From Lacrimispora saccharolytica (GTDB taxonomy: Bacteria; Bacillota; Clostridia; Lachnospirales; Lachnospiraceae): 64,000 bases of DNA. This document shows positions 1 to 64,000 of the stretch, piece by piece. The stretch spans positions 62,001-126,000 of the forward strand of contig JADYUL010000002.1 in NCBI GenBank assembly GCA_021531795.1, read 5' to 3'. Under the pieces are notes generated by a model that saw nothing but the letters and a program-made list of their open reading frames with translations, had not been told where the DNA came from and did not search any database. Made by a program: the position numbers and the translations under genes. Numbering within the stretch: position 1 is the first letter of the stretch; every line of letters starts with the position of its first letter.

Positions 1-2
1 AT

Positions 3-506
3 CCGGATGCAAGTGTTGTATTTATCGGTCCGTGCGCGTCCAAGAAACTTGAGGCCAGCAGAAGAACCGTCAGGTCCGATGTTGACTTTGTTATTACCTT
101 TGAAGAATTGACCGGTATGTTCCAGGCTAAGGGCATCAATCCTGCAGAAATGGAAGAAGATACAGAGATGGATGATGCCACAGGAGCAGGAAGAGGTTAT
201 GGAATAGCCGGCGGTGTTGCCAATGCCATAGAAACCGTGATCCGTGAATACTATCCGGATACAGAGGTTAATATTGAGCATGCTGAGAGCTTAAGCGAAT
301 GTAAAAAGATGCTGCTGCTAGCCAAGGCCGGCAAGAAAAACGGCTGCCTGATCGAGGGTATGGCCTGTCCCGGAGGCTGTGTGGCCGGTGCGGGAACCAA
401 TATAGCAGTAAATATGGCGGTTAAGTCTGTTACGGACTTCAAGAATTCTGCCGCAAAATCCATACCTGATCCTGAGGTTAATCAGTCAGGTGTTGAGAAT
501 AAATGA
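3..506 (+). CDS. [FeFe]-hydrogenase-type protein, C-terminal part (partial)
   Basis: The gene enters from the left edge, so only the last 167 residues are visible. They contain the C-terminal part of the H-cluster domain: a GPCASKK segment (equivalent to the PCxxKK motif that holds the active-site iron pair) and [14 protein letters not shown], the conserved cysteine motif near the C-terminus. These motifs mark the iron-only hydrogenase large-subunit family. The wording differs from the standard catalytic form (MPCTAKK and MACxGGCxxGGGQ), so it may be a divergent or sensory-type member. No PAS or other domain follows the cysteine motif. The first H-cluster motif lies outside the window, so activity cannot be judged. 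gltX begins 17 bases downstream. Confidence 0.8.
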
Positions 507-523
507 TTCAGGAGGAAAACAGA

Positions 524-1978
524 ATGAAGATAAGGACAAGGTTTGCGCCCAGTCCGACAGGACGTATGCATGTCGGTAATCTGCGTACTGCATTGTATGC
601 ATATCTTATTGCCAAGCATGAAGGCGGAGATTTTATTCTTAGAATAGAGGATACGGACCAGGAGAGACTGGTTGAGGGAGCTGTTGATATTATATACAGG
701 ACTCTTGAGAAAACCGGACTTAAGCATGATGAAGGTCCGGATATTGATAAGGGCTACGGTCCCTATGTACAGAGTGACAGACAGAAGAGCGGAATTTATC
801 TCGAATATGCCAAGAAGCTTATTGATAAGGGTGAGGCATATTACTGTTTCTGTGATAAGGAGAGACTGGAGAGTCTGCATCAGACAATTGCCGGCAAGGA
901 GATCAATGTTTATGACAAGCACTGTCTGTCCTTAAGCCCCGAAGAGGTTGAGGCTAACCTCAAGGCAGGCAAGCCCTATGTCATCAGACAGAATAATCCA
1001 AATACCGGAACAACTACATTCAAGGATGAGATATACGGTGACATCACTGTGGATAATGCCGAGCTTGACGATATGATCCTGATCAAGTCGGACGGATATC
1101 CGACCTACAACTTCGCTAATGTTGTAGATGATCATCTCATGGGTATTACTCATGTTGTCAGAGGTAATGAATATCTGTCATCTTCACCCAAGTACAACAG
1201 ATTATATGAGGCCTTCGGATGGGAGGTACCGATATATGTTCACTGTCCGCTCATTACCGATGAGTCACATCAGAAGCTGTCTAAGAGATGCGGACACTCA
1301 TCCTATGAGGATCTTATCGAGCAGGGCTTCCTGACAGAGGCAGTGGTTAACTTCGTTGCTCTCCTTGGCTGGAGTCCGACAGATACCAATGAGGAGATAT
1401 TCTCACTTGAGGAGCTTACAAAGCTCTTTGATTACAGACATATTAATAAGTCTCCCGCGGTTTTTGATTATACAAAGCTTAAGTGGATGAACGGTGAATA
1501 CATCAAGAGGATGGACATGGACAAGTTCCTTGAGAGAGCTATGCCTTTTATTGATGAGACCATTCACAGAGACATTGATAAGCATAAGATAGCCGAGATG
1601 GTTAAGACCAGAATAGAGGTCTTCAACGACATCCCGGGACTTATAGATTTCTTCGAGACTCTGCCTGAGTATGACACAGCAATGTATACTCACAAGAAGA
1701 TGAAGACCAATGAAGAGACATCACTTCAGGTGCTTAAGGAGGTATTACCCATCCTTGAGGCCGAGGAGGATTACAGCAACGATGCTCTCTATTCTAAGAT
1801 TCAGGAATTCGTAACGGAAAAGGGTTATAAGAACGGATATGTACTGTGGCCGATAAGAACCGCGGTAAGCGGCAAGCAGATGACTCCTGCCGGAGCAACA
1901 GAGATTATGGAGCTACTGGGCAAGGAAGAGTCTCTTGCACGAATAAGGAAAGGCATTGCCTTACTTGAAGCTAAGTAA
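524..1978 (+). CDS. gltX: Glutamate--tRNA ligase
   Basis: Class I aminoacyl-tRNA synthetase that charges tRNA-Glu (possibly also tRNA-Gln for the amidation route) in the cytoplasm. The 484-residue protein is full length for bacterial GluRS. It has the N-terminal [13 protein letters not shown] segment (HIGH-type ATP site) and KLSKR (KMSKS-type loop) near residue 250, followed by an alpha-helical anticodon-binding region. I chose ATG 524 because AGGAGG at 510-515 lies 8 bases ahead; a longer frame from 503 would bury that site in coding sequence. The last bases overlap the start of the helicase gene, suggesting translational coupling. Confidence 0.96.
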
Positions 1979-3782
1979 GATACAGCTTGATGCTGTCAGA
2001 GTGACCGAAGGACCTGCACTGGTTATTGCAGGTCCGGGGTCAGGTAAGACCACCGTTCTGACCAACAGAATCAAATTCCTGATAGAGGAGCATCACGTTG
2101 CTCCGGAAGAGATTCTGGTAATAACTTTTTCCAAGGCCGCGGCTTTGGAGATGCGAACCAGATTCTATTCAATTTGTGAAGATTCCTTCTATCCCGTTAC
2201 GTTCGGAACCTTCCATTCAGTATTTTTCCAGATTATTCATACACAATATCATTACAATACATCCCATATACTTACATTACAGAAGAAACGCGAACTCATG
2301 CGTCTGGCTTTGAGACGAAGCCACATCATTGATTTCCCCGAGAATGAATTAGTCGACACCCTGCTTAAGGAGGTGGCCTATTACAAGAACACTAACGAGA
2401 GATGTGATTTTAAGTCTGACACCAATATTAACCGCGATATGTGGCTAAAGGCCTACAGGCAGTACCGTGACCTACAGATAGCCGAGAATAAGATTGACTT
2501 TGAGGACATGCTTCTTATTGTCAGAAACCTTTTCAGGAAAAATCGCGAGGTACTGACTCACTTCCGCTCCATGTATAAATATATACTCATAGACGAATAT
2601 CAGGACATTAACGATATCCAGTATGACTGTGTGAGAATGCTTGCGGGAGAAAGAGCCAATCTCTGGGTCTGTGGTGATGACGACCAGAGTATCTACGGCT
2701 TCAGAGGAGCTAATCCCAAAATAATGCTTGGCTTTACCGATGATTATCCAAATGCAACTGTAGTTAAGCTTACCGATAATTACAGAAGCAGTAAGCGGAT
2801 AGTGGAAGCGGCAGGAAGGGTTATAGCTGAAAACCAAAACAGATTCAATAAGGATATCAGAGGAATGGGAGCTGAGGGTATTCCGGTCGAACTGATACAC
2901 ACTAAGGATGAAGAGGAAGAGGATGGCAGGATATTGGGAATTATTAAGAACAGCGACAAACCCTATACAGACTATGCAATCCTTCTTAGAACCAACATTC
3001 TGGCCACCAGATTTGCGGAACTTCTTAGAAGAAACGATATCCCGTATTCAATAAAGGATTCTGTTGTTAATCCCTTCGTGAATCCATATTTTTATGACTG
3101 TCTGTCTTATCTTAGGTTAAGGGAGAGTATAGTAAGTCAGAGTGCTTTTTCCATAAGAGATTTGTTGAGAATACTTAACAAACCGTCAAGGTATCTAAGA
3201 AGTGACCTGATTAATACAGGGGCACATAGCCTTGATGAGGTTATAGAGAAATTGAGAGGCAATCTTATGTATTCACAACCGCTTAAGGTGCTTAGGTCTC
3301 AACTAATGAGCATGGAAAGGATGGATATGTATGAGTCGATCAACTTCATAAGAAAAGGAATAGGATATGACAATTATATGAAGCTTAAGCTTATGAATAA
3401 GGACAGATTCTTCGAATATATGGAGAATATGAACTGGATCCAGGATATGGCTAAGTCATGTGATGACCTTAAGGAGCTTGTACATCTGTCGGAACACTAT
3501 GAGGAAATTCTGGGGAATGAAAATGACAGTATAGAGGGTGTGCATCTTATGACCTATCATGGATCGAAGGGGCTTGAATTTGATACTGTGATTCTGCCTC
3601 GAATCAATGAGGGAGTGGTGCCCGGCAACAGAAGCAGGGATGCTGAGTCAATAGAAGAAGAGAGAAGAATGTTCTATGTGGCAATGACCAGAGCGAAGAA
3701 CAGGCTTGTTATTTCCTTCAAGACAGGAACAAGACTTAAGCCTGCACTTCCCAGTCGGTTCATTAATTGCCTATTAAAATAG
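1965..3782 (+). CDS. UvrD/PcrA-family superfamily 1 DNA helicase
   Basis: ATP-dependent DNA helicase of about 605 residues. The motifs appear in order: Walker [10 protein letters not shown], motif II DEYQDIN, motif [16 protein letters not shown], motif IV NYRSS, motif [12 protein letters not shown] and motif [15 protein letters not shown]. It is shorter than the usual 700-750 residue PcrA/UvrD and lacks an obvious C-terminal extension, so it is a compact relative and I give no gene symbol. The start is a TTG overlapping the end of gltX. Both TTG 1956 and TTG 1965 are possible: AAGGAAAGG at 1945-1953 serves 1965 with 11 bases and its first half serves 1956 with 7. It ends against the convergent DUF1292 gene with one base between the stop codons. 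Confidence 0.92.
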
Positions 3783-3783
3783 A

Positions 3784-4086
3784 CTAGAATTCATCGAATT
3801 CGCACTCGTCCAAATATTCGTCGAAGGCATCTTCAACGGCTTCATATTCGTCATCGCTTTCAATATAGATGAGTTCAGGCTCTTCGTTTGGGTCATCGGG
3901 GTTCTCGCTGTATCCGTAGAACCAAACATCCTGCTCCTCCTTGTTCTCCTGTCCCTTGGGAAGAAGGGCGATATAATCCTTGCCTGCAACGGTAAGAATG
4001 GTGATCACCTCACACATTACAACCTCACCGTTCTCAAGTTCGATTTCCACTGTCATGCTTTCGCTGGGTTCCTGTTTAGCTGCCAT
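3784..4086 (-). CDS. DUF1292 family protein
   Basis: Small acidic protein of 100 residues resembling the DUF1292 (YrzB-like) family of Firmicutes. A beta-rich core (TVEIELENGEVVMCEVITIL, then IALLP and VWFYGY) is followed by a very acidic tail. Function is unknown; relatives often lie next to genes for RNA or DNA metabolism. ATG 4086 is supported by GGAGG at 4094-4098 read on the minus strand with 7 bases spacing; the longer frame to 4131 lacks a site. It has its own minus-strand promoter at 4117-4145. Confidence 0.8.
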   Translation of the reverse strand: MAAKQEPSESMTVEIELENGEVVMCEVITILTVAGKDYIALLPKGQENKEEQDVWFYGYSENPDDPNEEPELIYIESDDEYEAVEDAFDEYLDECEFDEF

Positions 4087-4116
4087 TGTAATACCTCCAT
4101 TAATCATTTTAAATTC

Positions 4117-4145
4117 AGTATAGAAAAACACATTTTTTTTGGCAA
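4117..4145 (-). promoter_or_regulatory. Promoter of the DUF1292 gene
   Basis: On the minus strand, TTGCCA (4140-4145) and TATACT (4117-4122) are separated by exactly 17 bases, a near-consensus sigma-A promoter pointing to the small gene that starts at 4086. Confidence 0.7.
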
Positions 4146-4175
4146 TATAATTTTGTAAAACTCATATAAAAATCA

Positions 4176-4204
4176 TTGTATAAATCGGGGTTTGATGTTA
4201 TATA
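4176..4204 (+). promoter_or_regulatory. Candidate promoter of the pot operon
   Basis: TTGTAT (4176-4181) and TATATA (4199-4204) are 17 bases apart, 43 bases ahead of the potA start. The region is AT-rich throughout, so other placements are possible. Confidence 0.45.
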
Positions 4205-4247
4205 TTAAATTGTTGCGTATTTTTATGAGTGAGGAGAAAATAAAGAA

Positions 4248-5684
4248 TTGGAAAACAGAAAGACACTGATCGAACTTAAAAATGTGAGGAAGTCCTTCGA
4301 TGGCAAGACCAATGTTATCGAGGACGTAAGCCTTAAGATTATGGAAGGCGAATTTGTAACACTTTTAGGACCTTCAGGATGCGGTAAAACCACTATCCTA
4401 AGGATGATTGGCGGATTTGACAAGCCGACGGAGGGAGAGATTCTGCTTGACGGAAGCGATATTACCCTGCTTCCACCCAATGAAAGACCGATTAATACGG
4501 TATTTCAGAAGTATGCACTTTTTCCGCATCTGAATGTATATGATAATGTTGCATTCGGACTTAAGATGCGCAAGGTCAGCAAGGAAGAGACAGATAAGCT
4601 TGTGAAGGATGCACTGGAGCTTGTAGACCTTGAGGGCTTCGAGAAGAGAAGTATAGCTACTCTTTCGGGTGGTCAGCAGCAGAGAATCGCAATTGCAAGA
4701 GCTATTGTCAACAGACCCAAGGTGCTTCTGCTTGATGAGAGCTTAAGCGCGCTTGATTATAAGATGCGTAAGGAAATGCAGCTTGAGCTTAAGCAGATGC
4801 ATAAGACTCTGGGTATTACCTTTATTTTCGTTACCCATGACCAGGAAGAGGCACTGACCATGTCCGATAAGATTGTCGTTATTGCGGACGGTGAGATTCA
4901 GCAGGTCGGCACTCCTGAGGATATATACAATGAGCCTGCCAACGTGTTTGTTGCCGATTTTATAGGTGAGAGTAATATCTTTAACGGTGTTATGAGCGGC
5001 AAGCTTAAGGCAAGCTTTGCCGGCACCACATTTGACTGTGTGGATGACCTTGAGAAGGATATTAAGATTGACGCAGTTATCCGTCCCGAGGATATTGATA
5101 TAGTTAAGGAGGGCGGCCAGCTCAAAGGAGAGGTGCTCAGCTGTGATTTCAAGGGTACCTTCTATATCATGTTCGTTCAGTGCGGACAGTATGAGATGGA
5201 GGTTCACTGCTTTGATTATTATGAGCCGGGAAGCGAGATATGCTTAAATATCGATCCCGACATGATACATATTATTCCCTATGATACCAGCATCAACCAT
5301 TATCCCGGAACAATTAACGGCATTAATGATGCGGGTCTTGTTCGGGTTAAGTTTGCTGATATGGACAGAAGAGTGGCCAGAGACAGGATTCACGTCGGTG
5401 AAAGAACAGGTGATGATGAGTCTGTTCTTGATGTTATAAACAAGCCCGATACCAAGGTTATCGTTAACTTTGAGCCGAGCGCAGCAACACTTACCGATGA
5501 TGCCAAAGCGGGAGATATCTGCGGTAACATCATTTCATTCCACTATATTGGTGACCACTACAGCTATACTGTTAGAAGTGAGTCGGAAGAGGACTATGTT
5601 GTTGATGATGCTGATCTGTGGAACCAGGGAGACTATGTCGGAGTTGTAATTCCCGAGGATAGCCTCAACATTACTGTTCTTTAA
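4248..5684 (+). CDS. potA: Spermidine/putrescine ABC transporter ATP-binding protein
   Basis: ATPase that powers polyamine import together with PotB, PotC and PotD. Residues 1-235 form the ABC domain: Walker [10 protein letters not shown], signature LSGGQQQR, Walker B LLLDES, H-loop [11 protein letters not shown]. The usual DEP of Walker B/D-loop reads DES here. A TOBE-type beta domain follows. At 478 residues it is about 110-120 longer than typical PotA, and the extra C-terminal part (from about 350) reads like a second TOBE-type segment. The start is TTG 4248, preceded by GAGGAG at 4231-4236. It is the first gene of potABCD. Confidence 0.92.
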
Positions 5685-5698
5685 GGGGAGATAATACA

Positions 5699-6478
5699 TT
5701 GAAAAACGCGATTTTTAACAGAAAACAGCTCGCAGTTCCTTATATGCTGTTTCTGCTTTTGTTTGTAATTCTGCCCCTTCTGGTGGTAGTTTATTACGGA
5801 TTTACAGATGCCGAGGGTCATATTTCACTGGCTAACTTCATCGGTTTCTTTGCAAATCCCAGAACACTGGGAACTTTGATCTACAGTTTGGTTATTGCAG
5901 TTATAGTAACAATTATCTGTCTGTGCATGGCATATCCCGTGGCGCTTATCCTGGCCAAGGGGGCATATGCAAGGAAGCATGCCTTTCTTATGGTATTCGT
6001 GCTTCCGATGTGGATAAACTTTACACTCAGGATTACTGCGCTTAAGGAGATTCTGACCCTTATTGAGGGAAATCTTGCCCTGTATCCGTTTATAAACACC
6101 ATAATCTGTATGGTGTATGATTTTCTGCCGTTCATGATTATGCCGTTGTTCAATTCGCTGACCAAGCTTGATAACAGCATGCTTGAAGCAGGCGCAGATC
6201 TTGGTGCCAACAGGGCTCAGATATTCATTCATATTCTGCTGCCTCTGTCCATACCCGGAATTATCAGCGGTGTTACCATGGTATTCCTGCCTGCGATGAC
6301 CAATTACGTTGTTTTGGATATGGTTTATAACAGCACCTATATCATGGGTAGCTTAATCGGAAGCTATTTCAGCTCTTATGACTGGAATAACGGTTCGCTC
6401 ATTTCTGCAATTCTGCTTATGATGATAGGTATGTTCACCATACTTGCGGACAGATTCACTATGGAAAAGGAGGCGTAG
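5699..6478 (+). CDS. potB: Spermidine/putrescine ABC transporter permease PotB
   Basis: Inner-membrane permease of 259 residues with about six membrane segments, beginning with a hydrophobic stretch at residues 13-35. The cytoplasmic EAA loop that docks on PotA is visible as EAGADLGANRAQIF near residue 160, followed by PLSIPGI. It starts at TTG 5699 with AAGGGGAG at 5683-5690, 14 bases after potA, and potC follows after 6 bases. Confidence 0.93.
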   Translation: MKNAIFNRKQLAVPYMLFLLLFVILPLLVVVYYGFTDAEGHISLANFIGFFANPRTLGTLIYSLVIAVIVTIICLCMAYPVALILAKGAYARKHAFLMVFVLPMWINFTLRITALKEILTLIEGNLALYPFINTIICMVYDFLPFMIMPLFNSLTKLDNSMLEAGADLGANRAQIFIHILLPLSIPGIISGVTMVFLPAMTNYVVLDMVYNSTYIMGSLIGSYFSSYDWNNGSLISAILLMMIGMFTILADRFTMEKEA

Positions 6479-6484
6479 AATAGT

Positions 6485-7279
6485 ATGAAAAAGAGTATTC
6501 AGCATTTAGTAGTATTTCTCGTTCTTGCCTTCCTTTACATGCCTATACTTATTCTGACCTTCTATAGCTTCACATCCTCTACGATGATAGGCTCGGTCAG
6601 AGGCTTTTCGCTTGATAATTATGTGACCTTGTTTACAGAGCCCGCCCTGCTGTCCATGATGGGCGGTACGGTTGTGCTTGCGCTCGGGGTAGGTCTGTTA
6701 TCAACAATTCTTGGAAGCCTCGGTGCCATAGGCTCCTTCTATTCCAAGAGAGGTACCAGATTGTTCGTAGAACTTGCCAACGATATTCCGATCGCCAATG
6801 CGGATGTAGTGACAGGATTCTCCGTCTGCATACTGACCATAGTGATCTTTGGTATAGACAAGTCTACCTTTGTGCCGCTTGTTGTTGCACAGACCGCGCT
6901 CTGTGCTCCCTTTGTATACCTGTCTGTAATGCCGAGACTAAAGAGTATGGATCCTGCATTATTTGAGGCGGCACTTGACCTTGGAGCAACTCCTGTTAAG
7001 GCTATGATCAAAGTTGTGATTCCCCACATTTTTCCGGGAATTCTGAGTGGCTTCATGACAGCCATAACACTGTCGCTTGATGACTACTTCATTGCAACCT
7101 ATACGAAGCCTGCAACCTTTGATACAATCTCAACCTATGTAGTTAATGCAACCAGAGGTTCTCAGACACAGATAAAAACCGCCCTCTGGGCACTTTCTGC
7201 GATAATATTTGCTATCGTTGTTATTGCTGTTGTGATTATGAATCTTAATAAAGTCGACTCAGAGGAGGAAAGAATATGA
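6485..7279 (+). CDS. potC: Spermidine/putrescine ABC transporter permease PotC
   Basis: Second permease of the polyamine importer, 264 residues with about six membrane segments. The EAA loop reads EAALDLGATPVKAM near residue 160, followed by PHIFPGI. ATG 6485 has AAGGAGG at 6467-6473. The stop overlaps the potD start by 4 bases (ATGA at 7276), a sign of coupled translation. Confidence 0.93.
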   Translation: MKKSIQHLVVFLVLAFLYMPILILTFYSFTSSTMIGSVRGFSLDNYVTLFTEPALLSMMGGTVVLALGVGLLSTILGSLGAIGSFYSKRGTRLFVELANDIPIANADVVTGFSVCILTIVIFGIDKSTFVPLVVAQTALCAPFVYLSVMPRLKSMDPALFEAALDLGATPVKAMIKVVIPHIFPGILSGFMTAITLSLDDYFIATYTKPATFDTISTYVVNATRGSQTQIKTALWALSAIIFAIVVIAVVIMNLNKVDSEEERI

Positions 7280-8688
7280 AAAGATTAAATAAATTCCTCA
7301 ATCTGATCGTTGCTGTAAGCTTAGTTCTTACGCTTTTGCCATTAAGCGGTTGTGGCAAGGAGGAAGAGAGTGATGCTGTAGTTCTCAGAGTGGCTAACTG
7401 GGAAGAGTATATTGATGAGGGAGACTGGGCTGAGGATGAACTGATTGATCTTGATAACGGAGACATTATCGGAATCAATTCAATGGTGGATGATTTCGAG
7501 GAGTGGTATTATGAGACCTATGGCCAAAAGGTAATCGTGGAGTATTCCACCTTCGGTACCAACGAGGAACTGTACAACCAGATTACTATAGGTGACGTCT
7601 ATGATCTCGTATGTCCTTCGGAATATATGATAATGAAGATGATCCGTGAGGGTATGGTTGTGCCGTATTCCGAGGAATTCAAGGATGCTTCCAATGAGAA
7701 TAATTATTATGTGAGAGGTTTGTCTCCCTATATCAGAGATGTGTTTAAGGAACTTAACATTGAGGGTGAGAGCCTGGATACCTACGCTGCGGGATATATG
7801 TGGGGTACACTCGGATTTGTATATAATCCTATGGAGGTAAGCGCTGAGGAAGCATCTGGCTGGGATCTGCTGGTCAATAAGGATTATTATAAAAGAGTGA
7901 CAGTTAAGGACTCGGTAAGAGATGCATACTTTGCAGCAATTGCCATGAACTGTTATGATGAGATTACGGATGCTGCCTTTACTGTAAGACCCGATTATCA
8001 CGAGGCCCTGGGCGAGGTTTTAAACAGGACAGATGTAGAGACAGTGGATGCCGTTCAGGAGATACTGACAGACTGCAAGGACAATGCATACAGCTTCGAG
8101 ACTGACAGCGGTAAGGCTGACCTTGTTACGGGCAAAGTAGTAGCCAATGAACAGTGGTCGGGAGATGCCGTATATACGATGGATCAGGCTGAAGAGGACG
8201 GAGCTCTCCTTGCGTACTCGGTACCTAAGGAAGGTTCCAATCTGTGGTTTGACGGCTGGGTAATGCTTGAGAGCGGTATCAGCGAGGATTCTCGTAAAGA
8301 GCATGCGGCGGAAAGCTTTGTAAACTTCATATCAAGACCTGACAATGCAGTTAGAAACATGTATTATATTGGATATACATCAGTTATCTCAGGTGGTGAG
8401 GATGATACCATGTTCCAGTATGTGGACTGGACTTATGGTGTTGATGAAGAGGATATGGATGAAGCTTGTCCTTATGATATCAGTTACTTTTTCGAGGGAA
8501 CAGAAGGAATAATATATACCTATGAGGATCAGCTTTCCAGACAGCTGTATGCGCAGTATCCAACACTTGATGTAATGAACAGATGCGTCGTTATGGAGTG
8601 CTTCCCTGATGAAGCCAATTCACGCATCAATCGTATGTGGACCAATGTCAGATGCTTTGACATGAGTTCGATATTTAACAAGGATTAA
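7276..8688 (+). CDS. potD: Spermidine/putrescine-binding lipoprotein PotD
   Basis: Substrate-binding lipoprotein that delivers polyamines to PotBC on the outer face of the membrane. The N-terminus is a signal peptide ending in the lipobox LSGC (Cys near residue 27), followed directly by LRVANWEEYID, which matches the NWxxYI opening of mature PotD proteins. At 470 residues it is about 100 longer than the usual PotD; extra sequence lies soon after the lipobox and at the C-terminal end. Ligand preference cannot be read from the sequence; polyamine is inferred from family and operon. GAGGAGGAAAG precedes ATG 7276. Confidence 0.88.
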   Translation: MKRLNKFLNLIVAVSLVLTLLPLSGCGKEEESDAVVLRVANWEEYIDEGDWAEDELIDLDNGDIIGINSMVDDFEEWYYETYGQKVIVEYSTFGTNEELYNQITIGDVYDLVCPSEYMIMKMIREGMVVPYSEEFKDASNENNYYVRGLSPYIRDVFKELNIEGESLDTYAAGYMWGTLGFVYNPMEVSAEEASGWDLLVNKDYYKRVTVKDSVRDAYFAAIAMNCYDEITDAAFTVRPDYHEALGEVLNRTDVETVDAVQEILTDCKDNAYSFETDSGKADLVTGKVVANEQWSGDAVYTMDQAEEDGALLAYSVPKEGSNLWFDGWVMLESGISEDSRKEHAAESFVNFISRPDNAVRNMYYIGYTSVISGGEDDTMFQYVDWTYGVDEEDMDEACPYDISYFFEGTEGIIYTYEDQLSRQLYAQYPTLDVMNRCVVMECFPDEANSRINRMWTNVRCFDMSSIFNKD

Positions 8689-8701
8689 CAGGAGGCCGGT
8701 T

Positions 8702-9754
8702 ATGAGTGATAAGTATGTTGCATATGTATCTACATATACTTACGGAGATGATTATGGAATCAGAGTATATGATGTTGACCTTGAGCAGGGTAAGCTTACC
8801 GAGAAGGACAAGGTTCAGATTACCAACTCAAGCTATGTAACCATTACGCATAACAGGAAATATCTTTATTCAATCACTGACTTTGGTGTAGAGGGATATA
8901 AGATTTTAGATGACGGAACATTGGACTTCTTGGGAAAGGCATCCATCAATGGTATGAGAGGCTGTTATTTATCTACTGACTATAATGACAAACTGCTGTT
9001 TGTGGCGGGATATCATGACGGTAAGATAACGGTTCTTAGACTTGAGAATGACGGAACCTTTGGCGGTATCACAGATGAGATATTCCATAAGGGCTGGGGC
9101 AATATGGCTGAGCGAAGCTTCCGTCCCCATGTCAGCTGTGTGAAGATGACCAGAGACAATAAGTATCTGTGTGCTGCAGACCTTGGAATGGATTATACGG
9201 ACGTATATGAGGTTAATCATACTACGGGTAAGCTTAAACTGGTTGATATCATTCATTCGGACCAGGAATCAGCACCCAGACATATCAAGTTCTCTAAGTC
9301 GGGCAGATTCATGTACATCGTGCATGAACTTGGTAATACCATTGATGTCTATGATTATTCTGACAACAACGGCAATCCGGAGTTTGAGAGAATCCAGCAG
9401 ATATGTACGCTTAATGAATATCATGCATCGGGCTCTGCAGCTTCGGCTCTGTCACTTTCCAATGATTACCGGTATCTGTTGTCATCCAATGCTGGAGATA
9501 ACAGTGTTGTAATGTTTAAGATTGATGATAACAGCGGAGAACTGAGTAAGCTTTTCTGCCTTCCGGTGAGCGGGGATTATCCTAAGGACGTAGCGCTTTT
9601 CCCGGATAACAAACACTTAGTAAGCCTTAATCATGAGTCCAACACCATGACCTTCTTCAGCGTTGATACCGAAAAAGGGCTCATCGTAATGAATCAGAAG
9701 GAAATTAAGGTTGATAAGCCCAATTGTATTATTTTTCATAAATTGCCACGGTAA
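8702..9754 (+). CDS. Lactonase-family seven-bladed beta-propeller protein (6-phosphogluconolactonase-like)
   Basis: A 350-residue protein of the bacterial 7-bladed beta-propeller lactonase family (Pgl type, PF10282). It has repeating blade motifs (VYDVD, ITHNRKYLYSI, RHIKFSKSGRFMYIVHE, LSLSNDYRYLLSSN, VALFPDNKHLVSLNHESN). Family members hydrolyse 6-phosphogluconolactone or other sugar lactones, but the substrate here is not shown. No signal peptide is visible, so it is cytoplasmic. It lies 13 bases after potD with AGGAGG ahead of ATG 8702, so it is probably cotranscribed with the transporter although no metabolic link is obvious. Confidence 0.8.
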   Translation: MSDKYVAYVSTYTYGDDYGIRVYDVDLEQGKLTEKDKVQITNSSYVTITHNRKYLYSITDFGVEGYKILDDGTLDFLGKASINGMRGCYLSTDYNDKLLFVAGYHDGKITVLRLENDGTFGGITDEIFHKGWGNMAERSFRPHVSCVKMTRDNKYLCAADLGMDYTDVYEVNHTTGKLKLVDIIHSDQESAPRHIKFSKSGRFMYIVHELGNTIDVYDYSDNNGNPEFERIQQICTLNEYHASGSAASALSLSNDYRYLLSSNAGDNSVVMFKIDDNSGELSKLFCLPVSGDYPKDVALFPDNKHLVSLNHESNTMTFFSVDTEKGLIVMNQKEIKVDKPNCIIFHKLPR

Positions 9755-9759
9755 AATTA

Positions 9760-10734
9760 GTGTCTGATATTAATTACAAAGACAGGATAAAGAAGCTAAG
9801 GAAATTCTCTGAGAAGAATAGGCTGTGCTTCTGCATAGCGATGGCTTTGGCGTACTTTTATTCTGTTTGTCATATAATTGCAAAAAATAAAATATTGAAG
9901 AACTGTATCATAGCAGGTGCATCCTTGATCGCAGTAGGTGTTATAGGCATTACTGTTGTGTATTCAGGACTTTGGGCGAAGCTTACATCTCATGCGGGCT
10001 CTGCGTTTGTTTCAAAAGAAATGGCTGCTGCAGATAGTGAGGCTTTAGGTGAAGATGGTGCAGATGAGGTCGTTCAGTCTGTCGATATGGTTGCGCAGAT
10101 TACTCCGGTTTCCAAGGCGCGTAAGTCGAATTCAACCATTTCCAAAAACAAGGATTATTCTTCTTTTGATAAGAGTGCATGGAATCTGTTGCTTGTGAAT
10201 AAACAGCATCCAATACCTGAAGACTATTCATATACTTTAGGCAGTATTTCGGGCAACATGAAGTGTGATGAGAGAATCATAGAGCCGCTAAATGATATGA
10301 TTAATGCTGCCAATGAAGAAGGAATCTATCTTAAGGTATGCTCACCCTACAGAGATCTCAACAGGCAGGAATACCTGTTTAAGAAGAAAATGAAGCAGTA
10401 CCTCAATACGGGCAAATCATTCATAGATGCCTATAGGGAGGCTTCATCGGTAGTGACAGTGCCGGGTGCAAGTGAGCATGAAATCGGATTGTCACTGGAT
10501 ATCGTAAGTACTTCTCATCAGACATTGGATGAGAAGTTCGGTGAGACAGATGCCGGACAGTGGCTTATGAATAATGCATATAAGTTTGGCTTTATTTTGA
10601 GATATCCCAAGGGAAAAGAGGATATTACCGGTATTATCTATGAGCCCTGGCATTACAGATATGTCGGCAGGGAAGCAGCTGAGATTATCTATGAGGAAAA
10701 AATAACATTAGAAGAGTTTATTGAGAAATTATAA
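9760..10734 (+). CDS. VanY-type D-alanyl-D-alanine carboxypeptidase, membrane-anchored
   Basis: Zinc peptidase that trims the terminal D-Ala from peptidoglycan stem peptides outside the membrane. A basic N-terminal stretch precedes a membrane anchor at about residues 47-70, then a linker, then the VanY/peptidase M15B domain (about 140-324). Metal and catalytic motifs are present: SEHEIGLSLDI (SxHxxGxxxD) and EPWHYRYVG (catalytic Glu, zinc His). The likely start is GTG 9760, 5 bases after the lactonase gene, but no good ribosome site is visible, so the N-terminus is uncertain. The stop overlaps tgt by one base. Confidence 0.87.
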   Translation: MSDINYKDRIKKLRKFSEKNRLCFCIAMALAYFYSVCHIIAKNKILKNCIIAGASLIAVGVIGITVVYSGLWAKLTSHAGSAFVSKEMAAADSEALGEDGADEVVQSVDMVAQITPVSKARKSNSTISKNKDYSSFDKSAWNLLLVNKQHPIPEDYSYTLGSISGNMKCDERIIEPLNDMINAANEEGIYLKVCSPYRDLNRQEYLFKKKMKQYLNTGKSFIDAYREASSVVTVPGASEHEIGLSLDIVSTSHQTLDEKFGETDAGQWLMNNAYKFGFILRYPKGKEDITGIIYEPWHYRYVGREAAEIIYEEKITLEEFIEKL

Positions 10735-11873
10735 TGGCTGAATATAAGATTATTAAAATGGAAGGCAGAGCCAAAAGAGCGGAATTTAAGACTGTTCATG
10801 GCACTGTACAGACACCGGTATTTATGAATGTGGGAACTGCGGCCGCCATTAAGGGCGCCGTATCTACATTAGACCTTAAGGAAATCGGATGTCAGATAGA
10901 ATTATCCAATACATATCATCTTCATGTAAGACCGGGAGATGAACTGATACATAAGCTTGGCGGAATACATAAGTTTATGAACTGGGACAGACCGGTACTT
11001 ACCGATTCGGGCGGATTTCAGGTATTTTCGCTTGCGGGGTTAAGGAAGATCAAGGAGGAAGGTGTTACCTTCCACAGTCATGTTGACGGCAGAATCATCT
11101 TCATGGGGCCGGAAGAAAGCATGAGGATTCAGTCACATCTGGGTTCTACCATTGCGATGGCATTTGATGAATGTCCGCCTGCGAAAGCAGAGAGAAGCTA
11201 TGTACAGCCTTCGGTAGACAGAACCACAAGATGGCTAAACAGATGCGCTTCGGAGCTTAAGAGACTGAATGCCTTAGAGGATACTGTAAATAAGGACCAG
11301 TTGCTCTTCGGTATCAATCAGGGAGCCGTATACGATGATATAAGAATTGAGCATGCCAAGGTTATATCAGAACTTGAACTGGACGGATATGCTGTTGGCG
11401 GACTTGCAGTGGGTGAGACTCACGAAGAGATGTATCGAATACTTGACTCGACTGTGCCTTTCCTGCCTAAGGATAAGCCTACCTACCTCATGGGTGTGGG
11501 TACTCCTGTCAATATTGTTGAAGCGGTAGATCGTGGTGTCGACTTCTTTGACTGTGTATATCCCTCAAGGAATGCCCGTCACGGAGCCTTGTATACACAT
11601 AAGGGCAGACTGAATATCAAGAATGCTAAGTATGCCTGTGATGACAGACCTATTGAAGAGGGATGTCAGTGTCCGGCCTGCAAGAATTATTCAAGAGCCT
11701 ATATCAGACACCTGATGATAGCAGGTGAGATGCTGGCAATGAGACTGTGTGTCCTTCATAATCTTTACTTCTACAATCATATGATGGAGGAGATAAGAGG
11801 AGCTCTTGACGAGGGCTGTTTTGCAGGATTTAAGAAAAAATTCATTAGTGATTTTGAGTCGGGTAATGTATAG
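10734..11873 (+). CDS. tgt: tRNA-guanine transglycosylase
   Basis: Exchanges guanine-34 of tRNAs with GUN anticodons for preQ1 in queuosine synthesis. The 379-residue protein has SNTYHLHVRPG, the DSGGFQVFSL catalytic-site motif, GINQGAVYDDIR, the nucleophile region FDCVYPSRNARHG and a C-terminal zinc site built from CxC...CxxC and a downstream His (CQCPACKNYSRAYIRHL). ATG 10734 shares its A with the TAA of the carboxypeptidase gene. yajC follows downstream, a common neighbour of tgt. Confidence 0.96.
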   Translation: MAEYKIIKMEGRAKRAEFKTVHGTVQTPVFMNVGTAAAIKGAVSTLDLKEIGCQIELSNTYHLHVRPGDELIHKLGGIHKFMNWDRPVLTDSGGFQVFSLAGLRKIKEEGVTFHSHVDGRIIFMGPEESMRIQSHLGSTIAMAFDECPPAKAERSYVQPSVDRTTRWLNRCASELKRLNALEDTVNKDQLLFGINQGAVYDDIRIEHAKVISELELDGYAVGGLAVGETHEEMYRILDSTVPFLPKDKPTYLMGVGTPVNIVEAVDRGVDFFDCVYPSRNARHGALYTHKGRLNIKNAKYACDDRPIEEGCQCPACKNYSRAYIRHLMIAGEMLAMRLCVLHNLYFYNHMMEEIRGALDEGCFAGFKKKFISDFESGNV

Positions 11874-11895
11874 TATTATCCTGAACAGATTATTA

Positions 11896-11924
11896 TTGCC
11901 ACAAAGGCAATCATAGAGTAAAAT
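11896..11924 (+). promoter_or_regulatory. Promoter of yajC
   Basis: TTGCCA (11896-11901) and TAAAAT (11919-11924) are 17 bases apart, 35 bases ahead of the yajC start. The -35 box overlaps a small inverted repeat (ATTGCC/GGCAAT, 11895-11911) that might act as a weak terminator for tgt. Confidence 0.65.
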
Positions 11925-11959
11925 AGTGGAAGTGCACTATGTTGAAAAGGAGAATGTTT

Positions 11960-12268
11960 ATGTTATTATTAGATGCTACAGCTACAGGCGGACTTAATTC
12001 AGGTATTGTACTTGTTGTATATGTACTCATCTTTGGTGCTATCATGTATTTCTTTATGATCCGTCCTCAGAAGAACGAGCAGAAGAAGCAGCAGGCTTTG
12101 ATGAACTCACTTGAGGTAGGTGATTATGTACTGACAACCTCAGGCTTCTACGGAACAGTAATTGATATGCAGGATGATACGGTTATCGTTGAGTTCGGTA
12201 ACAATAAGAATTGCCGTATCCCTATGCAGAAGACCGCGATTGCTCAGGTTGAGAAGCCCGAAGCATAA
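11960..12268 (+). CDS. yajC: Preprotein translocase subunit YajC
   Basis: Small accessory subunit of the Sec translocon, 102 residues. One N-terminal membrane helix (about residues 12-34, GIVLVVYVLIFGAIMYFFMI) leads into RPQKNEQKK and the soluble domain with VGDYVLTTSGFYGTV, all typical of YajC. ATG 11960 is preferred because AAGGAG at 11947-11952 lies 7 bases ahead; ATG 11939 and 11954 are in frame but badly placed. secD/secF do not follow here. Confidence 0.93.
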   Translation: MLLLDATATGGLNSGIVLVVYVLIFGAIMYFFMIRPQKNEQKKQQALMNSLEVGDYVLTTSGFYGTVIDMQDDTVIVEFGNNKNCRIPMQKTAIAQVEKPEA

Positions 12269-12327
12269 CCCAGGGTTATAGAATATATAATAGATATATA
12301 TTTAATAAATACCTATATGTATGTTAG

Positions 12328-12364
12328 AATTAGGCGTAAGCGTTTGCTTACGCCTAATTTTATA
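12328..12364 (+). terminator. Strong hairpin terminator between yajC and leuB
   Basis: A perfect 14-bp stem (AATTAGGCGTAAGC 12328-12341 pairing with 12346-12359) with a GTTT loop, followed by a short T-rich run. The hairpin ends only 21 bases before the leuB start codon and no promoter fits between, so besides ending yajC it may attenuate transcription into the leuB-ilvDB operon. Confidence 0.8.
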
Positions 12365-12380
12365 GCGAAATGGAGATATT

Positions 12381-13463
12381 ATGAGACTGAATATTGCATG
12401 TATTGGCGGTGACGGAATAGGTCCCGAGATTATGGCTGAGGCCAAGAAGGTACTTGATAAGATTGGTGAGAAATTCGGGCATGAGATTGTCTATACGGAT
12501 GTACTTATGGGTGGTGCTTCCATTGATGTTAACGGTGTTCCGCTTACGGATGAGACCATTGATATATGTAAGAAAAGCGATGCGGTGCTTATGGCTTCCA
12601 TCGGAGGTAATACACAGACCTCTCCATGGTATAAGCTTGAGCCTTCACTCAGACCCGAGGCAGGACTTCTTAAACTTAGAAAGAGTCTTAATCTGTTCGC
12701 CAACCTAAGACCTGCCGTACTGTATCCACAGCTTAGAGGAGCATGTCCTCTTAAGGAAGAGATATCGGCTAAAGGCTTTAATATTATGATTATGAGAGAG
12801 CTTACAGGAGGTCTGTACTTCGGAGACAGATGTACAGTCACAGAGAATGGTGAACTTAAGGCAACCGATACGCTCAGCTATTGTGAAAGTGAGATTAGAA
12901 GAATTGCCATAAAGGCCTTCGAGATAGCTAAGGTAAGGAATAAAAAGGTCACAAGCGTGGATAAGGCCAATGTACTTGATTCCTCAAGACTCTGGAGAAA
13001 GGTGGCCGAGGAGGTAAGTGCGGATTATCCGGAGGTAACACTTGAGCATATGCTTGTTGATAACTGTGCGATGCAGCTTGTTAAGGACCCTGCTCAGTTT
13101 GATGTAATCCTTACAGAGAATATGTTTGGAGATATTCTGTCGGATGAAGCCAGCATGGTAACTGGTTCGATCGGAATGCTTGCATCAGCCAGCATGAATG
13201 ACAGTAAGTTCGGCTTATATGAGCCAAGCCATGGTTCGGCACCCGATATTGCCGGTATGAATATAGCCAATCCTCTTGCAACAATTCTAAGTGCAGCCAT
13301 GATGCTTAAGTACAGCTTCGATCTGCATGAGGAAGCAGAAGAGATTGAGAAGGCTATCAATGAGGTATTGGATGCCGGCTACAGAACTGTAGATATTATG
13401 TCAGACGGAATGGAGAAGGTCAGCTGTTCTAAGATGGGCGACCTTGTAGCAGAGAGAATCTAG
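12381..13463 (+). CDS. leuB: 3-isopropylmalate dehydrogenase
   Basis: NAD-dependent decarboxylating dehydrogenase of leucine synthesis, converting 3-isopropylmalate to 2-oxoisocaproate. The 360-residue protein has the GGDGIGPE opening, [29 protein letters not shown] and [13 protein letters not shown] motifs of the IPMDH family. GGAG lies ahead of ATG 12381. It heads the leuB-ilvD-ilvB cluster; the other leu genes are not in the window. Confidence 0.95.
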
Positions 13464-13483
13464 GATACACGGAGGAAATAACA

Positions 13484-15160
13484 ATGAGAAGTGATGAAGC
13501 AAAATGTGGTAAGAGACAGTCACCCGGAAGGTCACTGTATAACGCACTGGGATATACAAAGGAAGAACTTGATAAGCCGCTTATTGCGGTTGTAAGCTCA
13601 TATAATGAGATTGTACCCGGTCATATGAACTTGGATAAGATAACAGAAGCTGTAAAGCTTGGAATCGCAATGGCAGGCGGTACACCGGTTATGTTCCCGG
13701 CAATTGCCGTATGTGACGGTATCGCAATGGGGCATGTGGGAATGAAGTATTCTCTGGTTACCAGAGACCTTATTGCAGACAGCACAGAGTGTATGATGGA
13801 AGCTCACAGATTTGACGGAATGGTATGTATTCCAAACTGTGACAAGAATGTACCGGGCTTACTTATGGCTGCTGCAAGAGTTAATGTTCCGACTATATTC
13901 GTATCGGGCGGTCCCATGCTTGCAGGACATGTTGACGGACATAAGACTTCATTAAGCTCACTTTTTGAGGCTGTTGGTGCTGAGGCTGCAGGTAAGATTA
14001 CAGAAGAGAAATTGTATGAATATGAGTGTAAGGCATGTCCTACCTGTGGTTCCTGCTCCGGAATGTATACAGCTAATTCCATGAACTGTCTTACAGAGGC
14101 AATAGGTATGGGACTGGGCGGAAACGGAACAATTCCTGCTGTATACAGTGAGAGAATAAGACTTGCAAAGCATGCGGGAATGAAGATTATGGAGCTTGTG
14201 AAGAAGGATATTAAGCCAAGAGATATCATGACTAAGGAAGCCTTCCTCAATGCTCTTACAGTTGACATGGCACTTGGCTGCTCTACCAATTCTATGCTTC
14301 ATCTTCCTGCTATTGCACATGAGTGCGGAATTGAGCTTGATTTGAGTATTGCCAATGAAATGAGTGCAAGAACACCTAACCTCTGTCATCTGGCTCCTGC
14401 CGGACCGACCTATATGGAGGATCTTAACGAGGCAGGCGGTGTATATGCAGTTATGAAGGAATTGACCAAGAAGAATCTTCTTTATACAGATCTTATTACA
14501 TGTACAGGTAAGACTGTAGCTGAGAACATAGAGAATGCGGTCAACACCAATCCCGAGGTTATAAGAACAATTGACAATCCTTATTCAGAGGTTGGAGGAA
14601 TTGCTGTTCTTAAGGGAAACATTGCTCCGGACACCTGTGTTGTTAAGCGTTCCGCTGTTGTACCCGAGATGCTGGTTCATTCCGGTCCTGCAAGGGTGTT
14701 TGACTGTGAGGAGGACGCAATTGATGCAATTAAGGGCGGTAAGATTGTAGCCGGTGATGTAGTTGTTATCAGATATGAGGGACCTAAGGGAGGCCCCGGT
14801 ATGAGAGAGATGCTCAATCCTACCTCAGCCATTGCAGGTATGGGACTTGGTTCATCTGTAGCACTTATTACGGACGGCAGATTCTCAGGAGCCAGCAGAG
14901 GTGCATCCATTGGACATGTTTCGCCTGAGGCAGCTGTAGGCGGACCGATTGCACTTGTTGAAGAAGGTGATATTATTGATATTGATATCCCCGCAAATAC
15001 AATCAATGTAAGAGTATCCGATGAGGAACTATCTTCAAGAAAGGCAAAGTGGACTCCGAAGGATCCCGGTGAGCTTAAGGGTTACCTGAAGCGATACAGA
15101 AGTCTGGTTACAAGCGGTAACAGGGGTGCTGTGCTTGAATTACCCAAGGATTTACAGTAG
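13484..15160 (+). CDS. ilvD: Dihydroxy-acid dehydratase
   Basis: Iron-sulfur enzyme that dehydrates 2,3-dihydroxy-isovalerate and -methylvalerate in valine and isoleucine synthesis. The 558-residue length is standard. Cluster cysteines are visible in [11 protein letters not shown] (near residue 115) and [19 protein letters not shown] (near 185). It starts at ATG 13484 after GGAGG, 20 bases after leuB. Confidence 0.96.
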
Positions 15161-15190
15161 AATATCTAATTATATAATTTTGGAGGAAAT

Positions 15191-16867
15191 ATGCAGTTAA
15201 CAGGTTCGGAGATAGTAGTAGAGTGTCTGAAGGAACAGGGCGTTGATACGGTCTTTGGTTATCCGGGAGGCACGATTCTAAATATTTATGATGCATTATA
15301 CAAGCATCCGGAGATAAATCATATCCTTACCAGTCATGAGCAGGGAGCAAGTCATGCTGCAGACGGCTATGCCAGAAGTACCGGTAAGGTCGGAGTATGT
15401 ATGGCGACCTCAGGTCCGGGTGCAACCAATCTTGTAACAGGAATTGCAACAGCATATATGGACAGCATTCCTGTTGTAGCAATTACTGCAAATGTTACAC
15501 TTCCGGCTCTTGGTAAGGACTCCTTCCAGGAGGTTGATATTGTGGGTGTTCTTATGCCTGTAACAAAGCATGGTTTTATCGTTAAGGATGTTAAAGATTT
15601 GGCTAAGACCATAAGAAGAGCCTTCAATATTGCAAGAAGCGGAAGACCGGGACCTGTAATTGTTGATATTACCAAGGATGTAACTGCAGCCATGTGCGAA
15701 TATACACCTGAGAAGCCTGGTGCGGTTACCTATAAGAATCCATATACAGAGAAGGATATCGATGATGTTGTAGCCTTAATGAAAGCTGCCAAGAAGCCTA
15801 TGCTTTATGTAGGAGGTGGAGTTATTGCATCGGGAGCAAGTGAAGAGGTAAGAAAACTTGCTGATATTATTGATGCGCCCGTATGTGATTCACTCATGGG
15901 TAAGGGAGCCTTCGACGGAAGGGACAACAGATATACCGGCATGATCGGTATGCATGGAACCAAGGCGTCTAATCTCGGTGCTACAGAGTGTGACCTACTT
16001 GTAGCTCTCGGTGCCCGATTCTCTGACCGAGTGATTGGTAATGCATCCAAGTTCTGCAAGAAGGCTAAGATTGTTCACTTTGACATTGATGCAGCCGAGA
16101 TTGATAAGAATATTAAGACTACCAAGTCAGTTGTAGGCAATATCAAGGATTCCTTAGGTGAAGTATTAGACAAGCTTGAGAAGCAGAGCCATCCGGAGTG
16201 GATGAACAGAATAGAAGAACTTAAGGAGAAGTATCCGCTTGATTATGACAGAAGCAAGCTTACCTGTCCTTATGTGATTGAGATGATAGATAAGGTAACC
16301 GAGGGCGATGCAATTATTACTACTGATGTAGGTCAGCATCAGATGTGGGCTGCCCAGTACTATAAGTACAATAAGCCCCGTACCTTCTTATCAAGCGGCG
16401 GTCTTGGAACCATGGGCTACGGACTTGGTGCCTGCTTAGGTGCACAGGTTGGTAATCCGGATAAGATATGTATTAATATTGCGGGTGACGGCTGCTTCAG
16501 AATGAATATGCAGGAGTTAGCTACGGCTTCGAGATACAATATTCCCATAGTTCAGGTTATTATCAATAACCATGTTCTCGGAATGGTTCGTCAGTGGCAG
16601 ACACTTTTCTATGGAAAGAGATATTCACAGACGGTTTTGGATGACAATGTAGACTTCTGTAAGGTTGCTGAAGGACTTGGCTGTGAGGCTATACTGGTTG
16701 ATAAGGTTGAGGATGTGGAGCCTGCCCTTAGAAAAGCGATAGAACTCAAGAAGCCGGTAGTTCTTAACGTGCTGATCGAGAAGGATGACAGTGTATTCCC
16801 GATGGTACCTGCCGGTGCACCTATTTCAGAAGTATTTGATGAAAAGGATCTTAAGGAAAAACAGTGA
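15191..16867 (+). CDS. ilvB: Acetolactate synthase large (catalytic) subunit
   Basis: Thiamine diphosphate enzyme that joins two pyruvates, or pyruvate and 2-oxobutyrate, in branched-chain amino acid synthesis. The 558-residue protein has the TPP-binding Glu region (HEQGASHAADGYAR), FAD-region motifs and the GDGCFRMNMQELATASRYN metal/TPP signature with VLGMVRQWQ following. GGAGG precedes ATG 15191. No ilvN regulatory subunit gene follows; the next gene is an L,D-transpeptidase that overlaps the stop by 4 bases. Confidence 0.95.
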   Translation: MQLTGSEIVVECLKEQGVDTVFGYPGGTILNIYDALYKHPEINHILTSHEQGASHAADGYARSTGKVGVCMATSGPGATNLVTGIATAYMDSIPVVAITANVTLPALGKDSFQEVDIVGVLMPVTKHGFIVKDVKDLAKTIRRAFNIARSGRPGPVIVDITKDVTAAMCEYTPEKPGAVTYKNPYTEKDIDDVVALMKAAKKPMLYVGGGVIASGASEEVRKLADIIDAPVCDSLMGKGAFDGRDNRYTGMIGMHGTKASNLGATECDLLVALGARFSDRVIGNASKFCKKAKIVHFDIDAAEIDKNIKTTKSVVGNIKDSLGEVLDKLEKQSHPEWMNRIEELKEKYPLDYDRSKLTCPYVIEMIDKVTEGDAIITTDVGQHQMWAAQYYKYNKPRTFLSSGGLGTMGYGLGACLGAQVGNPDKICINIAGDGCFRMNMQELATASRYNIPIVQVIINNHVLGMVRQWQTLFYGKRYSQTVLDDNVDFCKVAEGLGCEAILVDKVEDVEPALRKAIELKKPVVLNVLIEKDDSVFPMVPAGAPISEVFDEKDLKEKQ

Positions 16868-18291
16868 GAAAATCTGCTAAGGTATTAAGTATTATATTAT
16901 TAATATTGATTCTTCTTTCAGTATCCGTATTTCTTGTGATTGCGTATATGTACAGAGGGGTATTCCCATACAATACATATATAAATAACAAGTATTGCAC
17001 AGGACTTGATGTGGCAGCCTGTAATGAGCTGTTATGTAAGGATGCGGGAATTGGAGATACTGTTAATATCAGTATTGGAGATGAGAAGCATTCCATAGCT
17101 GCAGAGAGTATTGATCTTTCCGTTGACTATACAGATAAACTCGATATTATTTTGAATTCGCAGAGTAATGTATTATGGGTGGAGAGATTCATTACGGGTC
17201 CTGCAATGTATGAGGTCGAACCTGATATCCATTTTGATGAGGATAAGCTAAAACAGGAATTTGATGCTCTCAGACTTGACAGACAGGGGGCACCGTTTGG
17301 GGTTTCCTTAACACTTACTGACAAGGATGGATATGTGCTTGAAAATAATAAGCCATATCAGATTGACCCGGGTAGGGTATATCCATATGTTCGTGAGGCG
17401 TTAGGTCGCGGAGAATTAAGTATCAGTATCGAAGACGGATATGTGGAGAAGCCTGTATATACCGGGTATGAGCAACAGCTTATAGATATTGATAAAGCAC
17501 TGAAGGCACTTGATGATGTAAAGATTACATACTGGCTTGACAATAATTCAACCAAGATTAGTCTTCCCAGACTTAGTAAATCTGAACTTATATCAATGTT
17601 AGAGCTTGATAACAGAGGATATCCGATGCTTGATGACAGTGGTAAGCTTGTATTTAGCGAGGAATCCGTAAAAGAAGGACTTAATTCCATACTTGGTCCT
17701 TATAATACTTATAAGAATCATATTTTTACGACACATGACGGCTCTAAGGTTCATATCAAGGGTGGTAACTTCGGAAGTACGGTGGATATTGATACAGAGT
17801 CAATGGAATTATATGAATATCTTACCGGCGACACTAAGCAACCCTATAAGAAGACACTTGAGATGAAGGGTAAGAGCAAGGGAAGTGGCGTGATCGGTGA
17901 TAACTATCTTGAGGTAAGCTTAGATGAACAGCATCTGTATTATTATGAGAATGGTGCTCTTGTTCTCGATTCGGATGTGGTAACAGGCAATCATGCATAC
18001 GGATATGATACTCCTCAGGGTGTCTACAGTGTATATTTCATGCAGAGGAACAGGACACTGGTTGGTGAGACCTATAGGAGCTTCGTGAACTACTGGATAG
18101 CATTCTATAATCATTACGGAGTACATGATGCCAGCTGGAGGAATGAGTTTGGAGGAGATATATACCTTCATAACGGTTCCCACGGATGTGTGAACACACC
18201 TAAGGAGAATGTATCGAAGCTCTATGATATGATAGAGGTCGGTACTCCTGTGATTGTATACTCATATGACAAAACAAGAATCAAGGATTGA
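16864..18291 (+). CDS. L,D-transpeptidase (YkuD domain) with N-terminal peptidoglycan-binding region
   Basis: Cell-wall cross-linking enzyme of 475 residues. An N-terminal membrane anchor (about residues 7-30) is followed by a long extracellular region resembling the PG_binding_4/VanW-associated domains common before YkuD in Clostridia. The C-terminal YkuD domain (about 340-475) carries the catalytic motif HNGSHGCVN with the nucleophile Cys. GTG 16864 overlaps the ilvB stop as GTGA, with AAGGA upstream, so translation looks coupled to a biosynthetic gene of unrelated function. A promoter for serC overlaps its stop. Confidence 0.88.
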   Translation: MRKSAKVLSIILLILILLSVSVFLVIAYMYRGVFPYNTYINNKYCTGLDVAACNELLCKDAGIGDTVNISIGDEKHSIAAESIDLSVDYTDKLDIILNSQSNVLWVERFITGPAMYEVEPDIHFDEDKLKQEFDALRLDRQGAPFGVSLTLTDKDGYVLENNKPYQIDPGRVYPYVREALGRGELSISIEDGYVEKPVYTGYEQQLIDIDKALKALDDVKITYWLDNNSTKISLPRLSKSELISMLELDNRGYPMLDDSGKLVFSEESVKEGLNSILGPYNTYKNHIFTTHDGSKVHIKGGNFGSTVDIDTESMELYEYLTGDTKQPYKKTLEMKGKSKGSGVIGDNYLEVSLDEQHLYYYENGALVLDSDVVTGNHAYGYDTPQGVYSVYFMQRNRTLVGETYRSFVNYWIAFYNHYGVHDASWRNEFGGDIYLHNGSHGCVNTPKENVSKLYDMIEVGTPVIVYSYDKTRIKD

Positions 18292-18316
18292 TTTATTGTT
18301 CATATGGTCGTAAAAT
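18288..18316 (+). promoter_or_regulatory. Promoter of serC-serA
   Basis: TTGATT (18288-18293) and TAAAAT (18311-18316) are 17 bases apart. The -35 box overlaps the stop codon of the L,D-transpeptidase gene. Transcription would start near 18323, about 60 bases ahead of serC. Confidence 0.7.
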
Positions 18317-18331
18317 GTAAAGCGTTATATA

Positions 18332-18352
18332 TGTATACGAATTGTATACGAT
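18332..18352. promoter_or_regulatory. Tandem GTATAC operator-like sites in the serC leader
   Basis: TGTATACGA occurs twice with an 11-base period, about one helical turn (GTATAC at 18333-18338 and 18344-18349). The second copy, ATTGTATACGAT (18341-18352), matches the palindrome at the citrate operon promoter (36885-36896) at 11 of 12 bases. It lies just downstream of the predicted transcription start, where a bound protein would block elongation. Binding by the GntR protein encoded at 38454 is inferred. Confidence 0.5.
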
Positions 18353-18384
18353 GATACATATTTTATTTAAGAAGGAGTAAGAAG

Positions 18385-19467
18385 ATGGCAAGAGTTTATA
18401 ACTTTTCCGCAGGTCCGGCAGTTTTACCTGAAGAAGTATTAAAAGAAGCTGCAGCAGAAATGATGGATTATAAGGGATCCGGAATGTCCGTTATGGAGAT
18501 GAGCCATCGATCCAAAGTATATGACACCATTATCAAGGAAGCTGAGCAGGATCTGAGAGATCTTATGAATATTCCCGATAATTATAAGGTGTTATTCCTT
18601 CAGGGTGGTGCAAGTCAGTTCTTTGCTGAAGTACCCATGAATATGATGAAGAACAAGAAGGCAGGATATATCATCACAGGCCAGTGGGCTAAGAAGGCAT
18701 ATCAGGAGGCTAAGATATACGGTGAGGCCGTAGAGCTTGCATCAAGTGCTGACAAGACCTTCAGCTATATTCCCGACTGCAGTGATCTTCCTATTACAGA
18801 TGATATGGATTATGTATACATCTGTGAGAATAATACAATTTACGGTACAAAGTATAAGACCTTACCTGATACAAAGGGCAAGATACTTGTATCTGACGTG
18901 AGCAGCTGCTTTTTATCTGAGCCTGTGGATGTAACCAAGTACGGAGTAATCTATGGTGGTGTTCAGAAGAATGTAGGTCCTGCAGGCTGTATAATTGCAA
19001 TCATCAGAGAAGACCTTATAAGTGATGATGTACTTCCCGGAACACCTACCATGCTTAAGTGGAAGACTCAGGCTGACAATGATTCTCTTTACAATACGCC
19101 TCCATGCTACACCATCTATATCTGTGGCAAGGTATTCAAGTGGCTCAAGAAGATGGGTGGACTTGAGGCTATGAAGGAACTCAATGAGAAGAAGGCTAAG
19201 ATTCTCTATGATTATCTGGATGAGAGCAAGCTCTTCAAGGGAACAGTCGTTAAGGAAGACAGATCTCTTATGAATGTTCCTTTTGTAACAGGAGATGCAG
19301 AACTTGATGCTAAGTTTGTGGCTGAAGCTAAGGCTGCAGGCTTTGAGAATCTCAAGGGGCACAGAACAGTTGGCGGTATGAGAGCAAGTATCTACAATGC
19401 TATGCCTATTGAGGGCGTAGAGGCACTTGTGGAATTTATGAAGAAGTTTGAGAAGGAGAATGCGTAA
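18385..19467 (+). CDS. serC: Phosphoserine aminotransferase
   Basis: PLP enzyme that converts 3-phosphohydroxypyruvate and glutamate to phosphoserine and 2-oxoglutarate. The 360-residue protein shows the SerC opening YNFSAGPAVLPEEVL, the SGMSVMEMSHRS motif, the PLP-lysine region YGGVQKNVGPAG and the C-terminal GHRTVGGMRASIYNAM. AAGGAG precedes ATG 18385. serA starts on the last base of its stop codon. Confidence 0.97.
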   Translation: MARVYNFSAGPAVLPEEVLKEAAAEMMDYKGSGMSVMEMSHRSKVYDTIIKEAEQDLRDLMNIPDNYKVLFLQGGASQFFAEVPMNMMKNKKAGYIITGQWAKKAYQEAKIYGEAVELASSADKTFSYIPDCSDLPITDDMDYVYICENNTIYGTKYKTLPDTKGKILVSDVSSCFLSEPVDVTKYGVIYGGVQKNVGPAGCIIAIIREDLISDDVLPGTPTMLKWKTQADNDSLYNTPPCYTIYICGKVFKWLKKMGGLEAMKELNEKKAKILYDYLDESKLFKGTVVKEDRSLMNVPFVTGDAELDAKFVAEAKAAGFENLKGHRTVGGMRASIYNAMPIEGVEALVEFMKKFEKENA

Positions 19468-20630
19468 TGTATAAGTATCATTGTCTGAATCCTATAGCAC
19501 AGGTGGGCCTTGACGGATTTGATAACAGATATATTAAGACTGATAACTATGATGAGGCTGAGGGTGTACTCGTAAGATCTGCAGCAATGCATGATTTAGA
19601 GATCCCTGAGAAGCTTCTCTGTGTAGCAAGAGCCGGTGCGGGTGTTAACAATATCCCTCTTGATAAGATGGCTGAGAAGGGTGTTGTAGTATTCAATACC
19701 CCGGGTGCCAATGCCAATGGTGTTAAGGAGCTTGTATTTGCAGGTATGCTCTTAGCATGTCGTGATATCACAGGCGGTATTGACTGGGTAAAGGCTAATA
19801 AGGATGATGAGAATATTGCCAAGACAGCAGAGAAGGAAAAGAAGAATTTCGCCGGAACTGAGATCATGGGCAAGAAGCTGGGTATTATCGGACTTGGTGC
19901 AATCGGTATCAGAGTAGCTAATGCTGCTAAGCATATGGGAATGGAAGTATACGGATATGACCCTTATATTTCAGTAGATGCTGCATGGAGCCTTAGCAGG
20001 GATATCAAGCATGTAACCAATCTTGATGATATCTTCACTAACTGTGATTTCATAACAATCCATGTTCCTCTTATGGATTCAACTAAGAATACGATCAATG
20101 CCGAGGCTATTGACAAGATGAAGCAGGGCGTTGTAATCCTTAACTTCGCAAGAGATGTTCTCTGTGATGAGAAGGCGATCCTTGAGGGTATCAAGGCAGG
20201 CAAGATCAGAAAGTATGTATCTGACTTCCCGAATCCTACAACAGCAGGTAAGGAAGGTTGTATCGTTATTCCTCACCTTGGAGCCTCAACAGAGGAGAGC
20301 GAGGATAATTGTGCAATTATGGCAGTTAAGGAGATGAGAGATTATCTTGAGAACGGTAATATCCGCAATTCCGTTAACTTCCCTGCAATTGATATGGGAG
20401 TCTGTGAGAAGGTCGGTAGAGTTGCCGTATTCCATAAGAATGAGCCCAACATGATCGCAAGCTTTACCAGGGTATTCGGTGATAACGGAATCAATATCTC
20501 AGACATGTCTAACAAGAGCAGGAAGGATGTTGCTGTATCAATGTTCGACGTTGAGACTAAGATTACTGATGAAATCAAGGAGCAGTTAGCTGCAGTTGAT
20601 GGAGTATTCAGGGTAAGAGTTGTTAAGTAG
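19467..20630 (+). CDS. serA: D-3-phosphoglycerate dehydrogenase
   Basis: NAD-dependent enzyme of the first step of serine synthesis. The 387-residue protein has the substrate domain (VARAGAGVNNI), the Rossmann dinucleotide motif GLGAIGIRVANAA near residue 140, catalytic-site motifs through GASTEESEDN and a short C-terminal ACT-type domain (about 315-387) that could bind serine. It overlaps serC by one base. A phosphoserine phosphatase gene (serB) is not next to it; a DUF1015 gene is. Confidence 0.95.
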   Translation: MYKYHCLNPIAQVGLDGFDNRYIKTDNYDEAEGVLVRSAAMHDLEIPEKLLCVARAGAGVNNIPLDKMAEKGVVVFNTPGANANGVKELVFAGMLLACRDITGGIDWVKANKDDENIAKTAEKEKKNFAGTEIMGKKLGIIGLGAIGIRVANAAKHMGMEVYGYDPYISVDAAWSLSRDIKHVTNLDDIFTNCDFITIHVPLMDSTKNTINAEAIDKMKQGVVILNFARDVLCDEKAILEGIKAGKIRKYVSDFPNPTTAGKEGCIVIPHLGASTEESEDNCAIMAVKEMRDYLENGNIRNSVNFPAIDMGVCEKVGRVAVFHKNEPNMIASFTRVFGDNGINISDMSNKSRKDVAVSMFDVETKITDEIKEQLAAVDGVFRVRVVK

Positions 20631-20685
20631 TATCAACTTAGTATAAATTTTTTATAAAGCCAAATATAATTATTTGCAGTAGCTG

Positions 20686-20719
20686 AAAAAATAAAGGTCC
20701 GAAAGGACCTTTATTTTTT
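20686..20719. terminator. Bidirectional terminator between serA and the small minus-strand gene
   Basis: A perfect 15-bp stem with a GAAA loop (20686-20700 / 20705-20719) is flanked by A and T runs that form part of the stem, so it can end transcription from both sides. Confidence 0.9.
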
Positions 20720-20744
20720 GAAATAATATATTCTCTTTATCCGA

Positions 20745-21026
20745 TTATCGGATATCTTTTATAGGCGAAGGTGCATTCTCGAAAATATCCTGCATGCTGT
20801 CCTTAACCTTCTTGTCGTATTCTATGGCGTTCTCAGTGGCCAAGTCCATATATTTGATGAAAACATCCTCTACAGGCATTGATTTCTCCATAGCTATTGT
20901 CTGCAGAATCGGTCTGAGCTTATCGATCTGTTCTGATATCCTTACCTTCTCAGGGTCGATATCGGGCATTACCTCATCGGCAAACTCCATAATTCTGTTT
21001 AACATTTCTCTATCTTCAGCGTTCAT
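20745..21026 (-). CDS. Small uncharacterised helical protein
   Basis: A 93-residue soluble protein with no recognised domain. It is rich in charged residues with helical heptad-like spacing (NRIMEFADEVMP, KLRPILQTIAMEK, DVFIKYMDLATENAIEYDKK). ATG 21026 is supported by GGAGG at 21035-21039 on the minus strand; upstream codons in the same frame would cover the promoter. It has its own consensus promoter and ends at the terminator shared with serA, so it is probably a real gene. Confidence 0.65.
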   Translation of the reverse strand: MNAEDREMLNRIMEFADEVMPDIDPEKVRISEQIDKLRPILQTIAMEKSMPVEDVFIKYMDLATENAIEYDKKVKDSMQDIFENAPSPIKDIR

Positions 21027-21057
21027 ATGTATTTCCTCCAATATATGTACAGAGGGT

Positions 21058-21086
21058 ATTTTAGCACTTGATAATATATGTGTCAA
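21058..21086 (-). promoter_or_regulatory. Minus-strand promoter of the small gene at 20745-21026
   Basis: On the minus strand TTGACA (21081-21086) and TAAAAT (21058-21063) are 17 bases apart, a near-perfect promoter. It physically overlaps the plus-strand promoter at 21068-21096. Confidence 0.75.
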
Positions 21087-21096
21087 AAGATAAAAT
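21068..21096 (+). promoter_or_regulatory. Plus-strand promoter of the DUF1015 gene
   Basis: TTGATA (21068-21073) and TAAAAT (21091-21096) are 17 bases apart, 34 bases before the DUF1015 start. It overlaps the opposing minus-strand promoter by 19 bases, so polymerase should occupy only one at a time. Confidence 0.75.
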
Positions 21097-21129
21097 GTAC
21101 TTAAAACAGTACAAATTAAGGAGAGGATT

Positions 21130-22350
21130 ATGGCTTTAGTTAAACCCTTTGCGGCAATCATGCCAAAGCTTGGAATGGAGAAGCTGATAGCAGCGCTTCC
21201 CTATGATGTATACAACAGAGAAGAGGCAGTTGAGGTGGTTAAGAATAACCCCGATTCCTTCTTAAGAATAGACAGAGCGGAGACCAATTTCGGACCTGAG
21301 ACAGATACTTATGCAGACTGTGTTTATGACAAGGCTAAGGAGCTTATTAATACCTGGATTGAAGAGGGCAGGCTGGTGAAGCAGGATAAGCCCATGTTCT
21401 ACATATATCAGGAGATTATGAATGGCAGACCACAGACAGGTATTGTGGGCTGTGCTTCCGTTGCTGATTATGAGAACAATATAATCAAGAAGCATGAGAA
21501 TACCCTGGCAGCCAAGGAAGCTGACAGAATCAGACATATCGATACTACCAATATGCAGACCGGTCCTATTTTCTTAGCCTTCAGAAGCAATAAGGAGATT
21601 GATGCTTTCCTGGCTCAGAAGACTGCTAAGAAGCCTTACTATGATTTCATATCGGAGGATGGAATTACGCATAAGGTCTGGCTCGTAGATGATGATGCTG
21701 AGATAGAGTCAGTCGAGGGCTATTTTGCAGCAATGAATGCAATATACATTGCGGACGGACATCACAGATGCGCATCTGCCTGCAAGGTATCAGCCAAGCG
21801 CCATATAGAGGGAAAAGTGCAGGAGTCTGACTTCTTTATGAGCGTATTATTTCCGGAGAATCAGCTCAAGATCATGGACTACAACAGGGTGGTGAAGGAC
21901 CTAAACGGCTATGATGTAGCAACATTCCTTGAGGAGCTGGAGACCTATTGCCATATAGGTGGAAGTGATATTCCGGTTAAACCCGCTAAGAAGGGTCAGG
22001 TCGGAATGTATCTGGACGGACAGTGGTTTAGTTTGGAGTTTAAGACAGAGTATTTAAGCGACGATCCGGTTGAGGGACTTGATGTATCAATCCTTCAGAA
22101 GTATGTTCTGGACGGAATGCTTGATATAAAGGATCCGAAGAATGATAAGAGAATAGATTTTGTCGGCGGAATCAGAGGCTTAGAAGAACTGGAACGCAGA
22201 GTTAACAGCGACTGCAGAGTGGCCTTTGCCATGTATCCGACAGATATCAATGAGCTGTTTGATGTGGCGGATGCTTCCAGGCTGATGCCGCCTAAGAGTA
22301 CATGGTTTGAGCCTAAGCTTCGCAGCGGACTGTTCTTACACAGCATATAA
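21130..22350 (+). CDS. DUF1015 family protein
   Basis: A 406-residue protein matching the DUF1015 family by its opening (VKPFAAIMP, LPYDVYNREEA), FLRIDRAE and the central IADGHHRCASA motif near residue 210. No membrane or signal sequence is visible. The family's function is not established to my knowledge. The DGHHR motif resembles that of ParB/Srx-fold free-serine kinases (SerK, SbnI), and the gene lies beside serC-serA; a role in phosphoserine or serine metabolism is therefore a reasonable guess but unproven. ATG 21130 follows GGAGAGG. The glgB-like gene follows 14 bases later. Confidence 0.85.
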   Translation: MALVKPFAAIMPKLGMEKLIAALPYDVYNREEAVEVVKNNPDSFLRIDRAETNFGPETDTYADCVYDKAKELINTWIEEGRLVKQDKPMFYIYQEIMNGRPQTGIVGCASVADYENNIIKKHENTLAAKEADRIRHIDTTNMQTGPIFLAFRSNKEIDAFLAQKTAKKPYYDFISEDGITHKVWLVDDDAEIESVEGYFAAMNAIYIADGHHRCASACKVSAKRHIEGKVQESDFFMSVLFPENQLKIMDYNRVVKDLNGYDVATFLEELETYCHIGGSDIPVKPAKKGQVGMYLDGQWFSLEFKTEYLSDDPVEGLDVSILQKYVLDGMLDIKDPKNDKRIDFVGGIRGLEELERRVNSDCRVAFAMYPTDINELFDVADASRLMPPKSTWFEPKLRSGLFLHSI

Positions 22351-22364
22351 TCGGAGGTGATCAG

Positions 22365-24464
22365 GTGAAGGATAAGCTATATAAAATGATGGATTGGCCC
22401 GGAATCGAGGCTATAGTTTATGGCGAGGAGAATTCTCCACAGAACCTTCTCGGAAGACATTCGACAGCTACCAATACACTGTACCAGTGCTTCTTCCCGG
22501 ATGCCAAGGAGGTCAAACTGTGTATTGAATCCGAAGGAAGAGACGCCAAGGAGTATGTTATGGAGATGGCAGACGAAGAGGGCTTTTATGCCTGTGCCCT
22601 GCTTGGCAAGGTTAAGGATGATTATTCTTACATAGTCACTGATATTAACGGCGTGAAGAAAACTGTTAAGGACCCGTACTTCTACAGTGCCATGGTGAAG
22701 ATTGAGGACAGCAAGAAGTTCAATTCGGGTTCTGAGACAGAGGCTTATAAATATATGGGCGCTCACGTGGAGACCATTGACGGAGTGAAGGGCGTAGCCT
22801 TCAGAGTCTGGGCACCCAATGCCATGAGAGTGTCAGTTGTGGGCGATTTTAACGCATGGAACGGCAAGGCCAATCCGATGATGAAGGACGAGGAGAGCGG
22901 AATATTCACACTCTTTATCCCCGGACTTGCAGCCGGATGCGAGTATAAATATGAGATTAAGGGTCATGGCGGACTTGTGTTCATGAAGCTTGACCCATAT
23001 TCCTACGAGTGCAATGATGGCAAGAGCGTGGTGCCGTCCAACATACGATACAAGTGGGAAGACAAGGAATACTTTGATGCAAGAAGCGGTGCTAAGCTTG
23101 ATGCGTCTCCTGTCAATATCTATGAAACGGAAATAGGCCGTGTAGTCGATAAGAAGGGTGAGCTTTCAAAAAGTGCAATAACTGCCCTAATAGATTATCT
23201 CAAGAAGATGGGCTACAACTATCTTAAGCTTACCATGAAGGGTGATGACAGCTACATGCTGCCTGCAGGTGTAAGTGCTTCAAACGTTAAGAATCTTGTT
23301 AATGCGCTTCATAAGGAGAATATCGGTATTCTTTACACCTGGAATCCAAGCTTCTTTACTGTAACCAATGAGGGCATGAGCAAGTTCGACGGTACATATC
23401 TGTACGGACATATGGATATGCGCAAGAGATATAATAATGCCTTTGGCGGATTCTATTATAACTACGGCAGGGAAGAGGTACTGTCATATTTGTATTCCGC
23501 AGCCAACTACTGGATGAAGGAATTTCATATGGATGGCTTCCACATAGAGGGTCTGTCAAGCATGCTCTATCTGGATTATGCCAAGTATGACGGTGAGTGG
23601 ATAGCCAATATCTACGGCGGACATGAGAATCTGGAGGCTATTGAGTTCATCAAGGAACTGAATCTTAAGCTTCATAAGGCATATCCTTATGTAATCATGA
23701 CTACCAGAGAGGAGAGCGCCTTCCCGAAGGTAACTTCTTCGAATAAGGATGGCGGACTCGGTTTTGACTTCGTATATAACAACGGATTTACGGAGGATTA
23801 TCTGAGCTTTATTAAGGGAGACAGAGCCTTTGAAGAACTTCATATGCTCACAGACCACTTCGCATATGAATATTCTGAGAATTATATATCTGCCCTCTCT
23901 AAGGAGACTGTGCTTGCAGCCAATGATTATGACTATGTAAGAGTTAAGAACGGAGCGAGATTCGTTGATTATGTACCGGTTCCGGATGAGAATAAGGGAA
24001 CTGTTGTTAGAGCAACACTTGCTTTCTTCATGGCGCATCCCGGTAAGAAGTTAATGTATTGCGGTCAGGATGATGAAAACTTAAGTCTTGCGCTTGGACA
24101 ACTGTATAACACAGAACCTGCGCTATATTCACTTGATAATAGTCCATATGGAATCGAGTGGATCAATAACCTCGATAAGGGTGACGGCGTGCTCAGCTTC
24201 ATCAGGAAGAGTGAGAAGGCAGAGGATATGATTATTGTCGTATGCAACTTCTCATGTAAAGATATCAATAATCATAAACTGGGTGTTATGAGACCGGGTA
24301 AATATAAACAGATATTCAACTCCGAGGATAAGAAGTTCGGCGGCAAGGCAGCAACTGCTGTCAAGCCTAAGGAGACTGTGGAGGAATTCTATGAGGGAAG
24401 ATATCATACAATCACCATTAAAATACCTGCAATGTCTGTATCATATTATAAATATGTTGAATAA
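22365..24464 (+). CDS. Glycogen branching enzyme (GlgB, GH13) homologue with altered catalytic residues
   Basis: Full-length 699-residue protein with GlgB architecture: N-terminal branching-enzyme module (residues 1-100), CBM48 (about 115-210, FRVWAPNAMRVSVVGDFNAW), GH13 barrel (about 245-560) and a C-terminal beta domain. Every conserved GH13 catalytic region is changed relative to GlgB. Region I DWVPGHF reads TWNPSFF (T325, F330). Region II R-x-D reads H393-I-E395. Region III AEEST reads TREES, with R448 at the acid/base position in a gapless alignment. Region IV HD reads K513-E514. The fold is recognisable but branching activity is doubtful. The frame is intact and codon use matches its neighbours, so it is not a decayed gene. 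GGAGGTGA precedes GTG 22365; a terminator follows the stop. Confidence 0.88.
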   Translation: MKDKLYKMMDWPGIEAIVYGEENSPQNLLGRHSTATNTLYQCFFPDAKEVKLCIESEGRDAKEYVMEMADEEGFYACALLGKVKDDYSYIVTDINGVKKTVKDPYFYSAMVKIEDSKKFNSGSETEAYKYMGAHVETIDGVKGVAFRVWAPNAMRVSVVGDFNAWNGKANPMMKDEESGIFTLFIPGLAAGCEYKYEIKGHGGLVFMKLDPYSYECNDGKSVVPSNIRYKWEDKEYFDARSGAKLDASPVNIYETEIGRVVDKKGELSKSAITALIDYLKKMGYNYLKLTMKGDDSYMLPAGVSASNVKNLVNALHKENIGILYTWNPSFFTVTNEGMSKFDGTYLYGHMDMRKRYNNAFGGFYYNYGREEVLSYLYSAANYWMKEFHMDGFHIEGLSSMLYLDYAKYDGEWIANIYGGHENLEAIEFIKELNLKLHKAYPYVIMTTREESAFPKVTSSNKDGGLGFDFVYNNGFTEDYLSFIKGDRAFEELHMLTDHFAYEYSENYISALSKETVLAANDYDYVRVKNGARFVDYVPVPDENKGTVVRATLAFFMAHPGKKLMYCGQDDENLSLALGQLYNTEPALYSLDNSPYGIEWINNLDKGDGVLSFIRKSEKAEDMIIVVCNFSCKDINNHKLGVMRPGKYKQIFNSEDKKFGGKAATAVKPKETVEEFYEGRYHTITIKIPAMSVSYYKYVE

Positions 24465-24494
24465 AAATAAGGGCTGCATTGCAGCCCTTATTTT
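24464..24494. terminator. Terminator after the GlgB homologue
   Basis: A 14-bp perfect stem with an ATT loop (24464-24477 / 24481-24494); its ends are A and T runs, giving a typical intrinsic terminator directly after the stop codon at 24464. Confidence 0.9.
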
Positions 24495-24507
24495 GTGAGA
24501 TTTATCA

Positions 24508-24536
24508 TTGCCAATACGGATATAAATATCTATAAT
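24508..24536 (+). promoter_or_regulatory. Promoter of leuS
   Basis: TTGCCA (24508-24513) and a perfect TATAAT (24531-24536) with 17 bases between. The leader to the leuS start is only about 25 bases, so there is no room for a T-box riboswitch. Confidence 0.8.
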
Positions 24537-24568
24537 AAGAGGGTATGTAAATAAATCGGAGGCTAAAT

Positions 24569-26998
24569 ATGACAACACCGTATAATCATAGTGAAATTGA
24601 AAAGAAATGGCAGGCTTACTGGGATAAGAACCAGACCTTCAAGACAGATGTTTGGGATTTCTCCAAGCCAAAGTATTATGTTCTTGATATGTTCCCCTAT
24701 CCCTCGGGAGTAGGCTTACATGCCGGACATCCTGAAGGATATACAGCAACTGATATTGTATCGAGAATGAAGAGAATGCAGGGCTACAATGTCCTTCATC
24801 CTATGGGCTATGACAGCTTCGGACTGCCCGCTGAGCAGTATGCCGTAACAACAGGTAATCATCCCAACGGCTTTACCGAGGAGAATATTAAGACTTTTTC
24901 TAAGCAGCTTAAAGAGCTTGGCTTTGACTACGACTGGAGCAAGATGGTAGCAACCTCTGATCCTTCGTTCTATAAGTGGACTCAGTGGATATTCAAGAAG
25001 TTATATGAGAAGGGCTATGCCAAGTACATCGACATGCCGGTTAACTGGTGTGAGGAGCTTGGTACAGTTCTGTCCAATGATGAGGTTATTGACGGCAAGT
25101 CAGAGAGAGGCGGATACCCTGTAATCAGAAAGAATATGAAGCAGTGGGTTATCGACCAGCCTGCCTTCGCTGAAGAGCTTTTAGAAGGACTTAATGAGAT
25201 TGACTGGCCTGAGTCTACTAAGGAAATCCAGCGTAACTGGATCGGTAAGTCAACAGGTGTAGAAGTGGAGTTTGAGATTGTCGGAGGTGGCAAGTTCTCT
25301 ATCTTCACAACCTGTATCGAGACAATATATGGAATCACCTTCATGGTTTTAGCTCCCGATGGCAAGATTGTAGAAGGTCTGCTTGACAGAGTTGAGAATA
25401 TAGATGAAGTTAAGTCATATATCGAAGAGACCAAGAAGAAGAACGATATGGACCGTACAGAGCTTAACAAGGGTAAGAGCGGATGTGAACTCAAGGGCGT
25501 AACCTGTATTAACCCTGTTAACGGCAAGGAAGTAAGGATGTTCATCGGAGACTTCGTTCTTGCAAGCTACGGAACAGGTGCTGTCATGGCTGTACCCAGT
25601 CATGACCAGAGAGACTTCGAGTATGCGATTGCACATAACATTGAGATGATCCAGGTAATTGACGGACCCGGTGTTGATGTAAGCAAGCAGGCTCTTGAGA
25701 AACATGATTATCTTGGCAAGGGCTTCAAGCTCATCAACTCAGAAGAGTTCACAGGCATGACTGTAGAGGATGCTAAGGAAGCAATTACAGTTAAGCTTGA
25801 GAATATGGGTATCGCTAAGAGGTGTGTAAACTATCACTTCAGAGAGTGGATATTCGCACGCCAGCGTTACTGGGGTGAGCCTGTGCCTGTAGTTCATACC
25901 GAGGATGGCAAGATTCACGTGCTCGATGATGATGAGCTTCCGCTTATCCTTCCTGAGCTTGAGGACTACAAGGGCAAGAACGGCAAGGCTCCTCTTGAGA
26001 ACGCAACAGAATGGAAACAGTACGACCATAACGGAATCAAGGGTATAAGAGAAACCTCTACAATGCCCGGTTCAGCAGGAAGCAGCTGGTATTATTTCAG
26101 ATATATTGATCCGGATAATGATAAAGAGTTCGCTGATCAGGAGCTTATTAAGCATTGGATGCCGGTCGACCTCTATGTAGGCGGACCTGAGCATGCCGTA
26201 GGTCACCTGATGTATTCAAGAATCTGGAACAGATTCTTATATAATGAAGGCCTCTCACCTGTTAAGGAGCCATTCAAGAAGCTGGTTCACCAGGGTATGA
26301 TTCTCGGAGAGAACGGAATCAAGATGGGTAAGAGATTCCCTGAGTTCGTGGTCAATCCGTCAGATGTTGTAAGAGAGTACGGCGCAGATACACTCAGACT
26401 CTATGAGATGTTCATGGGCCCTCTTGAGGTTTCTAAGCCATGGAGCTCACAGGGTGTTGAGGGTGCAAGAAGATTCATCAATCGTGTATGGAATTTCTTT
26501 ACTGATTCAGAGAAGATAAATGATTCAGCCAAGGCTAACTTAACCAAGCTCTATCATCAGACAGTTAAGAAGGTTACCAATGACTTCGAGAAGCTGGCAT
26601 TCAATACAGCCATCTCTCAGATGATGATTTTCGTTAATGCCGTCTACAAGGAGGGTTCATGTCCTAAGGAATACGCAGAGGGTATCATTAAGATGCTCTC
26701 ATGCATCACACCTCATGTAGGTGAGGAAATCTGGGCAAGCCTTGGCTATGAGGACACCATCGCCTTCGAGCCATGGCCAACCTATGATGAGAATGAATGT
26801 AAGGAAGATACAATAGAAATCGGTGTTCAGGTATGCGGTAAGGTCAGAGGCAAGGTTGTACTCGGTGTCAACGAGGACAAGGACTCAGCATTAGCTAAGG
26901 CCAAGGCAGCTGACGGCGTGGCTCCCTTCATCGAGGGCAAGACCATCGTCAAGGAGATATACGTACCGGGCAAGATTGTCAACATTGTTGTTAAGTAA
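24569..26998 (+). CDS. leuS: Leucine--tRNA ligase
   Basis: Class I synthetase charging tRNA-Leu, 809 residues. The HIGH box reads HAGH in the PYPSGVGLHAGHPEGYTATD segment, and the editing domain contains GTGAVMAVPSHDQRD with the conserved Asp. Two signatures differ from the usual form: the KMSKS loop reads KMGKR (residues 585-589), and the threonine-rich editing motif TTRPDT reads TTCIET (247-252), keeping T252. GGAGG precedes ATG 24569. The sortase gene follows after 5 bases. Confidence 0.95.
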   Translation: MTTPYNHSEIEKKWQAYWDKNQTFKTDVWDFSKPKYYVLDMFPYPSGVGLHAGHPEGYTATDIVSRMKRMQGYNVLHPMGYDSFGLPAEQYAVTTGNHPNGFTEENIKTFSKQLKELGFDYDWSKMVATSDPSFYKWTQWIFKKLYEKGYAKYIDMPVNWCEELGTVLSNDEVIDGKSERGGYPVIRKNMKQWVIDQPAFAEELLEGLNEIDWPESTKEIQRNWIGKSTGVEVEFEIVGGGKFSIFTTCIETIYGITFMVLAPDGKIVEGLLDRVENIDEVKSYIEETKKKNDMDRTELNKGKSGCELKGVTCINPVNGKEVRMFIGDFVLASYGTGAVMAVPSHDQRDFEYAIAHNIEMIQVIDGPGVDVSKQALEKHDYLGKGFKLINSEEFTGMTVEDAKEAITVKLENMGIAKRCVNYHFREWIFARQRYWGEPVPVVHTEDGKIHVLDDDELPLILPELEDYKGKNGKAPLENATEWKQYDHNGIKGIRETSTMPGSAGSSWYYFRYIDPDNDKEFADQELIKHWMPVDLYVGGPEHAVGHLMYSRIWNRFLYNEGLSPVKEPFKKLVHQGMILGENGIKMGKRFPEFVVNPSDVVREYGADTLRLYEMFMGPLEVSKPWSSQGVEGARRFINRVWNFFTDSEKINDSAKANLTKLYHQTVKKVTNDFEKLAFNTAISQMMIFVNAVYKEGSCPKEYAEGIIKMLSCITPHVGEEIWASLGYEDTIAFEPWPTYDENECKEDTIEIGVQVCGKVRGKVVLGVNEDKDSALAKAKAADGVAPFIEGKTIVKEIYVPGKIVNIVVK

Positions 26999-27003
26999 TT
27001 GGT

Positions 27004-28200
27004 ATGGAGTCAAATCAGGAGACATATTCACTTAGAGGGCGAACCTTTCGAACGAAGACTGACTATGCCAGGGCCTGGCATGACAACAGAGTCATCACTC
27101 AGATAGAGGCAAGCCTTAACAAAAGTGATATTACTCAGGTATCCAATCTAAGAAGGTCGCTGGAGAATAACAAGATTAAGTTCGAATCCATTCTGGGTCA
27201 GGATTTCTTAGATGAAATCGTAAGCCTGGAACAGAAGCTTCTAACCGAAGACACAGAGGTAGAAGCGATAGATAAGAGGGCAACCATTAAGAAGAATAAG
27301 CTTAAGGACAAGGCTTCCAAGTCAGATAGTAACACGAAGTTAAAGACTAAGAAGCCTAAAGCGGAAAAAGCGCGAGCTCTTGATGATTATGACCCTGACA
27401 TGAAGCATGAAATATTAAGAGAACTAAAAAAAGCTCAGCGCAGAAGAAGCATTCTTCTGTCGGTTCTTGGACTATGTGTAGTGTTCAGCGTCGGTTATCT
27501 GATTTATTATTATTCTTACTATGAGAAGAATGATATTGAATACAGTGAGCTTTCCACTCTTGTCAAAGAGGACAGCGGTGGTACTGTAGAGATAAATTAT
27601 ACTGAGAAACAGGACAAACCGCCTATTCTTAAGAAGTATGAGACTCTCTACAACAAGAACAGGAAGCTTATCGGATGGCTAAAGATTGAAGGCTGTGACA
27701 TAGATTATCCTGTAATGCAGACCTCAAATAATGAATATTATCTGGACCATAATTATAATCAGGAATATGATAAGAACGGTTCGCTTTTCTTAGACAAGGA
27801 TTGTGATGCGGCATTTCCGAACGATAACATGATTATCTACGGTCATCATATGAAGTCAGGAAAGATGTTCGGAAACCTGAATTATTATTCCAAGGAAAGC
27901 TTCTGGGAGGATAATAAGGAATTTACCTTCGATACGATATATGAGACCGGAACCTATGCTGTTATGTATGTGTTCAGGTCAAAAATATATAGTGAAGAGG
28001 AGATAGTCTTCAAGTATTATCAATTTATCGATGCGACAAGTGAGAATGAATTCAACTCCAATATGGAAGAGATGGCGAATATGTCATTGTATGACACAGG
28101 AGTAACGGCAAGCTACGGAGACAGGCTTATAACACTGTCGACCTGTGATTCCTCGGAGGAAGACGGAAGATTCGTAGTTGTAGCCAAGAAGATAAAGTAG
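27004..28200 (+). CDS. srtB: Class B sortase with long N-terminal cytoplasmic extension
   Basis: Membrane transpeptidase that attaches proteins to the cell wall. The C-terminal half (about 200-398) is a class B sortase: catalytic His in YGHHMKSG (H281), nucleophile in LSTCD (C381) and Arg in DGRFVVV (R389). A single membrane segment lies at about 150-171. Before it comes an unusual region of about 148 residues, first a mixed helical part and then a Lys-rich stretch (about 85-125), whereas typical SrtB has only a short cytoplasmic tail. No clear ribosome site precedes ATG 27004, 5 bases after leuS, so coupling or another start is possible. Likely substrates are the two SPxTG proteins downstream. 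Confidence 0.9.
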   Translation: MESNQETYSLRGRTFRTKTDYARAWHDNRVITQIEASLNKSDITQVSNLRRSLENNKIKFESILGQDFLDEIVSLEQKLLTEDTEVEAIDKRATIKKNKLKDKASKSDSNTKLKTKKPKAEKARALDDYDPDMKHEILRELKKAQRRRSILLSVLGLCVVFSVGYLIYYYSYYEKNDIEYSELSTLVKEDSGGTVEINYTEKQDKPPILKKYETLYNKNRKLIGWLKIEGCDIDYPVMQTSNNEYYLDHNYNQEYDKNGSLFLDKDCDAAFPNDNMIIYGHHMKSGKMFGNLNYYSKESFWEDNKEFTFDTIYETGTYAVMYVFRSKIYSEEEIVFKYYQFIDATSENEFNSNMEEMANMSLYDTGVTASYGDRLITLSTCDSSEEDGRFVVVAKKIK

Positions 28201-28207
28201 GCAGGAT

Positions 28208-28753
28208 ATGTATAAGGATATCTATGATCAGGCAAAGAATGTTGCCGGGGAAATAATTGAGACAGCAAAGCTATGTAAGGGACAGATTCTTGTCGTAGGC
28301 TGTTCCACAAGCGAAGTCTGTGGCGATAAGATAGGAACTAATTCAAGTCCGGATGTAGCAAGGGCGGTCTTTGGCGGTATCTATGATGCCTGCAGAGAGA
28401 AGGGCGTATATGTAGCTACCCAGTGCTGCGAGCATCTGAACAGAGCCATTATTATTGAAGCCGAGGCTGTACCCGGAGCAGAGATAGTAAATGTGGTTCC
28501 GTATCCCAAGGCAGGTGGTTCACTGTCTACGGTAGCCTATGAAACCTTTGAGGAACCTGTAGCTCTTGAGGAAATCAAGGCTGATGCAGGAATTGATATA
28601 GGCGGTACACTTATCGGTATGCATCTAAAGAAGGTGGCTGTTCCTGTAAGACTTGAGCACAACACCATTGGCAAAGCTCATGTTATTGCAGCAAGAACCA
28701 GAGCCAAATTTATCGGCGGCGACAGAGCCCACTATAATGATGAGCTTAAGTAA
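28208..28753 (+). CDS. TIGR01440 / DUF436 family protein (YwlG-like)
   Basis: A 181-residue cytoplasmic protein of the conserved Firmicute family TIGR01440. Recognisable segments are LVVGCSTSEVCGDKIGTNSSP, QCCEHLNRAIIIE and DIGGTLIGMHLKKVAVPVR. Function is unknown. It lies 7 bases after the sortase gene with AGGA ahead of ATG 28208, and a strong terminator follows, so it ends the leuS-srtB-DUF436 transcript. Confidence 0.88.
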   Translation: MYKDIYDQAKNVAGEIIETAKLCKGQILVVGCSTSEVCGDKIGTNSSPDVARAVFGGIYDACREKGVYVATQCCEHLNRAIIIEAEAVPGAEIVNVVPYPKAGGSLSTVAYETFEEPVALEEIKADAGIDIGGTLIGMHLKKVAVPVRLEHNTIGKAHVIAARTRAKFIGGDRAHYNDELK

Positions 28754-28761
28754 CTATTATG

Positions 28762-28807
28762 GCGAGGTATGAGTACTATATTAGAGTACTGAATACCTCG
28801 CTTTTTT
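28762..28807 (+). terminator. Terminator after the DUF436 gene
   Basis: A long hairpin: GCGAGGTAT pairs with ATACCTCGC and AGTACT with AGTACT (arms 28762-28777 and 28785-28801, small internal bulge, 7-base loop), followed by six T residues (28802-28807). Confidence 0.9.
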
Positions 28808-29057
28808 ATTTGGATATTTTGAATAAATTGTTCTTTTTTGTCTTTGTCAGATAGAATCAGACTTCTTATTTCTACTAAATTTTGTATATTCTTCTTGAAA
28901 AATCACCAATATATAGTAAAATTAATATAATAATCAATAAAAAATATACTATGGGAGAAGTGTGTCCAAAAATGGATATGCTTTTTCCTAAGTTAATATG
29001 TGCATATTGCCGATATATGTAATGAGATATTGTGTTTTCTGACTTAAGGAGAAGTCC
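28808..29057 (+). promoter_or_regulatory. AT-rich leader and promoter region of the first LRR gene
   Basis: About 250 bases without a gene. It contains a perfect TATAAT at 28926-28931 without a good -35 box, and TTGAAA at 28895-28900 without a well-spaced -10. Transcription presumably starts here and leaves a leader of about 120 bases. I see no known riboswitch or strong hairpin in it. AAGGAG at 29046-29051 is the ribosome site for the ATG at 29058. Confidence 0.4.
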
Positions 29058-32000
29058 ATGAGAAAAGCAAGTAAGAAGCAAAACAGAAGATTAAAGAGAA
29101 CAGTGAGGCGAACAATAGGTGCGCTTTGTTTGATTTCCGCAATAACCATAGCAGCAATCCCTGTTCCTGAGAATATGGCATATGATCCTGCTACAGCGGA
29201 TGTGCCCAAATATCCTAAGCTTGAGTATGATAGTAGTGGTAATCCAATACGAAATAATAATGGGTCTGCAGGTTATCTTAAAATTGATGATACTAATGTG
29301 CCTGGATCAGACACATCATATACAAAAAATAATACAGCTTTTGTTATATCAAAAACTTCTACCGGAGACTATCAGCTAGATTGGCAGTTTGATTATTACG
29401 CTGCCTCAGATGGAGCTAACGGATATATTGTAAAATACAATGATCAGTATCAGGTTGATGAAGTTGAACTAAATCATAGAGTGTATTCAGATTATGTTAA
29501 TATACCCGAAGCACAGGAGAAATTATTTTTCGATAGTACTGATGCTGAGGTTTCTATCGACATATATTACGGTGATATAAAAGCAAATACGATTGGGTCT
29601 GTAAAGACTTTGGGACATCAATATAAACTAACAGGTGACCCTAATAACGTGGCCGAAACCTCACAGGTTGACCATGACTTTTTTTATAATAATTTGAGAG
29701 CAGAATATGATGCTTATAAGTCGCAGTATGATAATTATATTTTGTACAAGGATACTGATAAAGCGTCATCTTATCCCAAGCCAGAGGATGTTGTAAGGAC
29801 TTATAAGAATGTTTATACTACAGAAACTGCACAAATGCAGTTTTTGTGCGACCAGTTGTTTGGAACTGGTACATCAATGTCATTGCAGATAGTTGATAAA
29901 CGATTATATGATTCAAATAATCAGCCTACTGCTTGGTCAAAGGTATATGTTCCAAAACTTTCTTCTCTTCCAAATGGTGATGGAAAGACTATAACAATTC
30001 AAGGTACATCATATTATTTTGATAATAATCTGTTTCTGGCTAATAAATTCGGCGCCATTATAGGTGTAGCAAAAAATGCATTTAAAGATGTAAAAAATGT
30101 TAGAACACTCACGATGGCAAAGGAAATATCTTCGATAGGAGATTCAGCGTTTGAAAATAGTTTCCTTCAGTCAGTAACAGTTTCGTCTGATGCAAAAATT
30201 GGAAACAGGGCATTTGCAGATTGTATTAGACTTACTTCTGCTACGCTCCCTGAGGGCGTTGGACAGATTGGAACGGAGGCTTTTACGGGCTGTCCTTTGG
30301 AAACCATAACAATTCCTGACAGTGTTACCGAAATTGGAGATGGAGCTTTTTATAATTGTCAGAGATTAAAAGAAGTAAAATTTTTGGCATTAGGAGCTGC
30401 GAATAAAACAATTGGAGATGGAGCTTTCTATGACTGTGTAGGCTTAAATTATGTTGATTTTAGCGTTGAAGACAACGGGGCAAGCTGTTCGATTTCTATG
30501 ATGGGTGATGCGGCTTTTGCTGTATCTTCTCAGGAAACTGGAAATATGAGTGTTTTTCAGTTTCCCAATTCAATTGTATCCGGAGATAGTATAGGCAGTT
30601 ATTTGTTGGGAAATAGGAAAAAGCTTAATACAGTTATTCTTCCGACTAACCTTGGAGTAACCACTCTTGAGGATACCTTTGTTTACAAATGTGTTAATCT
30701 TGAAAGCGTAGTTTTTCCTGACGGGGCAAATCAGGCAAGCTATGACCCCTCAACTTTCTATTCAGTTACAAATCCTAATTTTTATGTAAGAGGGCCTAAA
30801 CTAAATACTAATAATACAGCAGCAAATTGTAGAAAAGCTACATGGAAAGCCTTGTTTAATTACAATACCACTGAGAATAATGGCAAACACGTGCCGTATG
30901 TCTATAATGAGGGTGGCGTTGATTATTATGAGGTTAGTGATGGAACCTATTCTATGATAATAAACAGTCAGACCGGAGAACTTACTTCGTGTACATTTGC
31001 TGAAGGGGCTACTGTATCTGATATTGGTACTGATCCGCAAGATCCGTTTACGATTCCTGCGCTGGTTGGAACAACCACAGTAACCGGAATAAAAGATGGT
31101 TGTTTTAATGGTGGTGAATTAACGGGAGTTCTTGATTACATAGTATATCTGGAAATTGAAGATGGCAGTAATATTACTTCATTAAATGACAGTTGCTTTG
31201 AGGGTGCAAAAAAACTGAAGGGTGTTGTAATAGGAGATAGTGTAACAACAATCGGAGCAAAGGCGTTTAATAACTGTGGCGCTCTTGAAAAGGTACAAAT
31301 TGGTCCTTCTATTGAAAAGTTGGGAGATTCTGCATTTAACGATTGTAAACAACTTACTGATATTTATTTTGAGAAACCGTACCAGACTAATATTAATAGT
31401 GGAAACTATATAAAAAAAGAAGATATTGGAGCCAACGCCCTTACAACCGGAAGTGATAAGCTTACTGTTCATGGTACGATAATCCCTGATTATGGTCCGT
31501 TTGCCTGGTCAATGGCAGAGGATAATTTTGTAGATAATAGAACAGGTCTTAGAGTATGTTACAATTCACCTGCGCCTGATAACCTTACGGTTATTCTTGA
31601 CAATACAAACTTATTACCTACATTGGTGGATTATCCTCATTATGAGTATTTACCGGAGGGATTAAGAAATAATATTGAATCTAATGCTACGCTTGATTCT
31701 GTTGATGACCAGTATGCATATAACTGTACAAGAGATATTGTTATTCCGGCCGGAGTTAAATCCATAGATGTTAAGCACTTTATTAATGCAACATCAGAAG
31801 GATCTGCTACAGGTCTTACTAACGGCAAAAGTGCTGATACATATCTAAGGGATAATCCTGATTTTAAGTATTACAATCAGTACAAGGATTATGGATTGTT
31901 CAACGGATATTATGGAATGAATAAAGATACCACTGATGGAACTACAATAATAGGAACTGGAACAGACGCATACGAATACAGTCCAACAGCATCCGATAAG

Positions 32001-33932
32001 GTTAAGTATGAAAAGAATAATCTCGGTAATGACAGAATTACATCTGTTGTTATGAGCGATGTTGAATATCTTCCGGATAAGGCCTTTGAAAACTGTGAAA
32101 GACTGGGATTGGTTAATCTTGGAGGAGCAATGCAGGATGTAGGTGTTCTTCCGTTCTATGATTGCGATAATCTTGTGACTGTTGGTTGTGGTAACGGTAC
32201 ATATGTTGCCAATAATGGAATTCTGTATGAGAATCTGTCAGACGGAAGTAAGAAGATAATAGAATGCTTTGCCTCGAGAGGTGGTGCAGTTGGTTCTTCA
32301 ACAGTTGATACCGATGCAGATCCGGATTTAGCCAATGTTAGGGAAATTGCCAATAATGCCTTTGATGATTGTGATCAGATAAGGTTTGTTGATTTCACTG
32401 ATGCTGATAATATTTCAACAATACCGGAAGGCTGCTTTAAGAATTGCGATAATCTAAGGACAGTAGAGCTTCCTACCACTGTATCTTCTGTTGAGAAGGA
32501 TGCATTTACTAATATGAAATCGGATGTTGAGATAGTGGCAAGGAATAAAACTCTATTCCTCTCAAGCGGCGCAATAGATAATAAGGGAGGAAACACACCG
32601 TATTTTGTAACATATAAGGATTCTCAATCCAGAAAATATGCCAAGGAACAGAAGGCCAATATCGACAAGACATTGGATGACAGCTTTATTGTAAGATTCT
32701 TTAACCATGATGGTACTGTACTTCTTAAAACTGATTTTGTTCAGGAAGGAAAAGCGGCAACCCCGCCTGATGATGATGAGATTCCTGACAGAACTGCAGA
32801 AGGTTTTGTATTCGATAAATGGAGTATTGATATAAAGAATATTACAGAGGATTGTTTTGTACTTGCTCTGTATAAGGCTGTTGGAAATGTTACTCCCGGC
32901 GTAACACCCGGCGTAACTCCCGGTGTGAATCCAGGCACCACACCAGGTACTAATCCCGGAACAACACCCGGTGTAACACCCGGAAGCGGTGGCTCGGGCT
33001 CAGGAGGAAGCAGCAGCACTAAGTATACATTAACAGTAGTATACGGTAGTGGTTCAGGTCAGTATGCTGAAGGAACCAAGGTTATTATTGAAGCTATTGA
33101 CGCTCCTGCCGGTAAGGTATTTGATAAGTGGGTAGTTACAGGTGCGCCTGCGACTATCTATAGCTCAACAAGTAAGTCAACTACCATTACTACTACAAAC
33201 GGAGATACCGCGGTTACAGCTACCTACAAGGATGCTACATCAGGAAGCAGTAGTGGAAGCAGTTCTTCTTCATCTACAGGTGCTACAGGAACGACAAACA
33301 GAAATAATACCGGAACTAACGGAGGAAACTCAGGTAATAGTGGAACGGGTGGAAATAGTGGTACATCCGTTAATATTACTAAACCCGGTATTTCTGATAT
33401 TGATAAGGCATATGCTTCAGTGTCAGGTTCTACAGACAATTTTGTAGTAAAAGTTACTGAGAGTCAGGAAGCAGCTAATGCTGTTGCGACTGCTTTAGCA
33501 AATAAGTATCCTGACATGACCGGAATAAAGTATTTTGCCATGGACATTAATTTGTATGATGTCACAGGAAACAATCAGATTACTGATACAAGCAACCTGT
33601 CTGTTAACATTACCATGCCTCTGCCTGATGCACTACGTCAGTATGCAGGTAATAACAGGGCAGCATCTGTAATAAACGGTAACCAGCTTGAAGATCTGCC
33701 GGCTAAGTTTGTAACGGTTGACGGAGTGCCATGTATCAGCTTTACAGCCACACACTTCTCACCCTATGCAATATATGTAGATACCAATAATCTTACATAT
33801 GGAACAGCGGACTACTCACCTAAGACAGGTGATCCTATTCATCCGAAGTGGTTTGTGGTAATTGCACTTGCTGCAACCTCACTTATTCTCTTCCTTAAGA
33901 AGGATAAGGTGATTGTACCAAGAGCAGTATAA
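29058..33932 (+). CDS. Large secreted BspA-type LRR surface protein with SPKTG sorting signal
   Basis: A 1624-residue wall-anchored protein. A basic N-terminus with a hydrophobic segment (about residues 20-36) is the signal peptide. A region of about 275 residues of unknown type follows. Then come blocks of BspA-type leucine-rich repeats (LRR_5: IGDSAFENS, IGNRAFADC, IGTEAFTGC, IGDGAFYNC, IGAKAFNNC) at about 330-560 and 690-800, and again at about 990-1180. An InlB B-repeat-like module (about 1215-1275), eight [VT][TN]PG tetrapeptides (from 1278), a second InlB-like module, a Ser/Gly/Asn-rich linker and a C-terminal beta domain complete it. The end is SPKTG (1587-1591), a membrane helix and a basic tail. 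Such repeats often bind host or plant surfaces, but the partner is unknown. The first two thirds look more AT-rich than the rest. Confidence 0.88.
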   Translation: MRKASKKQNRRLKRTVRRTIGALCLISAITIAAIPVPENMAYDPATADVPKYPKLEYDSSGNPIRNNNGSAGYLKIDDTNVPGSDTSYTKNNTAFVISKTSTGDYQLDWQFDYYAASDGANGYIVKYNDQYQVDEVELNHRVYSDYVNIPEAQEKLFFDSTDAEVSIDIYYGDIKANTIGSVKTLGHQYKLTGDPNNVAETSQVDHDFFYNNLRAEYDAYKSQYDNYILYKDTDKASSYPKPEDVVRTYKNVYTTETAQMQFLCDQLFGTGTSMSLQIVDKRLYDSNNQPTAWSKVYVPKLSSLPNGDGKTITIQGTSYYFDNNLFLANKFGAIIGVAKNAFKDVKNVRTLTMAKEISSIGDSAFENSFLQSVTVSSDAKIGNRAFADCIRLTSATLPEGVGQIGTEAFTGCPLETITIPDSVTEIGDGAFYNCQRLKEVKFLALGAANKTIGDGAFYDCVGLNYVDFSVEDNGASCSISMMGDAAFAVSSQETGNMSVFQFPNSIVSGDSIGSYLLGNRKKLNTVILPTNLGVTTLEDTFVYKCVNLESVVFPDGANQASYDPSTFYSVTNPNFYVRGPKLNTNNTAANCRKATWKALFNYNTTENNGKHVPYVYNEGGVDYYEVSDGTYSMIINSQTGELTSCTFAEGATVSDIGTDPQDPFTIPALVGTTTVTGIKDGCFNGGELTGVLDYIVYLEIEDGSNITSLNDSCFEGAKKLKGVVIGDSVTTIGAKAFNNCGALEKVQIGPSIEKLGDSAFNDCKQLTDIYFEKPYQTNINSGNYIKKEDIGANALTTGSDKLTVHGTIIPDYGPFAWSMAEDNFVDNRTGLRVCYNSPAPDNLTVILDNTNLLPTLVDYPHYEYLPEGLRNNIESNATLDSVDDQYAYNCTRDIVIPAGVKSIDVKHFINATSEGSATGLTNGKSADTYLRDNPDFKYYNQYKDYGLFNGYYGMNKDTTDGTTIIGTGTDAYEYSPTASDKVKYEKNNLGNDRITSVVMSDVEYLPDKAFENCERLGLVNLGGAMQDVGVLPFYDCDNLVTVGCGNGTYVANNGILYENLSDGSKKIIECFASRGGAVGSSTVDTDADPDLANVREIANNAFDDCDQIRFVDFTDADNISTIPEGCFKNCDNLRTVELPTTVSSVEKDAFTNMKSDVEIVARNKTLFLSSGAIDNKGGNTPYFVTYKDSQSRKYAKEQKANIDKTLDDSFIVRFFNHDGTVLLKTDFVQEGKAATPPDDDEIPDRTAEGFVFDKWSIDIKNITEDCFVLALYKAVGNVTPGVTPGVTPGVNPGTTPGTNPGTTPGVTPGSGGSGSGGSSSTKYTLTVVYGSGSGQYAEGTKVIIEAIDAPAGKVFDKWVVTGAPATIYSSTSKSTTITTTNGDTAVTATYKDATSGSSSGSSSSSSTGATGTTNRNNTGTNGGNSGNSGTGGNSGTSVNITKPGISDIDKAYASVSGSTDNFVVKVTESQEAANAVATALANKYPDMTGIKYFAMDINLYDVTGNNQITDTSNLSVNITMPLPDALRQYAGNNRAASVINGNQLEDLPAKFVTVDGVPCISFTATHFSPYAIYVDTNNLTYGTADYSPKTGDPIHPKWFVVIALAATSLILFLKKDKVIVPRAV
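32889..32984 (+). repeat. Eight tandem 12-base units coding for [V/T][T/N]PG
   Basis: Eight in-frame tetrapeptide units (VTPG three times, VNPG, TTPG, TNPG, TTPG, VTPG) form a proline/glycine spacer between two extracellular modules. The DNA units vary in the third base, so slippage-driven length change is possible but not strongly favoured. Confidence 0.85.
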
Positions 33933-33940
33933 TAGACTTG

Positions 33941-33967
33941 AATTGCCCTGCAATCTGCAGGGCAATT
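33941..33967. terminator. Hairpin between the two LRR genes
   Basis: A perfect 12-bp stem (33941-33952 / 33956-33967) with a 3-base ATC loop lies 9 bases after the first LRR stop and 14 bases before the next start codon. No T-run follows, so it may be a processing or partial-termination site instead of a full terminator. Confidence 0.6.
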
Positions 33968-33981
33968 TACGATACAGGATT

Positions 33982-36807
33982 ATGAAAAAGAAGATAAGAA
34001 GGATTATAGGTGCAGTTCTTATACTGACATCAATATTGTTTTTCTTAATACCTGCACTTGACACAGAAGCTGTCGTGTTGGATCCGTTCCAGATGGACCA
34101 CGACTCGCTTGACAAGTATGAAGGCACAGCTATCACTGTGTCTGTTCCCGATGATGTTAAAACTATAGGTGCTGAGAGCTTCGCGGGTAATCAGACTCTG
34201 GCTCAGATTGATGTAGGCAAGAACACAAGGACCATTGAGCATGGAGCCTTTGCTAATTGTCCGTATCTATATTCAGTTACCACTCATGATAACCTTGAGG
34301 AGATTCAGACAGCTGCCTTTGCAGGGGATGGAAGACTTACAAGTATTAACCTGGGAGCAGCTGTAAGCGAACTTGGATATGGAGTCTTTGCGGGTTGTAA
34401 TAACTTATCTTCAATAACAATAAGCAGAAATAATGATAATTTCACTTATCTTAACGGCGCACTCTATGACAGGGATGGAGAATATCTCTATGCTTATCTT
34501 GGAGGATATACTTCGACCTATTATCGTATGCCTAATTCTGTGGAAGGCATGAGTAAGTATTGCTTCTGGGGTAATAATGTCCTGGACAGTGTATCAATCT
34601 CGCCCTATATAGAGACAATACCTGCTTATGCATTCTCCAACTGCAGAAATCTTAAGAAGGTAAACATTCCATACAGTGTCACAACCATAGATGCCAAGGC
34701 CTTTGAGAACTGTGTAAGCCTTGTAGATGTCAGTATTCCCGCAAGTGTCAGTTACATTGACCCGACAGCCTTTGACGGCTGCGTGAATCTTAATATCATT
34801 GCAGACCCGGGAACAGCTGCATATGAGTTCTTCCAGAATTTCGACAACAGCGATGTTGCTGATGCTGAAAGCGGAGATGTCAATGTGGTTATCTATCCCG
34901 ACGAAGAAGAGCAGGAGACTAACGACAACAATGACGGAAAGGACTATGATGAGTCCTACACCGGCTCTCTTGTGGACGCCAGCAAGGATCCGAGCAATGT
35001 AGATTATATGCCATCCTATAATCCTCTGGATGTAGTAGAGGAGAATATAGTAGCCAAGTCATTGATTGTAGGCGGCAATGCGGTGTTATTCTATAACCCT
35101 GAGGTAGTGGTCAACGGAAACGATTCTGATAACACAACGCCCACAGATCCTACTACAACAACCCATACTGACAGTGATAGCGACGATACCAATGAGACCG
35201 TAATATACGATTCTGCCAAGGGCGGATATCTTCCCAAGTACACCAGAGTTGATGACCGTATAGCCACACAGGCTTTCTATGGCAATGGTAAGCTTAATAG
35301 CTACGACATTCCTTCGGATGTAACCTATATTTCTGACTTCGCCTTCGCCAGAAGTGCACTAAAGAGTATAGATATTCCAGAAGGCGTGACCCATATCGGA
35401 TACGGTGCCTTCTATCATTGCGATAATCTTACAGAGGTTAATATACCTAAGACTGTGACAGATATTGAGGGCTATGCCTTCGCCAATACTCCCTACATGG
35501 CTGCGGCCAAGGCCAATACCCAGAATAACTTTATTATTGTCGGCGACGGTATTCTGTTATCCTTTACCGGTAACAGTGACAGAGTGACTATCCCTGAGGG
35601 TGTCAAGAAGGTTGCACCGGGTGCATTCCTTGATAATACCACGCTCAAAGCGGTGTCCATGCCATCCACACTTACAGAGATAGGAGAGGATGCCTTCAAA
35701 GGCTGCAGTAATTTGTCAAGCGTATCTCTTAATGAAGGACTTACAGCTATAGGTGACAGGGCATTTATGGAATGTCCTCTTACGAGTCTTGCCATTCCTA
35801 CATCCGTTAAGACCATAGGCCTTCGTGCAGTTGATTATTCATTTTCAGGCAAAAATGCTGAAACTAAGGTTGTTGTCCTATCCGGTAACAGTCTGCCTAC
35901 AGTATCATACGGTAAGACCTCTCAGAGACTGGAAAATGATGAATACAGGTGCGATTCTCTGTATAATGTTCTCTTTGCAGTAGTCGATTCCGCTGACGTT
36001 AACCTTGATGGAAGTGTACTTAAGAGCCCAAGTGGTTTCTCGGGAGTAGTATTGACCAAGAACAGGGATTCAGCAGGTAATGAGACGGGTAGTATGAGTG
36101 TGGTAGACAGCAATATCTTCAGTGATGAGGTGTTAAGCAGCCTGCCGGATACTGTGGATATAGACGGAAGTACTTATATTATAAAAGATATGGATAAGGT
36201 CACCCTGTCTGAAAATAAGATAAATGATAACCCTACTAAGGATTTGGATGTTCTCTTTAACGGTAAAATGAATGAAAACTATACAGCTACACTGTCTGAA
36301 GAACATAATGTAGGTACGCTATGTATTGATACCAACAATGACGGAGTACTTGAGAGTAAGTATAAGGAGCTGTTCGGAAATAACAATGAAGTGAAGATAT
36401 CGTCCTTTGATGTAAAGCTTACCGATTCATCAGGTGTTGTGAATATTGATAAGCTTGGAAGCTCATCGATAAATGTCAGCATGCAGATACCTGAGGGAGT
36501 GAAGGGTGATACCTATCATGCAGTTACCATAGATTCGGACGGTCAGCTCGAAGAACTTAAAACAATAGTAAACGAGACCTATAATACTGTTGACTTTACT
36601 ATGAGTCATATGGGTAAGGTCGGAATATATGCTACAGGAGCAGATAACAGTTCGGTAATACTTAAGAGTGGCAAGACAGTCAGGAATTACAAACTGGATG
36701 ATTCACCCAATACAGGAGATATGAGTCTGCCCATTCGAGCAGTTATTTCTCTTGGATTATTTGCTGCAGGATTATTCCTGGTCGTATACAAGAAGAGAAT
36801 AATATAA
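33982..36807 (+). CDS. Second secreted LRR surface protein with SPNTG sorting signal
   Basis: A 941-residue wall-anchored protein. The signal peptide is basic then hydrophobic (residues 1-32). BspA-type LRRs (SFAGNQTLAQIDVG, AFANCPYL, AFENCVSLVDVSIP) occupy about 45-280, an acidic Asn/Asp-rich linker follows, and a second LRR block lies at about 420-620. The C-terminal region contains a beta domain similar to that of the preceding gene (SINVSMQIPEG... then SHMGKVGIYATG). SPNTG (908-912), a hydrophobic helix and KKRII form the sorting signal. ATG 33982 is chosen because the MKKKIRR signal peptide starts there; its ribosome site (AGGA only 2 bases away) is poor. Probably cotranscribed with the upstream gene. 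Confidence 0.87.
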   Translation: MKKKIRRIIGAVLILTSILFFLIPALDTEAVVLDPFQMDHDSLDKYEGTAITVSVPDDVKTIGAESFAGNQTLAQIDVGKNTRTIEHGAFANCPYLYSVTTHDNLEEIQTAAFAGDGRLTSINLGAAVSELGYGVFAGCNNLSSITISRNNDNFTYLNGALYDRDGEYLYAYLGGYTSTYYRMPNSVEGMSKYCFWGNNVLDSVSISPYIETIPAYAFSNCRNLKKVNIPYSVTTIDAKAFENCVSLVDVSIPASVSYIDPTAFDGCVNLNIIADPGTAAYEFFQNFDNSDVADAESGDVNVVIYPDEEEQETNDNNDGKDYDESYTGSLVDASKDPSNVDYMPSYNPLDVVEENIVAKSLIVGGNAVLFYNPEVVVNGNDSDNTTPTDPTTTTHTDSDSDDTNETVIYDSAKGGYLPKYTRVDDRIATQAFYGNGKLNSYDIPSDVTYISDFAFARSALKSIDIPEGVTHIGYGAFYHCDNLTEVNIPKTVTDIEGYAFANTPYMAAAKANTQNNFIIVGDGILLSFTGNSDRVTIPEGVKKVAPGAFLDNTTLKAVSMPSTLTEIGEDAFKGCSNLSSVSLNEGLTAIGDRAFMECPLTSLAIPTSVKTIGLRAVDYSFSGKNAETKVVVLSGNSLPTVSYGKTSQRLENDEYRCDSLYNVLFAVVDSADVNLDGSVLKSPSGFSGVVLTKNRDSAGNETGSMSVVDSNIFSDEVLSSLPDTVDIDGSTYIIKDMDKVTLSENKINDNPTKDLDVLFNGKMNENYTATLSEEHNVGTLCIDTNNDGVLESKYKELFGNNNEVKISSFDVKLTDSSGVVNIDKLGSSSINVSMQIPEGVKGDTYHAVTIDSDGQLEELKTIVNETYNTVDFTMSHMGKVGIYATGADNSSVILKSGKTVRNYKLDDSPNTGDMSLPIRAVISLGLFAAGLFLVVYKKRII

Positions 36808-36838
36808 TAAGCGAATAATATAATTAGCGAGGAATAAG

Positions 36839-36865
36839 AGCCGGGAAATCCCGGCTTTTATTTTT
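36839..36865 (+). terminator. Terminator after the LRR genes
   Basis: A 7-bp GC-rich stem AGCCGGG / CCCGGCT (36839-36845 / 36850-36856) with an AAAT loop, followed by TTTATTTTT. Confidence 0.9.
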
Positions 36866-36867
36866 GG

Positions 36868-36896
36868 TTGACATTAATAGTATGATTGTATACAAT
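36868..36896 (+). promoter_or_regulatory. Promoter with overlapping operator of the citrate synthase operon
   Basis: Perfect -35 TTGACA (36868-36873), 17-base spacer and -10 TACAAT (36891-36896). The perfect 12-base palindrome ATTGTATACAAT (36885-36896) covers the -10 box. Palindromes of this kind, with a GTATAC-type core, are typical of GntR/FadR-subfamily operators, and a GntR/FCD gene is second in this operon, so autorepression is inferred. The 80-base leader has an imperfect GCTTACG/CGCAAGC hairpin followed by five T (36934-36958) that might act as an attenuator. Confidence 0.8.
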
Positions 36897-36978
36897 TATA
36901 CATAAACGCAATATTATATTATTAAAAGGTTATGCTTACGTTAGTCGCAAGCGTTTTTGCCGGAAATGGAGAAGGAAA

Positions 36979-38457
36979 ATGAGTGACGAATTTAAGGGCT
37001 TTCAGAACAGACCCGTTACTCTTAATGAGAAGAATAACCTGTTAGAGATTGAAGAGCATATGTATATTCTGGATGACGTTGAGAAACCGAACGTCTTCCG
37101 TAACATGTTCCCATACAGTGAGGTACCGAAGATACCGTTTAATGACAGGATTGTACCACATTGCATGCCAAAGGATATATGGATTACCGATACAACGTTT
37201 CGAGACGGTCAGCAGTCAAGAGCACCGTATACAACCGAACAGATTGTCACAATATATGATTATCTTCACAGACTGGGTGGAGAGAATGGTATGATCAGGG
37301 CTTCGGAGTTCTTCCTGTACAGCAAGAAGGACAGAGATGCTGTTGTTAAGTGTATGGAGAGAGGGTATGAATTCCCTGAGGTTACCAGCTGGATTCGTGC
37401 GAGCAAGGAGGACTTCAAGCTTGTCAAGGAGATAGGTATGAAGGAGACCGGTATTCTGGTATCCTGCTCGGATTATCATATCTTCCTTAAGCTTAAGATG
37501 ACCAGAAGACAGGCTATGGAGCACTATCTCAGTGTGGTAAGGGATTGTCTTGAAGAGGGTATTTCTGTCAGATGTCATCTGGAGGATATTACCAGGGCTG
37601 ATATATATGGATATGTTGTTCCGTTCTGCCTTGAGCTTATGAAGCTTATGGATGAGTACAAGATTCCCATTAAGATTCGTGCATGTGACACAATGGGATA
37701 CGGAGTTAACTTTTCCGGTGCGGTTATTCCAAGATCTGTACAGGGTATTATATATGCAATTCATACACATGCAGGTGTTCCCAGTGAGCTTATAGAGTGG
37801 CATGGACATAATGATTTCTATAAGGCGGTAGTAAATTCGACAACAGCATGGCTTTATGGCTGTTCGGCTATCAATACCTCACTCTTCGGTATCGGTGAGA
37901 GAACGGGTAATACACCATTGGAAGCAATGGTATTCGAGTATGCTCAGCTTAAAGGTGACCTAAACGGCATGGATACTACAGTTATTACAGAGCTTGCTGA
38001 GTATTATCAGAATGTTATAGGATATGACATACCTCCGAGAACACCGTTTGTAGGCAAGAACTTCAATGTTACAAGAGCCGGAGTTCATGCGGACGGATTG
38101 CTTAAGAATGAGGAGATATATAATATCTTTGATACAGAGAAGTTCCTTAACAGACCTGTTCTCTGTGCGGTAAGCAACACCTCGGGCTTAGCAGGTATTG
38201 CACACTGGATTAATACCTATTATAAGCTTCCTGATGAGTATAAAGTTGATAAGAATTCAGAACTTGTTCACAGAGTTAAGGAATGGGTAGATGAGGAATA
38301 TGCTGCAGGACGTGTAACGGTACTTACCGATGATGAGCTTGTGACTGTAATAATTAAGAACTGTGAGAAGCTGGGCATCAGACTTGAAAAGGGGTACATG
38401 GGTAAAGCTGACGGGATACCCAATAAAGTAGGACTGATTAAATGGGGGCAAAAATGA
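36979..38457 (+). CDS. HMGL-like condensing enzyme, probable Re-citrate synthase
   Basis: A 492-residue member of the isopropylmalate/homocitrate synthase superfamily (DRE-TIM metallolyases). The barrel motif TDTTFRDGQQS lies near residue 73 and the metal ligand motif HGHND near 275. The C-terminal LeuA regulatory dimer domain of isopropylmalate synthases is not recognisable. The protein sits in an operon with NADP-isocitrate dehydrogenase, which argues for citrate formation from oxaloacetate and acetyl-CoA by the Re-type enzyme known from Clostridium kluyveri. It could instead be a homocitrate or isopropylmalate-type synthase. GGAGAAGGAA precedes ATG 36979; codons further upstream in frame overlap the promoter. 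The stop overlaps the GntR start by 4 bases. Confidence 0.75.
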   Translation: MSDEFKGFQNRPVTLNEKNNLLEIEEHMYILDDVEKPNVFRNMFPYSEVPKIPFNDRIVPHCMPKDIWITDTTFRDGQQSRAPYTTEQIVTIYDYLHRLGGENGMIRASEFFLYSKKDRDAVVKCMERGYEFPEVTSWIRASKEDFKLVKEIGMKETGILVSCSDYHIFLKLKMTRRQAMEHYLSVVRDCLEEGISVRCHLEDITRADIYGYVVPFCLELMKLMDEYKIPIKIRACDTMGYGVNFSGAVIPRSVQGIIYAIHTHAGVPSELIEWHGHNDFYKAVVNSTTAWLYGCSAINTSLFGIGERTGNTPLEAMVFEYAQLKGDLNGMDTTVITELAEYYQNVIGYDIPPRTPFVGKNFNVTRAGVHADGLLKNEEIYNIFDTEKFLNRPVLCAVSNTSGLAGIAHWINTYYKLPDEYKVDKNSELVHRVKEWVDEEYAAGRVTVLTDDELVTVIIKNCEKLGIRLEKGYMGKADGIPNKVGLIKWGQK

Positions 38458-39134
38458 ACATAAAGGATGAAGTAACAGATAAATACAGCTTAAGAGGGCG
38501 TGTATACAGTAAGATTAGGGCCGACATACTTGAAGGCAGATATAAGAACAATGATGAACTTAGAGAACTTGCCATAGGCGAGGAGTTGGGTGTATCAAGA
38601 ACTCCTGTCAGAGAGGCGTTCAGACAGCTTGAACTTGAAGGACTGATTAGGATTGTGCCCAATAAGGGAGCCTATGTTACGGGAATCACAGCTAAGGATG
38701 TTAAGGATATCTACATGATTCGTTCCAAACTTGAGGGTCTGGCTGCAAGATGGGCTGTTGATAACATCACCAACGAGCAGATGGAAGAGATGGAAGAGAA
38801 TATCTATCTGTCTGAGTTTCACGGTGCCAAGGGTCACAGTGACCAGATAGCAGAGCTTGATAACAGATTCCACGAGATACTCTATGAAGCATGTAACAGT
38901 AAGCTTTTAGAGAATCAGCTTAGGGAGTATCATGAATATGTTCAAAGGGTGAGAAGGAAGACCCTGTCTGAGAATCACAGGTCTCTTGCCAGCACCAATG
39001 AGCATCGTAAGATTATGGAAGCCATCAAGTCGGGGGATAAGGACCTGGCTGAGGAGACAGCAACCAATCATATCAAGAATGCATATTCCAACATTGTAGC
39101 CAACGGACTGAAGGAATCATATCCGGAAGAATAA
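38454..39134 (+). CDS. GntR-family transcriptional regulator, FCD (FadR-like) type
   Basis: A 226-residue one-component regulator. The N-terminal winged helix (about 10-75: LRGRVYSKIRADILEGRY, then GVSRTPVREAFRQLELEGLI) binds DNA. The C-terminal FCD domain (about 85-215) has the Asp/His metal-ligand pattern (NRFHEI, EHRKI, TNHI) and probably senses a carboxylate. ATG 38454 has GGGGG 5 bases ahead and overlaps the previous stop as ATGA; ATG 38442 is less well placed. It lies between the citrate synthase-like and isocitrate dehydrogenase genes, suggesting it responds to citrate, 2-oxoglutarate or glutamate and acts at the palindrome near 36890. Confidence 0.93.
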   Translation: MNIKDEVTDKYSLRGRVYSKIRADILEGRYKNNDELRELAIGEELGVSRTPVREAFRQLELEGLIRIVPNKGAYVTGITAKDVKDIYMIRSKLEGLAARWAVDNITNEQMEEMEENIYLSEFHGAKGHSDQIAELDNRFHEILYEACNSKLLENQLREYHEYVQRVRRKTLSENHRSLASTNEHRKIMEAIKSGDKDLAEETATNHIKNAYSNIVANGLKESYPEE

Positions 39135-39152
39135 ATACCAAGGAGATAATTT

Positions 39153-40358
39153 ATGAGCAAAATTGCGATGACTACACCACTCGTTGAAATGGACGGAGAC
39201 GAGATGACCAGAATACTCTGGCAGATGATTAAGGATGAGTTATTACTTCCCTTTATTGATCTTAAGACAGAGTACTACGATCTTGGTCTTGAGCACAGGA
39301 ACGAAACCAATGATCAGGTTACCGTAGACAGTGCCAACGCAACACTTAAATACGGAGTGGCTGTTAAGTGTGCAACCATTACACCCAACGCAGCACGTAT
39401 GGATGAGTACAAGCTTAAGAAGATGTACAAGAGTCCTAACGGAACCATAAGAGCGATGCTTGACGGAACCGTATTCCGTACACCTATTATCGTTAAGGGG
39501 ATCGAGCCCTGTGTTCGCAATTGGGAGAAACCTATCACACTTGCGCGTCACGCTTACGGTGATGTGTATAAGAATGTTGAGATAGCTGTACCGGGTGCAG
39601 GCAAGGCTGAGCTTGTATTTACAGGTGAGGACGGAACTAAGATAACAGAGACCATTCATGAGTTTGACGGTCCGGGTATTATCCAGGGTATGCACAATAC
39701 GGTTAAGAGTATTGAAAGCTTCGCAAGATGCTGCTTAAGCTATGCTGTTGATACTAAGCAGGATATCTGGTTTGCGACCAAGGATACCATTTCCAAGAAG
39801 TATGACCACAGATTCAAGGATATCTTCATGGAGATATATGAGGAAGAGTATAAGGATAAGTTTGAGGAGCTTGGAATAGAGTATTTCTATACATTGATTG
39901 ATGATGCTGTTGCAAGAGTTATGAAGAGCAAGGGAGGATTCATCTGGGCATGTAAGAATTATGACGGAGATGTTATGAGTGATATGGTTAGCTCCGCCTT
40001 CGGTTCTCTTGCCATGATGACATCAGTGCTGGTATCTCCCACGGGTGTATATGAGTATGAAGCTGCTCACGGAACCGTACAGCGTCATTACTACAAGTAT
40101 CTGAAGGGTGAAGAGACCTCTACCAACTCAGTTGCAACCATTTTTGCATGGACAGGCGCATTAAGAAAGCGCGGTGAACTTGACGGATTAAAGGATTTGT
40201 GTGCTTTCGCCGACAGACTGGAGAGTGCGACTCTAAGAACCATTGAGTCAGGCAGGATGACCAAGGATTTAGCACTGATAACAAGCATTAAGGATGTCAC
40301 AGTACTAAATTCCATGGATTTCATCAAAGCAATAAGAACTGAATTAGAGAAGGGATGA
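39153..40358 (+). CDS. icd: NADP-dependent isocitrate dehydrogenase
   Basis: Oxidises isocitrate to 2-oxoglutarate with NADPH production. The 401-residue protein is of the homodimeric, eukaryote-like type: [17 protein letters not shown] at the start, [17 protein letters not shown] for substrate binding, [24 protein letters not shown], and [16 protein letters not shown] precedes ATG 39153. With the upstream gene it gives the oxidative branch to glutamate; aconitase is not in the window. Its 3-prime end overlaps the convergent ABC-F gene by 15 bases. Confidence 0.95.
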
Positions 40359-42254
40359 TAATTCTTCCCACTTATCATAGAGAATCAGGAGTTCTTCGTC
40401 GAGGGACTCCTTTTCTTTTTGTTTTTTGATAAGACCGGCGGTGTCGGTGCCGTTTGATGAGTCGTTAAGCCAGGCATCAATATCGCTTATGGCCTGTTCG
40501 GTATGCGCTATCTTATCCTCTAGCTTATTTAGGTCATTGTTTAATTTCTTGATACGGGCCGCCTCGGCCTTTTGGGCCTTATAATCAAGGGCTGCCGCTT
40601 CGTTCTTAATATTATTGGAACTTATCTTAAGAGAACCGGCAGAAGTAGTATTTTCCTGTTTCTTCTCAAGATAATAATCATAATTTCCCAGATATTCAGT
40701 GAGTCCTTCACTATTAAGCTCCAGTATCCTGTCAGCGGTACGGTTGATGAAATATCTGTCGTGGCTGACATAGAGAAGAGTACCTGTGTAATTATTAAGA
40801 GCATTCTCCAGAATCTCCTTGGAGGTAATATCGAGGTGGTTCGTTGGCTCATCAAGAATCAAGAGATTGGCTTCGCTTAACATGAGCTTGGCAAGACTAA
40901 CCCTGCCCTTCTCACCACCGGACAGATTGTGGATCGGCTTAAATACATCATCTCCCGTGAAGAGAAAAGCTGCAAGCATGTTCCTAATCTCTGTATTGGT
41001 AAGGGTGGGGAAGTCATCACTGATTTCTTCAAATATTGTTTTGTCATCATGAAGTACGTGATGCTCCTGGTCGTAATATCCGATGCAGACATTGGTTCCA
41101 AGTTTAATCTTACCGCTATCGGCACTTACTATATTGTTAATTATCTTAAGGATTGTCGTCTTACCGGTTCCGTTATCACCTATTATGGCCACATGATCAC
41201 CTCGACGCAGACTGAAGTTTATATCGGTAAACAGCCTATGGTCATAGGCTTTGGTAAGGTCTGTAACATCTAAGACATTCTTGCCGCTCTCGATCCTGGG
41301 AGAGAGGACTATCTGCATGCTGTTGTTATTTTCGGTGGGCTTATCGATAAGTTCAATCTTCTCAAGCATGTGGGCACGTGAGTCGGCACGCTTAATCGAC
41401 TTTTCACGATTGAAGGAGCGCAGTTTCTCGATTACTTCCTGCTGATGTTTGATATCACGCTGCTGGTTTAGGTAAGCATTAAGCTGACTTACTCTTATTA
41501 TTTCCTTCTTGGCAGCATAGTCTGAATAATTGCCGGTAAATGAGGTACATACACCGCAATCAAGCTCAACCACATGGTCAACGATTCTGTCAAGGAAATA
41601 TCTGTCGTGGCTGACAATAAGAACAGCACCCTTGTAATTAAGTAGATAATTCTCAAGCCAGATTATAGAATTCATATCCAGGTGATTGGTTGGCTCATCC
41701 AAGATGATCATATCGGGTGTGCCGACTAGGAGTTTGGATAAGGCAACCCTTGTTTTCTGGCCGCCGGACAGAGTGTTGACGGGTTTGCCAAATTCTTCCT
41801 CTGAGAAACCCAGACCCTTAAGTGTACCACTTATATCTGAAGCAATTCTGTACCCTCCGGCTCTGTCGAAGGCTTCCTCAAGCTTGTGGTAATCTTCCAT
41901 AAGCACCTCAAGCTCGCGGCCCTTAACATCGCCCATCTCTTTTTCCATATCTCGAAGAGCCTGCTCGTCGCTTATCAGGGCTTCCTTGACCTTAAGAACC
42001 TCTTCATAGATGGTTGCATCTGAATCAATTATTGCATTCTGGGGCAGATAGCCAACACTGACTCCCTTGTTAAGTGAGATGTTACCGCCATCCTTATCAA
42101 GCTCATTCATGATAATCCTTATCAAGGTGGTTTTACCGGAGCCGTTGATTCCGACTAAGGCGGTTTTGTCATATTCATTCATATGAAAACTGACATCCTT
42201 AAGGATATGATTATCATTAAAATATTTATTTATATTGCTTACCTGAAGTATCAT
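40344..42254 (-). CDS. ABC-F family ATP-binding protein
   Basis: Cytoplasmic protein of 636 residues with two ABC domains and no membrane segment, so not a transporter. The first domain has [24 protein letters not shown] and [10 protein letters not shown]; the second has [25 protein letters not shown] and [11 protein letters not shown] charged linker (P-site tRNA interaction motif region) joins them, and a C-terminal coiled coil (about 560-636) ends the protein. ABC-F proteins act on ribosomes; this could be a YdiF/Uup-type housekeeping factor, and a resistance role cannot be told from sequence. ATG 42254 has AGGTG 6 bases ahead on the minus strand; GTG 42263 is an alternative. Confidence 0.92.
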
Positions 42255-42295
42255 ATTTTGCACCTAATTAATGAGTCCAATGATGGGCTTGGCTA

Positions 42296-42324
42296 TTGCT
42301 AGAATCAAGCAAAAGTGACATAAT
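42296..42324 (+). promoter_or_regulatory. Promoter of the tyrA-rex-nnr-alr operon
   Basis: TTGCTA (42296-42301), a 17-base spacer and CATAAT (42319-42324) with an extended TGn just before it. A TTAACAA Rex-type half-site follows at 42326-42332, but the matching left half is poor. Confidence 0.6.
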
Positions 42325-42391
42325 ATTAACAAACGTCGGGCATATTATACAAGGTTTGGTCCGTTGTTTCAACTTAATTCAGAGGATGCAT

Positions 42392-43255
42392 ATGACGATT
42401 AACAGTGATACCAAATTTTTGATAGTGGGCTTAGGTCTTATTGGCGGAAGTTATTGCCTGGGACTGCGTAAGCAGGGCTATAGGGTAAGCGCCATTGCCA
42501 GACGTAAGGAGACCATAGATTATGCACTTACTCACGGCATTATTGATGAAGGAAGCATCAGTGCCGATGCAGGACTTATTGGTGAGGCAGATATTATTAT
42601 TTCGGGACTGTATCCGCATACCTTTTATGAATGGGTAAGTGAGAATCAGAAATTATTTAAGTCAGGCGCTCTGCTTACCGATGTGACCGGTGTTAAGGGC
42701 TGTATCGTATATAAGATTCAGGAGCTTCTTCGTGAAGACGTAGAATTCATATCTGCTCATCCCATGGCGGGTAAGGAGACGGTGGGTGTTGAGAACGCCG
42801 ATGAGAAGATATTTGTCGGTGCTAACTATATTATTGTTCCAACAGAGAAGAACAGTGAAGAAGCTGTTAATGCAAGCAGGGAGTTGGCAACTATACTTAA
42901 CTTCGGACATATTTCCTGCTTATCGCCTAAGGAGCATGATGAGATAATAGGTTTTGTATCACAGCTTACACATTGTATTGCAGTAAGCCTCATGAATGTA
43001 TCTGACAATGATAAACTGGTTAATTACGTGGGAGATTCGTTCAGAGATCTTACAAGAATCGCCAAGATTAATGAGAATATGTGGACGGAGCTCTTTATCT
43101 CTAATAAGAATGCACTTGTTAATAATATTGACAGGTTTATGAATGAGCTTAAGGACCTAAGGGACTGCATAGAGACTGAGGATGCAGACAGGATTAAGCA
43201 GAAAATGATCTGCTCTACTAAGCGCAGATCTTTATTTGATAAGAAACAGGAGTAG
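42392..43255 (+). CDS. tyrA: Prephenate dehydrogenase
   Basis: NAD(P)-dependent enzyme that converts prephenate to 4-hydroxyphenylpyruvate for tyrosine. The 287-residue protein has the Rossmann motif LIVGLGLIGGSYCLGL near the start, DVTGVKG, SAHPMAGKETVGVENA and the SQLTHCIAVSLM active-site region. No chorismate mutase or ACT domain is fused. ATG 42392 has AGAGG 6 bases ahead; ATG 42386 is also in frame but too close. First gene of the operon continuing into rex. Confidence 0.93.
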   Translation: MTINSDTKFLIVGLGLIGGSYCLGLRKQGYRVSAIARRKETIDYALTHGIIDEGSISADAGLIGEADIIISGLYPHTFYEWVSENQKLFKSGALLTDVTGVKGCIVYKIQELLREDVEFISAHPMAGKETVGVENADEKIFVGANYIIVPTEKNSEEAVNASRELATILNFGHISCLSPKEHDEIIGFVSQLTHCIAVSLMNVSDNDKLVNYVGDSFRDLTRIAKINENMWTELFISNKNALVNNIDRFMNELKDLRDCIETEDADRIKQKMICSTKRRSLFDKKQE

Positions 43256-43259
43256 TATC

Positions 43260-43886
43260 GTGCAGGACAAGAGTATTTCGCAGGCTGTTATCGGCAGACT
43301 GCCAAGATATTACAGGTATCTGGGTGACCTGAAGGATGAAGGAGTAGAGAGAATATCCAGTAAAGAGCTGTCAATTCTTATGAAGGTGACAGCCAGCCAG
43401 ATAAGACAGGACTTCAATAACTTCGGAGGCTTCGGTCAGCAGGGGTATGGTTATAATGTAAGCTATCTCTATGAAGAGATAGGTAAGATACTGGGATTAA
43501 ATGAGGATCACCATCTAATAATAATTGGTGCCGGTAACCTGGGACGTGCTTTGACCAATTATAGCAATTTTGGTAACAGAGGCTTTATCTTCGAGGGCAT
43601 TTTTGACAAATCAAGCGAACTTATCGGCAAGAAGGTGGGGCTACTCACGGTGAAGCCCATGGAAGAGTTAGAGGCCTTCATTGAGGAGCACAGTATAGAT
43701 ATTGTCGTGATTGCGATACCTAAGACCGGGGCCGTATCGGTTGCTGACAGAGTGGTCAAGTGCGGAATTAAGGCGATATGGAATTTCGCACACGTGGATC
43801 TTTTAGTACCGCCTGATGTTGTTGTTGAGAATGTTCATTTGAGTGACAGCCTTATGAAACTGAGTTATATGTTGACTGTCAGATAG
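43260..43886 (+). CDS. rex: Redox-sensing transcriptional repressor Rex
   Basis: Senses the NADH/NAD ratio and represses fermentation and electron-transfer genes in Firmicutes. The 208-residue protein has an N-terminal winged helix (LPRYYRYL, SASQ-type SQIRQDFNNFGGFGQQGYGY) and a Rossmann domain (IIIGAGNLGRALTNY) with the C-terminal swap helix. GTG 43260 is chosen because AGGAG at 43248-43252 lies 7 bases ahead; the longer frame would overlap tyrA. Target sites elsewhere in the window were not convincing. Confidence 0.95.
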   Translation: MQDKSISQAVIGRLPRYYRYLGDLKDEGVERISSKELSILMKVTASQIRQDFNNFGGFGQQGYGYNVSYLYEEIGKILGLNEDHHLIIIGAGNLGRALTNYSNFGNRGFIFEGIFDKSSELIGKKVGLLTVKPMEELEAFIEEHSIDIVVIAIPKTGAVSVADRVVKCGIKAIWNFAHVDLLVPPDVVVENVHLSDSLMKLSYMLTVR

Positions 43887-43894
43887 GATAGGCT

Positions 43895-44569
43895 ATGAGC
43901 AGGGAAGATGACAGATTACGGATAGCTGTTGAGAAGCAGCGTATTCCGATTGTAACACTTGATAACAAATGGCATAAAATCTGGACCATGATTGAGAAGC
44001 CGGGCTCGGTCAAGAAGGATGAGAAGGTCTTAAACGATCTGCTCAGGCGACAGGGCAAGCTTGGATGCGAACTTAAGGATATCAAGAAGCTTAAGAAGAA
44101 GCTGATGGATGAAATCGTTAGCAGCATGGACGAGGCTGAGAACGAGGGTAAAGTTGAGGAAAATAAGCGCCTGATCGAAGAGTGTAATGACAAGTCGGCC
44201 GGGCTGGAGGAAGAACTTGATACTCTTCCGGAGAAGATAGATGAGCTTAACCGTAATATCATGTTCGAGACGGCTGAATGCTGTTATTACTGCCTTCACA
44301 GCAATGAAAAGGAGATAAATGAACTTGCTGAGTGGATAGGCAATATCAGGGTAGAGCTTAAGAAGAATGTGGTCAGAAAGCAGGAGATGGAGATTCAGAA
44401 CGGTATCATATACGGATATATGAATGATATCTTCGGCGCAAGTGTGGCGGATCTTATGGAACTCAAGTATAATCCTATGGACAGGCTCAATCAGCTCAAA
44501 GCAATAAGAGATGAGCAGCGTAACAAGGAGAAGGATAAAGAGAAAGAGGCAGAGAAGGAAAAGGGGTAG
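43895..44569 (+). CDS. Uncharacterised coiled-coil protein
   Basis: A 224-residue soluble, highly charged protein with no domain I recognise. Most of it (about 40-125 and 135-165) is predicted coiled coil by heptad-like Leu/Ile/Lys/Glu patterns, with a CCYYC cluster near residue 128-132 and a Lys/Glu-rich tail (about 205-224). It lies 8 bases after rex and 33 before nnr in the same direction, so it is part of the operon. The ribosome site at ATG 43895 is weak. Confidence 0.75.
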   Translation: MSREDDRLRIAVEKQRIPIVTLDNKWHKIWTMIEKPGSVKKDEKVLNDLLRRQGKLGCELKDIKKLKKKLMDEIVSSMDEAENEGKVEENKRLIEECNDKSAGLEEELDTLPEKIDELNRNIMFETAECCYYCLHSNEKEINELAEWIGNIRVELKKNVVRKQEMEIQNGIIYGYMNDIFGASVADLMELKYNPMDRLNQLKAIRDEQRNKEKDKEKEAEKEKG

Positions 44570-44602
44570 GAGAGTAATTCCTTCAAAATAATTGGTGAAT
44601 GA

Positions 44603-46168
44603 ATGAAAGAATACATACTTACACGAGAAGAGATTAAGAGATACGAGGACAACGCCATGAGCGTCCTTGGACTTAAACAGGAGGTTCTTATGGAGAGGGC
44701 CGCCGTTGCAATATTAAATTATATTCTTGAACAGTTCCCGAATAAGAACAGGAATATAATCGTAGTCTGTGGAATGAGCAACAATGGCGCCGACGGAATT
44801 GCTACGGCAAGGCTGCTTAAGGAGTATGGGTATAATTCTTTCATATATCTGTGCGGTGGTCAGACCAAATGCAGTGAAGTATATAAGAATCAGCTTAATA
44901 TAGCATCATATTACGCAATTCCTATTGTTGATAATCTCAATGATGAATATGACATTATTATTGATGCAATCTTTGGCTTCGGTCTTAACAGACCGATAGA
45001 GGGTGACATTGCAGAGGTTATTAATAAACTGAATAGTAAGCGCGGATACAAGATAAGTATTGATATTCCATCCGGTATTGAATGTGATACAGGTAATGTA
45101 CTTGGAACAGCCTTCAATGCAGACACTACTGTTACCTTCGGTTTCTACAAGAGGGGCCACTATCTCAGAGACGGTCTGATTCATTCCGGTACCATTGTAA
45201 AACGTAATATTGGTATCAATGAATACTGTTTCCTGGACAGGAAGCCGGAGATGTTCATGTATATCTACGATGACAGTCATACCTCAAGAATTGATATCGG
45301 CAGGAATGAGATGGGCAACAAGGGTTCATTCGGCAAGGTACTTATAATCGCAGGAAGAGAGGATATGAGCGGAGCCTGTGTGCTTGCTGCCAAATCAGCA
45401 CTTCGAAGCGGCTGCGGTATGGTAGCGGTGCTTACAGAGGAGAGTAACAGAACCATACTTATTTCAGCACTTCCGGAATGTATTGTTTATTCCTACAAGG
45501 ATGAATCCGAAATAGATACAGTATTTGCACAGGCAGAGAAGTGGGCTGACGTTATTGCGGTTGGACCCGGTATTGGTGTGGATAATATCGGTCTTAAGCT
45601 TACCAGACTGTCGATATTCAATTCCAACAAGCCTCTGATCGTTGATGCGGATGCGATCAATATTCTTGCAAGGAATAAGCGACTGAAGATTCAACTGCTT
45701 GACAGACTTGGCAATTCCGACACACACAGAACTCTTATCTTTACTCCTCATATTAAGGAGTTCGCCCGATTATCCGAAAAGCCTATGGAAAAGATTATCT
45801 CAGATAAGGCAGGCGTATGTCAGTTCTTCTCACGGCAGTTCCACTGTGTCCTTGCGCTTAAGGATGCATATACCGTTGTATGTGAGAACGACAATATATA
45901 TATAAATATCATCAGTAATGATGCAATGGCTACCGCAGGTAGCGGAGACGTACTTACGGGACTCATGGCCAGTATCATCTCGCAGTATATCAAGAGAGAT
46001 AATATACTGGAGCATCCTAATGCCACCAAGGAGGACTTCCCCTTCTTCGGTGCGGTTATGAGTGTCTTTATCCACAGTAGGGCCGGTCTTAAGGCGGCTG
46101 AGATGAACGGAAGGTCATACATGATAGCCAGCGACGTTATTGAGAAGTTCGGCGAGGTACTAATCTAA
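44603..46168 (+). CDS. nnr: Bifunctional NAD(P)H-hydrate epimerase / ADP-dependent NAD(P)H-hydrate dehydratase
   Basis: Repairs hydrated NADH and NADPH. The N-terminal YjeF_N epimerase domain (about 1-210) has GMSNNGADGIATARLL and DAIFGFGLNRP; the C-terminal YjeF_C kinase-fold dehydratase (about 235-521) has GSFGKVLIIAGREDMSGA, VGPGIG, TPHIKEFARL and the ATASGSGDVLTG-type motif (TAGSGDVLTGL). The 521 residues equal the usual fused form. ATG 44603 is preceded only by a weak GGTGA site. The stop overlaps alr by one base. Confidence 0.94.
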   Translation: MKEYILTREEIKRYEDNAMSVLGLKQEVLMERAAVAILNYILEQFPNKNRNIIVVCGMSNNGADGIATARLLKEYGYNSFIYLCGGQTKCSEVYKNQLNIASYYAIPIVDNLNDEYDIIIDAIFGFGLNRPIEGDIAEVINKLNSKRGYKISIDIPSGIECDTGNVLGTAFNADTTVTFGFYKRGHYLRDGLIHSGTIVKRNIGINEYCFLDRKPEMFMYIYDDSHTSRIDIGRNEMGNKGSFGKVLIIAGREDMSGACVLAAKSALRSGCGMVAVLTEESNRTILISALPECIVYSYKDESEIDTVFAQAEKWADVIAVGPGIGVDNIGLKLTRLSIFNSNKPLIVDADAINILARNKRLKIQLLDRLGNSDTHRTLIFTPHIKEFARLSEKPMEKIISDKAGVCQFFSRQFHCVLALKDAYTVVCENDNIYINIISNDAMATAGSGDVLTGLMASIISQYIKRDNILEHPNATKEDFPFFGAVMSVFIHSRAGLKAAEMNGRSYMIASDVIEKFGEVLI

Positions 46169-47364
46169 TGAAGATTCAGTTTGACAGAGTCTATGCAGGT
46201 GTTAACCTTGATCATGTAGGTGAGAATATAGACAGTATAGCTTCTAATCTTTTACCTGATACTAAGATTATTGCTGTCATTAAGACTGATGCATATGGAC
46301 ACGGAGCTCTTCCCATTGCGAAGGAACTGGAGCAAAAGGACGTGGTGTTCGGATATGGTGTTGCCACTGCCGAGGAGGCGCTTCAGCTTAAGAACAACGG
46401 CATACGTAAGCCTATAATCATTATTGGCTATTCTTTCCCCTCAGCCTACGAGGAGATGATAGTAAGAGATGTCAGACTTACAGTGTTTACTCCCGATATG
46501 CTTAAGGAGATTAATTCAATAGCGAAGAGACTTGGACTTATTGCCAAGGTTCATATTAAGGTTGATACCGGCATGAGCAGGATTGGCATCTATCCTAACG
46601 ATGAGGGACTTGACTTTGTCAGGGAAGCACTTGGATATACGAATATCCGAGTTGAGGGCGTTTTTACCCATCTGGCAAGGGCTGATGAAGAGGACAAAAA
46701 GTATGCCCTGCGTCAGCTAAACAGGTTCCATGGTTTTGTTGACAGGGTTAGGGAGGAGCTTGGCTTTAACTTCGATATCGTTCACTGTCTGAATTCTGCG
46801 GGAATTATCGAGCTTAATGAGTATTGTGATACCTGTGTTCGCGCCGGAATTATTATGTACGGAATGTGGCCGAGCGACGAGGTGAGACGTGATGTCATAT
46901 CGCTTAAGCCGCTGCTTTCACTCAAGAGTCATATTACCTTTATTAAAAAAGTGCCCGCCGGGGTGCAGATTAGTTACGGAGGTACCTATGAGACTGACTC
47001 AGAGACGTTGGTTGCGACTGTGCCTGTAGGCTATGGAGACGGCTATCCGCGTTCGCTGTCTAACAAGGGCAATGTGCTCGTGCGTGGCAGGCGTGTGCCG
47101 ATTATCGGAAGAGTCTGCATGGATCAGTTTATGATAGATGTATCGGATGTTCCGGGTGTTTGTATTTTCGATGAGGTTACGCTTATTGGCAGTGATGGTG
47201 AGGAATGTATCACAATGGAGGAGCTTCAGCACTGGTCAGGAATGCTTAATTATGAGCTTGCCTGTCTTATCGGTAAACGAGTGCCCAGAGTGTATACCAA
47301 GAATGGTGAGATTAAGTACACGAGAGACTTCTTTAATGATGCACGACTTGTGCAAAATGATTGA
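46168..47364 (+). CDS. alr: Alanine racemase
   Basis: PLP enzyme that interconverts L- and D-alanine for peptidoglycan. The 398-residue protein has the PLP lysine in VIKTDAYGHG near residue 40, KVDTGMSRIG, and the catalytic Tyr region ISYGGTYETD with VPVGYGDGYPR. It overlaps nnr by one base, an arrangement frequent in Clostridia. A promoter for yebC overlaps its stop. Confidence 0.96.
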   Translation: MKIQFDRVYAGVNLDHVGENIDSIASNLLPDTKIIAVIKTDAYGHGALPIAKELEQKDVVFGYGVATAEEALQLKNNGIRKPIIIIGYSFPSAYEEMIVRDVRLTVFTPDMLKEINSIAKRLGLIAKVHIKVDTGMSRIGIYPNDEGLDFVREALGYTNIRVEGVFTHLARADEEDKKYALRQLNRFHGFVDRVREELGFNFDIVHCLNSAGIIELNEYCDTCVRAGIIMYGMWPSDEVRRDVISLKPLLSLKSHITFIKKVPAGVQISYGGTYETDSETLVATVPVGYGDGYPRSLSNKGNVLVRGRRVPIIGRVCMDQFMIDVSDVPGVCIFDEVTLIGSDGEECITMEELQHWSGMLNYELACLIGKRVPRVYTKNGEIKYTRDFFNDARLVQND

Positions 47365-47390
47365 CACACAGTCGTATTTCAAGATATAGT
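47361..47390 (+). promoter_or_regulatory. Promoter of yebC
   Basis: A perfect TTGACA (47361-47366), overlapping the alr stop codon, with TATAGT (47385-47390) 18 bases further. A perfect TATAAT at 47400-47405 is an alternative -10 with a poor -35. Confidence 0.6.
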
Positions 47391-47426
47391 TAAGAGTCGT
47401 ATAATAAATAATTTAGGAGATATATC

Positions 47427-48167
47427 ATGTCAGGACATTCAAAATTTGCCAACATTAAACACAAGAAAGAGAAGAATGATGCAGCTAAGGGTAAGATTTT
47501 CACCATGATTGGTAGAGAAATCGCCGTAGCTGTTAAGGAGGGTGGACCTGATCCGGCCAATAACTTCAAGCTTGCACAGGTTATTGCAAAGGCTAAGGCT
47601 AACAACATGCCTAACGATACCATTGACAGAGGTATCAAGAAGGCCGCAGGAGAAGGCAGTGCCGTTAATTACGAGCATATCACCTATGAAGGCTACGGAC
47701 CGAGTGGTACCGCCATCATCGTCAAGACTCTTACAGACAATAAGAACAGAACAGCAGCCAATGTAAGAAGTGCTTTCACAAAGGGTAACGGAAGCATCGG
47801 CACTCCGGGCTGTGTAAGCTTTATGTTTGATGAGAAGGGCCAGATTATTATCGATAAGGAAGAGTGCGATATGGACGCAGATGACCTTATGATGATTGCA
47901 TTGGACGCAGGAGCTGAAGACTTCTCAGACGAAGAAGATAGCTACGAGATTGTTACTGCACCCGATGATTTGGTTGCAGTAGCTGATGCCTTAAGCGAGA
48001 ATAAGATCGACGTTGTCAGCTCAGAGGTAACAATGCTTCCTCAGACCTATGTCGATGTAACAGATGAGGATACAGTTAAGCAGATTAGAAGAATCCTGGA
48101 TCTTCTTGATGAAGATGATGATGTTCAGGATGTATATACCAACTGGTCAGGTGCTGACGACGAATAA
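47427..48167 (+). CDS. YebC/PmpR family regulatory or translation factor
   Basis: A 246-residue cytoplasmic protein of the YebC family. It opens with MSGHSKFANIKHKKEKNDAA and continues with KGKIFTMIGREIAVAVKEGG and a GNGSIGTPGCVSFMF segment, all conserved in the family. Members have been described as DNA-binding regulators and, more recently, as factors easing translation of proline stretches; which applies here is not shown. TAGGAG precedes ATG 47427. Confidence 0.95.
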   Translation: MSGHSKFANIKHKKEKNDAAKGKIFTMIGREIAVAVKEGGPDPANNFKLAQVIAKAKANNMPNDTIDRGIKKAAGEGSAVNYEHITYEGYGPSGTAIIVKTLTDNKNRTAANVRSAFTKGNGSIGTPGCVSFMFDEKGQIIIDKEECDMDADDLMMIALDAGAEDFSDEEDSYEIVTAPDDLVAVADALSENKIDVVSSEVTMLPQTYVDVTDEDTVKQIRRILDLLDEDDDVQDVYTNWSGADDE

Positions 48168-48182
48168 ATATTTGGGGACAGA

Positions 48183-49697
48183 ATGACAGAGAACAACAAG
48201 AATGTATGTACATATATTATATGGGGAATCACAGCATTACTATCCGTAGTAATGCTGTTTATGTGCTCTGTATGTATGGCGATGATGGCCTCTATTATAA
48301 GACCTGAATCAACACAGAGCTTTGCATCACTCAGCGGTGTTATTATTGTTGGAATAGTAACACTTGGAATAGTAGCATTGCTTGGTGTGCTTGCATTTGG
48401 CATTCCCAAGGTGAACAGATATAACAGGGAGGAATTAAAAGCGAATTTTGCTATTATTTCTTTTATGTTCCTGTTCCTTATATTTGTATTTATCAGACTG
48501 GTGCTTAACCTCGATGTATTCAGCTCGGATATGTTTAGCGGGACGGTATCCAGGGCCTATTCCACGGCTCTTATCGGTGTGGACGGGATATATGTAAACT
48601 TTAATTCCGTTAAGGATATATGCTTATCATATTTTTCTTTGTTCTTTCTGATATTGGGGAATAATTCTTTTGCGGTGTTTGCCGGTGAGATAGTTTTACT
48701 TACCGTATGCTTCGTATTCCTGTTTTTTGCAATTACAATTCTTGCAGGTAAGGTGGAAGCCCTTATCAGTATGTCACTGCTTTGTATAGATGTATTCGTA
48801 TTAAACGGTCTGTCACCGGATTCGGTATATCTTGTTGAAGTGCTGATGTTTACATTTGTACTGTTTGTAATTGCTTTACTGTCATACCTGATTAAGAGTG
48901 AGAAGTTTAGTATTATCTTTGTTGTTATTTCATCAGCATTGGCAAGTCTGCTGTTTATGTATGATTACATTGCCCTTGCTCTGTTTGGACTGATTCTTGG
49001 GCTGATTATTCAGAGCAGACAGAAGCTGTGGATCAGGATATGTGAAGGACTGCTGACTGCCTCATCGCTTGTAGCGATGTGCTTTTATATCGGAGTAAAG
49101 CTTAACATATCGGATTTTAATATCTATTTCTTTGTATGCAACATATATACCTTGATCGGACTTATATTTGCGGTTGCTTATGTAATGATATTTCCGGTTA
49201 ATAAGAGAGATTGCAGCATCGGCTTCCCATTTATGTTCATATTGCTGACGGTGGGAATGGTGATGTTTCCCGTTTATGACTGCCTGACCTATCTTATTGT
49301 TGGACATATCGTCCTCTTTGTTCTCGGTGCCATCGCCGTAGATAAAATGATTAATAACGGCTATGGTGTAGAGAGTAGTGCCCCTGTTCCAAAGAAAGAG
49401 AAGTTCGTTAAGGAATTGAGAGAAAAAGAGGCTGTAAACGTAACGGAATCAGATGACGACGTACCTGCATTCAATATGGATTCCCTCGACTGGTCTAAGC
49501 TTGCTGAGGCCAGACTGATTGATTATCCGGATCCGAATGAAAGCGGGAAGACTATTGAAACTTCTGATACAGCAGAGTCCACCGATTCAGACAAGGAAAC
49601 TAAGACTGACGAGACTAATAAGTCTGAAGTTCGTGACATAGGCTTTGACGGATATGACTATGATATCAGTCCGGAAGATCTGCATTATGATTATTAA
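48183..49697 (+). CDS. Polytopic membrane protein of unknown function
   Basis: A 504-residue protein with roughly eleven to thirteen hydrophobic segments filling residues 10-395, then an acidic Asp/Ser/Thr-rich cytoplasmic tail of about 100 residues ending in GYDYDISPEDLHYDY. The layout resembles GT-C glycosyltransferases or O-antigen-type membrane proteins, but I see no signature to prove it. It lies 15 bases after yebC and is followed by a terminator. GGGGA precedes ATG 48183. Confidence 0.8.
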   Translation: MTENNKNVCTYIIWGITALLSVVMLFMCSVCMAMMASIIRPESTQSFASLSGVIIVGIVTLGIVALLGVLAFGIPKVNRYNREELKANFAIISFMFLFLIFVFIRLVLNLDVFSSDMFSGTVSRAYSTALIGVDGIYVNFNSVKDICLSYFSLFFLILGNNSFAVFAGEIVLLTVCFVFLFFAITILAGKVEALISMSLLCIDVFVLNGLSPDSVYLVEVLMFTFVLFVIALLSYLIKSEKFSIIFVVISSALASLLFMYDYIALALFGLILGLIIQSRQKLWIRICEGLLTASSLVAMCFYIGVKLNISDFNIYFFVCNIYTLIGLIFAVAYVMIFPVNKRDCSIGFPFMFILLTVGMVMFPVYDCLTYLIVGHIVLFVLGAIAVDKMINNGYGVESSAPVPKKEKFVKELREKEAVNVTESDDDVPAFNMDSLDWSKLAEARLIDYPDPNESGKTIETSDTAESTDSDKETKTDETNKSEVRDIGFDGYDYDISPEDLHYDY

Positions 49698-49703
49698 TAT
49701 ATT

Positions 49704-49727
49704 AACCCTCCGGATAACCGGAGGGTT
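49704..49727. terminator. Terminator before ftsK
   Basis: A 10-bp perfect stem AACCCTCCGG / CCGGAGGGTT (49704-49713 / 49718-49727) with an ATAA loop. The run that follows is mixed T/G, so termination may be incomplete. Confidence 0.8.
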
Positions 49728-49751
49728 GATTGTGTATTTTTAGAGGAATAT

Positions 49752-52379
49752 ATGGCTGGAAAATCAAGTACTAACAAAAAAAAACAGACAGGTTCATCTT
49801 CAAGAAAAGGCAGTAACAGCAAAAAGCAGACCTATGAAGAACCTATACTTAATCCGGATATAGTTCTGTTTTTGACCATTGCGGTGGGAATATTCTTAGA
49901 GCTGTGCAATTTTCATGTAATAGGACCGGTTGGAGAGGTAATATCCTCAGTCATGTTCGGATTAGGCGGAGTCATGGCATATTTACTTCCGGTTGCACTT
50001 GTTGCAATTGTTTTCTTCGGCTATCTGTCCAGAGAAAGCAGGGTAATTAAGGTCAAGTTTATTACCGGAATCTGCCTATTTATATTGGTACTCATCTTTG
50101 TTGAAGAGGTGTTTGGCTGTGTAAGGGATATGGACACCCTTAATATAGCTTCTATCTGGAGCAATGGAAGTGATATGAGGCGCGGTGGCGGAGTTATTGC
50201 AGGTCTTATAGCCTTCTTTATGCACAAATATATGGGAATGGCCGGAACACTGCTTGTGGTTATAGTGTTAATTCTTGTGTGCGTGATGCTGCTAATGGGC
50301 AGGGAGAGGCTAAAGAGCCTCAAGCAGAATGGCAGGGAAGCTTATTCAAATGCCAGGGAAGAGCGTGTAAGAAGACGTATGGAGTATGAGGCAGAAATGC
50401 AAGAATACGAGAATAATAACCGAACAGGTGAGGCTTCTGCACGTAACAGTTCAGAGTCTGATAATGAGTCAGAGGAGGATCTGCCAAGGTATGCAAGGAA
50501 GCGCAGGGGTGTTGCGAGCTCTGTACTTAACAGAGAGGATGCCAAGCCTGTCGCTGAGGAATACAGGGAGATTAAGGTTAAGGATAATATTCCGAGAAGG
50601 AATAAGAAGGTATCCGGAGTTATGATGGATACCACTATTGAGAACAGAAAACCTGCTGTTCGTAATGATATTCATGAGATTACAGTAAAGAATACGGAGA
50701 ATGAGCCTGTGCTTGAGCGTACCTATGTCAGAAGCGATGCTCTTATGGACAGTGTTGTTGCACCGGCTATTCATGAAGAGAAAAACGAAGTAAGCGAGAT
50801 AACATTTAATAAAGGTGGCGCTGATATACAGACAGATGCCTATGATGATGCTGTGACAGCAGAGCCGGCAAATAAAAGGAGTACTCAGAGTAGGAGCAAT
50901 CCTTCTCCTGTGAGAAACCGAAAATATAAGATGCCGACAGCTGACCTTTTGAATAAGTCGTCAAGTCAGGGCGCAGGTTCGAGCAAGGATGAGTTGCTTG
51001 ATACAGCCCGGAATCTTATGGACACTCTTAATACCTTCGGTGTTAAGGCTAAGGTTACTGATATTAGTCAGGGTCCCAGTGTTACGAGATATGAGCTCCA
51101 GCCTGAAGTTGGCGTAAGAGTAAACAAGATTGTAAGTCTGTCAGATGATCTGAAGCTTGCACTTGCTGCAACTGATATCAGAATTGAAGCTCCCATTCCC
51201 GGCAAAAGTGCAGTCGGAATTGAGGTTCCCAATAAAGTCGCCGGTGCAGTATCCTTCAGAGAACTTATTGAAGATAAGACCTTTAAGAACTTCGACAGTA
51301 AGATAGCCTTTGCGGTTGGTAAGGATATTGCAGGCAATGTGGTCGTAACTGATATTGCCAAGATGCCTCATATGCTTATCGCCGGTGCTACCGGTTCCGG
51401 TAAGTCTGTATGTATTAATACCATCATCATGAGTATTCTCTATAAAGCGAATCCAGATGAGGTTAAGCTTATTATGATTGACCCTAAGGTTGTGGAGTTA
51501 TCAGTATATAATGGTATTCCGCATCTGATGGTCCCTGTTGTAACTGATCCCAAGAAGGCTGCCGCAGCACTTCACTGGGGCGTTGCCGAGATGACAAAGA
51601 GATATCAGCTCTTTGCTGAGATGAATGTCAGAGACCTTAAGGGATACAATAAGGCAGTGGAGAATTATTCTCCCAGAGAAGATGAGGAGAAGAGGGAAAA
51701 ACTGCCTCAGATAGTTATTATTGTTGACGAGCTTGCAGATCTTATGATGGTTGCCGCAAAGGAAGTGGAGGAATCCATCTGCAGACTTGCACAGCTTGCA
51801 AGAGCCTGTGGAATCCACCTGGTTATTGCTACACAGAGACCTTCAGTGGATGTTATTACAGGTCTTATCAAGGCCAATATGCCAAGCCGTGTGGCATTTG
51901 CGGTAAGCTCGGGCACGGATTCCAGAACCATTCTTGATATGAACGGAGCGGAGAAACTGCTTGGTAAGGGCGATATGCTGTTCTTCCCACAGGGATATCC
52001 CAAGCCTGCGAGAATTCAGGGAGCATTTATATCGGATTCCGAGGTATCTCAGGTTGTGGACTTCCTTAGAAGTCAGAACTACGGAGACAATAACGGCGAG
52101 GAACTGTTAATCAAGATGGACAGTGCTGCCACTGCGGGTGGAAGCATTTCAGGTGATGATGACAGAGATGAACTGTTCGAGCCGGCCGGAAGGTTCATAA
52201 TTGAGAGTGACAAGGCCAGCATCGGTTCTCTTCAGAGAAAGTTCAAGATCGGATTTAACAGAGCTGCAAGAATTATGGACCAGCTAAGTGATGCAGGAGT
52301 AGTTGGACCTGAAGAAGGAACCAAGCCCAGACAGATTCTTATGAATATGAGTCAGTTTGATGACTGTGTTAATTATTAA
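49752..52379 (+). CDS. ftsK: DNA translocase FtsK/SpoIIIE
   Basis: Membrane-anchored hexameric ATPase that moves chromosomal DNA through the division septum or into the spore. The 875-residue protein has about four membrane segments in residues 35-185, a charged linker (about 190-390), the FtsK alpha/beta motor (about 395-770) with Walker [10 protein letters not shown] at 545-553 and Walker [26 protein letters not shown], and a C-terminal winged-helix gamma domain (about 810-875) that reads DNA polarity. GAGGAATAT precedes ATG 49752. fhs follows 22 bases later. Confidence 0.95.
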
Positions 52380-52401
52380 TTAAGGGTTGAGGAGAGAAGT
52401 T

Positions 52402-54072
52402 ATGAAAACAGATATTGAGATTGCACAGGAGGCAACTTTGTGGCCGATTGAGAAGGTTGCAGAAACAATCGGACTCACAAGAGAAGAACTGGAACTCTAC
52501 GGTAATTACAAGGCTAAGTTTTCGGATGAATTCATTAACAGAGTCAAGGATAATCCGGATGGTAAGCTTATTCTGGTTACAGCCATTAATCCCACACCGG
52601 CAGGGGAGGGCAAAACCACTATCACGGTTGGTCTTGGCCAGGCCTTCGGTAAGCTGGGCAAGAAGGCTGTTATTGCCCTCAGAGAGCCATCACTCGGTCC
52701 CTGCTTCGGAATAAAGGGCGGTGCTGCAGGCGGTGGTATGGCACAGGTTGTACCAATGGAGGATTTGAACCTTCACTTTACGGGTGATTTCCATGCAATA
52801 ACCTCTGCCAATAACCTTTTGGCTGCCTTACTTGACAACCATATCCAGCAGGGCAATGAGCTTAGAATAGATACAAGACAGATCACATGGAAGAGATGTC
52901 TTGATATGAACGACAGGGCATTAAGAAATATTGTTATAGGACTTGGTAAGAAGACAGACGGCTTTGTAAGAGAGGATCACTTTGTTATCACAGTTGCATC
53001 CGAAATTATGGCAATATTATGTCTTTCAAAGGATATGGACGATCTTAAGGACAGACTGTCTAAGATTATTGTTGCCTTTGATCTTGACGGTAATCCTGTG
53101 ACAGCCGGTATGCTCAAAGCAGTAGGTTCCATGGCTGCGCTTCTCAAGGATGCGCTTAAGCCCAATATTATTCAGACCTTAGAGCATACACCTGCACTTG
53201 TTCACGGTGGCCCCTTCGCAAACATTGCACATGGCTGCAATTCCGTAAGAGCCACTCATACAGCGCTTAAGATTGCCGATTACTGTATTACAGAGGCAGG
53301 CTTCGGAGCCGACCTGGGTGCGGAGAAGTTTATGGATATCAAGTGCAGAATGTCAGGACTCAAGCCTGATGTTGTTGTACTGGTAGCTACTATCAAAGCC
53401 CTGAAATACAATGGTGGCGTACCCAAGAGTGAGGTATCAAAGCCTGACATGGATGCCCTTAGGAAGGGAATTGTGAATCTTGAGAAGCACATCGAGAATC
53501 TCCAGAAGTTTGGCGTTCCCGTTGTGGTTACTCTGAATAAATTCATTACAGATACTGATGATGAAACTAACTTCGTAAAGGATTTCTGTGAGAATATGGG
53601 TGCGGATTTCGCCCTGGCAGAAGTGTGGGAAAAGGGCGGAGACGGCGGTATAGAGCTTGCTAACCGTGTACTGCAGACTCTCGAAAGCAAGCAGAGCAAT
53701 TTTGCTCCCATTTATCCACTTGATATCAGTATAGAGGACAAGATTAAAACGATCTGTACTGAGATATACGGAGCCGGGGATGTGGTGTTTGAGCCCGCAG
53801 CAAGGAAGCAGATGGATACCCTCACAAAGCTTGGCTTTGACAATATCCCCATATGTATGGCTAAGACCCAGTATTCGCTTTCGGATAACCCGGCTTTGCT
53901 GGGTCGTCCGAGTAATTTTACGATAACAGTAAGAGATATGTATGTGTCTGCGGGTGCAGGCTTTATTGTGGTTCTTACCGGAGATATTATGACTATGCCC
54001 GGTCTTCCCAAGCAGCCTGCGGCATACTCGATTGATGTTGACAAAAACGGCAAAATTACAGGTCTCTTCTAG
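52402..54072 (+). CDS. fhs: Formate--tetrahydrofolate ligase
   Basis: ATP-dependent enzyme that makes 10-formyl-THF from formate, feeding one-carbon and purine metabolism. The 556-residue length is standard. It has the P-loop [36 protein letters not shown], the [10 protein letters not shown] motif and [17 protein letters not shown] 52402 is chosen because GAGGAGAG lies 5-6 bases ahead; TTG 52387 would place that site inside the gene. It sits between ftsK and the zinc-ribbon/TPR gene in one transcript. Confidence 0.96.
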
Positions 54073-54080
54073 GAGAAAAT

Positions 54081-55532
54081 ATGATTTGTCCAAAGTGTAA
54101 CAGTAAGCTGCCTGAGGGAATGTTATATTGTGAAAAATGCGGGACCGAGATTAATATAGTTCCCGACTTTGTTCCGGAAATTGAGACAAAGCTTGAAGAA
54201 CTTAAGCCTGATCTTAATTCCCTGGAGCCGACACTGGACATTCCGGCAGATGAAGTTAAGGCAAAGAGAATAATTGACAGTGAGTTTCCTGTTTCGGACT
54301 ATTCTTCAAAGAATCCGGTTAAGGGTTCGGGTAAGAAGCTACTCATTGGTGTGATTGCCTCAATATTTGTTCTTGCACTCGTAAGTGTGTTGGCAGTTAT
54401 GGTTTACCATGACAACTCACCCACATATCAGTGTAAGAAGGGTGATGAACAGTACGATAAGGGGAATATCAAGCAGGCTGTCAGCTACTATGAGAAAGCG
54501 GTTAATCTTAATCCCAGAAGTCTTGATTACAGGATGCGTCTGGCTGACTGCTATATTGAACTTGAGAATATAGAGCGTGCCATTAGCGAATATATGGAAC
54601 TTGTTATTCTTGAGCCCGACAATTCCCTGGCATATGCGCAGATTATATCGCTATATGAGAAGATCGGTGACTATGCATCCATAGCTGAATTTCTTGGCAC
54701 CTACGGAACAGACGACATTCGTTCGCAATATGTAGATTATCTGGCGACTGAACCTGAATTCAGTATTGAGGAGGGCGAGTATGATGAGGCGATAAGCCTT
54801 ACACTTACCAATCCCGCAGCAGGTAAGATTTTCTATACAACAGACGGTACTACACCAAATGAGAGTAGTTTTGTATACAGTGACCCGATTTTCTTAAATA
54901 AGGGTGATTATGAAATCAATGCGATCTTTCAGAATGAATACGGTGTTTTCTCATCGGTTGTGAGTAAGAGTTATATTATCCTTGCGGAGGCACCTATCGA
55001 ACCGGTGGTTTCGCTTGATTCGGGAACCTATGATTCTCCGCAGTTAATTCATGTGATCATTCCTGACGGTTGTCAGGTATATTATACGCTGGATGGAAGT
55101 GTGCCGGATGAGAGCAGCAGAATCTATGGTGAGCCTATCCCGCTTGATAAGGGTATATCTCATTACAGCTTTGCATCAATCAATGAGGATCATCTCTCGA
55201 GTCCTGTAGTCTACAGGGATTACACTCTTGAAATATCGGCTGCCTTCACGGAGGATGAGGGCGTAGCAGTGCTTTATCAGGGATTGGTTGCGAGACATTA
55301 CCTTAAGGATGTTGATGGTTCGAGTGAGAACTATCCGGGTATTTTCTCATATCTGTATTCCGAACTTAGGAATATTAACGGATTAAATGTGTATTGCTAC
55401 AATGAGTACTATGTATACGGTAGCGGAGCCAGGGCGATGACGAGTAATATTTTCGGTGTCGATGTGAATACGGGTGACATATACCTTGTTAAGAAGGATT
55501 CCAATAACAATTATACGCTCAATTCGTTCTAG
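54081..55532 (+). CDS. Zinc-ribbon, membrane-anchored TPR protein with chitobiase-C-like repeats
   Basis: An unusual 483-residue multidomain protein. Residues 1-21 form a CxxC...CxxC zinc ribbon (C3, C6, C17, C20). A membrane segment lies at about 88-110. TPR-like helices (about 118-190, KGDEQYDKGNIKQAVSYYEKA, then AISEYMELVILEP) follow. Two beta modules of the chitobiase/beta-hexosaminidase C-terminal type come next (FYTTDGTTPNESSFVY near 250 and YYTLDGSVPDESSRIY near 335). The C-terminal 95 residues are unassigned. The ribbon should be cytoplasmic and the rest outside, perhaps at the wall. It lies 8 bases after fhs. Function is unknown. Confidence 0.82.
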   Translation: MICPKCNSKLPEGMLYCEKCGTEINIVPDFVPEIETKLEELKPDLNSLEPTLDIPADEVKAKRIIDSEFPVSDYSSKNPVKGSGKKLLIGVIASIFVLALVSVLAVMVYHDNSPTYQCKKGDEQYDKGNIKQAVSYYEKAVNLNPRSLDYRMRLADCYIELENIERAISEYMELVILEPDNSLAYAQIISLYEKIGDYASIAEFLGTYGTDDIRSQYVDYLATEPEFSIEEGEYDEAISLTLTNPAAGKIFYTTDGTTPNESSFVYSDPIFLNKGDYEINAIFQNEYGVFSSVVSKSYIILAEAPIEPVVSLDSGTYDSPQLIHVIIPDGCQVYYTLDGSVPDESSRIYGEPIPLDKGISHYSFASINEDHLSSPVVYRDYTLEISAAFTEDEGVAVLYQGLVARHYLKDVDGSSENYPGIFSYLYSELRNINGLNVYCYNEYYVYGSGARAMTSNIFGVDVNTGDIYLVKKDSNNNYTLNSF

Positions 55533-55571
55533 AGTATGTGGTATGATTTGCCCCTTTAACGAGAGAAAGTA

Positions 55572-55600
55572 TTGCAATTAGAGCGATTTTATCATAATAT
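55572..55600 (+). promoter_or_regulatory. Promoter of nfnAB
   Basis: TTGCAA (55572-55577) and TAATAT (55595-55600) are exactly 17 bases apart, 36 bases ahead of nfnA. No full Rex palindrome overlaps it. Confidence 0.75.
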
Positions 55601-55636
55601 TTTTAAGATTGGATTTATATATTGTAGGAGGATATT

Positions 55637-56515
55637 ATGTACAAGATTATTAAGGCAAGAGAGCTTGCTGCCAATATCTATGAGATGGTGGTTGAGGCTC
55701 CTTTTGTAGCCAGGAAATGTTTGCCGGGTCAGTTCTTAATCGTAAGAAGCTATGCTGACAGCGAGCGAATCCCGTTGACAATTTGCGATTATGACAGGGA
55801 GGCCGGAACGGTTACTCTTGTATTCCAGATAGTTGGCGCATCAACAAAGGAGATGAGCAACCTTAAACTTGGTGACTCATTCTGTGACGTTGTAGGACCT
55901 CTGGGTAATGCTTCTGAACTTACCGAGCTTAGCGACGAAGAACTTAAAGCTAAGAAGATATTATTTGTAGCCGGCGGTGTCGGTGCGGCTCCCGTATATC
56001 CCCAGGTTAAATACCTCAGGGAGCGCGGCTGTAATGTAGATGTTATCGTTGGCTCCAAGACCAAGGACATGCTCATACTGGAGAAGGAGATGGAGGCTGT
56101 TGCAGGTAATCTCTACGTTACAACAGATGATGGTTCATATGGCAGAAGCGGTATGGTTACCAAGGTTATTGAGGATCTTGTTGCAGAGGGTAAGCAGTAT
56201 GATGTATGTGTAGCGATCGGACCCATGATTATGATGAAGTTCGTAGCTAAGCTTACCAAGACTCTGGGTATTCCTACAATTGTAAGCATGAATCCCGTTA
56301 TGGTTGACGGAACCGGTATGTGCGGTGCCTGTCGAATAATCGTAGGTGACGAGGTGAAGTTCGCCTGCGTTGACGGTCCTGAGTTTGACGGACACCTGGT
56401 TGATTTCGACGGCGCTATGAAGCGTGCCGCTGCATATAAGACAGAAGAAGGCCGTAAGATGCTTGAGCTTACCGAGGGCGACACACATCATGGCGGCTGT
56501 GGCAACTGCAACTAG
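55637..56515 (+). CDS. nfnA: NADH-dependent reduced ferredoxin:NADP+ oxidoreductase subunit A
   Basis: Small subunit of the electron-bifurcating transhydrogenase NfnAB, which reduces NADP with ferredoxin and NADH. The 292-residue protein has an FAD domain (RIPLTICDYD near 45), an NAD-binding domain (FVAGGVGAAPVYPQVKYL near 115) and a [2Fe-2S] cysteine set (MCGACR, a later FACVDG, plus Asp). It ends with a GGCGNCN tail. TAGGAGG precedes ATG 55637. nfnB follows after 21 bases. Confidence 0.92.
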   Translation: MYKIIKARELAANIYEMVVEAPFVARKCLPGQFLIVRSYADSERIPLTICDYDREAGTVTLVFQIVGASTKEMSNLKLGDSFCDVVGPLGNASELTELSDEELKAKKILFVAGGVGAAPVYPQVKYLRERGCNVDVIVGSKTKDMLILEKEMEAVAGNLYVTTDDGSYGRSGMVTKVIEDLVAEGKQYDVCVAIGPMIMMKFVAKLTKTLGIPTIVSMNPVMVDGTGMCGACRIIVGDEVKFACVDGPEFDGHLVDFDGAMKRAAAYKTEEGRKMLELTEGDTHHGGCGNCN

Positions 56516-56536
56516 TAAGAACAGGAGGATAAAGAA

Positions 56537-57928
56537 ATGGAAGTAGATGTAATGAAGAAGATTCCTGTTCGTGAGCAGGATGCAAAAGAGCGAGCAACTA
56601 ATTTTGAAGAGGTATGTCTGGGTTATAATGCCGATGAGGCTATGGCTGAGGCATCCAGATGTATTAATTGCAAAAATGCCCAGTGTGTAAAGGGGTGTCC
56701 GGTTAATATTGATATTCCCGGATTTATAAGCAAGGTAAAGGACGGAGATTTCAAGGAAGCTTATGATGTAATCTCAAAGTCAAGTGCACTTCCTGCAGTA
56801 TGCGGTCGTGTATGTCCTCAGGAGAGCCAGTGTGAGGGTAAGTGTATAAGAGGAATTAAGGGTGAGCCTATCTCTATCGGTAAACTTGAGAGATTCGTAG
56901 CAGACTGGGCTACAGAGAACGGAATTAAGCCTGCCGTAGATGCTCCTTCTAACGGTAAGAAGGTGGCTGTCATCGGTTCAGGTCCTGCCGGACTTACCTG
57001 TGCCGGAGATCTTGCCAAGATGGGATATGACGTCACAATCTATGAAGCACTTCATCAGCCCGGTGGAGTACTTGTATACGGTATTCCGGAATTCCGTCTG
57101 CCCAAGGAGAAGGTAGTTGCCAAGGAGATTGAGAATGTGAAGTCTCTTGGCGTTAAGATCGAGACTAATGTTATTGTTGGTAAGTCAATTACCATAGATG
57201 AACTTATCGAGGAAGAAGGCTTTGATGCCGTATTTATAGGTTCAGGTGCAGGTCTTCCCAAGTTCATGGGAATCAAGGGCGAGACAGCTAACGGCGTATT
57301 CTCGGCAAATGAATACTTAACCAGAAGTAATCTCATGAAGGCTTTTGATTCTAAGAGTACAACACCTATTAAGGTAGGTAAGAAGGTAGCTGTAGTCGGT
57401 GGTGGTAACGTAGCGATGGATGCTGCAAGAACTGCACTCAGACTTGGTTCAGAGGTTCATATTATTTACCGAAGAAGTGAAGAAGAACTTCCTGCAAGAG
57501 TGGAAGAGGTTCATCATGCTAAGGAAGAGGGTATTATCTTTGACTTGCTTACTAATCCTGTTGAGATTATTGAGGATGAGAACGGATGGGTATCCGGAAT
57601 CAAGTGTATCAGGATGGAGCTTGGTGAGCCTGATGCATCGGGCAGAAGACGTCCTGTTGAGGTTAAGGGCTCAGAGTTTGTAATCGATGTTGACACAGTA
57701 ATCATGTCTCTCGGCACAAGCCCCAATCCGCTTATTTCTTCTACAACCAAGGGCCTTGAGATTAATAATCATAAGTGTATCATTGCAACAGAGGATACCG
57801 GTGCCACATCCAAAGAAGGTGTATATGCCGGTGGAGATGCTGTTACAGGTGCTGCAACAGTTATTCTTGCCATGGGTGCAGGTAAGGCTGCTGCTAAGGG
57901 AATTGATGAATACCTACAGTCTAAGTAA
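56537..57928 (+). CDS. nfnB: NADH-dependent reduced ferredoxin:NADP+ oxidoreductase subunit B (GltD-like)
   Basis: Large subunit of NfnAB, 463 residues, homologous to glutamate synthase small subunits. The N-terminal iron-sulfur domain has the cysteine pattern CINCKNAQCVKGCP and CGRVCPQESQCEGKC for two [4Fe-4S] clusters. The bifurcating FAD site is GSGPAGLTCAGDLA and the NADPH domain is VGGGNVAMDAARTALRLG. Adjacency to nfnA separates it from true GltD. AGGAGG precedes ATG 56537. Confidence 0.92.
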   Translation: MEVDVMKKIPVREQDAKERATNFEEVCLGYNADEAMAEASRCINCKNAQCVKGCPVNIDIPGFISKVKDGDFKEAYDVISKSSALPAVCGRVCPQESQCEGKCIRGIKGEPISIGKLERFVADWATENGIKPAVDAPSNGKKVAVIGSGPAGLTCAGDLAKMGYDVTIYEALHQPGGVLVYGIPEFRLPKEKVVAKEIENVKSLGVKIETNVIVGKSITIDELIEEEGFDAVFIGSGAGLPKFMGIKGETANGVFSANEYLTRSNLMKAFDSKSTTPIKVGKKVAVVGGGNVAMDAARTALRLGSEVHIIYRRSEEELPARVEEVHHAKEEGIIFDLLTNPVEIIEDENGWVSGIKCIRMELGEPDASGRRRPVEVKGSEFVIDVDTVIMSLGTSPNPLISSTTKGLEINNHKCIIATEDTGATSKEGVYAGGDAVTGAATVILAMGAGKAAAKGIDEYLQSK

Positions 57929-57949
57929 GACAGATATTGGAGGTTGATC

Positions 57950-58624
57950 ATGGGATTTTGTCCAAAGTGCGGATATGAATATAAGCCCGGCTTCACCATG
58001 TGCTCGGATTGCGGCGTGGAGCTTGTGGATGAATTGCCTAAGAATAATACTGATGCGGAAGAATACGTTACCGAATTCTTCCCTATAGAGGACGAGGAGG
58101 CTCCTTTGAGTGCAGAGGACGGCGCTGAACTTGTGAATGTACGTCCAAGACCTGTTAGAAGCGCTTCATATGTAGACCCAATGGAGAGAGCCGAGAACTA
58201 TAAATCCGGTGCGGTTGTGCTGTTCTTGGTTGGTATTATCGGTGTGGCTGCGTTGGTTCTTATGGACCTTAAAATCATACCCATTAATTTCTTCGGTTCC
58301 TCTAACTATTTGGTCAATATCGTTATGGGGGCACTTTTTGCAATATTTATTGCCATGGGTGTCAATTCAATGATTAATTACAATAAGCTTAAGACAAAAG
58401 CTTCTATGGATGATGAGCTTAGGCAGAATATCTATAACTGGATTGATACTGAACTTGATAAAAGTATTCTTGACGAGAATGTGAGTGAAACTGATGATGA
58501 AGAGATTAAGTTCTTCAACAGAACTCAGATACTTTCAGAGGAGTTGAGTAAACGGTTCGACACTCTGACTGATGATTTCAGGGATTATATTATCGAAGAC
58601 CTCTATGACAGGATATACGGATGA
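57950..58624 (+). CDS. Zinc-ribbon membrane protein of unknown function
   Basis: A 224-residue protein. A CxxC...CxxC zinc ribbon (C4, C7, C18, C21; FCPKCGYEYKPGFTMCSDCG) is followed by an acidic stretch, two membrane helices (about 86-107 and 119-142) and a charged C-terminal helical region. The ribbon resembles that of the unrelated gene at 54081 on the other side of nfnAB. ATG 57950 has TGGAGG 6 bases ahead. Its stop overlaps rlmH by 4 bases (ATGA). Confidence 0.78.
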   Translation: MGFCPKCGYEYKPGFTMCSDCGVELVDELPKNNTDAEEYVTEFFPIEDEEAPLSAEDGAELVNVRPRPVRSASYVDPMERAENYKSGAVVLFLVGIIGVAALVLMDLKIIPINFFGSSNYLVNIVMGALFAIFIAMGVNSMINYNKLKTKASMDDELRQNIYNWIDTELDKSILDENVSETDDEEIKFFNRTQILSEELSKRFDTLTDDFRDYIIEDLYDRIYG

Positions 58625-59100
58625 GAATAAGTATTATCTGTGTGGGTAAGATTAAAGAGAGATTCTACACTGACGCGTGCGCAGAATATGTGAAACGCCT
58701 GAGTAAATACACCAGGCTTGATATTATTGAGCTTCCGGATGAGAAGACTTACGAGAATGCCAGCGACACTATGGTTGATGCTATTCTGAATAAAGAGGCT
58801 GGAAGAATCCTTGATAAGGTTCCGGACCAGGCTTATGTATATGCAACAGCCATTGAAGGTAGAACTTTAGATTCGGTCAGATTTGCTCGCTCCATTGAGG
58901 CACTTATGACCGGAGGCAACAGTCATATAGTCTTTATTATCGGCGGTAGCCTGGGGCTTCATGACAGTGTGAAAAGGAGAGCAAATGAGTTGATCAGCTT
59001 CTCGGCCATGACTTTCCCACATCAGCTTATGCGTGTAATACTGCTTGAGCAGATATACAGAGCATTCAGAATTATCAATAATGAGCCATACCACAAATAG
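58621..59100 (+). CDS. rlmH: 23S rRNA (pseudouridine-1915-N3)-methyltransferase RlmH
   Basis: SPOUT-class methyltransferase that modifies pseudouridine 1915 in 23S rRNA. The 159-residue protein is full length, with the VGKIKERFY start, the SAM-binding FIIGGSLGLHDSV knot and the C-terminal FPHQLMRVILLEQIYRAFRI motif. It overlaps the upstream gene by 4 bases; the terminator overlaps its stop codon. Confidence 0.96.
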   Translation: MRISIICVGKIKERFYTDACAEYVKRLSKYTRLDIIELPDEKTYENASDTMVDAILNKEAGRILDKVPDQAYVYATAIEGRTLDSVRFARSIEALMTGGNSHIVFIIGGSLGLHDSVKRRANELISFSAMTFPHQLMRVILLEQIYRAFRIINNEPYHK

Positions 59101-59117
59101 TGGTATGGCTTTTTTTC
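59084..59117 (+). terminator. Terminator overlapping the rlmH stop
   Basis: An 11-bp perfect stem AGCCATACCAC / GTGGTATGGCT (59084-59094 / 59100-59110) with an AAATA loop, followed by a run of T to 59117. The stop codon TAG sits at the loop. Confidence 0.93.
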
Positions 59118-59135
59118 AATATGAGACCAAAAATC

Positions 59136-59164
59136 TTGTGTATTATTGTCCCCAATGGTACAAT
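59136..59164 (+). promoter_or_regulatory. Promoter of the phoH-ybeY operon
   Basis: TTGTGT (59136-59141) and TACAAT (59159-59164) are 17 bases apart, 25 bases before the phoH start, giving a short leader. Confidence 0.7.
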
Positions 59165-59189
59165 ATATTAGATTGGGCATAGTGTTTAT

Positions 59190-60164
59190 ATGGAAGAATT
59201 TATTACTATCAATGCATCCCATGCGTCGGACATTTTCGGACCCTGCGATGCGTATATTAAGAAAATTGAAAGAAGCTTAAAGGTCAGTATAGTTAACCGT
59301 GATGATAAGGTCGTAATCAACGGTTCGGATGCTAATGTAAGGCATGCCAGAGCTGTTCTTGAGACTCTGGTTGCTCTGCGTAACAGAGGTAATGCAATCT
59401 CCGAACAGGATGTTGATTATTCCATTGCGATGAGTATGGAAGAACAGCAGCAGGAGATGCTGAACCTCGACAAGGATCTCATATGTCATACCATTAACGG
59501 AAGACCGATCAAGCCTAAGACAGTCGGTCAGAGTGAATATATCAATGCCATAAGGAACAATATGATTGTATTCGGTCTGGGTCCTGCAGGAACAGGTAAG
59601 ACCTATCTGGCCATGGCTATGGCGATTACCGCCTTCAAGAACGGCGAGGTTGAGAGAATCATTCTTACCAGACCTGCCATTGAAGCCGGTGAGAAGCTGG
59701 GATTTCTTCCCGGAGACCTTCAGAGCAAGGTTGATCCATATTTAAGACCTCTGTATGATGCGCTTTATCAGATTATGGGTGCCGACAGCTTCAATAAGAA
59801 CATGGAGAAGGGACTGATTGAGGTTGCACCTCTTGCCTACATGAGAGGAAGAACCCTGGATAATGCTTACATCATACTGGATGAGGCGCAGAATACAACT
59901 CCTGCGCAGATGAAGATGTTCCTGACACGTATCGGCTTCGGATCAAAGGTTATTGTGACAGGTGATATGACACAGAAGGACCTTGCAAGCAATGTTAAGT
60001 CGGGACTTGAGGTTGCACTTAAGGTTCTTAAGAACATCGAAGGGATATCCTTTATCACTCTTACCAGCAAGGACGTGGTAAGACATCCTCTGGTTATGAA
60101 GATTGTTCAGGCTTATGACAAATACGAAAGCAGACAGAAGAGAAGCTCATCAGATAAAAGGTAA
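59190..60164 (+). CDS. phoH: PhoH family P-loop ATPase
   Basis: A 324-residue cytoplasmic PhoH-like ATPase, probably acting in RNA metabolism with YbeY. A short N-terminal KH-like part precedes the ATPase domain with Walker A GPAGTGKTYLAMAMA near residue 135, Walker B YIILDEAQNTTPAQMKMFLTRIG and TGDMTQKDL. ATG 59190 has only a weak ribosome site. ybeY follows after 8 bases, the usual pairing. Confidence 0.94.
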   Translation: MEEFITINASHASDIFGPCDAYIKKIERSLKVSIVNRDDKVVINGSDANVRHARAVLETLVALRNRGNAISEQDVDYSIAMSMEEQQQEMLNLDKDLICHTINGRPIKPKTVGQSEYINAIRNNMIVFGLGPAGTGKTYLAMAMAITAFKNGEVERIILTRPAIEAGEKLGFLPGDLQSKVDPYLRPLYDALYQIMGADSFNKNMEKGLIEVAPLAYMRGRTLDNAYIILDEAQNTTPAQMKMFLTRIGFGSKVIVTGDMTQKDLASNVKSGLEVALKVLKNIEGISFITLTSKDVVRHPLVMKIVQAYDKYESRQKRSSSDKR

Positions 60165-60172
60165 TTTAGGTT

Positions 60173-60679
60173 ATGAATAATGTGATATATCTGGAAAATG
60201 ATACGGATATAGAATTTGATTTTGACTTTAAGGAGATCGCCGACAAGGTTGTGTGCGAAGCAACCGAGGTTATTAAGTGCCCCTTCGAGTGTGAAGTAAA
60301 TATCCTTCTTACGGTTGATGAAGAAATACATGTTATTAACAGAGAGACAAGAGGTATAGACAGAGCCACGGATGTTCTTTCTTTTCCGAATCTTTTCTTT
60401 GACGAGCCTGCAAGGTTTGACGTGGATGATTCCATTATGGCAGATATTGTCAACCCCGAGACGGGTAAGGTGATACTCGGTGAGATGATAATATCTCTTG
60501 ACAGGGTTAAGAGTCAGGCTGAGAGCTACGGTCATTCCACTCTTCGTGAATATGCATTTCTCATAGCACACAGTATGCTTCACCTGATGGGCTTTGATCA
60601 TATGAGCGAGGAAGAAGCTGCGGTTATGGAGCAGTGGCAGAAGATAATTCTTGACAGGCTTGGCATTACTAGGGAATAG
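60173..60679 (+). CDS. ybeY: Endoribonuclease YbeY (rRNA maturation factor)
   Basis: Zinc-dependent single-strand endoribonuclease needed for 16S rRNA 3-prime maturation and ribosome quality control. The 168-residue protein has the DVLSFP motif near residue 68 and the zinc site HSMLHLMGFDH (three His) near 130-140. Start ATG 60173 follows TTAGG. Here the gene behind it is a flippase-like membrane protein, whereas in many Firmicutes it is dgkA and era. Confidence 0.95.
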   Translation: MNNVIYLENDTDIEFDFDFKEIADKVVCEATEVIKCPFECEVNILLTVDEEIHVINRETRGIDRATDVLSFPNLFFDEPARFDVDDSIMADIVNPETGKVILGEMIISLDRVKSQAESYGHSTLREYAFLIAHSMLHLMGFDHMSEEEAAVMEQWQKIILDRLGITRE

Positions 60680-60686
60680 GTATTTT

Positions 60687-62273
60687 ATGCGGGAAAAATT
60701 GCTTATTATTAAGAGAATCATATTTTTGACCTTCCTGTTAATAGCAGGATATCTTGCCGGTGATACGGGTGTCGGACTTTTTCTTGCGGGATTATCCGTA
60801 TTCTGCCTTATGTTTGTACTCTTGTTTGGCGGAGTAGAGGATACGGTATATAAGATGGTGCTTGTCAGGAAGAATAAGGGCTTCGACAGTCAGGCTGTGA
60901 AGATATTCCACTTTGGACTGACGTATACTTTTGTTCTGGGTACTTTTGCGGCATTAATTATGTGGTTTGGCAGCCTGAAGATTTCGGGACTGATATTTGG
61001 ATACCCCATAATGCAGAGTATTCTGGGATTCTTCGGCATTCTGTTTATTTTGATGGGAATTTATTCGGTTCTCAGAGGGTACATCAAGGCCTGTGGATAT
61101 GAGGGTATTCTGTTAATAACGGATATTGTTGAAAGCATTATTCTGATTGTCGGCGGAGTGCTCCTAACCCGTGTATTTTGTGAATACGGAACCAAGGTTG
61201 CGGCAATTCTTAAGGACGATATATATACCAATCTTAACGGTACAATCGGAAACTTGGTTACCCTGTGCATAGCTGTATTTGTACCAATCCTGATAATGCT
61301 TGTGGTTATTCTGATGTATGGTGGTACCCGTAGCATCGATACCGGAAGGTCTGTTAATGTTAAGAAGAACTTCAAGCGCAGCTTCATTAAGAATTGTGTT
61401 CTTGCCAGAGCTGAGAACATATTTACAGTCCTTGCATACTTTGTAGCAATTCTAATGTACGTGAGAAAAGCACATGAGCTTGAATTAATTGCTTCACCTG
61501 TTTTTGCCAGGGTGGGTATAGTTTTGTATAAGCTCTTAGTGTTTGTCTTTATGATAATCGTACCATATATTGCATACTCAAACAGAGAGAAGCGCAAGGT
61601 TAAGAACGATGTCGCGAAGGAAGAGCACAAGACGGTCCGTATGAGGACTTTGTATTACATCAAGAATACGATGTTTATGATTCTGCCTGCTACAGCTACT
61701 GTGATCAGCCTTGCCAAGCCCATCGTCGGAGTGTTCTGTGACGGTCTCTTGAATGAGGGCGTGGTAATACTTAGGAAGGGTGGAATCTTAATTCTGCTGA
61801 TAGCACTAAGCATCTGTTTTAGGAATATACTTAAGAGCGTCGGACAGGAGCTGTTGTTCTATGCCGGACAGGGAGTATCCTTTATGGCTATGCTGGTATT
61901 CCTGTACTCTTCACTGAACGTCAATGCGGATATATCCTATGTGGTACTTGCGCTGATTATTTATTATTTGGCATTAGATGTTATCTCCGGCTTCCTTGCT
62001 GTCAGAATGGTTGGTCTCAATGTCTATGACCTGGGTATCAGAGTAGGTAAGATAATTGCTGCCACGCTCCTGCTTGTACTTATTGAGGCTATGATAGACA
62101 AGTTCATGATACTCAGTTGGCCGTTACTTGTTCTGACTGTTGTGATAGGATATGTGGTTTTCTATGTTGCCTGCGGATTCTTGGGTTGCATTACGATTAA
62201 GGATGTCAATTCCCTTAAGGGAACGATAAATTATTATCCTGCATTTATTACAGAGAGATTCCTTGGAAAGTGA
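60687..62273 (+). CDS. MOP-superfamily polysaccharide/lipid flippase-like membrane protein
   Basis: A 528-residue integral membrane protein with about fourteen hydrophobic segments, arranged like SpoVB/MurJ/Wzx exporters of the MOP superfamily. The first 60 residues (LLIAGYLAGDTGVGLFLAGLSV) resemble the start of this family, and a basic cytoplasmic loop lies near 300-325. The transported molecule is not apparent; a lipid-linked glycan is the family expectation. ATG 60687 is chosen since AGGGAATAGG lies ahead and the longer frame overlaps ybeY. It overlaps the longer possible frame of the next gene. Confidence 0.75.
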   Translation: MREKLLIIKRIIFLTFLLIAGYLAGDTGVGLFLAGLSVFCLMFVLLFGGVEDTVYKMVLVRKNKGFDSQAVKIFHFGLTYTFVLGTFAALIMWFGSLKISGLIFGYPIMQSILGFFGILFILMGIYSVLRGYIKACGYEGILLITDIVESIILIVGGVLLTRVFCEYGTKVAAILKDDIYTNLNGTIGNLVTLCIAVFVPILIMLVVILMYGGTRSIDTGRSVNVKKNFKRSFIKNCVLARAENIFTVLAYFVAILMYVRKAHELELIASPVFARVGIVLYKLLVFVFMIIVPYIAYSNREKRKVKNDVAKEEHKTVRMRTLYYIKNTMFMILPATATVISLAKPIVGVFCDGLLNEGVVILRKGGILILLIALSICFRNILKSVGQELLFYAGQGVSFMAMLVFLYSSLNVNADISYVVLALIIYYLALDVISGFLAVRMVGLNVYDLGIRVGKIIAATLLLVLIEAMIDKFMILSWPLLVLTVVIGYVVFYVACGFLGCITIKDVNSLKGTINYYPAFITERFLGK

Positions 62274-62275
62274 TT

Positions 62276-63514
62276 ATGAAGATTGCAATAATCGGCTGCG
62301 GAGCCTCAGGAATGATGGCTGCCATTGCAGCACATCAGTCCAATTACAAAGTGGATATTACGATATTTGAGCACAATGAAGAACCGGGCAAGAAACTGTT
62401 ATCTACCGGAAACGGCAAGTGCAATATCACCAACAGGGATATTCTGACAGATTGCTATCATTCGGATGATTCCGACCTTGTGATGAGGATAATACATGAA
62501 TTTGATGCGGATTCAACCATCAATTTTTTCATGAATCAGGGAGTGCTTTTGTCTGATAAGCAGGGATATATCTATCCGCTTAGTGAGCAGGCGACGACTG
62601 TCAGGGACTGTCTTTATAATGCAATAACCGAGGCCGGGATTAAGGTTATTTTGGGAAGTGATATTTCTTCCGTTTGTAAATCCGGTAACAGCTTTGTTAT
62701 TGTTGATCGTGATCAAAAATATATCTTCGATAAGCTGATTCTTGCATGCGGAAGCTATGCCGGAATCACTAAGAAGAACAGAATTACAGGTGACAGGGAC
62801 GGCTATTCACTTGCCTATCACTTAGGACATAAGATCAATCCTGTAAAAAGTGCTCTTACTGCATTAGTCTGCAGTGAAGCTTTTTTTAAGGATATAGCCG
62901 GAGTCAGAGCTAATGCAGCAATTGCATTGGTTGCAAATAACGCAGTGATCGCAACCGAGCTGGGAGAGGTTCAGTTCACGGATTACGGCTTAAGCGGAAT
63001 TCCAAGTATGCAGCTTGCCTACCTTGTCAGCAAATATGCGAATCGTAAACTTGAGGTTTTGATTGACCTGCTGCCCGGTGTTGATGAAGAGACCTACTGC
63101 AATATGATGCAGATGAGAATAATATCTAAGCGGGGAGTCAGTGCCTCGCACTTTTTCACGGGCTTACTTAACAGCAAGCTCAACAGTCTGTTGATGAAGC
63201 TTGCGGACATTGATGAAGATGAGCTTCTAAATGAGGAGAATGAGGATAAATTTATCTATGCACTAAGCCTTGCGAGGGCTCTCAAGGTAACCGTTAAGGG
63301 GACGAAGAGCTTCGAGCATGCGCAGGTCTGCATAGGCGGCGTTGACGTATCGGAGGTGGACAATAAGCTTCGCTCTAAGATAGTGCCGGGGCTTTTTATA
63401 GTCGGTGAGATGCTGGATGTTGACGGCAGGTGCGGAGGCTATAATCTGCAGTGGGCATGGGCAAGCGGATATATTGCCGGATACGCAGCCGGATTGGAAG
63501 TTAATAATGATTAG
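62276..63514 (+). CDS. BaiN/HI0933-family flavoprotein oxidoreductase
   Basis: A 412-residue FAD protein. The N-terminal Rossmann motif IIGCGASGMMAAIAA and FEHNEEPGKKLLSTGNGKCNITN are signatures of the HI0933/BaiN (YhiN) family. CIGGVDVSEVD and the C-terminal LFIVGEMLDVDGRCGGYNLQWAWASG complete it. Substrate is unknown; some relatives act on bile-acid intermediates, but most are uncharacterised. ATG 62276 is preferred to GTG 62270 because GGAA lies 7 bases ahead. It overlaps the next gene by 8 bases. Confidence 0.9.
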   Translation: MKIAIIGCGASGMMAAIAAHQSNYKVDITIFEHNEEPGKKLLSTGNGKCNITNRDILTDCYHSDDSDLVMRIIHEFDADSTINFFMNQGVLLSDKQGYIYPLSEQATTVRDCLYNAITEAGIKVILGSDISSVCKSGNSFVIVDRDQKYIFDKLILACGSYAGITKKNRITGDRDGYSLAYHLGHKINPVKSALTALVCSEAFFKDIAGVRANAAIALVANNAVIATELGEVQFTDYGLSGIPSMQLAYLVSKYANRKLEVLIDLLPGVDEETYCNMMQMRIISKRGVSASHFFTGLLNSKLNSLLMKLADIDEDELLNEENEDKFIYALSLARALKVTVKGTKSFEHAQVCIGGVDVSEVDNKLRSKIVPGLFIVGEMLDVDGRCGGYNLQWAWASGYIAGYAAGLEVNND

Positions 63515-64000
63515 GATAGATCAGATTAAAATAGAGGTTTCTGAGCTTTCAGTCAGACGACTGGAATCGGAGATATGCAGAATACTTCACATTAATCACG
63601 TTCCGAAGTATGAGATAGTAAAGAAAAGTATTGATGCCAGGAAGAAGCCGAAACTGTTCTATGTTTATTCGGTTGATGTTTTTGATACAGGGATTAGGCT
63701 TTCTCCCAAGCTTAAAAACGTAAGAAAGTACACACCGGTAAAATATGAGGTTTGTACCGGAAAAAGCACCCAAATAAGACCTGTCATAGTCGGAATGGGA
63801 CCGGCAGGGCTCTTCTGTGCATATCTTTTGTCTTTGTCGGGAATTAAGCCTGTAATTATTGACAGAGGAAGTGATGTCGATACCAGGGCTAAAAGGGTTA
63901 ATGAATTCTTCGAAGGCGGCAGCCTTGATAATGAATGCAATGTTCAGTTCGGTGAGGGCGGTGCAGGAACCTTTTCAGACGGTAAACTGAATACATTGGT
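63507..64000 (+). CDS. FAD-dependent dehydrogenase, COG2509 type (partial)
   Basis: The gene runs off the right edge; 164 residues are visible. An N-terminal ferredoxin-fold-like region (VSELSVRRLESEICRIL, ARKKPKLFYVYSVDV) is followed by the FAD motif VIVGMGPAGLFCAYLL near residue 93, IIDRG and NVQFGEGGAGTFSDGKLNT, which identify the COG2509 family of uncharacterised FAD dehydrogenases. ATG 63507 lies inside the end of the previous gene, with GGAAG just ahead. Confidence 0.88.
   Translation, partial: MIRIDQIKIEVSELSVRRLESEICRILHINHVPKYEIVKKSIDARKKPKLFYVYSVDVFDTGIRLSPKLKNVRKYTPVKYEVCTGKSTQIRPVIVGMGPAGLFCAYLLSLSGIKPVIIDRGSDVDTRAKRVNEFFEGGSLDNECNVQFGEGGAGTFSDGKLNTL

Follow-up and report, generated by a model that had tools for sequence, protein, structure and literature searches.

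ISA2 of plants and green algae is described, in the part of the source available to us, as a protein without the GH13 catalytic residues that carries an extra N-terminal beta-sandwich before its CBM48 and evolves comparatively fast (PMC12510319). The branching domain of the GlgA-GlgB fusion of some Chlamydiae is reported as inactive in the accessible part of another paper (PMC11046441). According to the excerpts consulted, glgB2 of B. hungatei MB2003 (824 aa) and additional glgB homologues in Blautia obeum have been published as second or third branching enzymes (PMC5716241, PMC10395257). Our literature search found no description of the probably inactive GlgB2 that is the subject of this report.

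The gene considered here lies in a stretch of 64,000 nucleotides from Lacrimispora saccharolytica (the window). Judging by its sequence, the product, GlgB2, is very likely inactive as a branching enzyme; branching, and with it any ordinary GH13 catalysis, would have been lost, while the fold of GlgB, its N1 domain and its CBM48 are kept.

The window gene and its neighbours

GlgB2 occupies 22365..24464 on the forward strand, as do all features given below, and starts with GTG; a ribosome-binding-like GGAGG, read directly from the sequence, precedes the start at 22353..22357. After the stop, a 14-pair hairpin with a short T-run (24464..24494; -20.9 kcal/mol, z -6.07) is a probable transcription terminator, although the consensus terminator scan does not have it among its listings. 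Pfam places GlgB_N (N1), a beta-sandwich, at residues 13-105 (22401..22679), CBM48 (CBM_48) at residues 131-213 (22755..23003) and a C-terminal all-beta domain (Alpha-amylase_C) at residues 599-697 (24159..24455). The AlphaFold2 (AF2) model and the Foldseek search add a (beta/alpha)8 barrel at residues ~250-570 (23112..24074), which completes the order N1, CBM48, barrel, C-beta of a GH13_9 GlgB. The open frame of 699 aa and the Pfam domains thus bear out the intact frame and the GlgB module order, CBM48 included, that the earlier note had read from the letters. The catalytic model PF00128 has no match to the protein in the Pfam search, and a PF00128 profile search of the same genome did not recover the gene. 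In NCBIfam the protein scores below the cut-offs of all six GlgB equivalogs matched (bits against cut-off: 470.4/577, 457.6/741 and 424.3/463.95, for example). It is missing the charged C-terminal tail present in the other full-length members of the genus.

A DUF1015 gene (21130..22350; Pfam, synteny) ends 14 bases upstream and is a probable operon partner; it adjoins GlgB2 in 17 of 18 loci of the genus and in most Eisenbergiella loci. Further upstream, serC and serA (18385..20630) are neighbours common to many GlgB2 loci by tblastn synteny. A hand count of 62 loci gives serA upstream in 41 and downstream in two (L107, L111); it was not found near GlgB2 in the other 19, several of which are short contigs and some of which (L080-L082 of the genus, L094, L097, L100, L120 and L133) have about 8 kb of upstream flank. 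No known glycogen gene adjoins the window gene, the neighbours being amino-acid biosynthesis genes, leuS and DUF1015. The names serC, serA, leuS, leuB, ilvD, ilvB and that of the PfkB-like kinase of L104 are presumed or taken from Pfam family matches. The codon index of the window gene is the lowest among the eight genes compared. A recent horizontal import is not suggested, since codon usage and GC resemble those of the DUF1015 neighbour and the position of the locus is common to relatives.

Catalytic positions and fold

Residues are named in what we take to be the numbering of E. coli GlgB (Y300, D335, H340, R403, D405, E458, H525, D526), with their roles likewise presumed; some of these numbers were looked for in the literature, and the papers searched contained none of them. 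Alignment with the genome's own canonical GlgB and with PDB branching enzymes turns D335 into T325 and H340 into F330 in region I (residues 320-332; 23322..23360), R403 into H393 and the nucleophile D405 into E395 in region II (23541..23549), the acid/base E458 into R448 in region III (23706..23708), and H525 into K513 and D526 into E514 in region IV (23901..23906). The Asp-Glu-Asp triad, the Asp and His of region I, the Arg of region II and the His of region IV, by which a GH13_9 enzyme is recognised, are therefore all absent. The alignments agree at every one of these positions with the earlier note, which had claimed that all GH13 catalytic regions are replaced.

The surroundings of the motifs, FHMDGFHIEGLSSMLY and SENYISALSKETV, align without gaps. 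E449 is still present, and Y297, invariant in an alignment of 11 sequences of the genus, is probably the counterpart of Y300, the tyrosine that precedes region I; the WGYQVTGYYAP loop is largely deleted. In the AF2 model (pLDDT 85.6, pTM 0.86) the substituted residues sit at or just past the ends of beta3 (321-326), beta4 (391-394), beta5 (444-448) and beta7 (507-511), so that a mere slip in register does not account for the missing catalytic residues. The top PDB matches to the model are branching enzymes (3k1d, TM 0.87 by Foldseek), which agrees with the view of the earlier note that these are substitutions in a retained fold. The model of the B. wexlerae ortholog is weaker (pLDDT 79.9, several loops below 50) and was kept out of the evidence.

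Loss of the triad among relatives, and the GlgB1 beside it

An open ortholog was found in 18 of the 20 genomes of the genus, and none of the 18 has an intact triad. The substitutes are partly constant: position 448 is K or R in 18/18, 514 is acidic in 18/18, 395 is acidic in 17/18 and 393 is H in 17/18. Position 395 can nevertheless be D, E or S, and there is wide variation at 325, 330 and 513. Two members (L011, L013) keep both aspartates and are missing only the acid/base of the triad; the window protein is the extreme case. The other 17 orthologs have 49-56% of residues in common with it. Among the drafts, G017 (82% complete) has the gene split over frames and contigs, and in G004 (60% complete) no GlgB2 was found. 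A lone mutation, chance, sequencing error and a pseudogene are ruled out by a loss common to the genus (18 orthologs, 20 genomes); the frame damage and relaxed constraint of a pseudogene were not found, the frame being open in 18 of 20 genomes and dN/dS low. The tree proposed as a check by the earlier note places the loss as the mark of a clade, namely the genus and a sister sequence, L040.

Outside the genus, at least one triad residue is broken in 34 of 148 homologs; the 148 are the matches listed outside the genus from a search of 397 genomes that had further matches, and since a degenerate copy served as the query, they give no proportion for the family as a whole. Genes of this kind are nonetheless in print as branching enzymes, by the accessible part of the source (PMC5716241). 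All 18 Blautia-titled loci among the matches listed, B. wexlerae included, carry E458Q and D526R; the same pair is found in 29/29 non-redundant rows of the Blautia type, with D335, R403 and D405 also kept. Other lineages lost different catalytic residues than the genus did. Since residue states are assigned by alignment, position 526 of L050 is R or D depending on the method, and E458Q is obtained with both. The first residue counts exclude the fragments L121 and L125, the row L170, which was in the wrong frame, and 29 near-duplicates above 95% identity; re-read for the count of 148, L170 is intact. N1, CBM48 and the C-domain are detected in 29/29 members of A2 and the catalytic model in 13/29; the latter is detected in 0/11 members of the genus.

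These sequences suggest that the catalytic chemistry of GlgB2 disappeared several separate times among related gut bacteria. The tree of 148 rows has 8 state changes, 7 of them forced, that is, required by well-supported (starred) branches; a mixture-model tree of 74 rows with five long branches omitted has 10 (4 forced), and a tree of 179 rows has 13 (8 forced). The counts vary with model and rows, all three being 'quick' searches without bootstraps, and the 148- and 179-row trees flag long branches that meet. This recurrence elsewhere in the family was invisible to the earlier note.

A second, canonical glgB, for which the earlier note advised a search, is present in the same genome (GlgB1, L067:8211-10121) with all eight examined residues intact. 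The genome also has glgC, glgA and two phosphorylases; glgC has a glgC-like neighbour that scores below the glgC cut-off. Among the 18 genomes of the genus with GlgB2, a long GlgB1 match occurs in 16, fragments in G005 and none in G002, a draft 74% complete with a degenerate GlgB2. The catalytic residues are intact in all 12 GlgB1 sequences of the genus examined. The GlgB1 match of G011 spans a stretch with two internal stops. Beyond the genus, GlgB1 with intact residues accompanies the degenerate copy in 24/24 genomes searched, and was also found, again with intact residues, in six Blautia genomes, one of them already among the 24. Where GlgB2 is intact, GlgB1 is missing in 4 of 36 genomes (G034, G134, G227, G358), as judged by a single match that is GlgB2 itself, G034 and G358 belonging to one genus. 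Outside the genus the association of triad loss with GlgB1 has the expected direction (24/24 vs 32/36), and draft G002 of the genus is contrary to it; the numbers are small and given as raw counts.

By these alignments GlgB2 is under purifying selection despite its broken triad. The three closest pairs of the genus give dN/dS of 0.013, 0.030 and 0.056, and eight close pairs of the Blautia type 0.053-0.087; the range for these closest degenerate pairs (0.013-0.087) overlaps that of intact GlgB2 pairs (0.032-0.084). More distant degenerate pairs have higher ratios, the maximum being 0.120 within the genus, and L045/L145 reaches 0.157. Synonymous sites are near saturation (dS >1 in the genus pairs listed, the three closest included). 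Over the same genome pairs GlgB2 outpaces GlgB1 in its evolution by a factor of about 1.6 to 3.5. Within the genus N1 is the best conserved domain of GlgB2 and the barrel the least (mean pairwise identity 68.1% for N1, residues 1-112; CBM48 63.1%; barrel 53.5%). The GlgB1 of the genus has 73.1% in CBM48 and 90.1% in the barrel, and intact GlgB2 of other genera has 49.4% in N1, 70.6% in CBM48 and 74.8% in the barrel. The Blautia type does not share the inverted conservation of the genus, with the binding half above the barrel (its values are N1 62.4%, CBM48 70.8%, barrel 67.0%), so the pattern may not generalise. Twenty sites set the GlgB2 of the genus apart from intact GlgB2 by a fixed residue; 16 of these sites lie in the barrel.

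Proposed role and comparison with known systems

We believe, with a probability of about 0.6, that GlgB2 has been retained without catalysis, as an alpha-glucan-binding partner or regulator in glycogen synthesis, in a way comparable with ISA2 of plants. The loss of residues is clade-wide with the fold kept, an active-looking paralog is present in the same genome, and the inactive copy is under purifying selection, as would be expected of a pseudoenzyme of the ISA2 type. In the scaffold role that we infer, the growing alpha-glucan would be bound through N1, CBM48 and surface sites; GlgB2 could then offer chains to GlgB1 or to glycogen synthase; alternatively, it could occupy surfaces prone to branching. 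The outcome might be the setting of chain length or granule architecture, as ISA2 does with ISA1 in plants. Since the loss recurs in several GlgB2 lineages, a non-catalytic role is probably older than the loss of catalysis. N1 is present in intact GlgB2 too and so does not single out the inactive form.

Could the barrel have been rebuilt for another reaction or ligand, such as a phosphorylated sugar? Such an enzyme would use the carboxylates 395 and 514 along with K/R448, H393 and residues that have become fixed (N327, Y345, R355, N357, T447, N473 and D497), and both the near-constancy of the first four positions and the 20 clade-specific sites agree with it; the fixed barrel residues suggest a new pocket and not a passive shell, which counts against the scaffold reading. 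We still consider it quite improbable, as one would not expect the D/E/S choice at 395 and the wide variation at 325, 330 and 513 of a normal active site, the genus conserves its barrel less than any other domain, and other lineages lost different residues. It is hardly credible that the alignment misleads and that an active enzyme keeps its true catalytic residues elsewhere in the barrel. Y297, E449 and the acidic 395 and 514 do remain, but the gapless FHMDGFHIEGLSSMLY and SENYISALSKETV and the model strand ends put the substitutes at the catalytic positions, which also answers the refuting case named by the earlier note, and the acid/base is K or R throughout the genus.

An inactive subunit of a hetero-oligomer, contacting GlgB1 or glycogen synthase and not holding glucan itself, is suggested by the GlgB1 found in all 24 degenerate-copy genomes searched outside the genus, by the precedent of ISA1/ISA2 complexes and by the charged tail that many GlgB2 proteins have at the C-terminus, which could mediate contacts. 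The window protein is without this tail and draft G002 has GlgB2 without GlgB1, and we regard this reading as rather unlikely. Slow decay, in which GlgB1 is enough to make the catalysis of GlgB2 dispensable and GlgB2 is heading for loss, would agree with that redundancy, with the faster evolution of GlgB2, with the dN/dS of 0.157 in one divergent pair, and with the split gene of G017 and the lack of a match in G004, both of them incomplete drafts. We find it very improbable: the ortholog stays open in 18/20 genomes of the genus although 17 are at 49-56% to the window protein, dN/dS of the closest pairs overlaps that of intact enzymes, and E458Q with D526R is common to 29/29 Blautia-type rows that keep D335, R403 and D405. 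Of the options offered in the earlier note (scaffold, regulator, different chemistry), we thus favour the non-catalytic ones; different chemistry keeps the acidic 395/514 and the 20 fixed residues on its side.

A broader proposal is put forward tentatively, and we would sooner doubt than assert it: the GlgB2 of Lachnospiraceae would be a widespread glycogen-organising protein, selected for something other than branching, in which enzymatic activity was an optional remnant and was lost about ten times, the Blautia form being a natural substrate-holding lectin that steers the glucan towards a starch-like form. If true, the GlgB2 with lost catalysis would be bacterial equivalents of plant ISA2, and the E-to-Q and D-to-R form fixed in Blautia, with D335, R403 and D405 kept, would act in this way in that genus, the amylopectin-accumulating gut commensal B. 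wexlerae included. Repeated loss of catalysis under purifying selection is a natural experiment, which points to a non-catalytic role of the branching-enzyme scaffold worth keeping; the shares of scaffold and chemistry in setting glycogen or starch-like architecture become testable in cultured gut bacteria.

The GlgB2 resembles the GH13_9 GlgB of Type 1 (PDB 5gr2, 3k1d, 9u77; ~28-30% identity in the fold search) in fold and in the order N1, CBM48, barrel, C-beta, and differs in that seven conserved-region residues are all replaced and equivalog cut-offs are not reached. With the GlgB1 of its own genome it has CBM48, barrel and C-domain in common at 38% identity; that GlgB1, like those of the genus, is without N1 before CBM48 and keeps its catalytic residues. 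The B. hungatei glgB2 and the extra B. obeum genes, compared by description, belong to the same bacterial family and are listed as branching enzymes, catalytic loss not being mentioned in the parts of those sources consulted. The Chlamydiae protein, by the excerpt consulted, arose by gene rearrangement and fusion, whereas GlgB2 is a separate protein, a paralog that was kept and whose residues were substituted. ISA2, as far as the available part of its source goes, is likewise a non-catalytic GH13 paralog kept beside an active one, with a beta-sandwich preceding CBM48; it is a eukaryotic, debranching-type GH13_11 protein with a known ISA1 complex, and the ancestor shared by its lineage already had it, whereas GlgB2 is of the branching type, bacterial and the product of several losses.

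The catalytic site and its setting

GlgB2 (22365-24464, +) is read in an unbroken frame of 699 residues from a GTG start, with GGAGG 7 bases 5' of it. Pfam matches place a GlgB_N domain (N1) at residues 13-105, CBM48 at 131-213 and a C-terminal all-beta domain at 599-697, which bears out the intact frame and GlgB module order described in the earlier note. The catalytic model of Pfam for the GH13 barrel gave no match, and the protein matches NCBIfam GlgB equivalogs with scores under their curated cut-offs. Branching enzymes are its nearest solved relatives, both by sequence and by fold.

The replacement of seven GH13 positions in regions I-IV, also claimed there, holds in an alignment to GlgB1, the canonical paralog of the same genome: D, H, R, D, E, H and D become T325, F330, H393, E395, R448, K513 and E514. 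The tyrosine preceding region I probably persists as Y297, and the WGYQVTGYYAP loop is largely deleted. In a confident AF2 model (mean pLDDT 85.6, pTM 0.86, 29 sequences) the substituted residues lie at or just past the ends of strands 3, 4, 5 and 7, the proper place of GH13 catalytic residues; Foldseek matched this model to 5gr2 (E 2.4e-67) and 3k1d (TM 0.87, rmsd 3.6). Considering that R448 replaces the acid/base and E395 the nucleophile, a working retaining mechanism is not expected from established GH13 chemistry.

A gene for a DUF1015 protein of unknown function (21130-22350) lies directly upstream. It ends 14 bases before GlgB2, and a 14-pair hairpin with a short T-run, which the consensus scan did not list, directly follows the GlgB2 stop; for these reasons GlgB2 looks like the final gene of a transcription unit with DUF1015. 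The stretch 27004-36807 contains genes for a sortase-domain protein, a DUF436 member and, after these, two large proteins of 1624 and 964 aa; a scan of the second of the two found BspA-type leucine-rich repeats.

Loss of the triad within and outside the genus

An ortholog of GlgB2 was found in 18 of the 20 genus genomes, full-length in 17 and over residues 1-603 in G016. None of the 18 has an intact triad (D405, E458 and D526 in E. coli numbering; 395, 448 and 514 here). The acid/base position is always K or R; position 395 is acidic in 17 orthologs and 514 in all of them, and two (L011, L013) keep both aspartates. No GlgB2 was found in G004, a draft 60% complete. In G017 the gene is broken into two overlapping frames (G017:C21:18861-20329) and a separate N-terminal piece (G017:C2:19-678), which may reflect either gene damage or a draft-assembly error.

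Among the 148 non-genus homologs listed (the matches without those of the window and of genome G009), 114 keep all three residues and 34 lack at least one. In some of these 34 the nucleophile is the one triad residue lost, with N, P, V or A in place of D; the rest have Q, K, D, T, N or A at the acid/base, or lack several residues at once. A second set of 148 non-redundant rows, different sequences and equal in size by chance, has Q at the acid/base in 29, all with R aligned to D526 and with D335, R403 and D405 kept. The same pair, E458Q and D526R with an intact nucleophile position, occurs in all 18 loci titled Blautia (within L101-L134; e.g. B. wexlerae, L104:8001-10301). With the motif columns left out, three trees call for 8, 10 and 13 changes of triad state, of which starred branches force 7, 4 and 8; owing to long branches the exact number of losses is uncertain.

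A probable common origin, and constraint

Using the window neighbours as tblastn queries, we found the order leuB-ilvD-ilvB-serC-serA-(DUF1015)-GlgB2, whole or partial, in many genus loci, in Eisenbergiella, whose GlgB2 triad is intact, and, with no DUF1015 detected, in most Blautia loci. Seventeen of 18 genus loci, and most of those in Eisenbergiella, have DUF1015 as the upstream neighbour. Over 62 GlgB2 loci, serA lies upstream in 41 and downstream in two. The other 19 gave no serA match, and the flank of some of these extends for about 8 kb. A PfkB-like kinase, on the opposite strand, separates serA from GlgB2 in B. wexlerae. The order common to these groups supports a single ancestral GlgB2 at one site, followed by rearrangements.

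The evolution of GlgB2 is far from neutral. dN/dS is 0.013, 0.030 and 0.056 in the three closest genus pairs (rough values, dS being 1.0-1.7), up to 0.120 in more distant genus pairs where computable, 0.053-0.087 in eight close Blautia-type pairs, 0.083 and 0.157 (L045/L145) in two other degenerate pairs, and 0.032-0.084 in pairs of intact GlgB2. GlgB2 changes at a higher rate than the GlgB1 that accompanies it (e.g., dN 0.139 vs 0.051).

Mean identities of N1, CBM48, barrel and C-domain are 68.1, 63.1, 53.5 and 61.3% in genus GlgB2, and 49.4, 70.6, 74.8 and 52.2% in intact GlgB2 of other genera; genus GlgB1 gives 73.1, 90.1 and 73.6% for the last three. Constraint in the genus seems to have left the barrel for the N-terminal binding half, a shift absent in the Blautia type (62.4, 70.8, 67.0 and 62.9%). 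At twenty positions, 16 of them in the barrel, the genus has a fixed residue that is rare in intact GlgB2, which argues against free drift of the barrel. Many GlgB2, from numerous genera (e.g., L102, L112, L129), carry a Lys/Glu/Ala-rich, often repetitive C-terminal tail of some 35 to more than 140 residues; it is absent past 24455 in the window, the only full-length genus row without it.

Active partners and a possible role

The second, canonical glgB that the earlier note proposed looking for is present: GlgB1 is free-standing at L067:8211-10121 and keeps all eight examined residues, as do the 11 further genus GlgB1 examined. Also encoded in the genome are glgC, a glgC-like gene beside it, glgA and two phosphorylases, so that synthesis and breakdown of glycogen should be possible without GlgB2. 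A long GlgB1 match is present in 16 of the 18 GlgB2-bearing genus genomes, and G005 gives fragments; the incomplete draft G002 (74%), with no match, is the exception seen to GlgB1 accompanying a degenerate GlgB2. All 24 non-genus genomes with degenerate GlgB2 that were searched have GlgB1 with intact residues (one, L218, is a fragment without the tyrosine column), as have six Blautia genomes, one repeating one of the 24. GlgB1 is not seen in 4 of 36 genomes with intact GlgB2. In these four, G034, G134, G227 and G358, the single strong GlgB match is an N1-bearing GlgB2 with intact residues, which may be their sole branching enzyme. The distribution fits, and does not prove, that GlgB2 catalysis can be lost only where GlgB1 performs the chemistry.

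Second GlgB genes of this bacterial family have been published as branching enzymes: glgB1 and glgB2 of B. hungatei (PMC5716241), and Blautia obeum with three homologues, whose extra copies were explained by origin from other species and by higher rates (PMC10395257). B. wexlerae is reported to accumulate amylopectin, in a paper whose main text does not mention glgB (PMC9388534). A literature search, with most subscription papers outside its scope, found no description of an inactive GlgB2 in these bacteria.

GlgB2 would most likely hold alpha-glucan via N1, CBM48 and surface sites and modulate GlgB1 and GlgA. Twelve oligosaccharide sites are reported for E. coli GlgB, and N1 is tied to short-chain transfer and possibly to compact glycogen (PMC6339891); in the window genome N1 occurs in GlgB2 and not in GlgB1. 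As a non-catalytic GH13 paralog GlgB2 would be known in kind; what appears new is that it is bacterial, of branching type and recurrent. Among working systems the closest analogue is ISA2, a catalytically inactive paralog of isoamylase that has an added N-terminal beta-sandwich ahead of CBM48. ISA2 binds ISA1, and the complexes of the two affect the balance of soluble and insoluble glucan beyond catalysis (PMC12510319).
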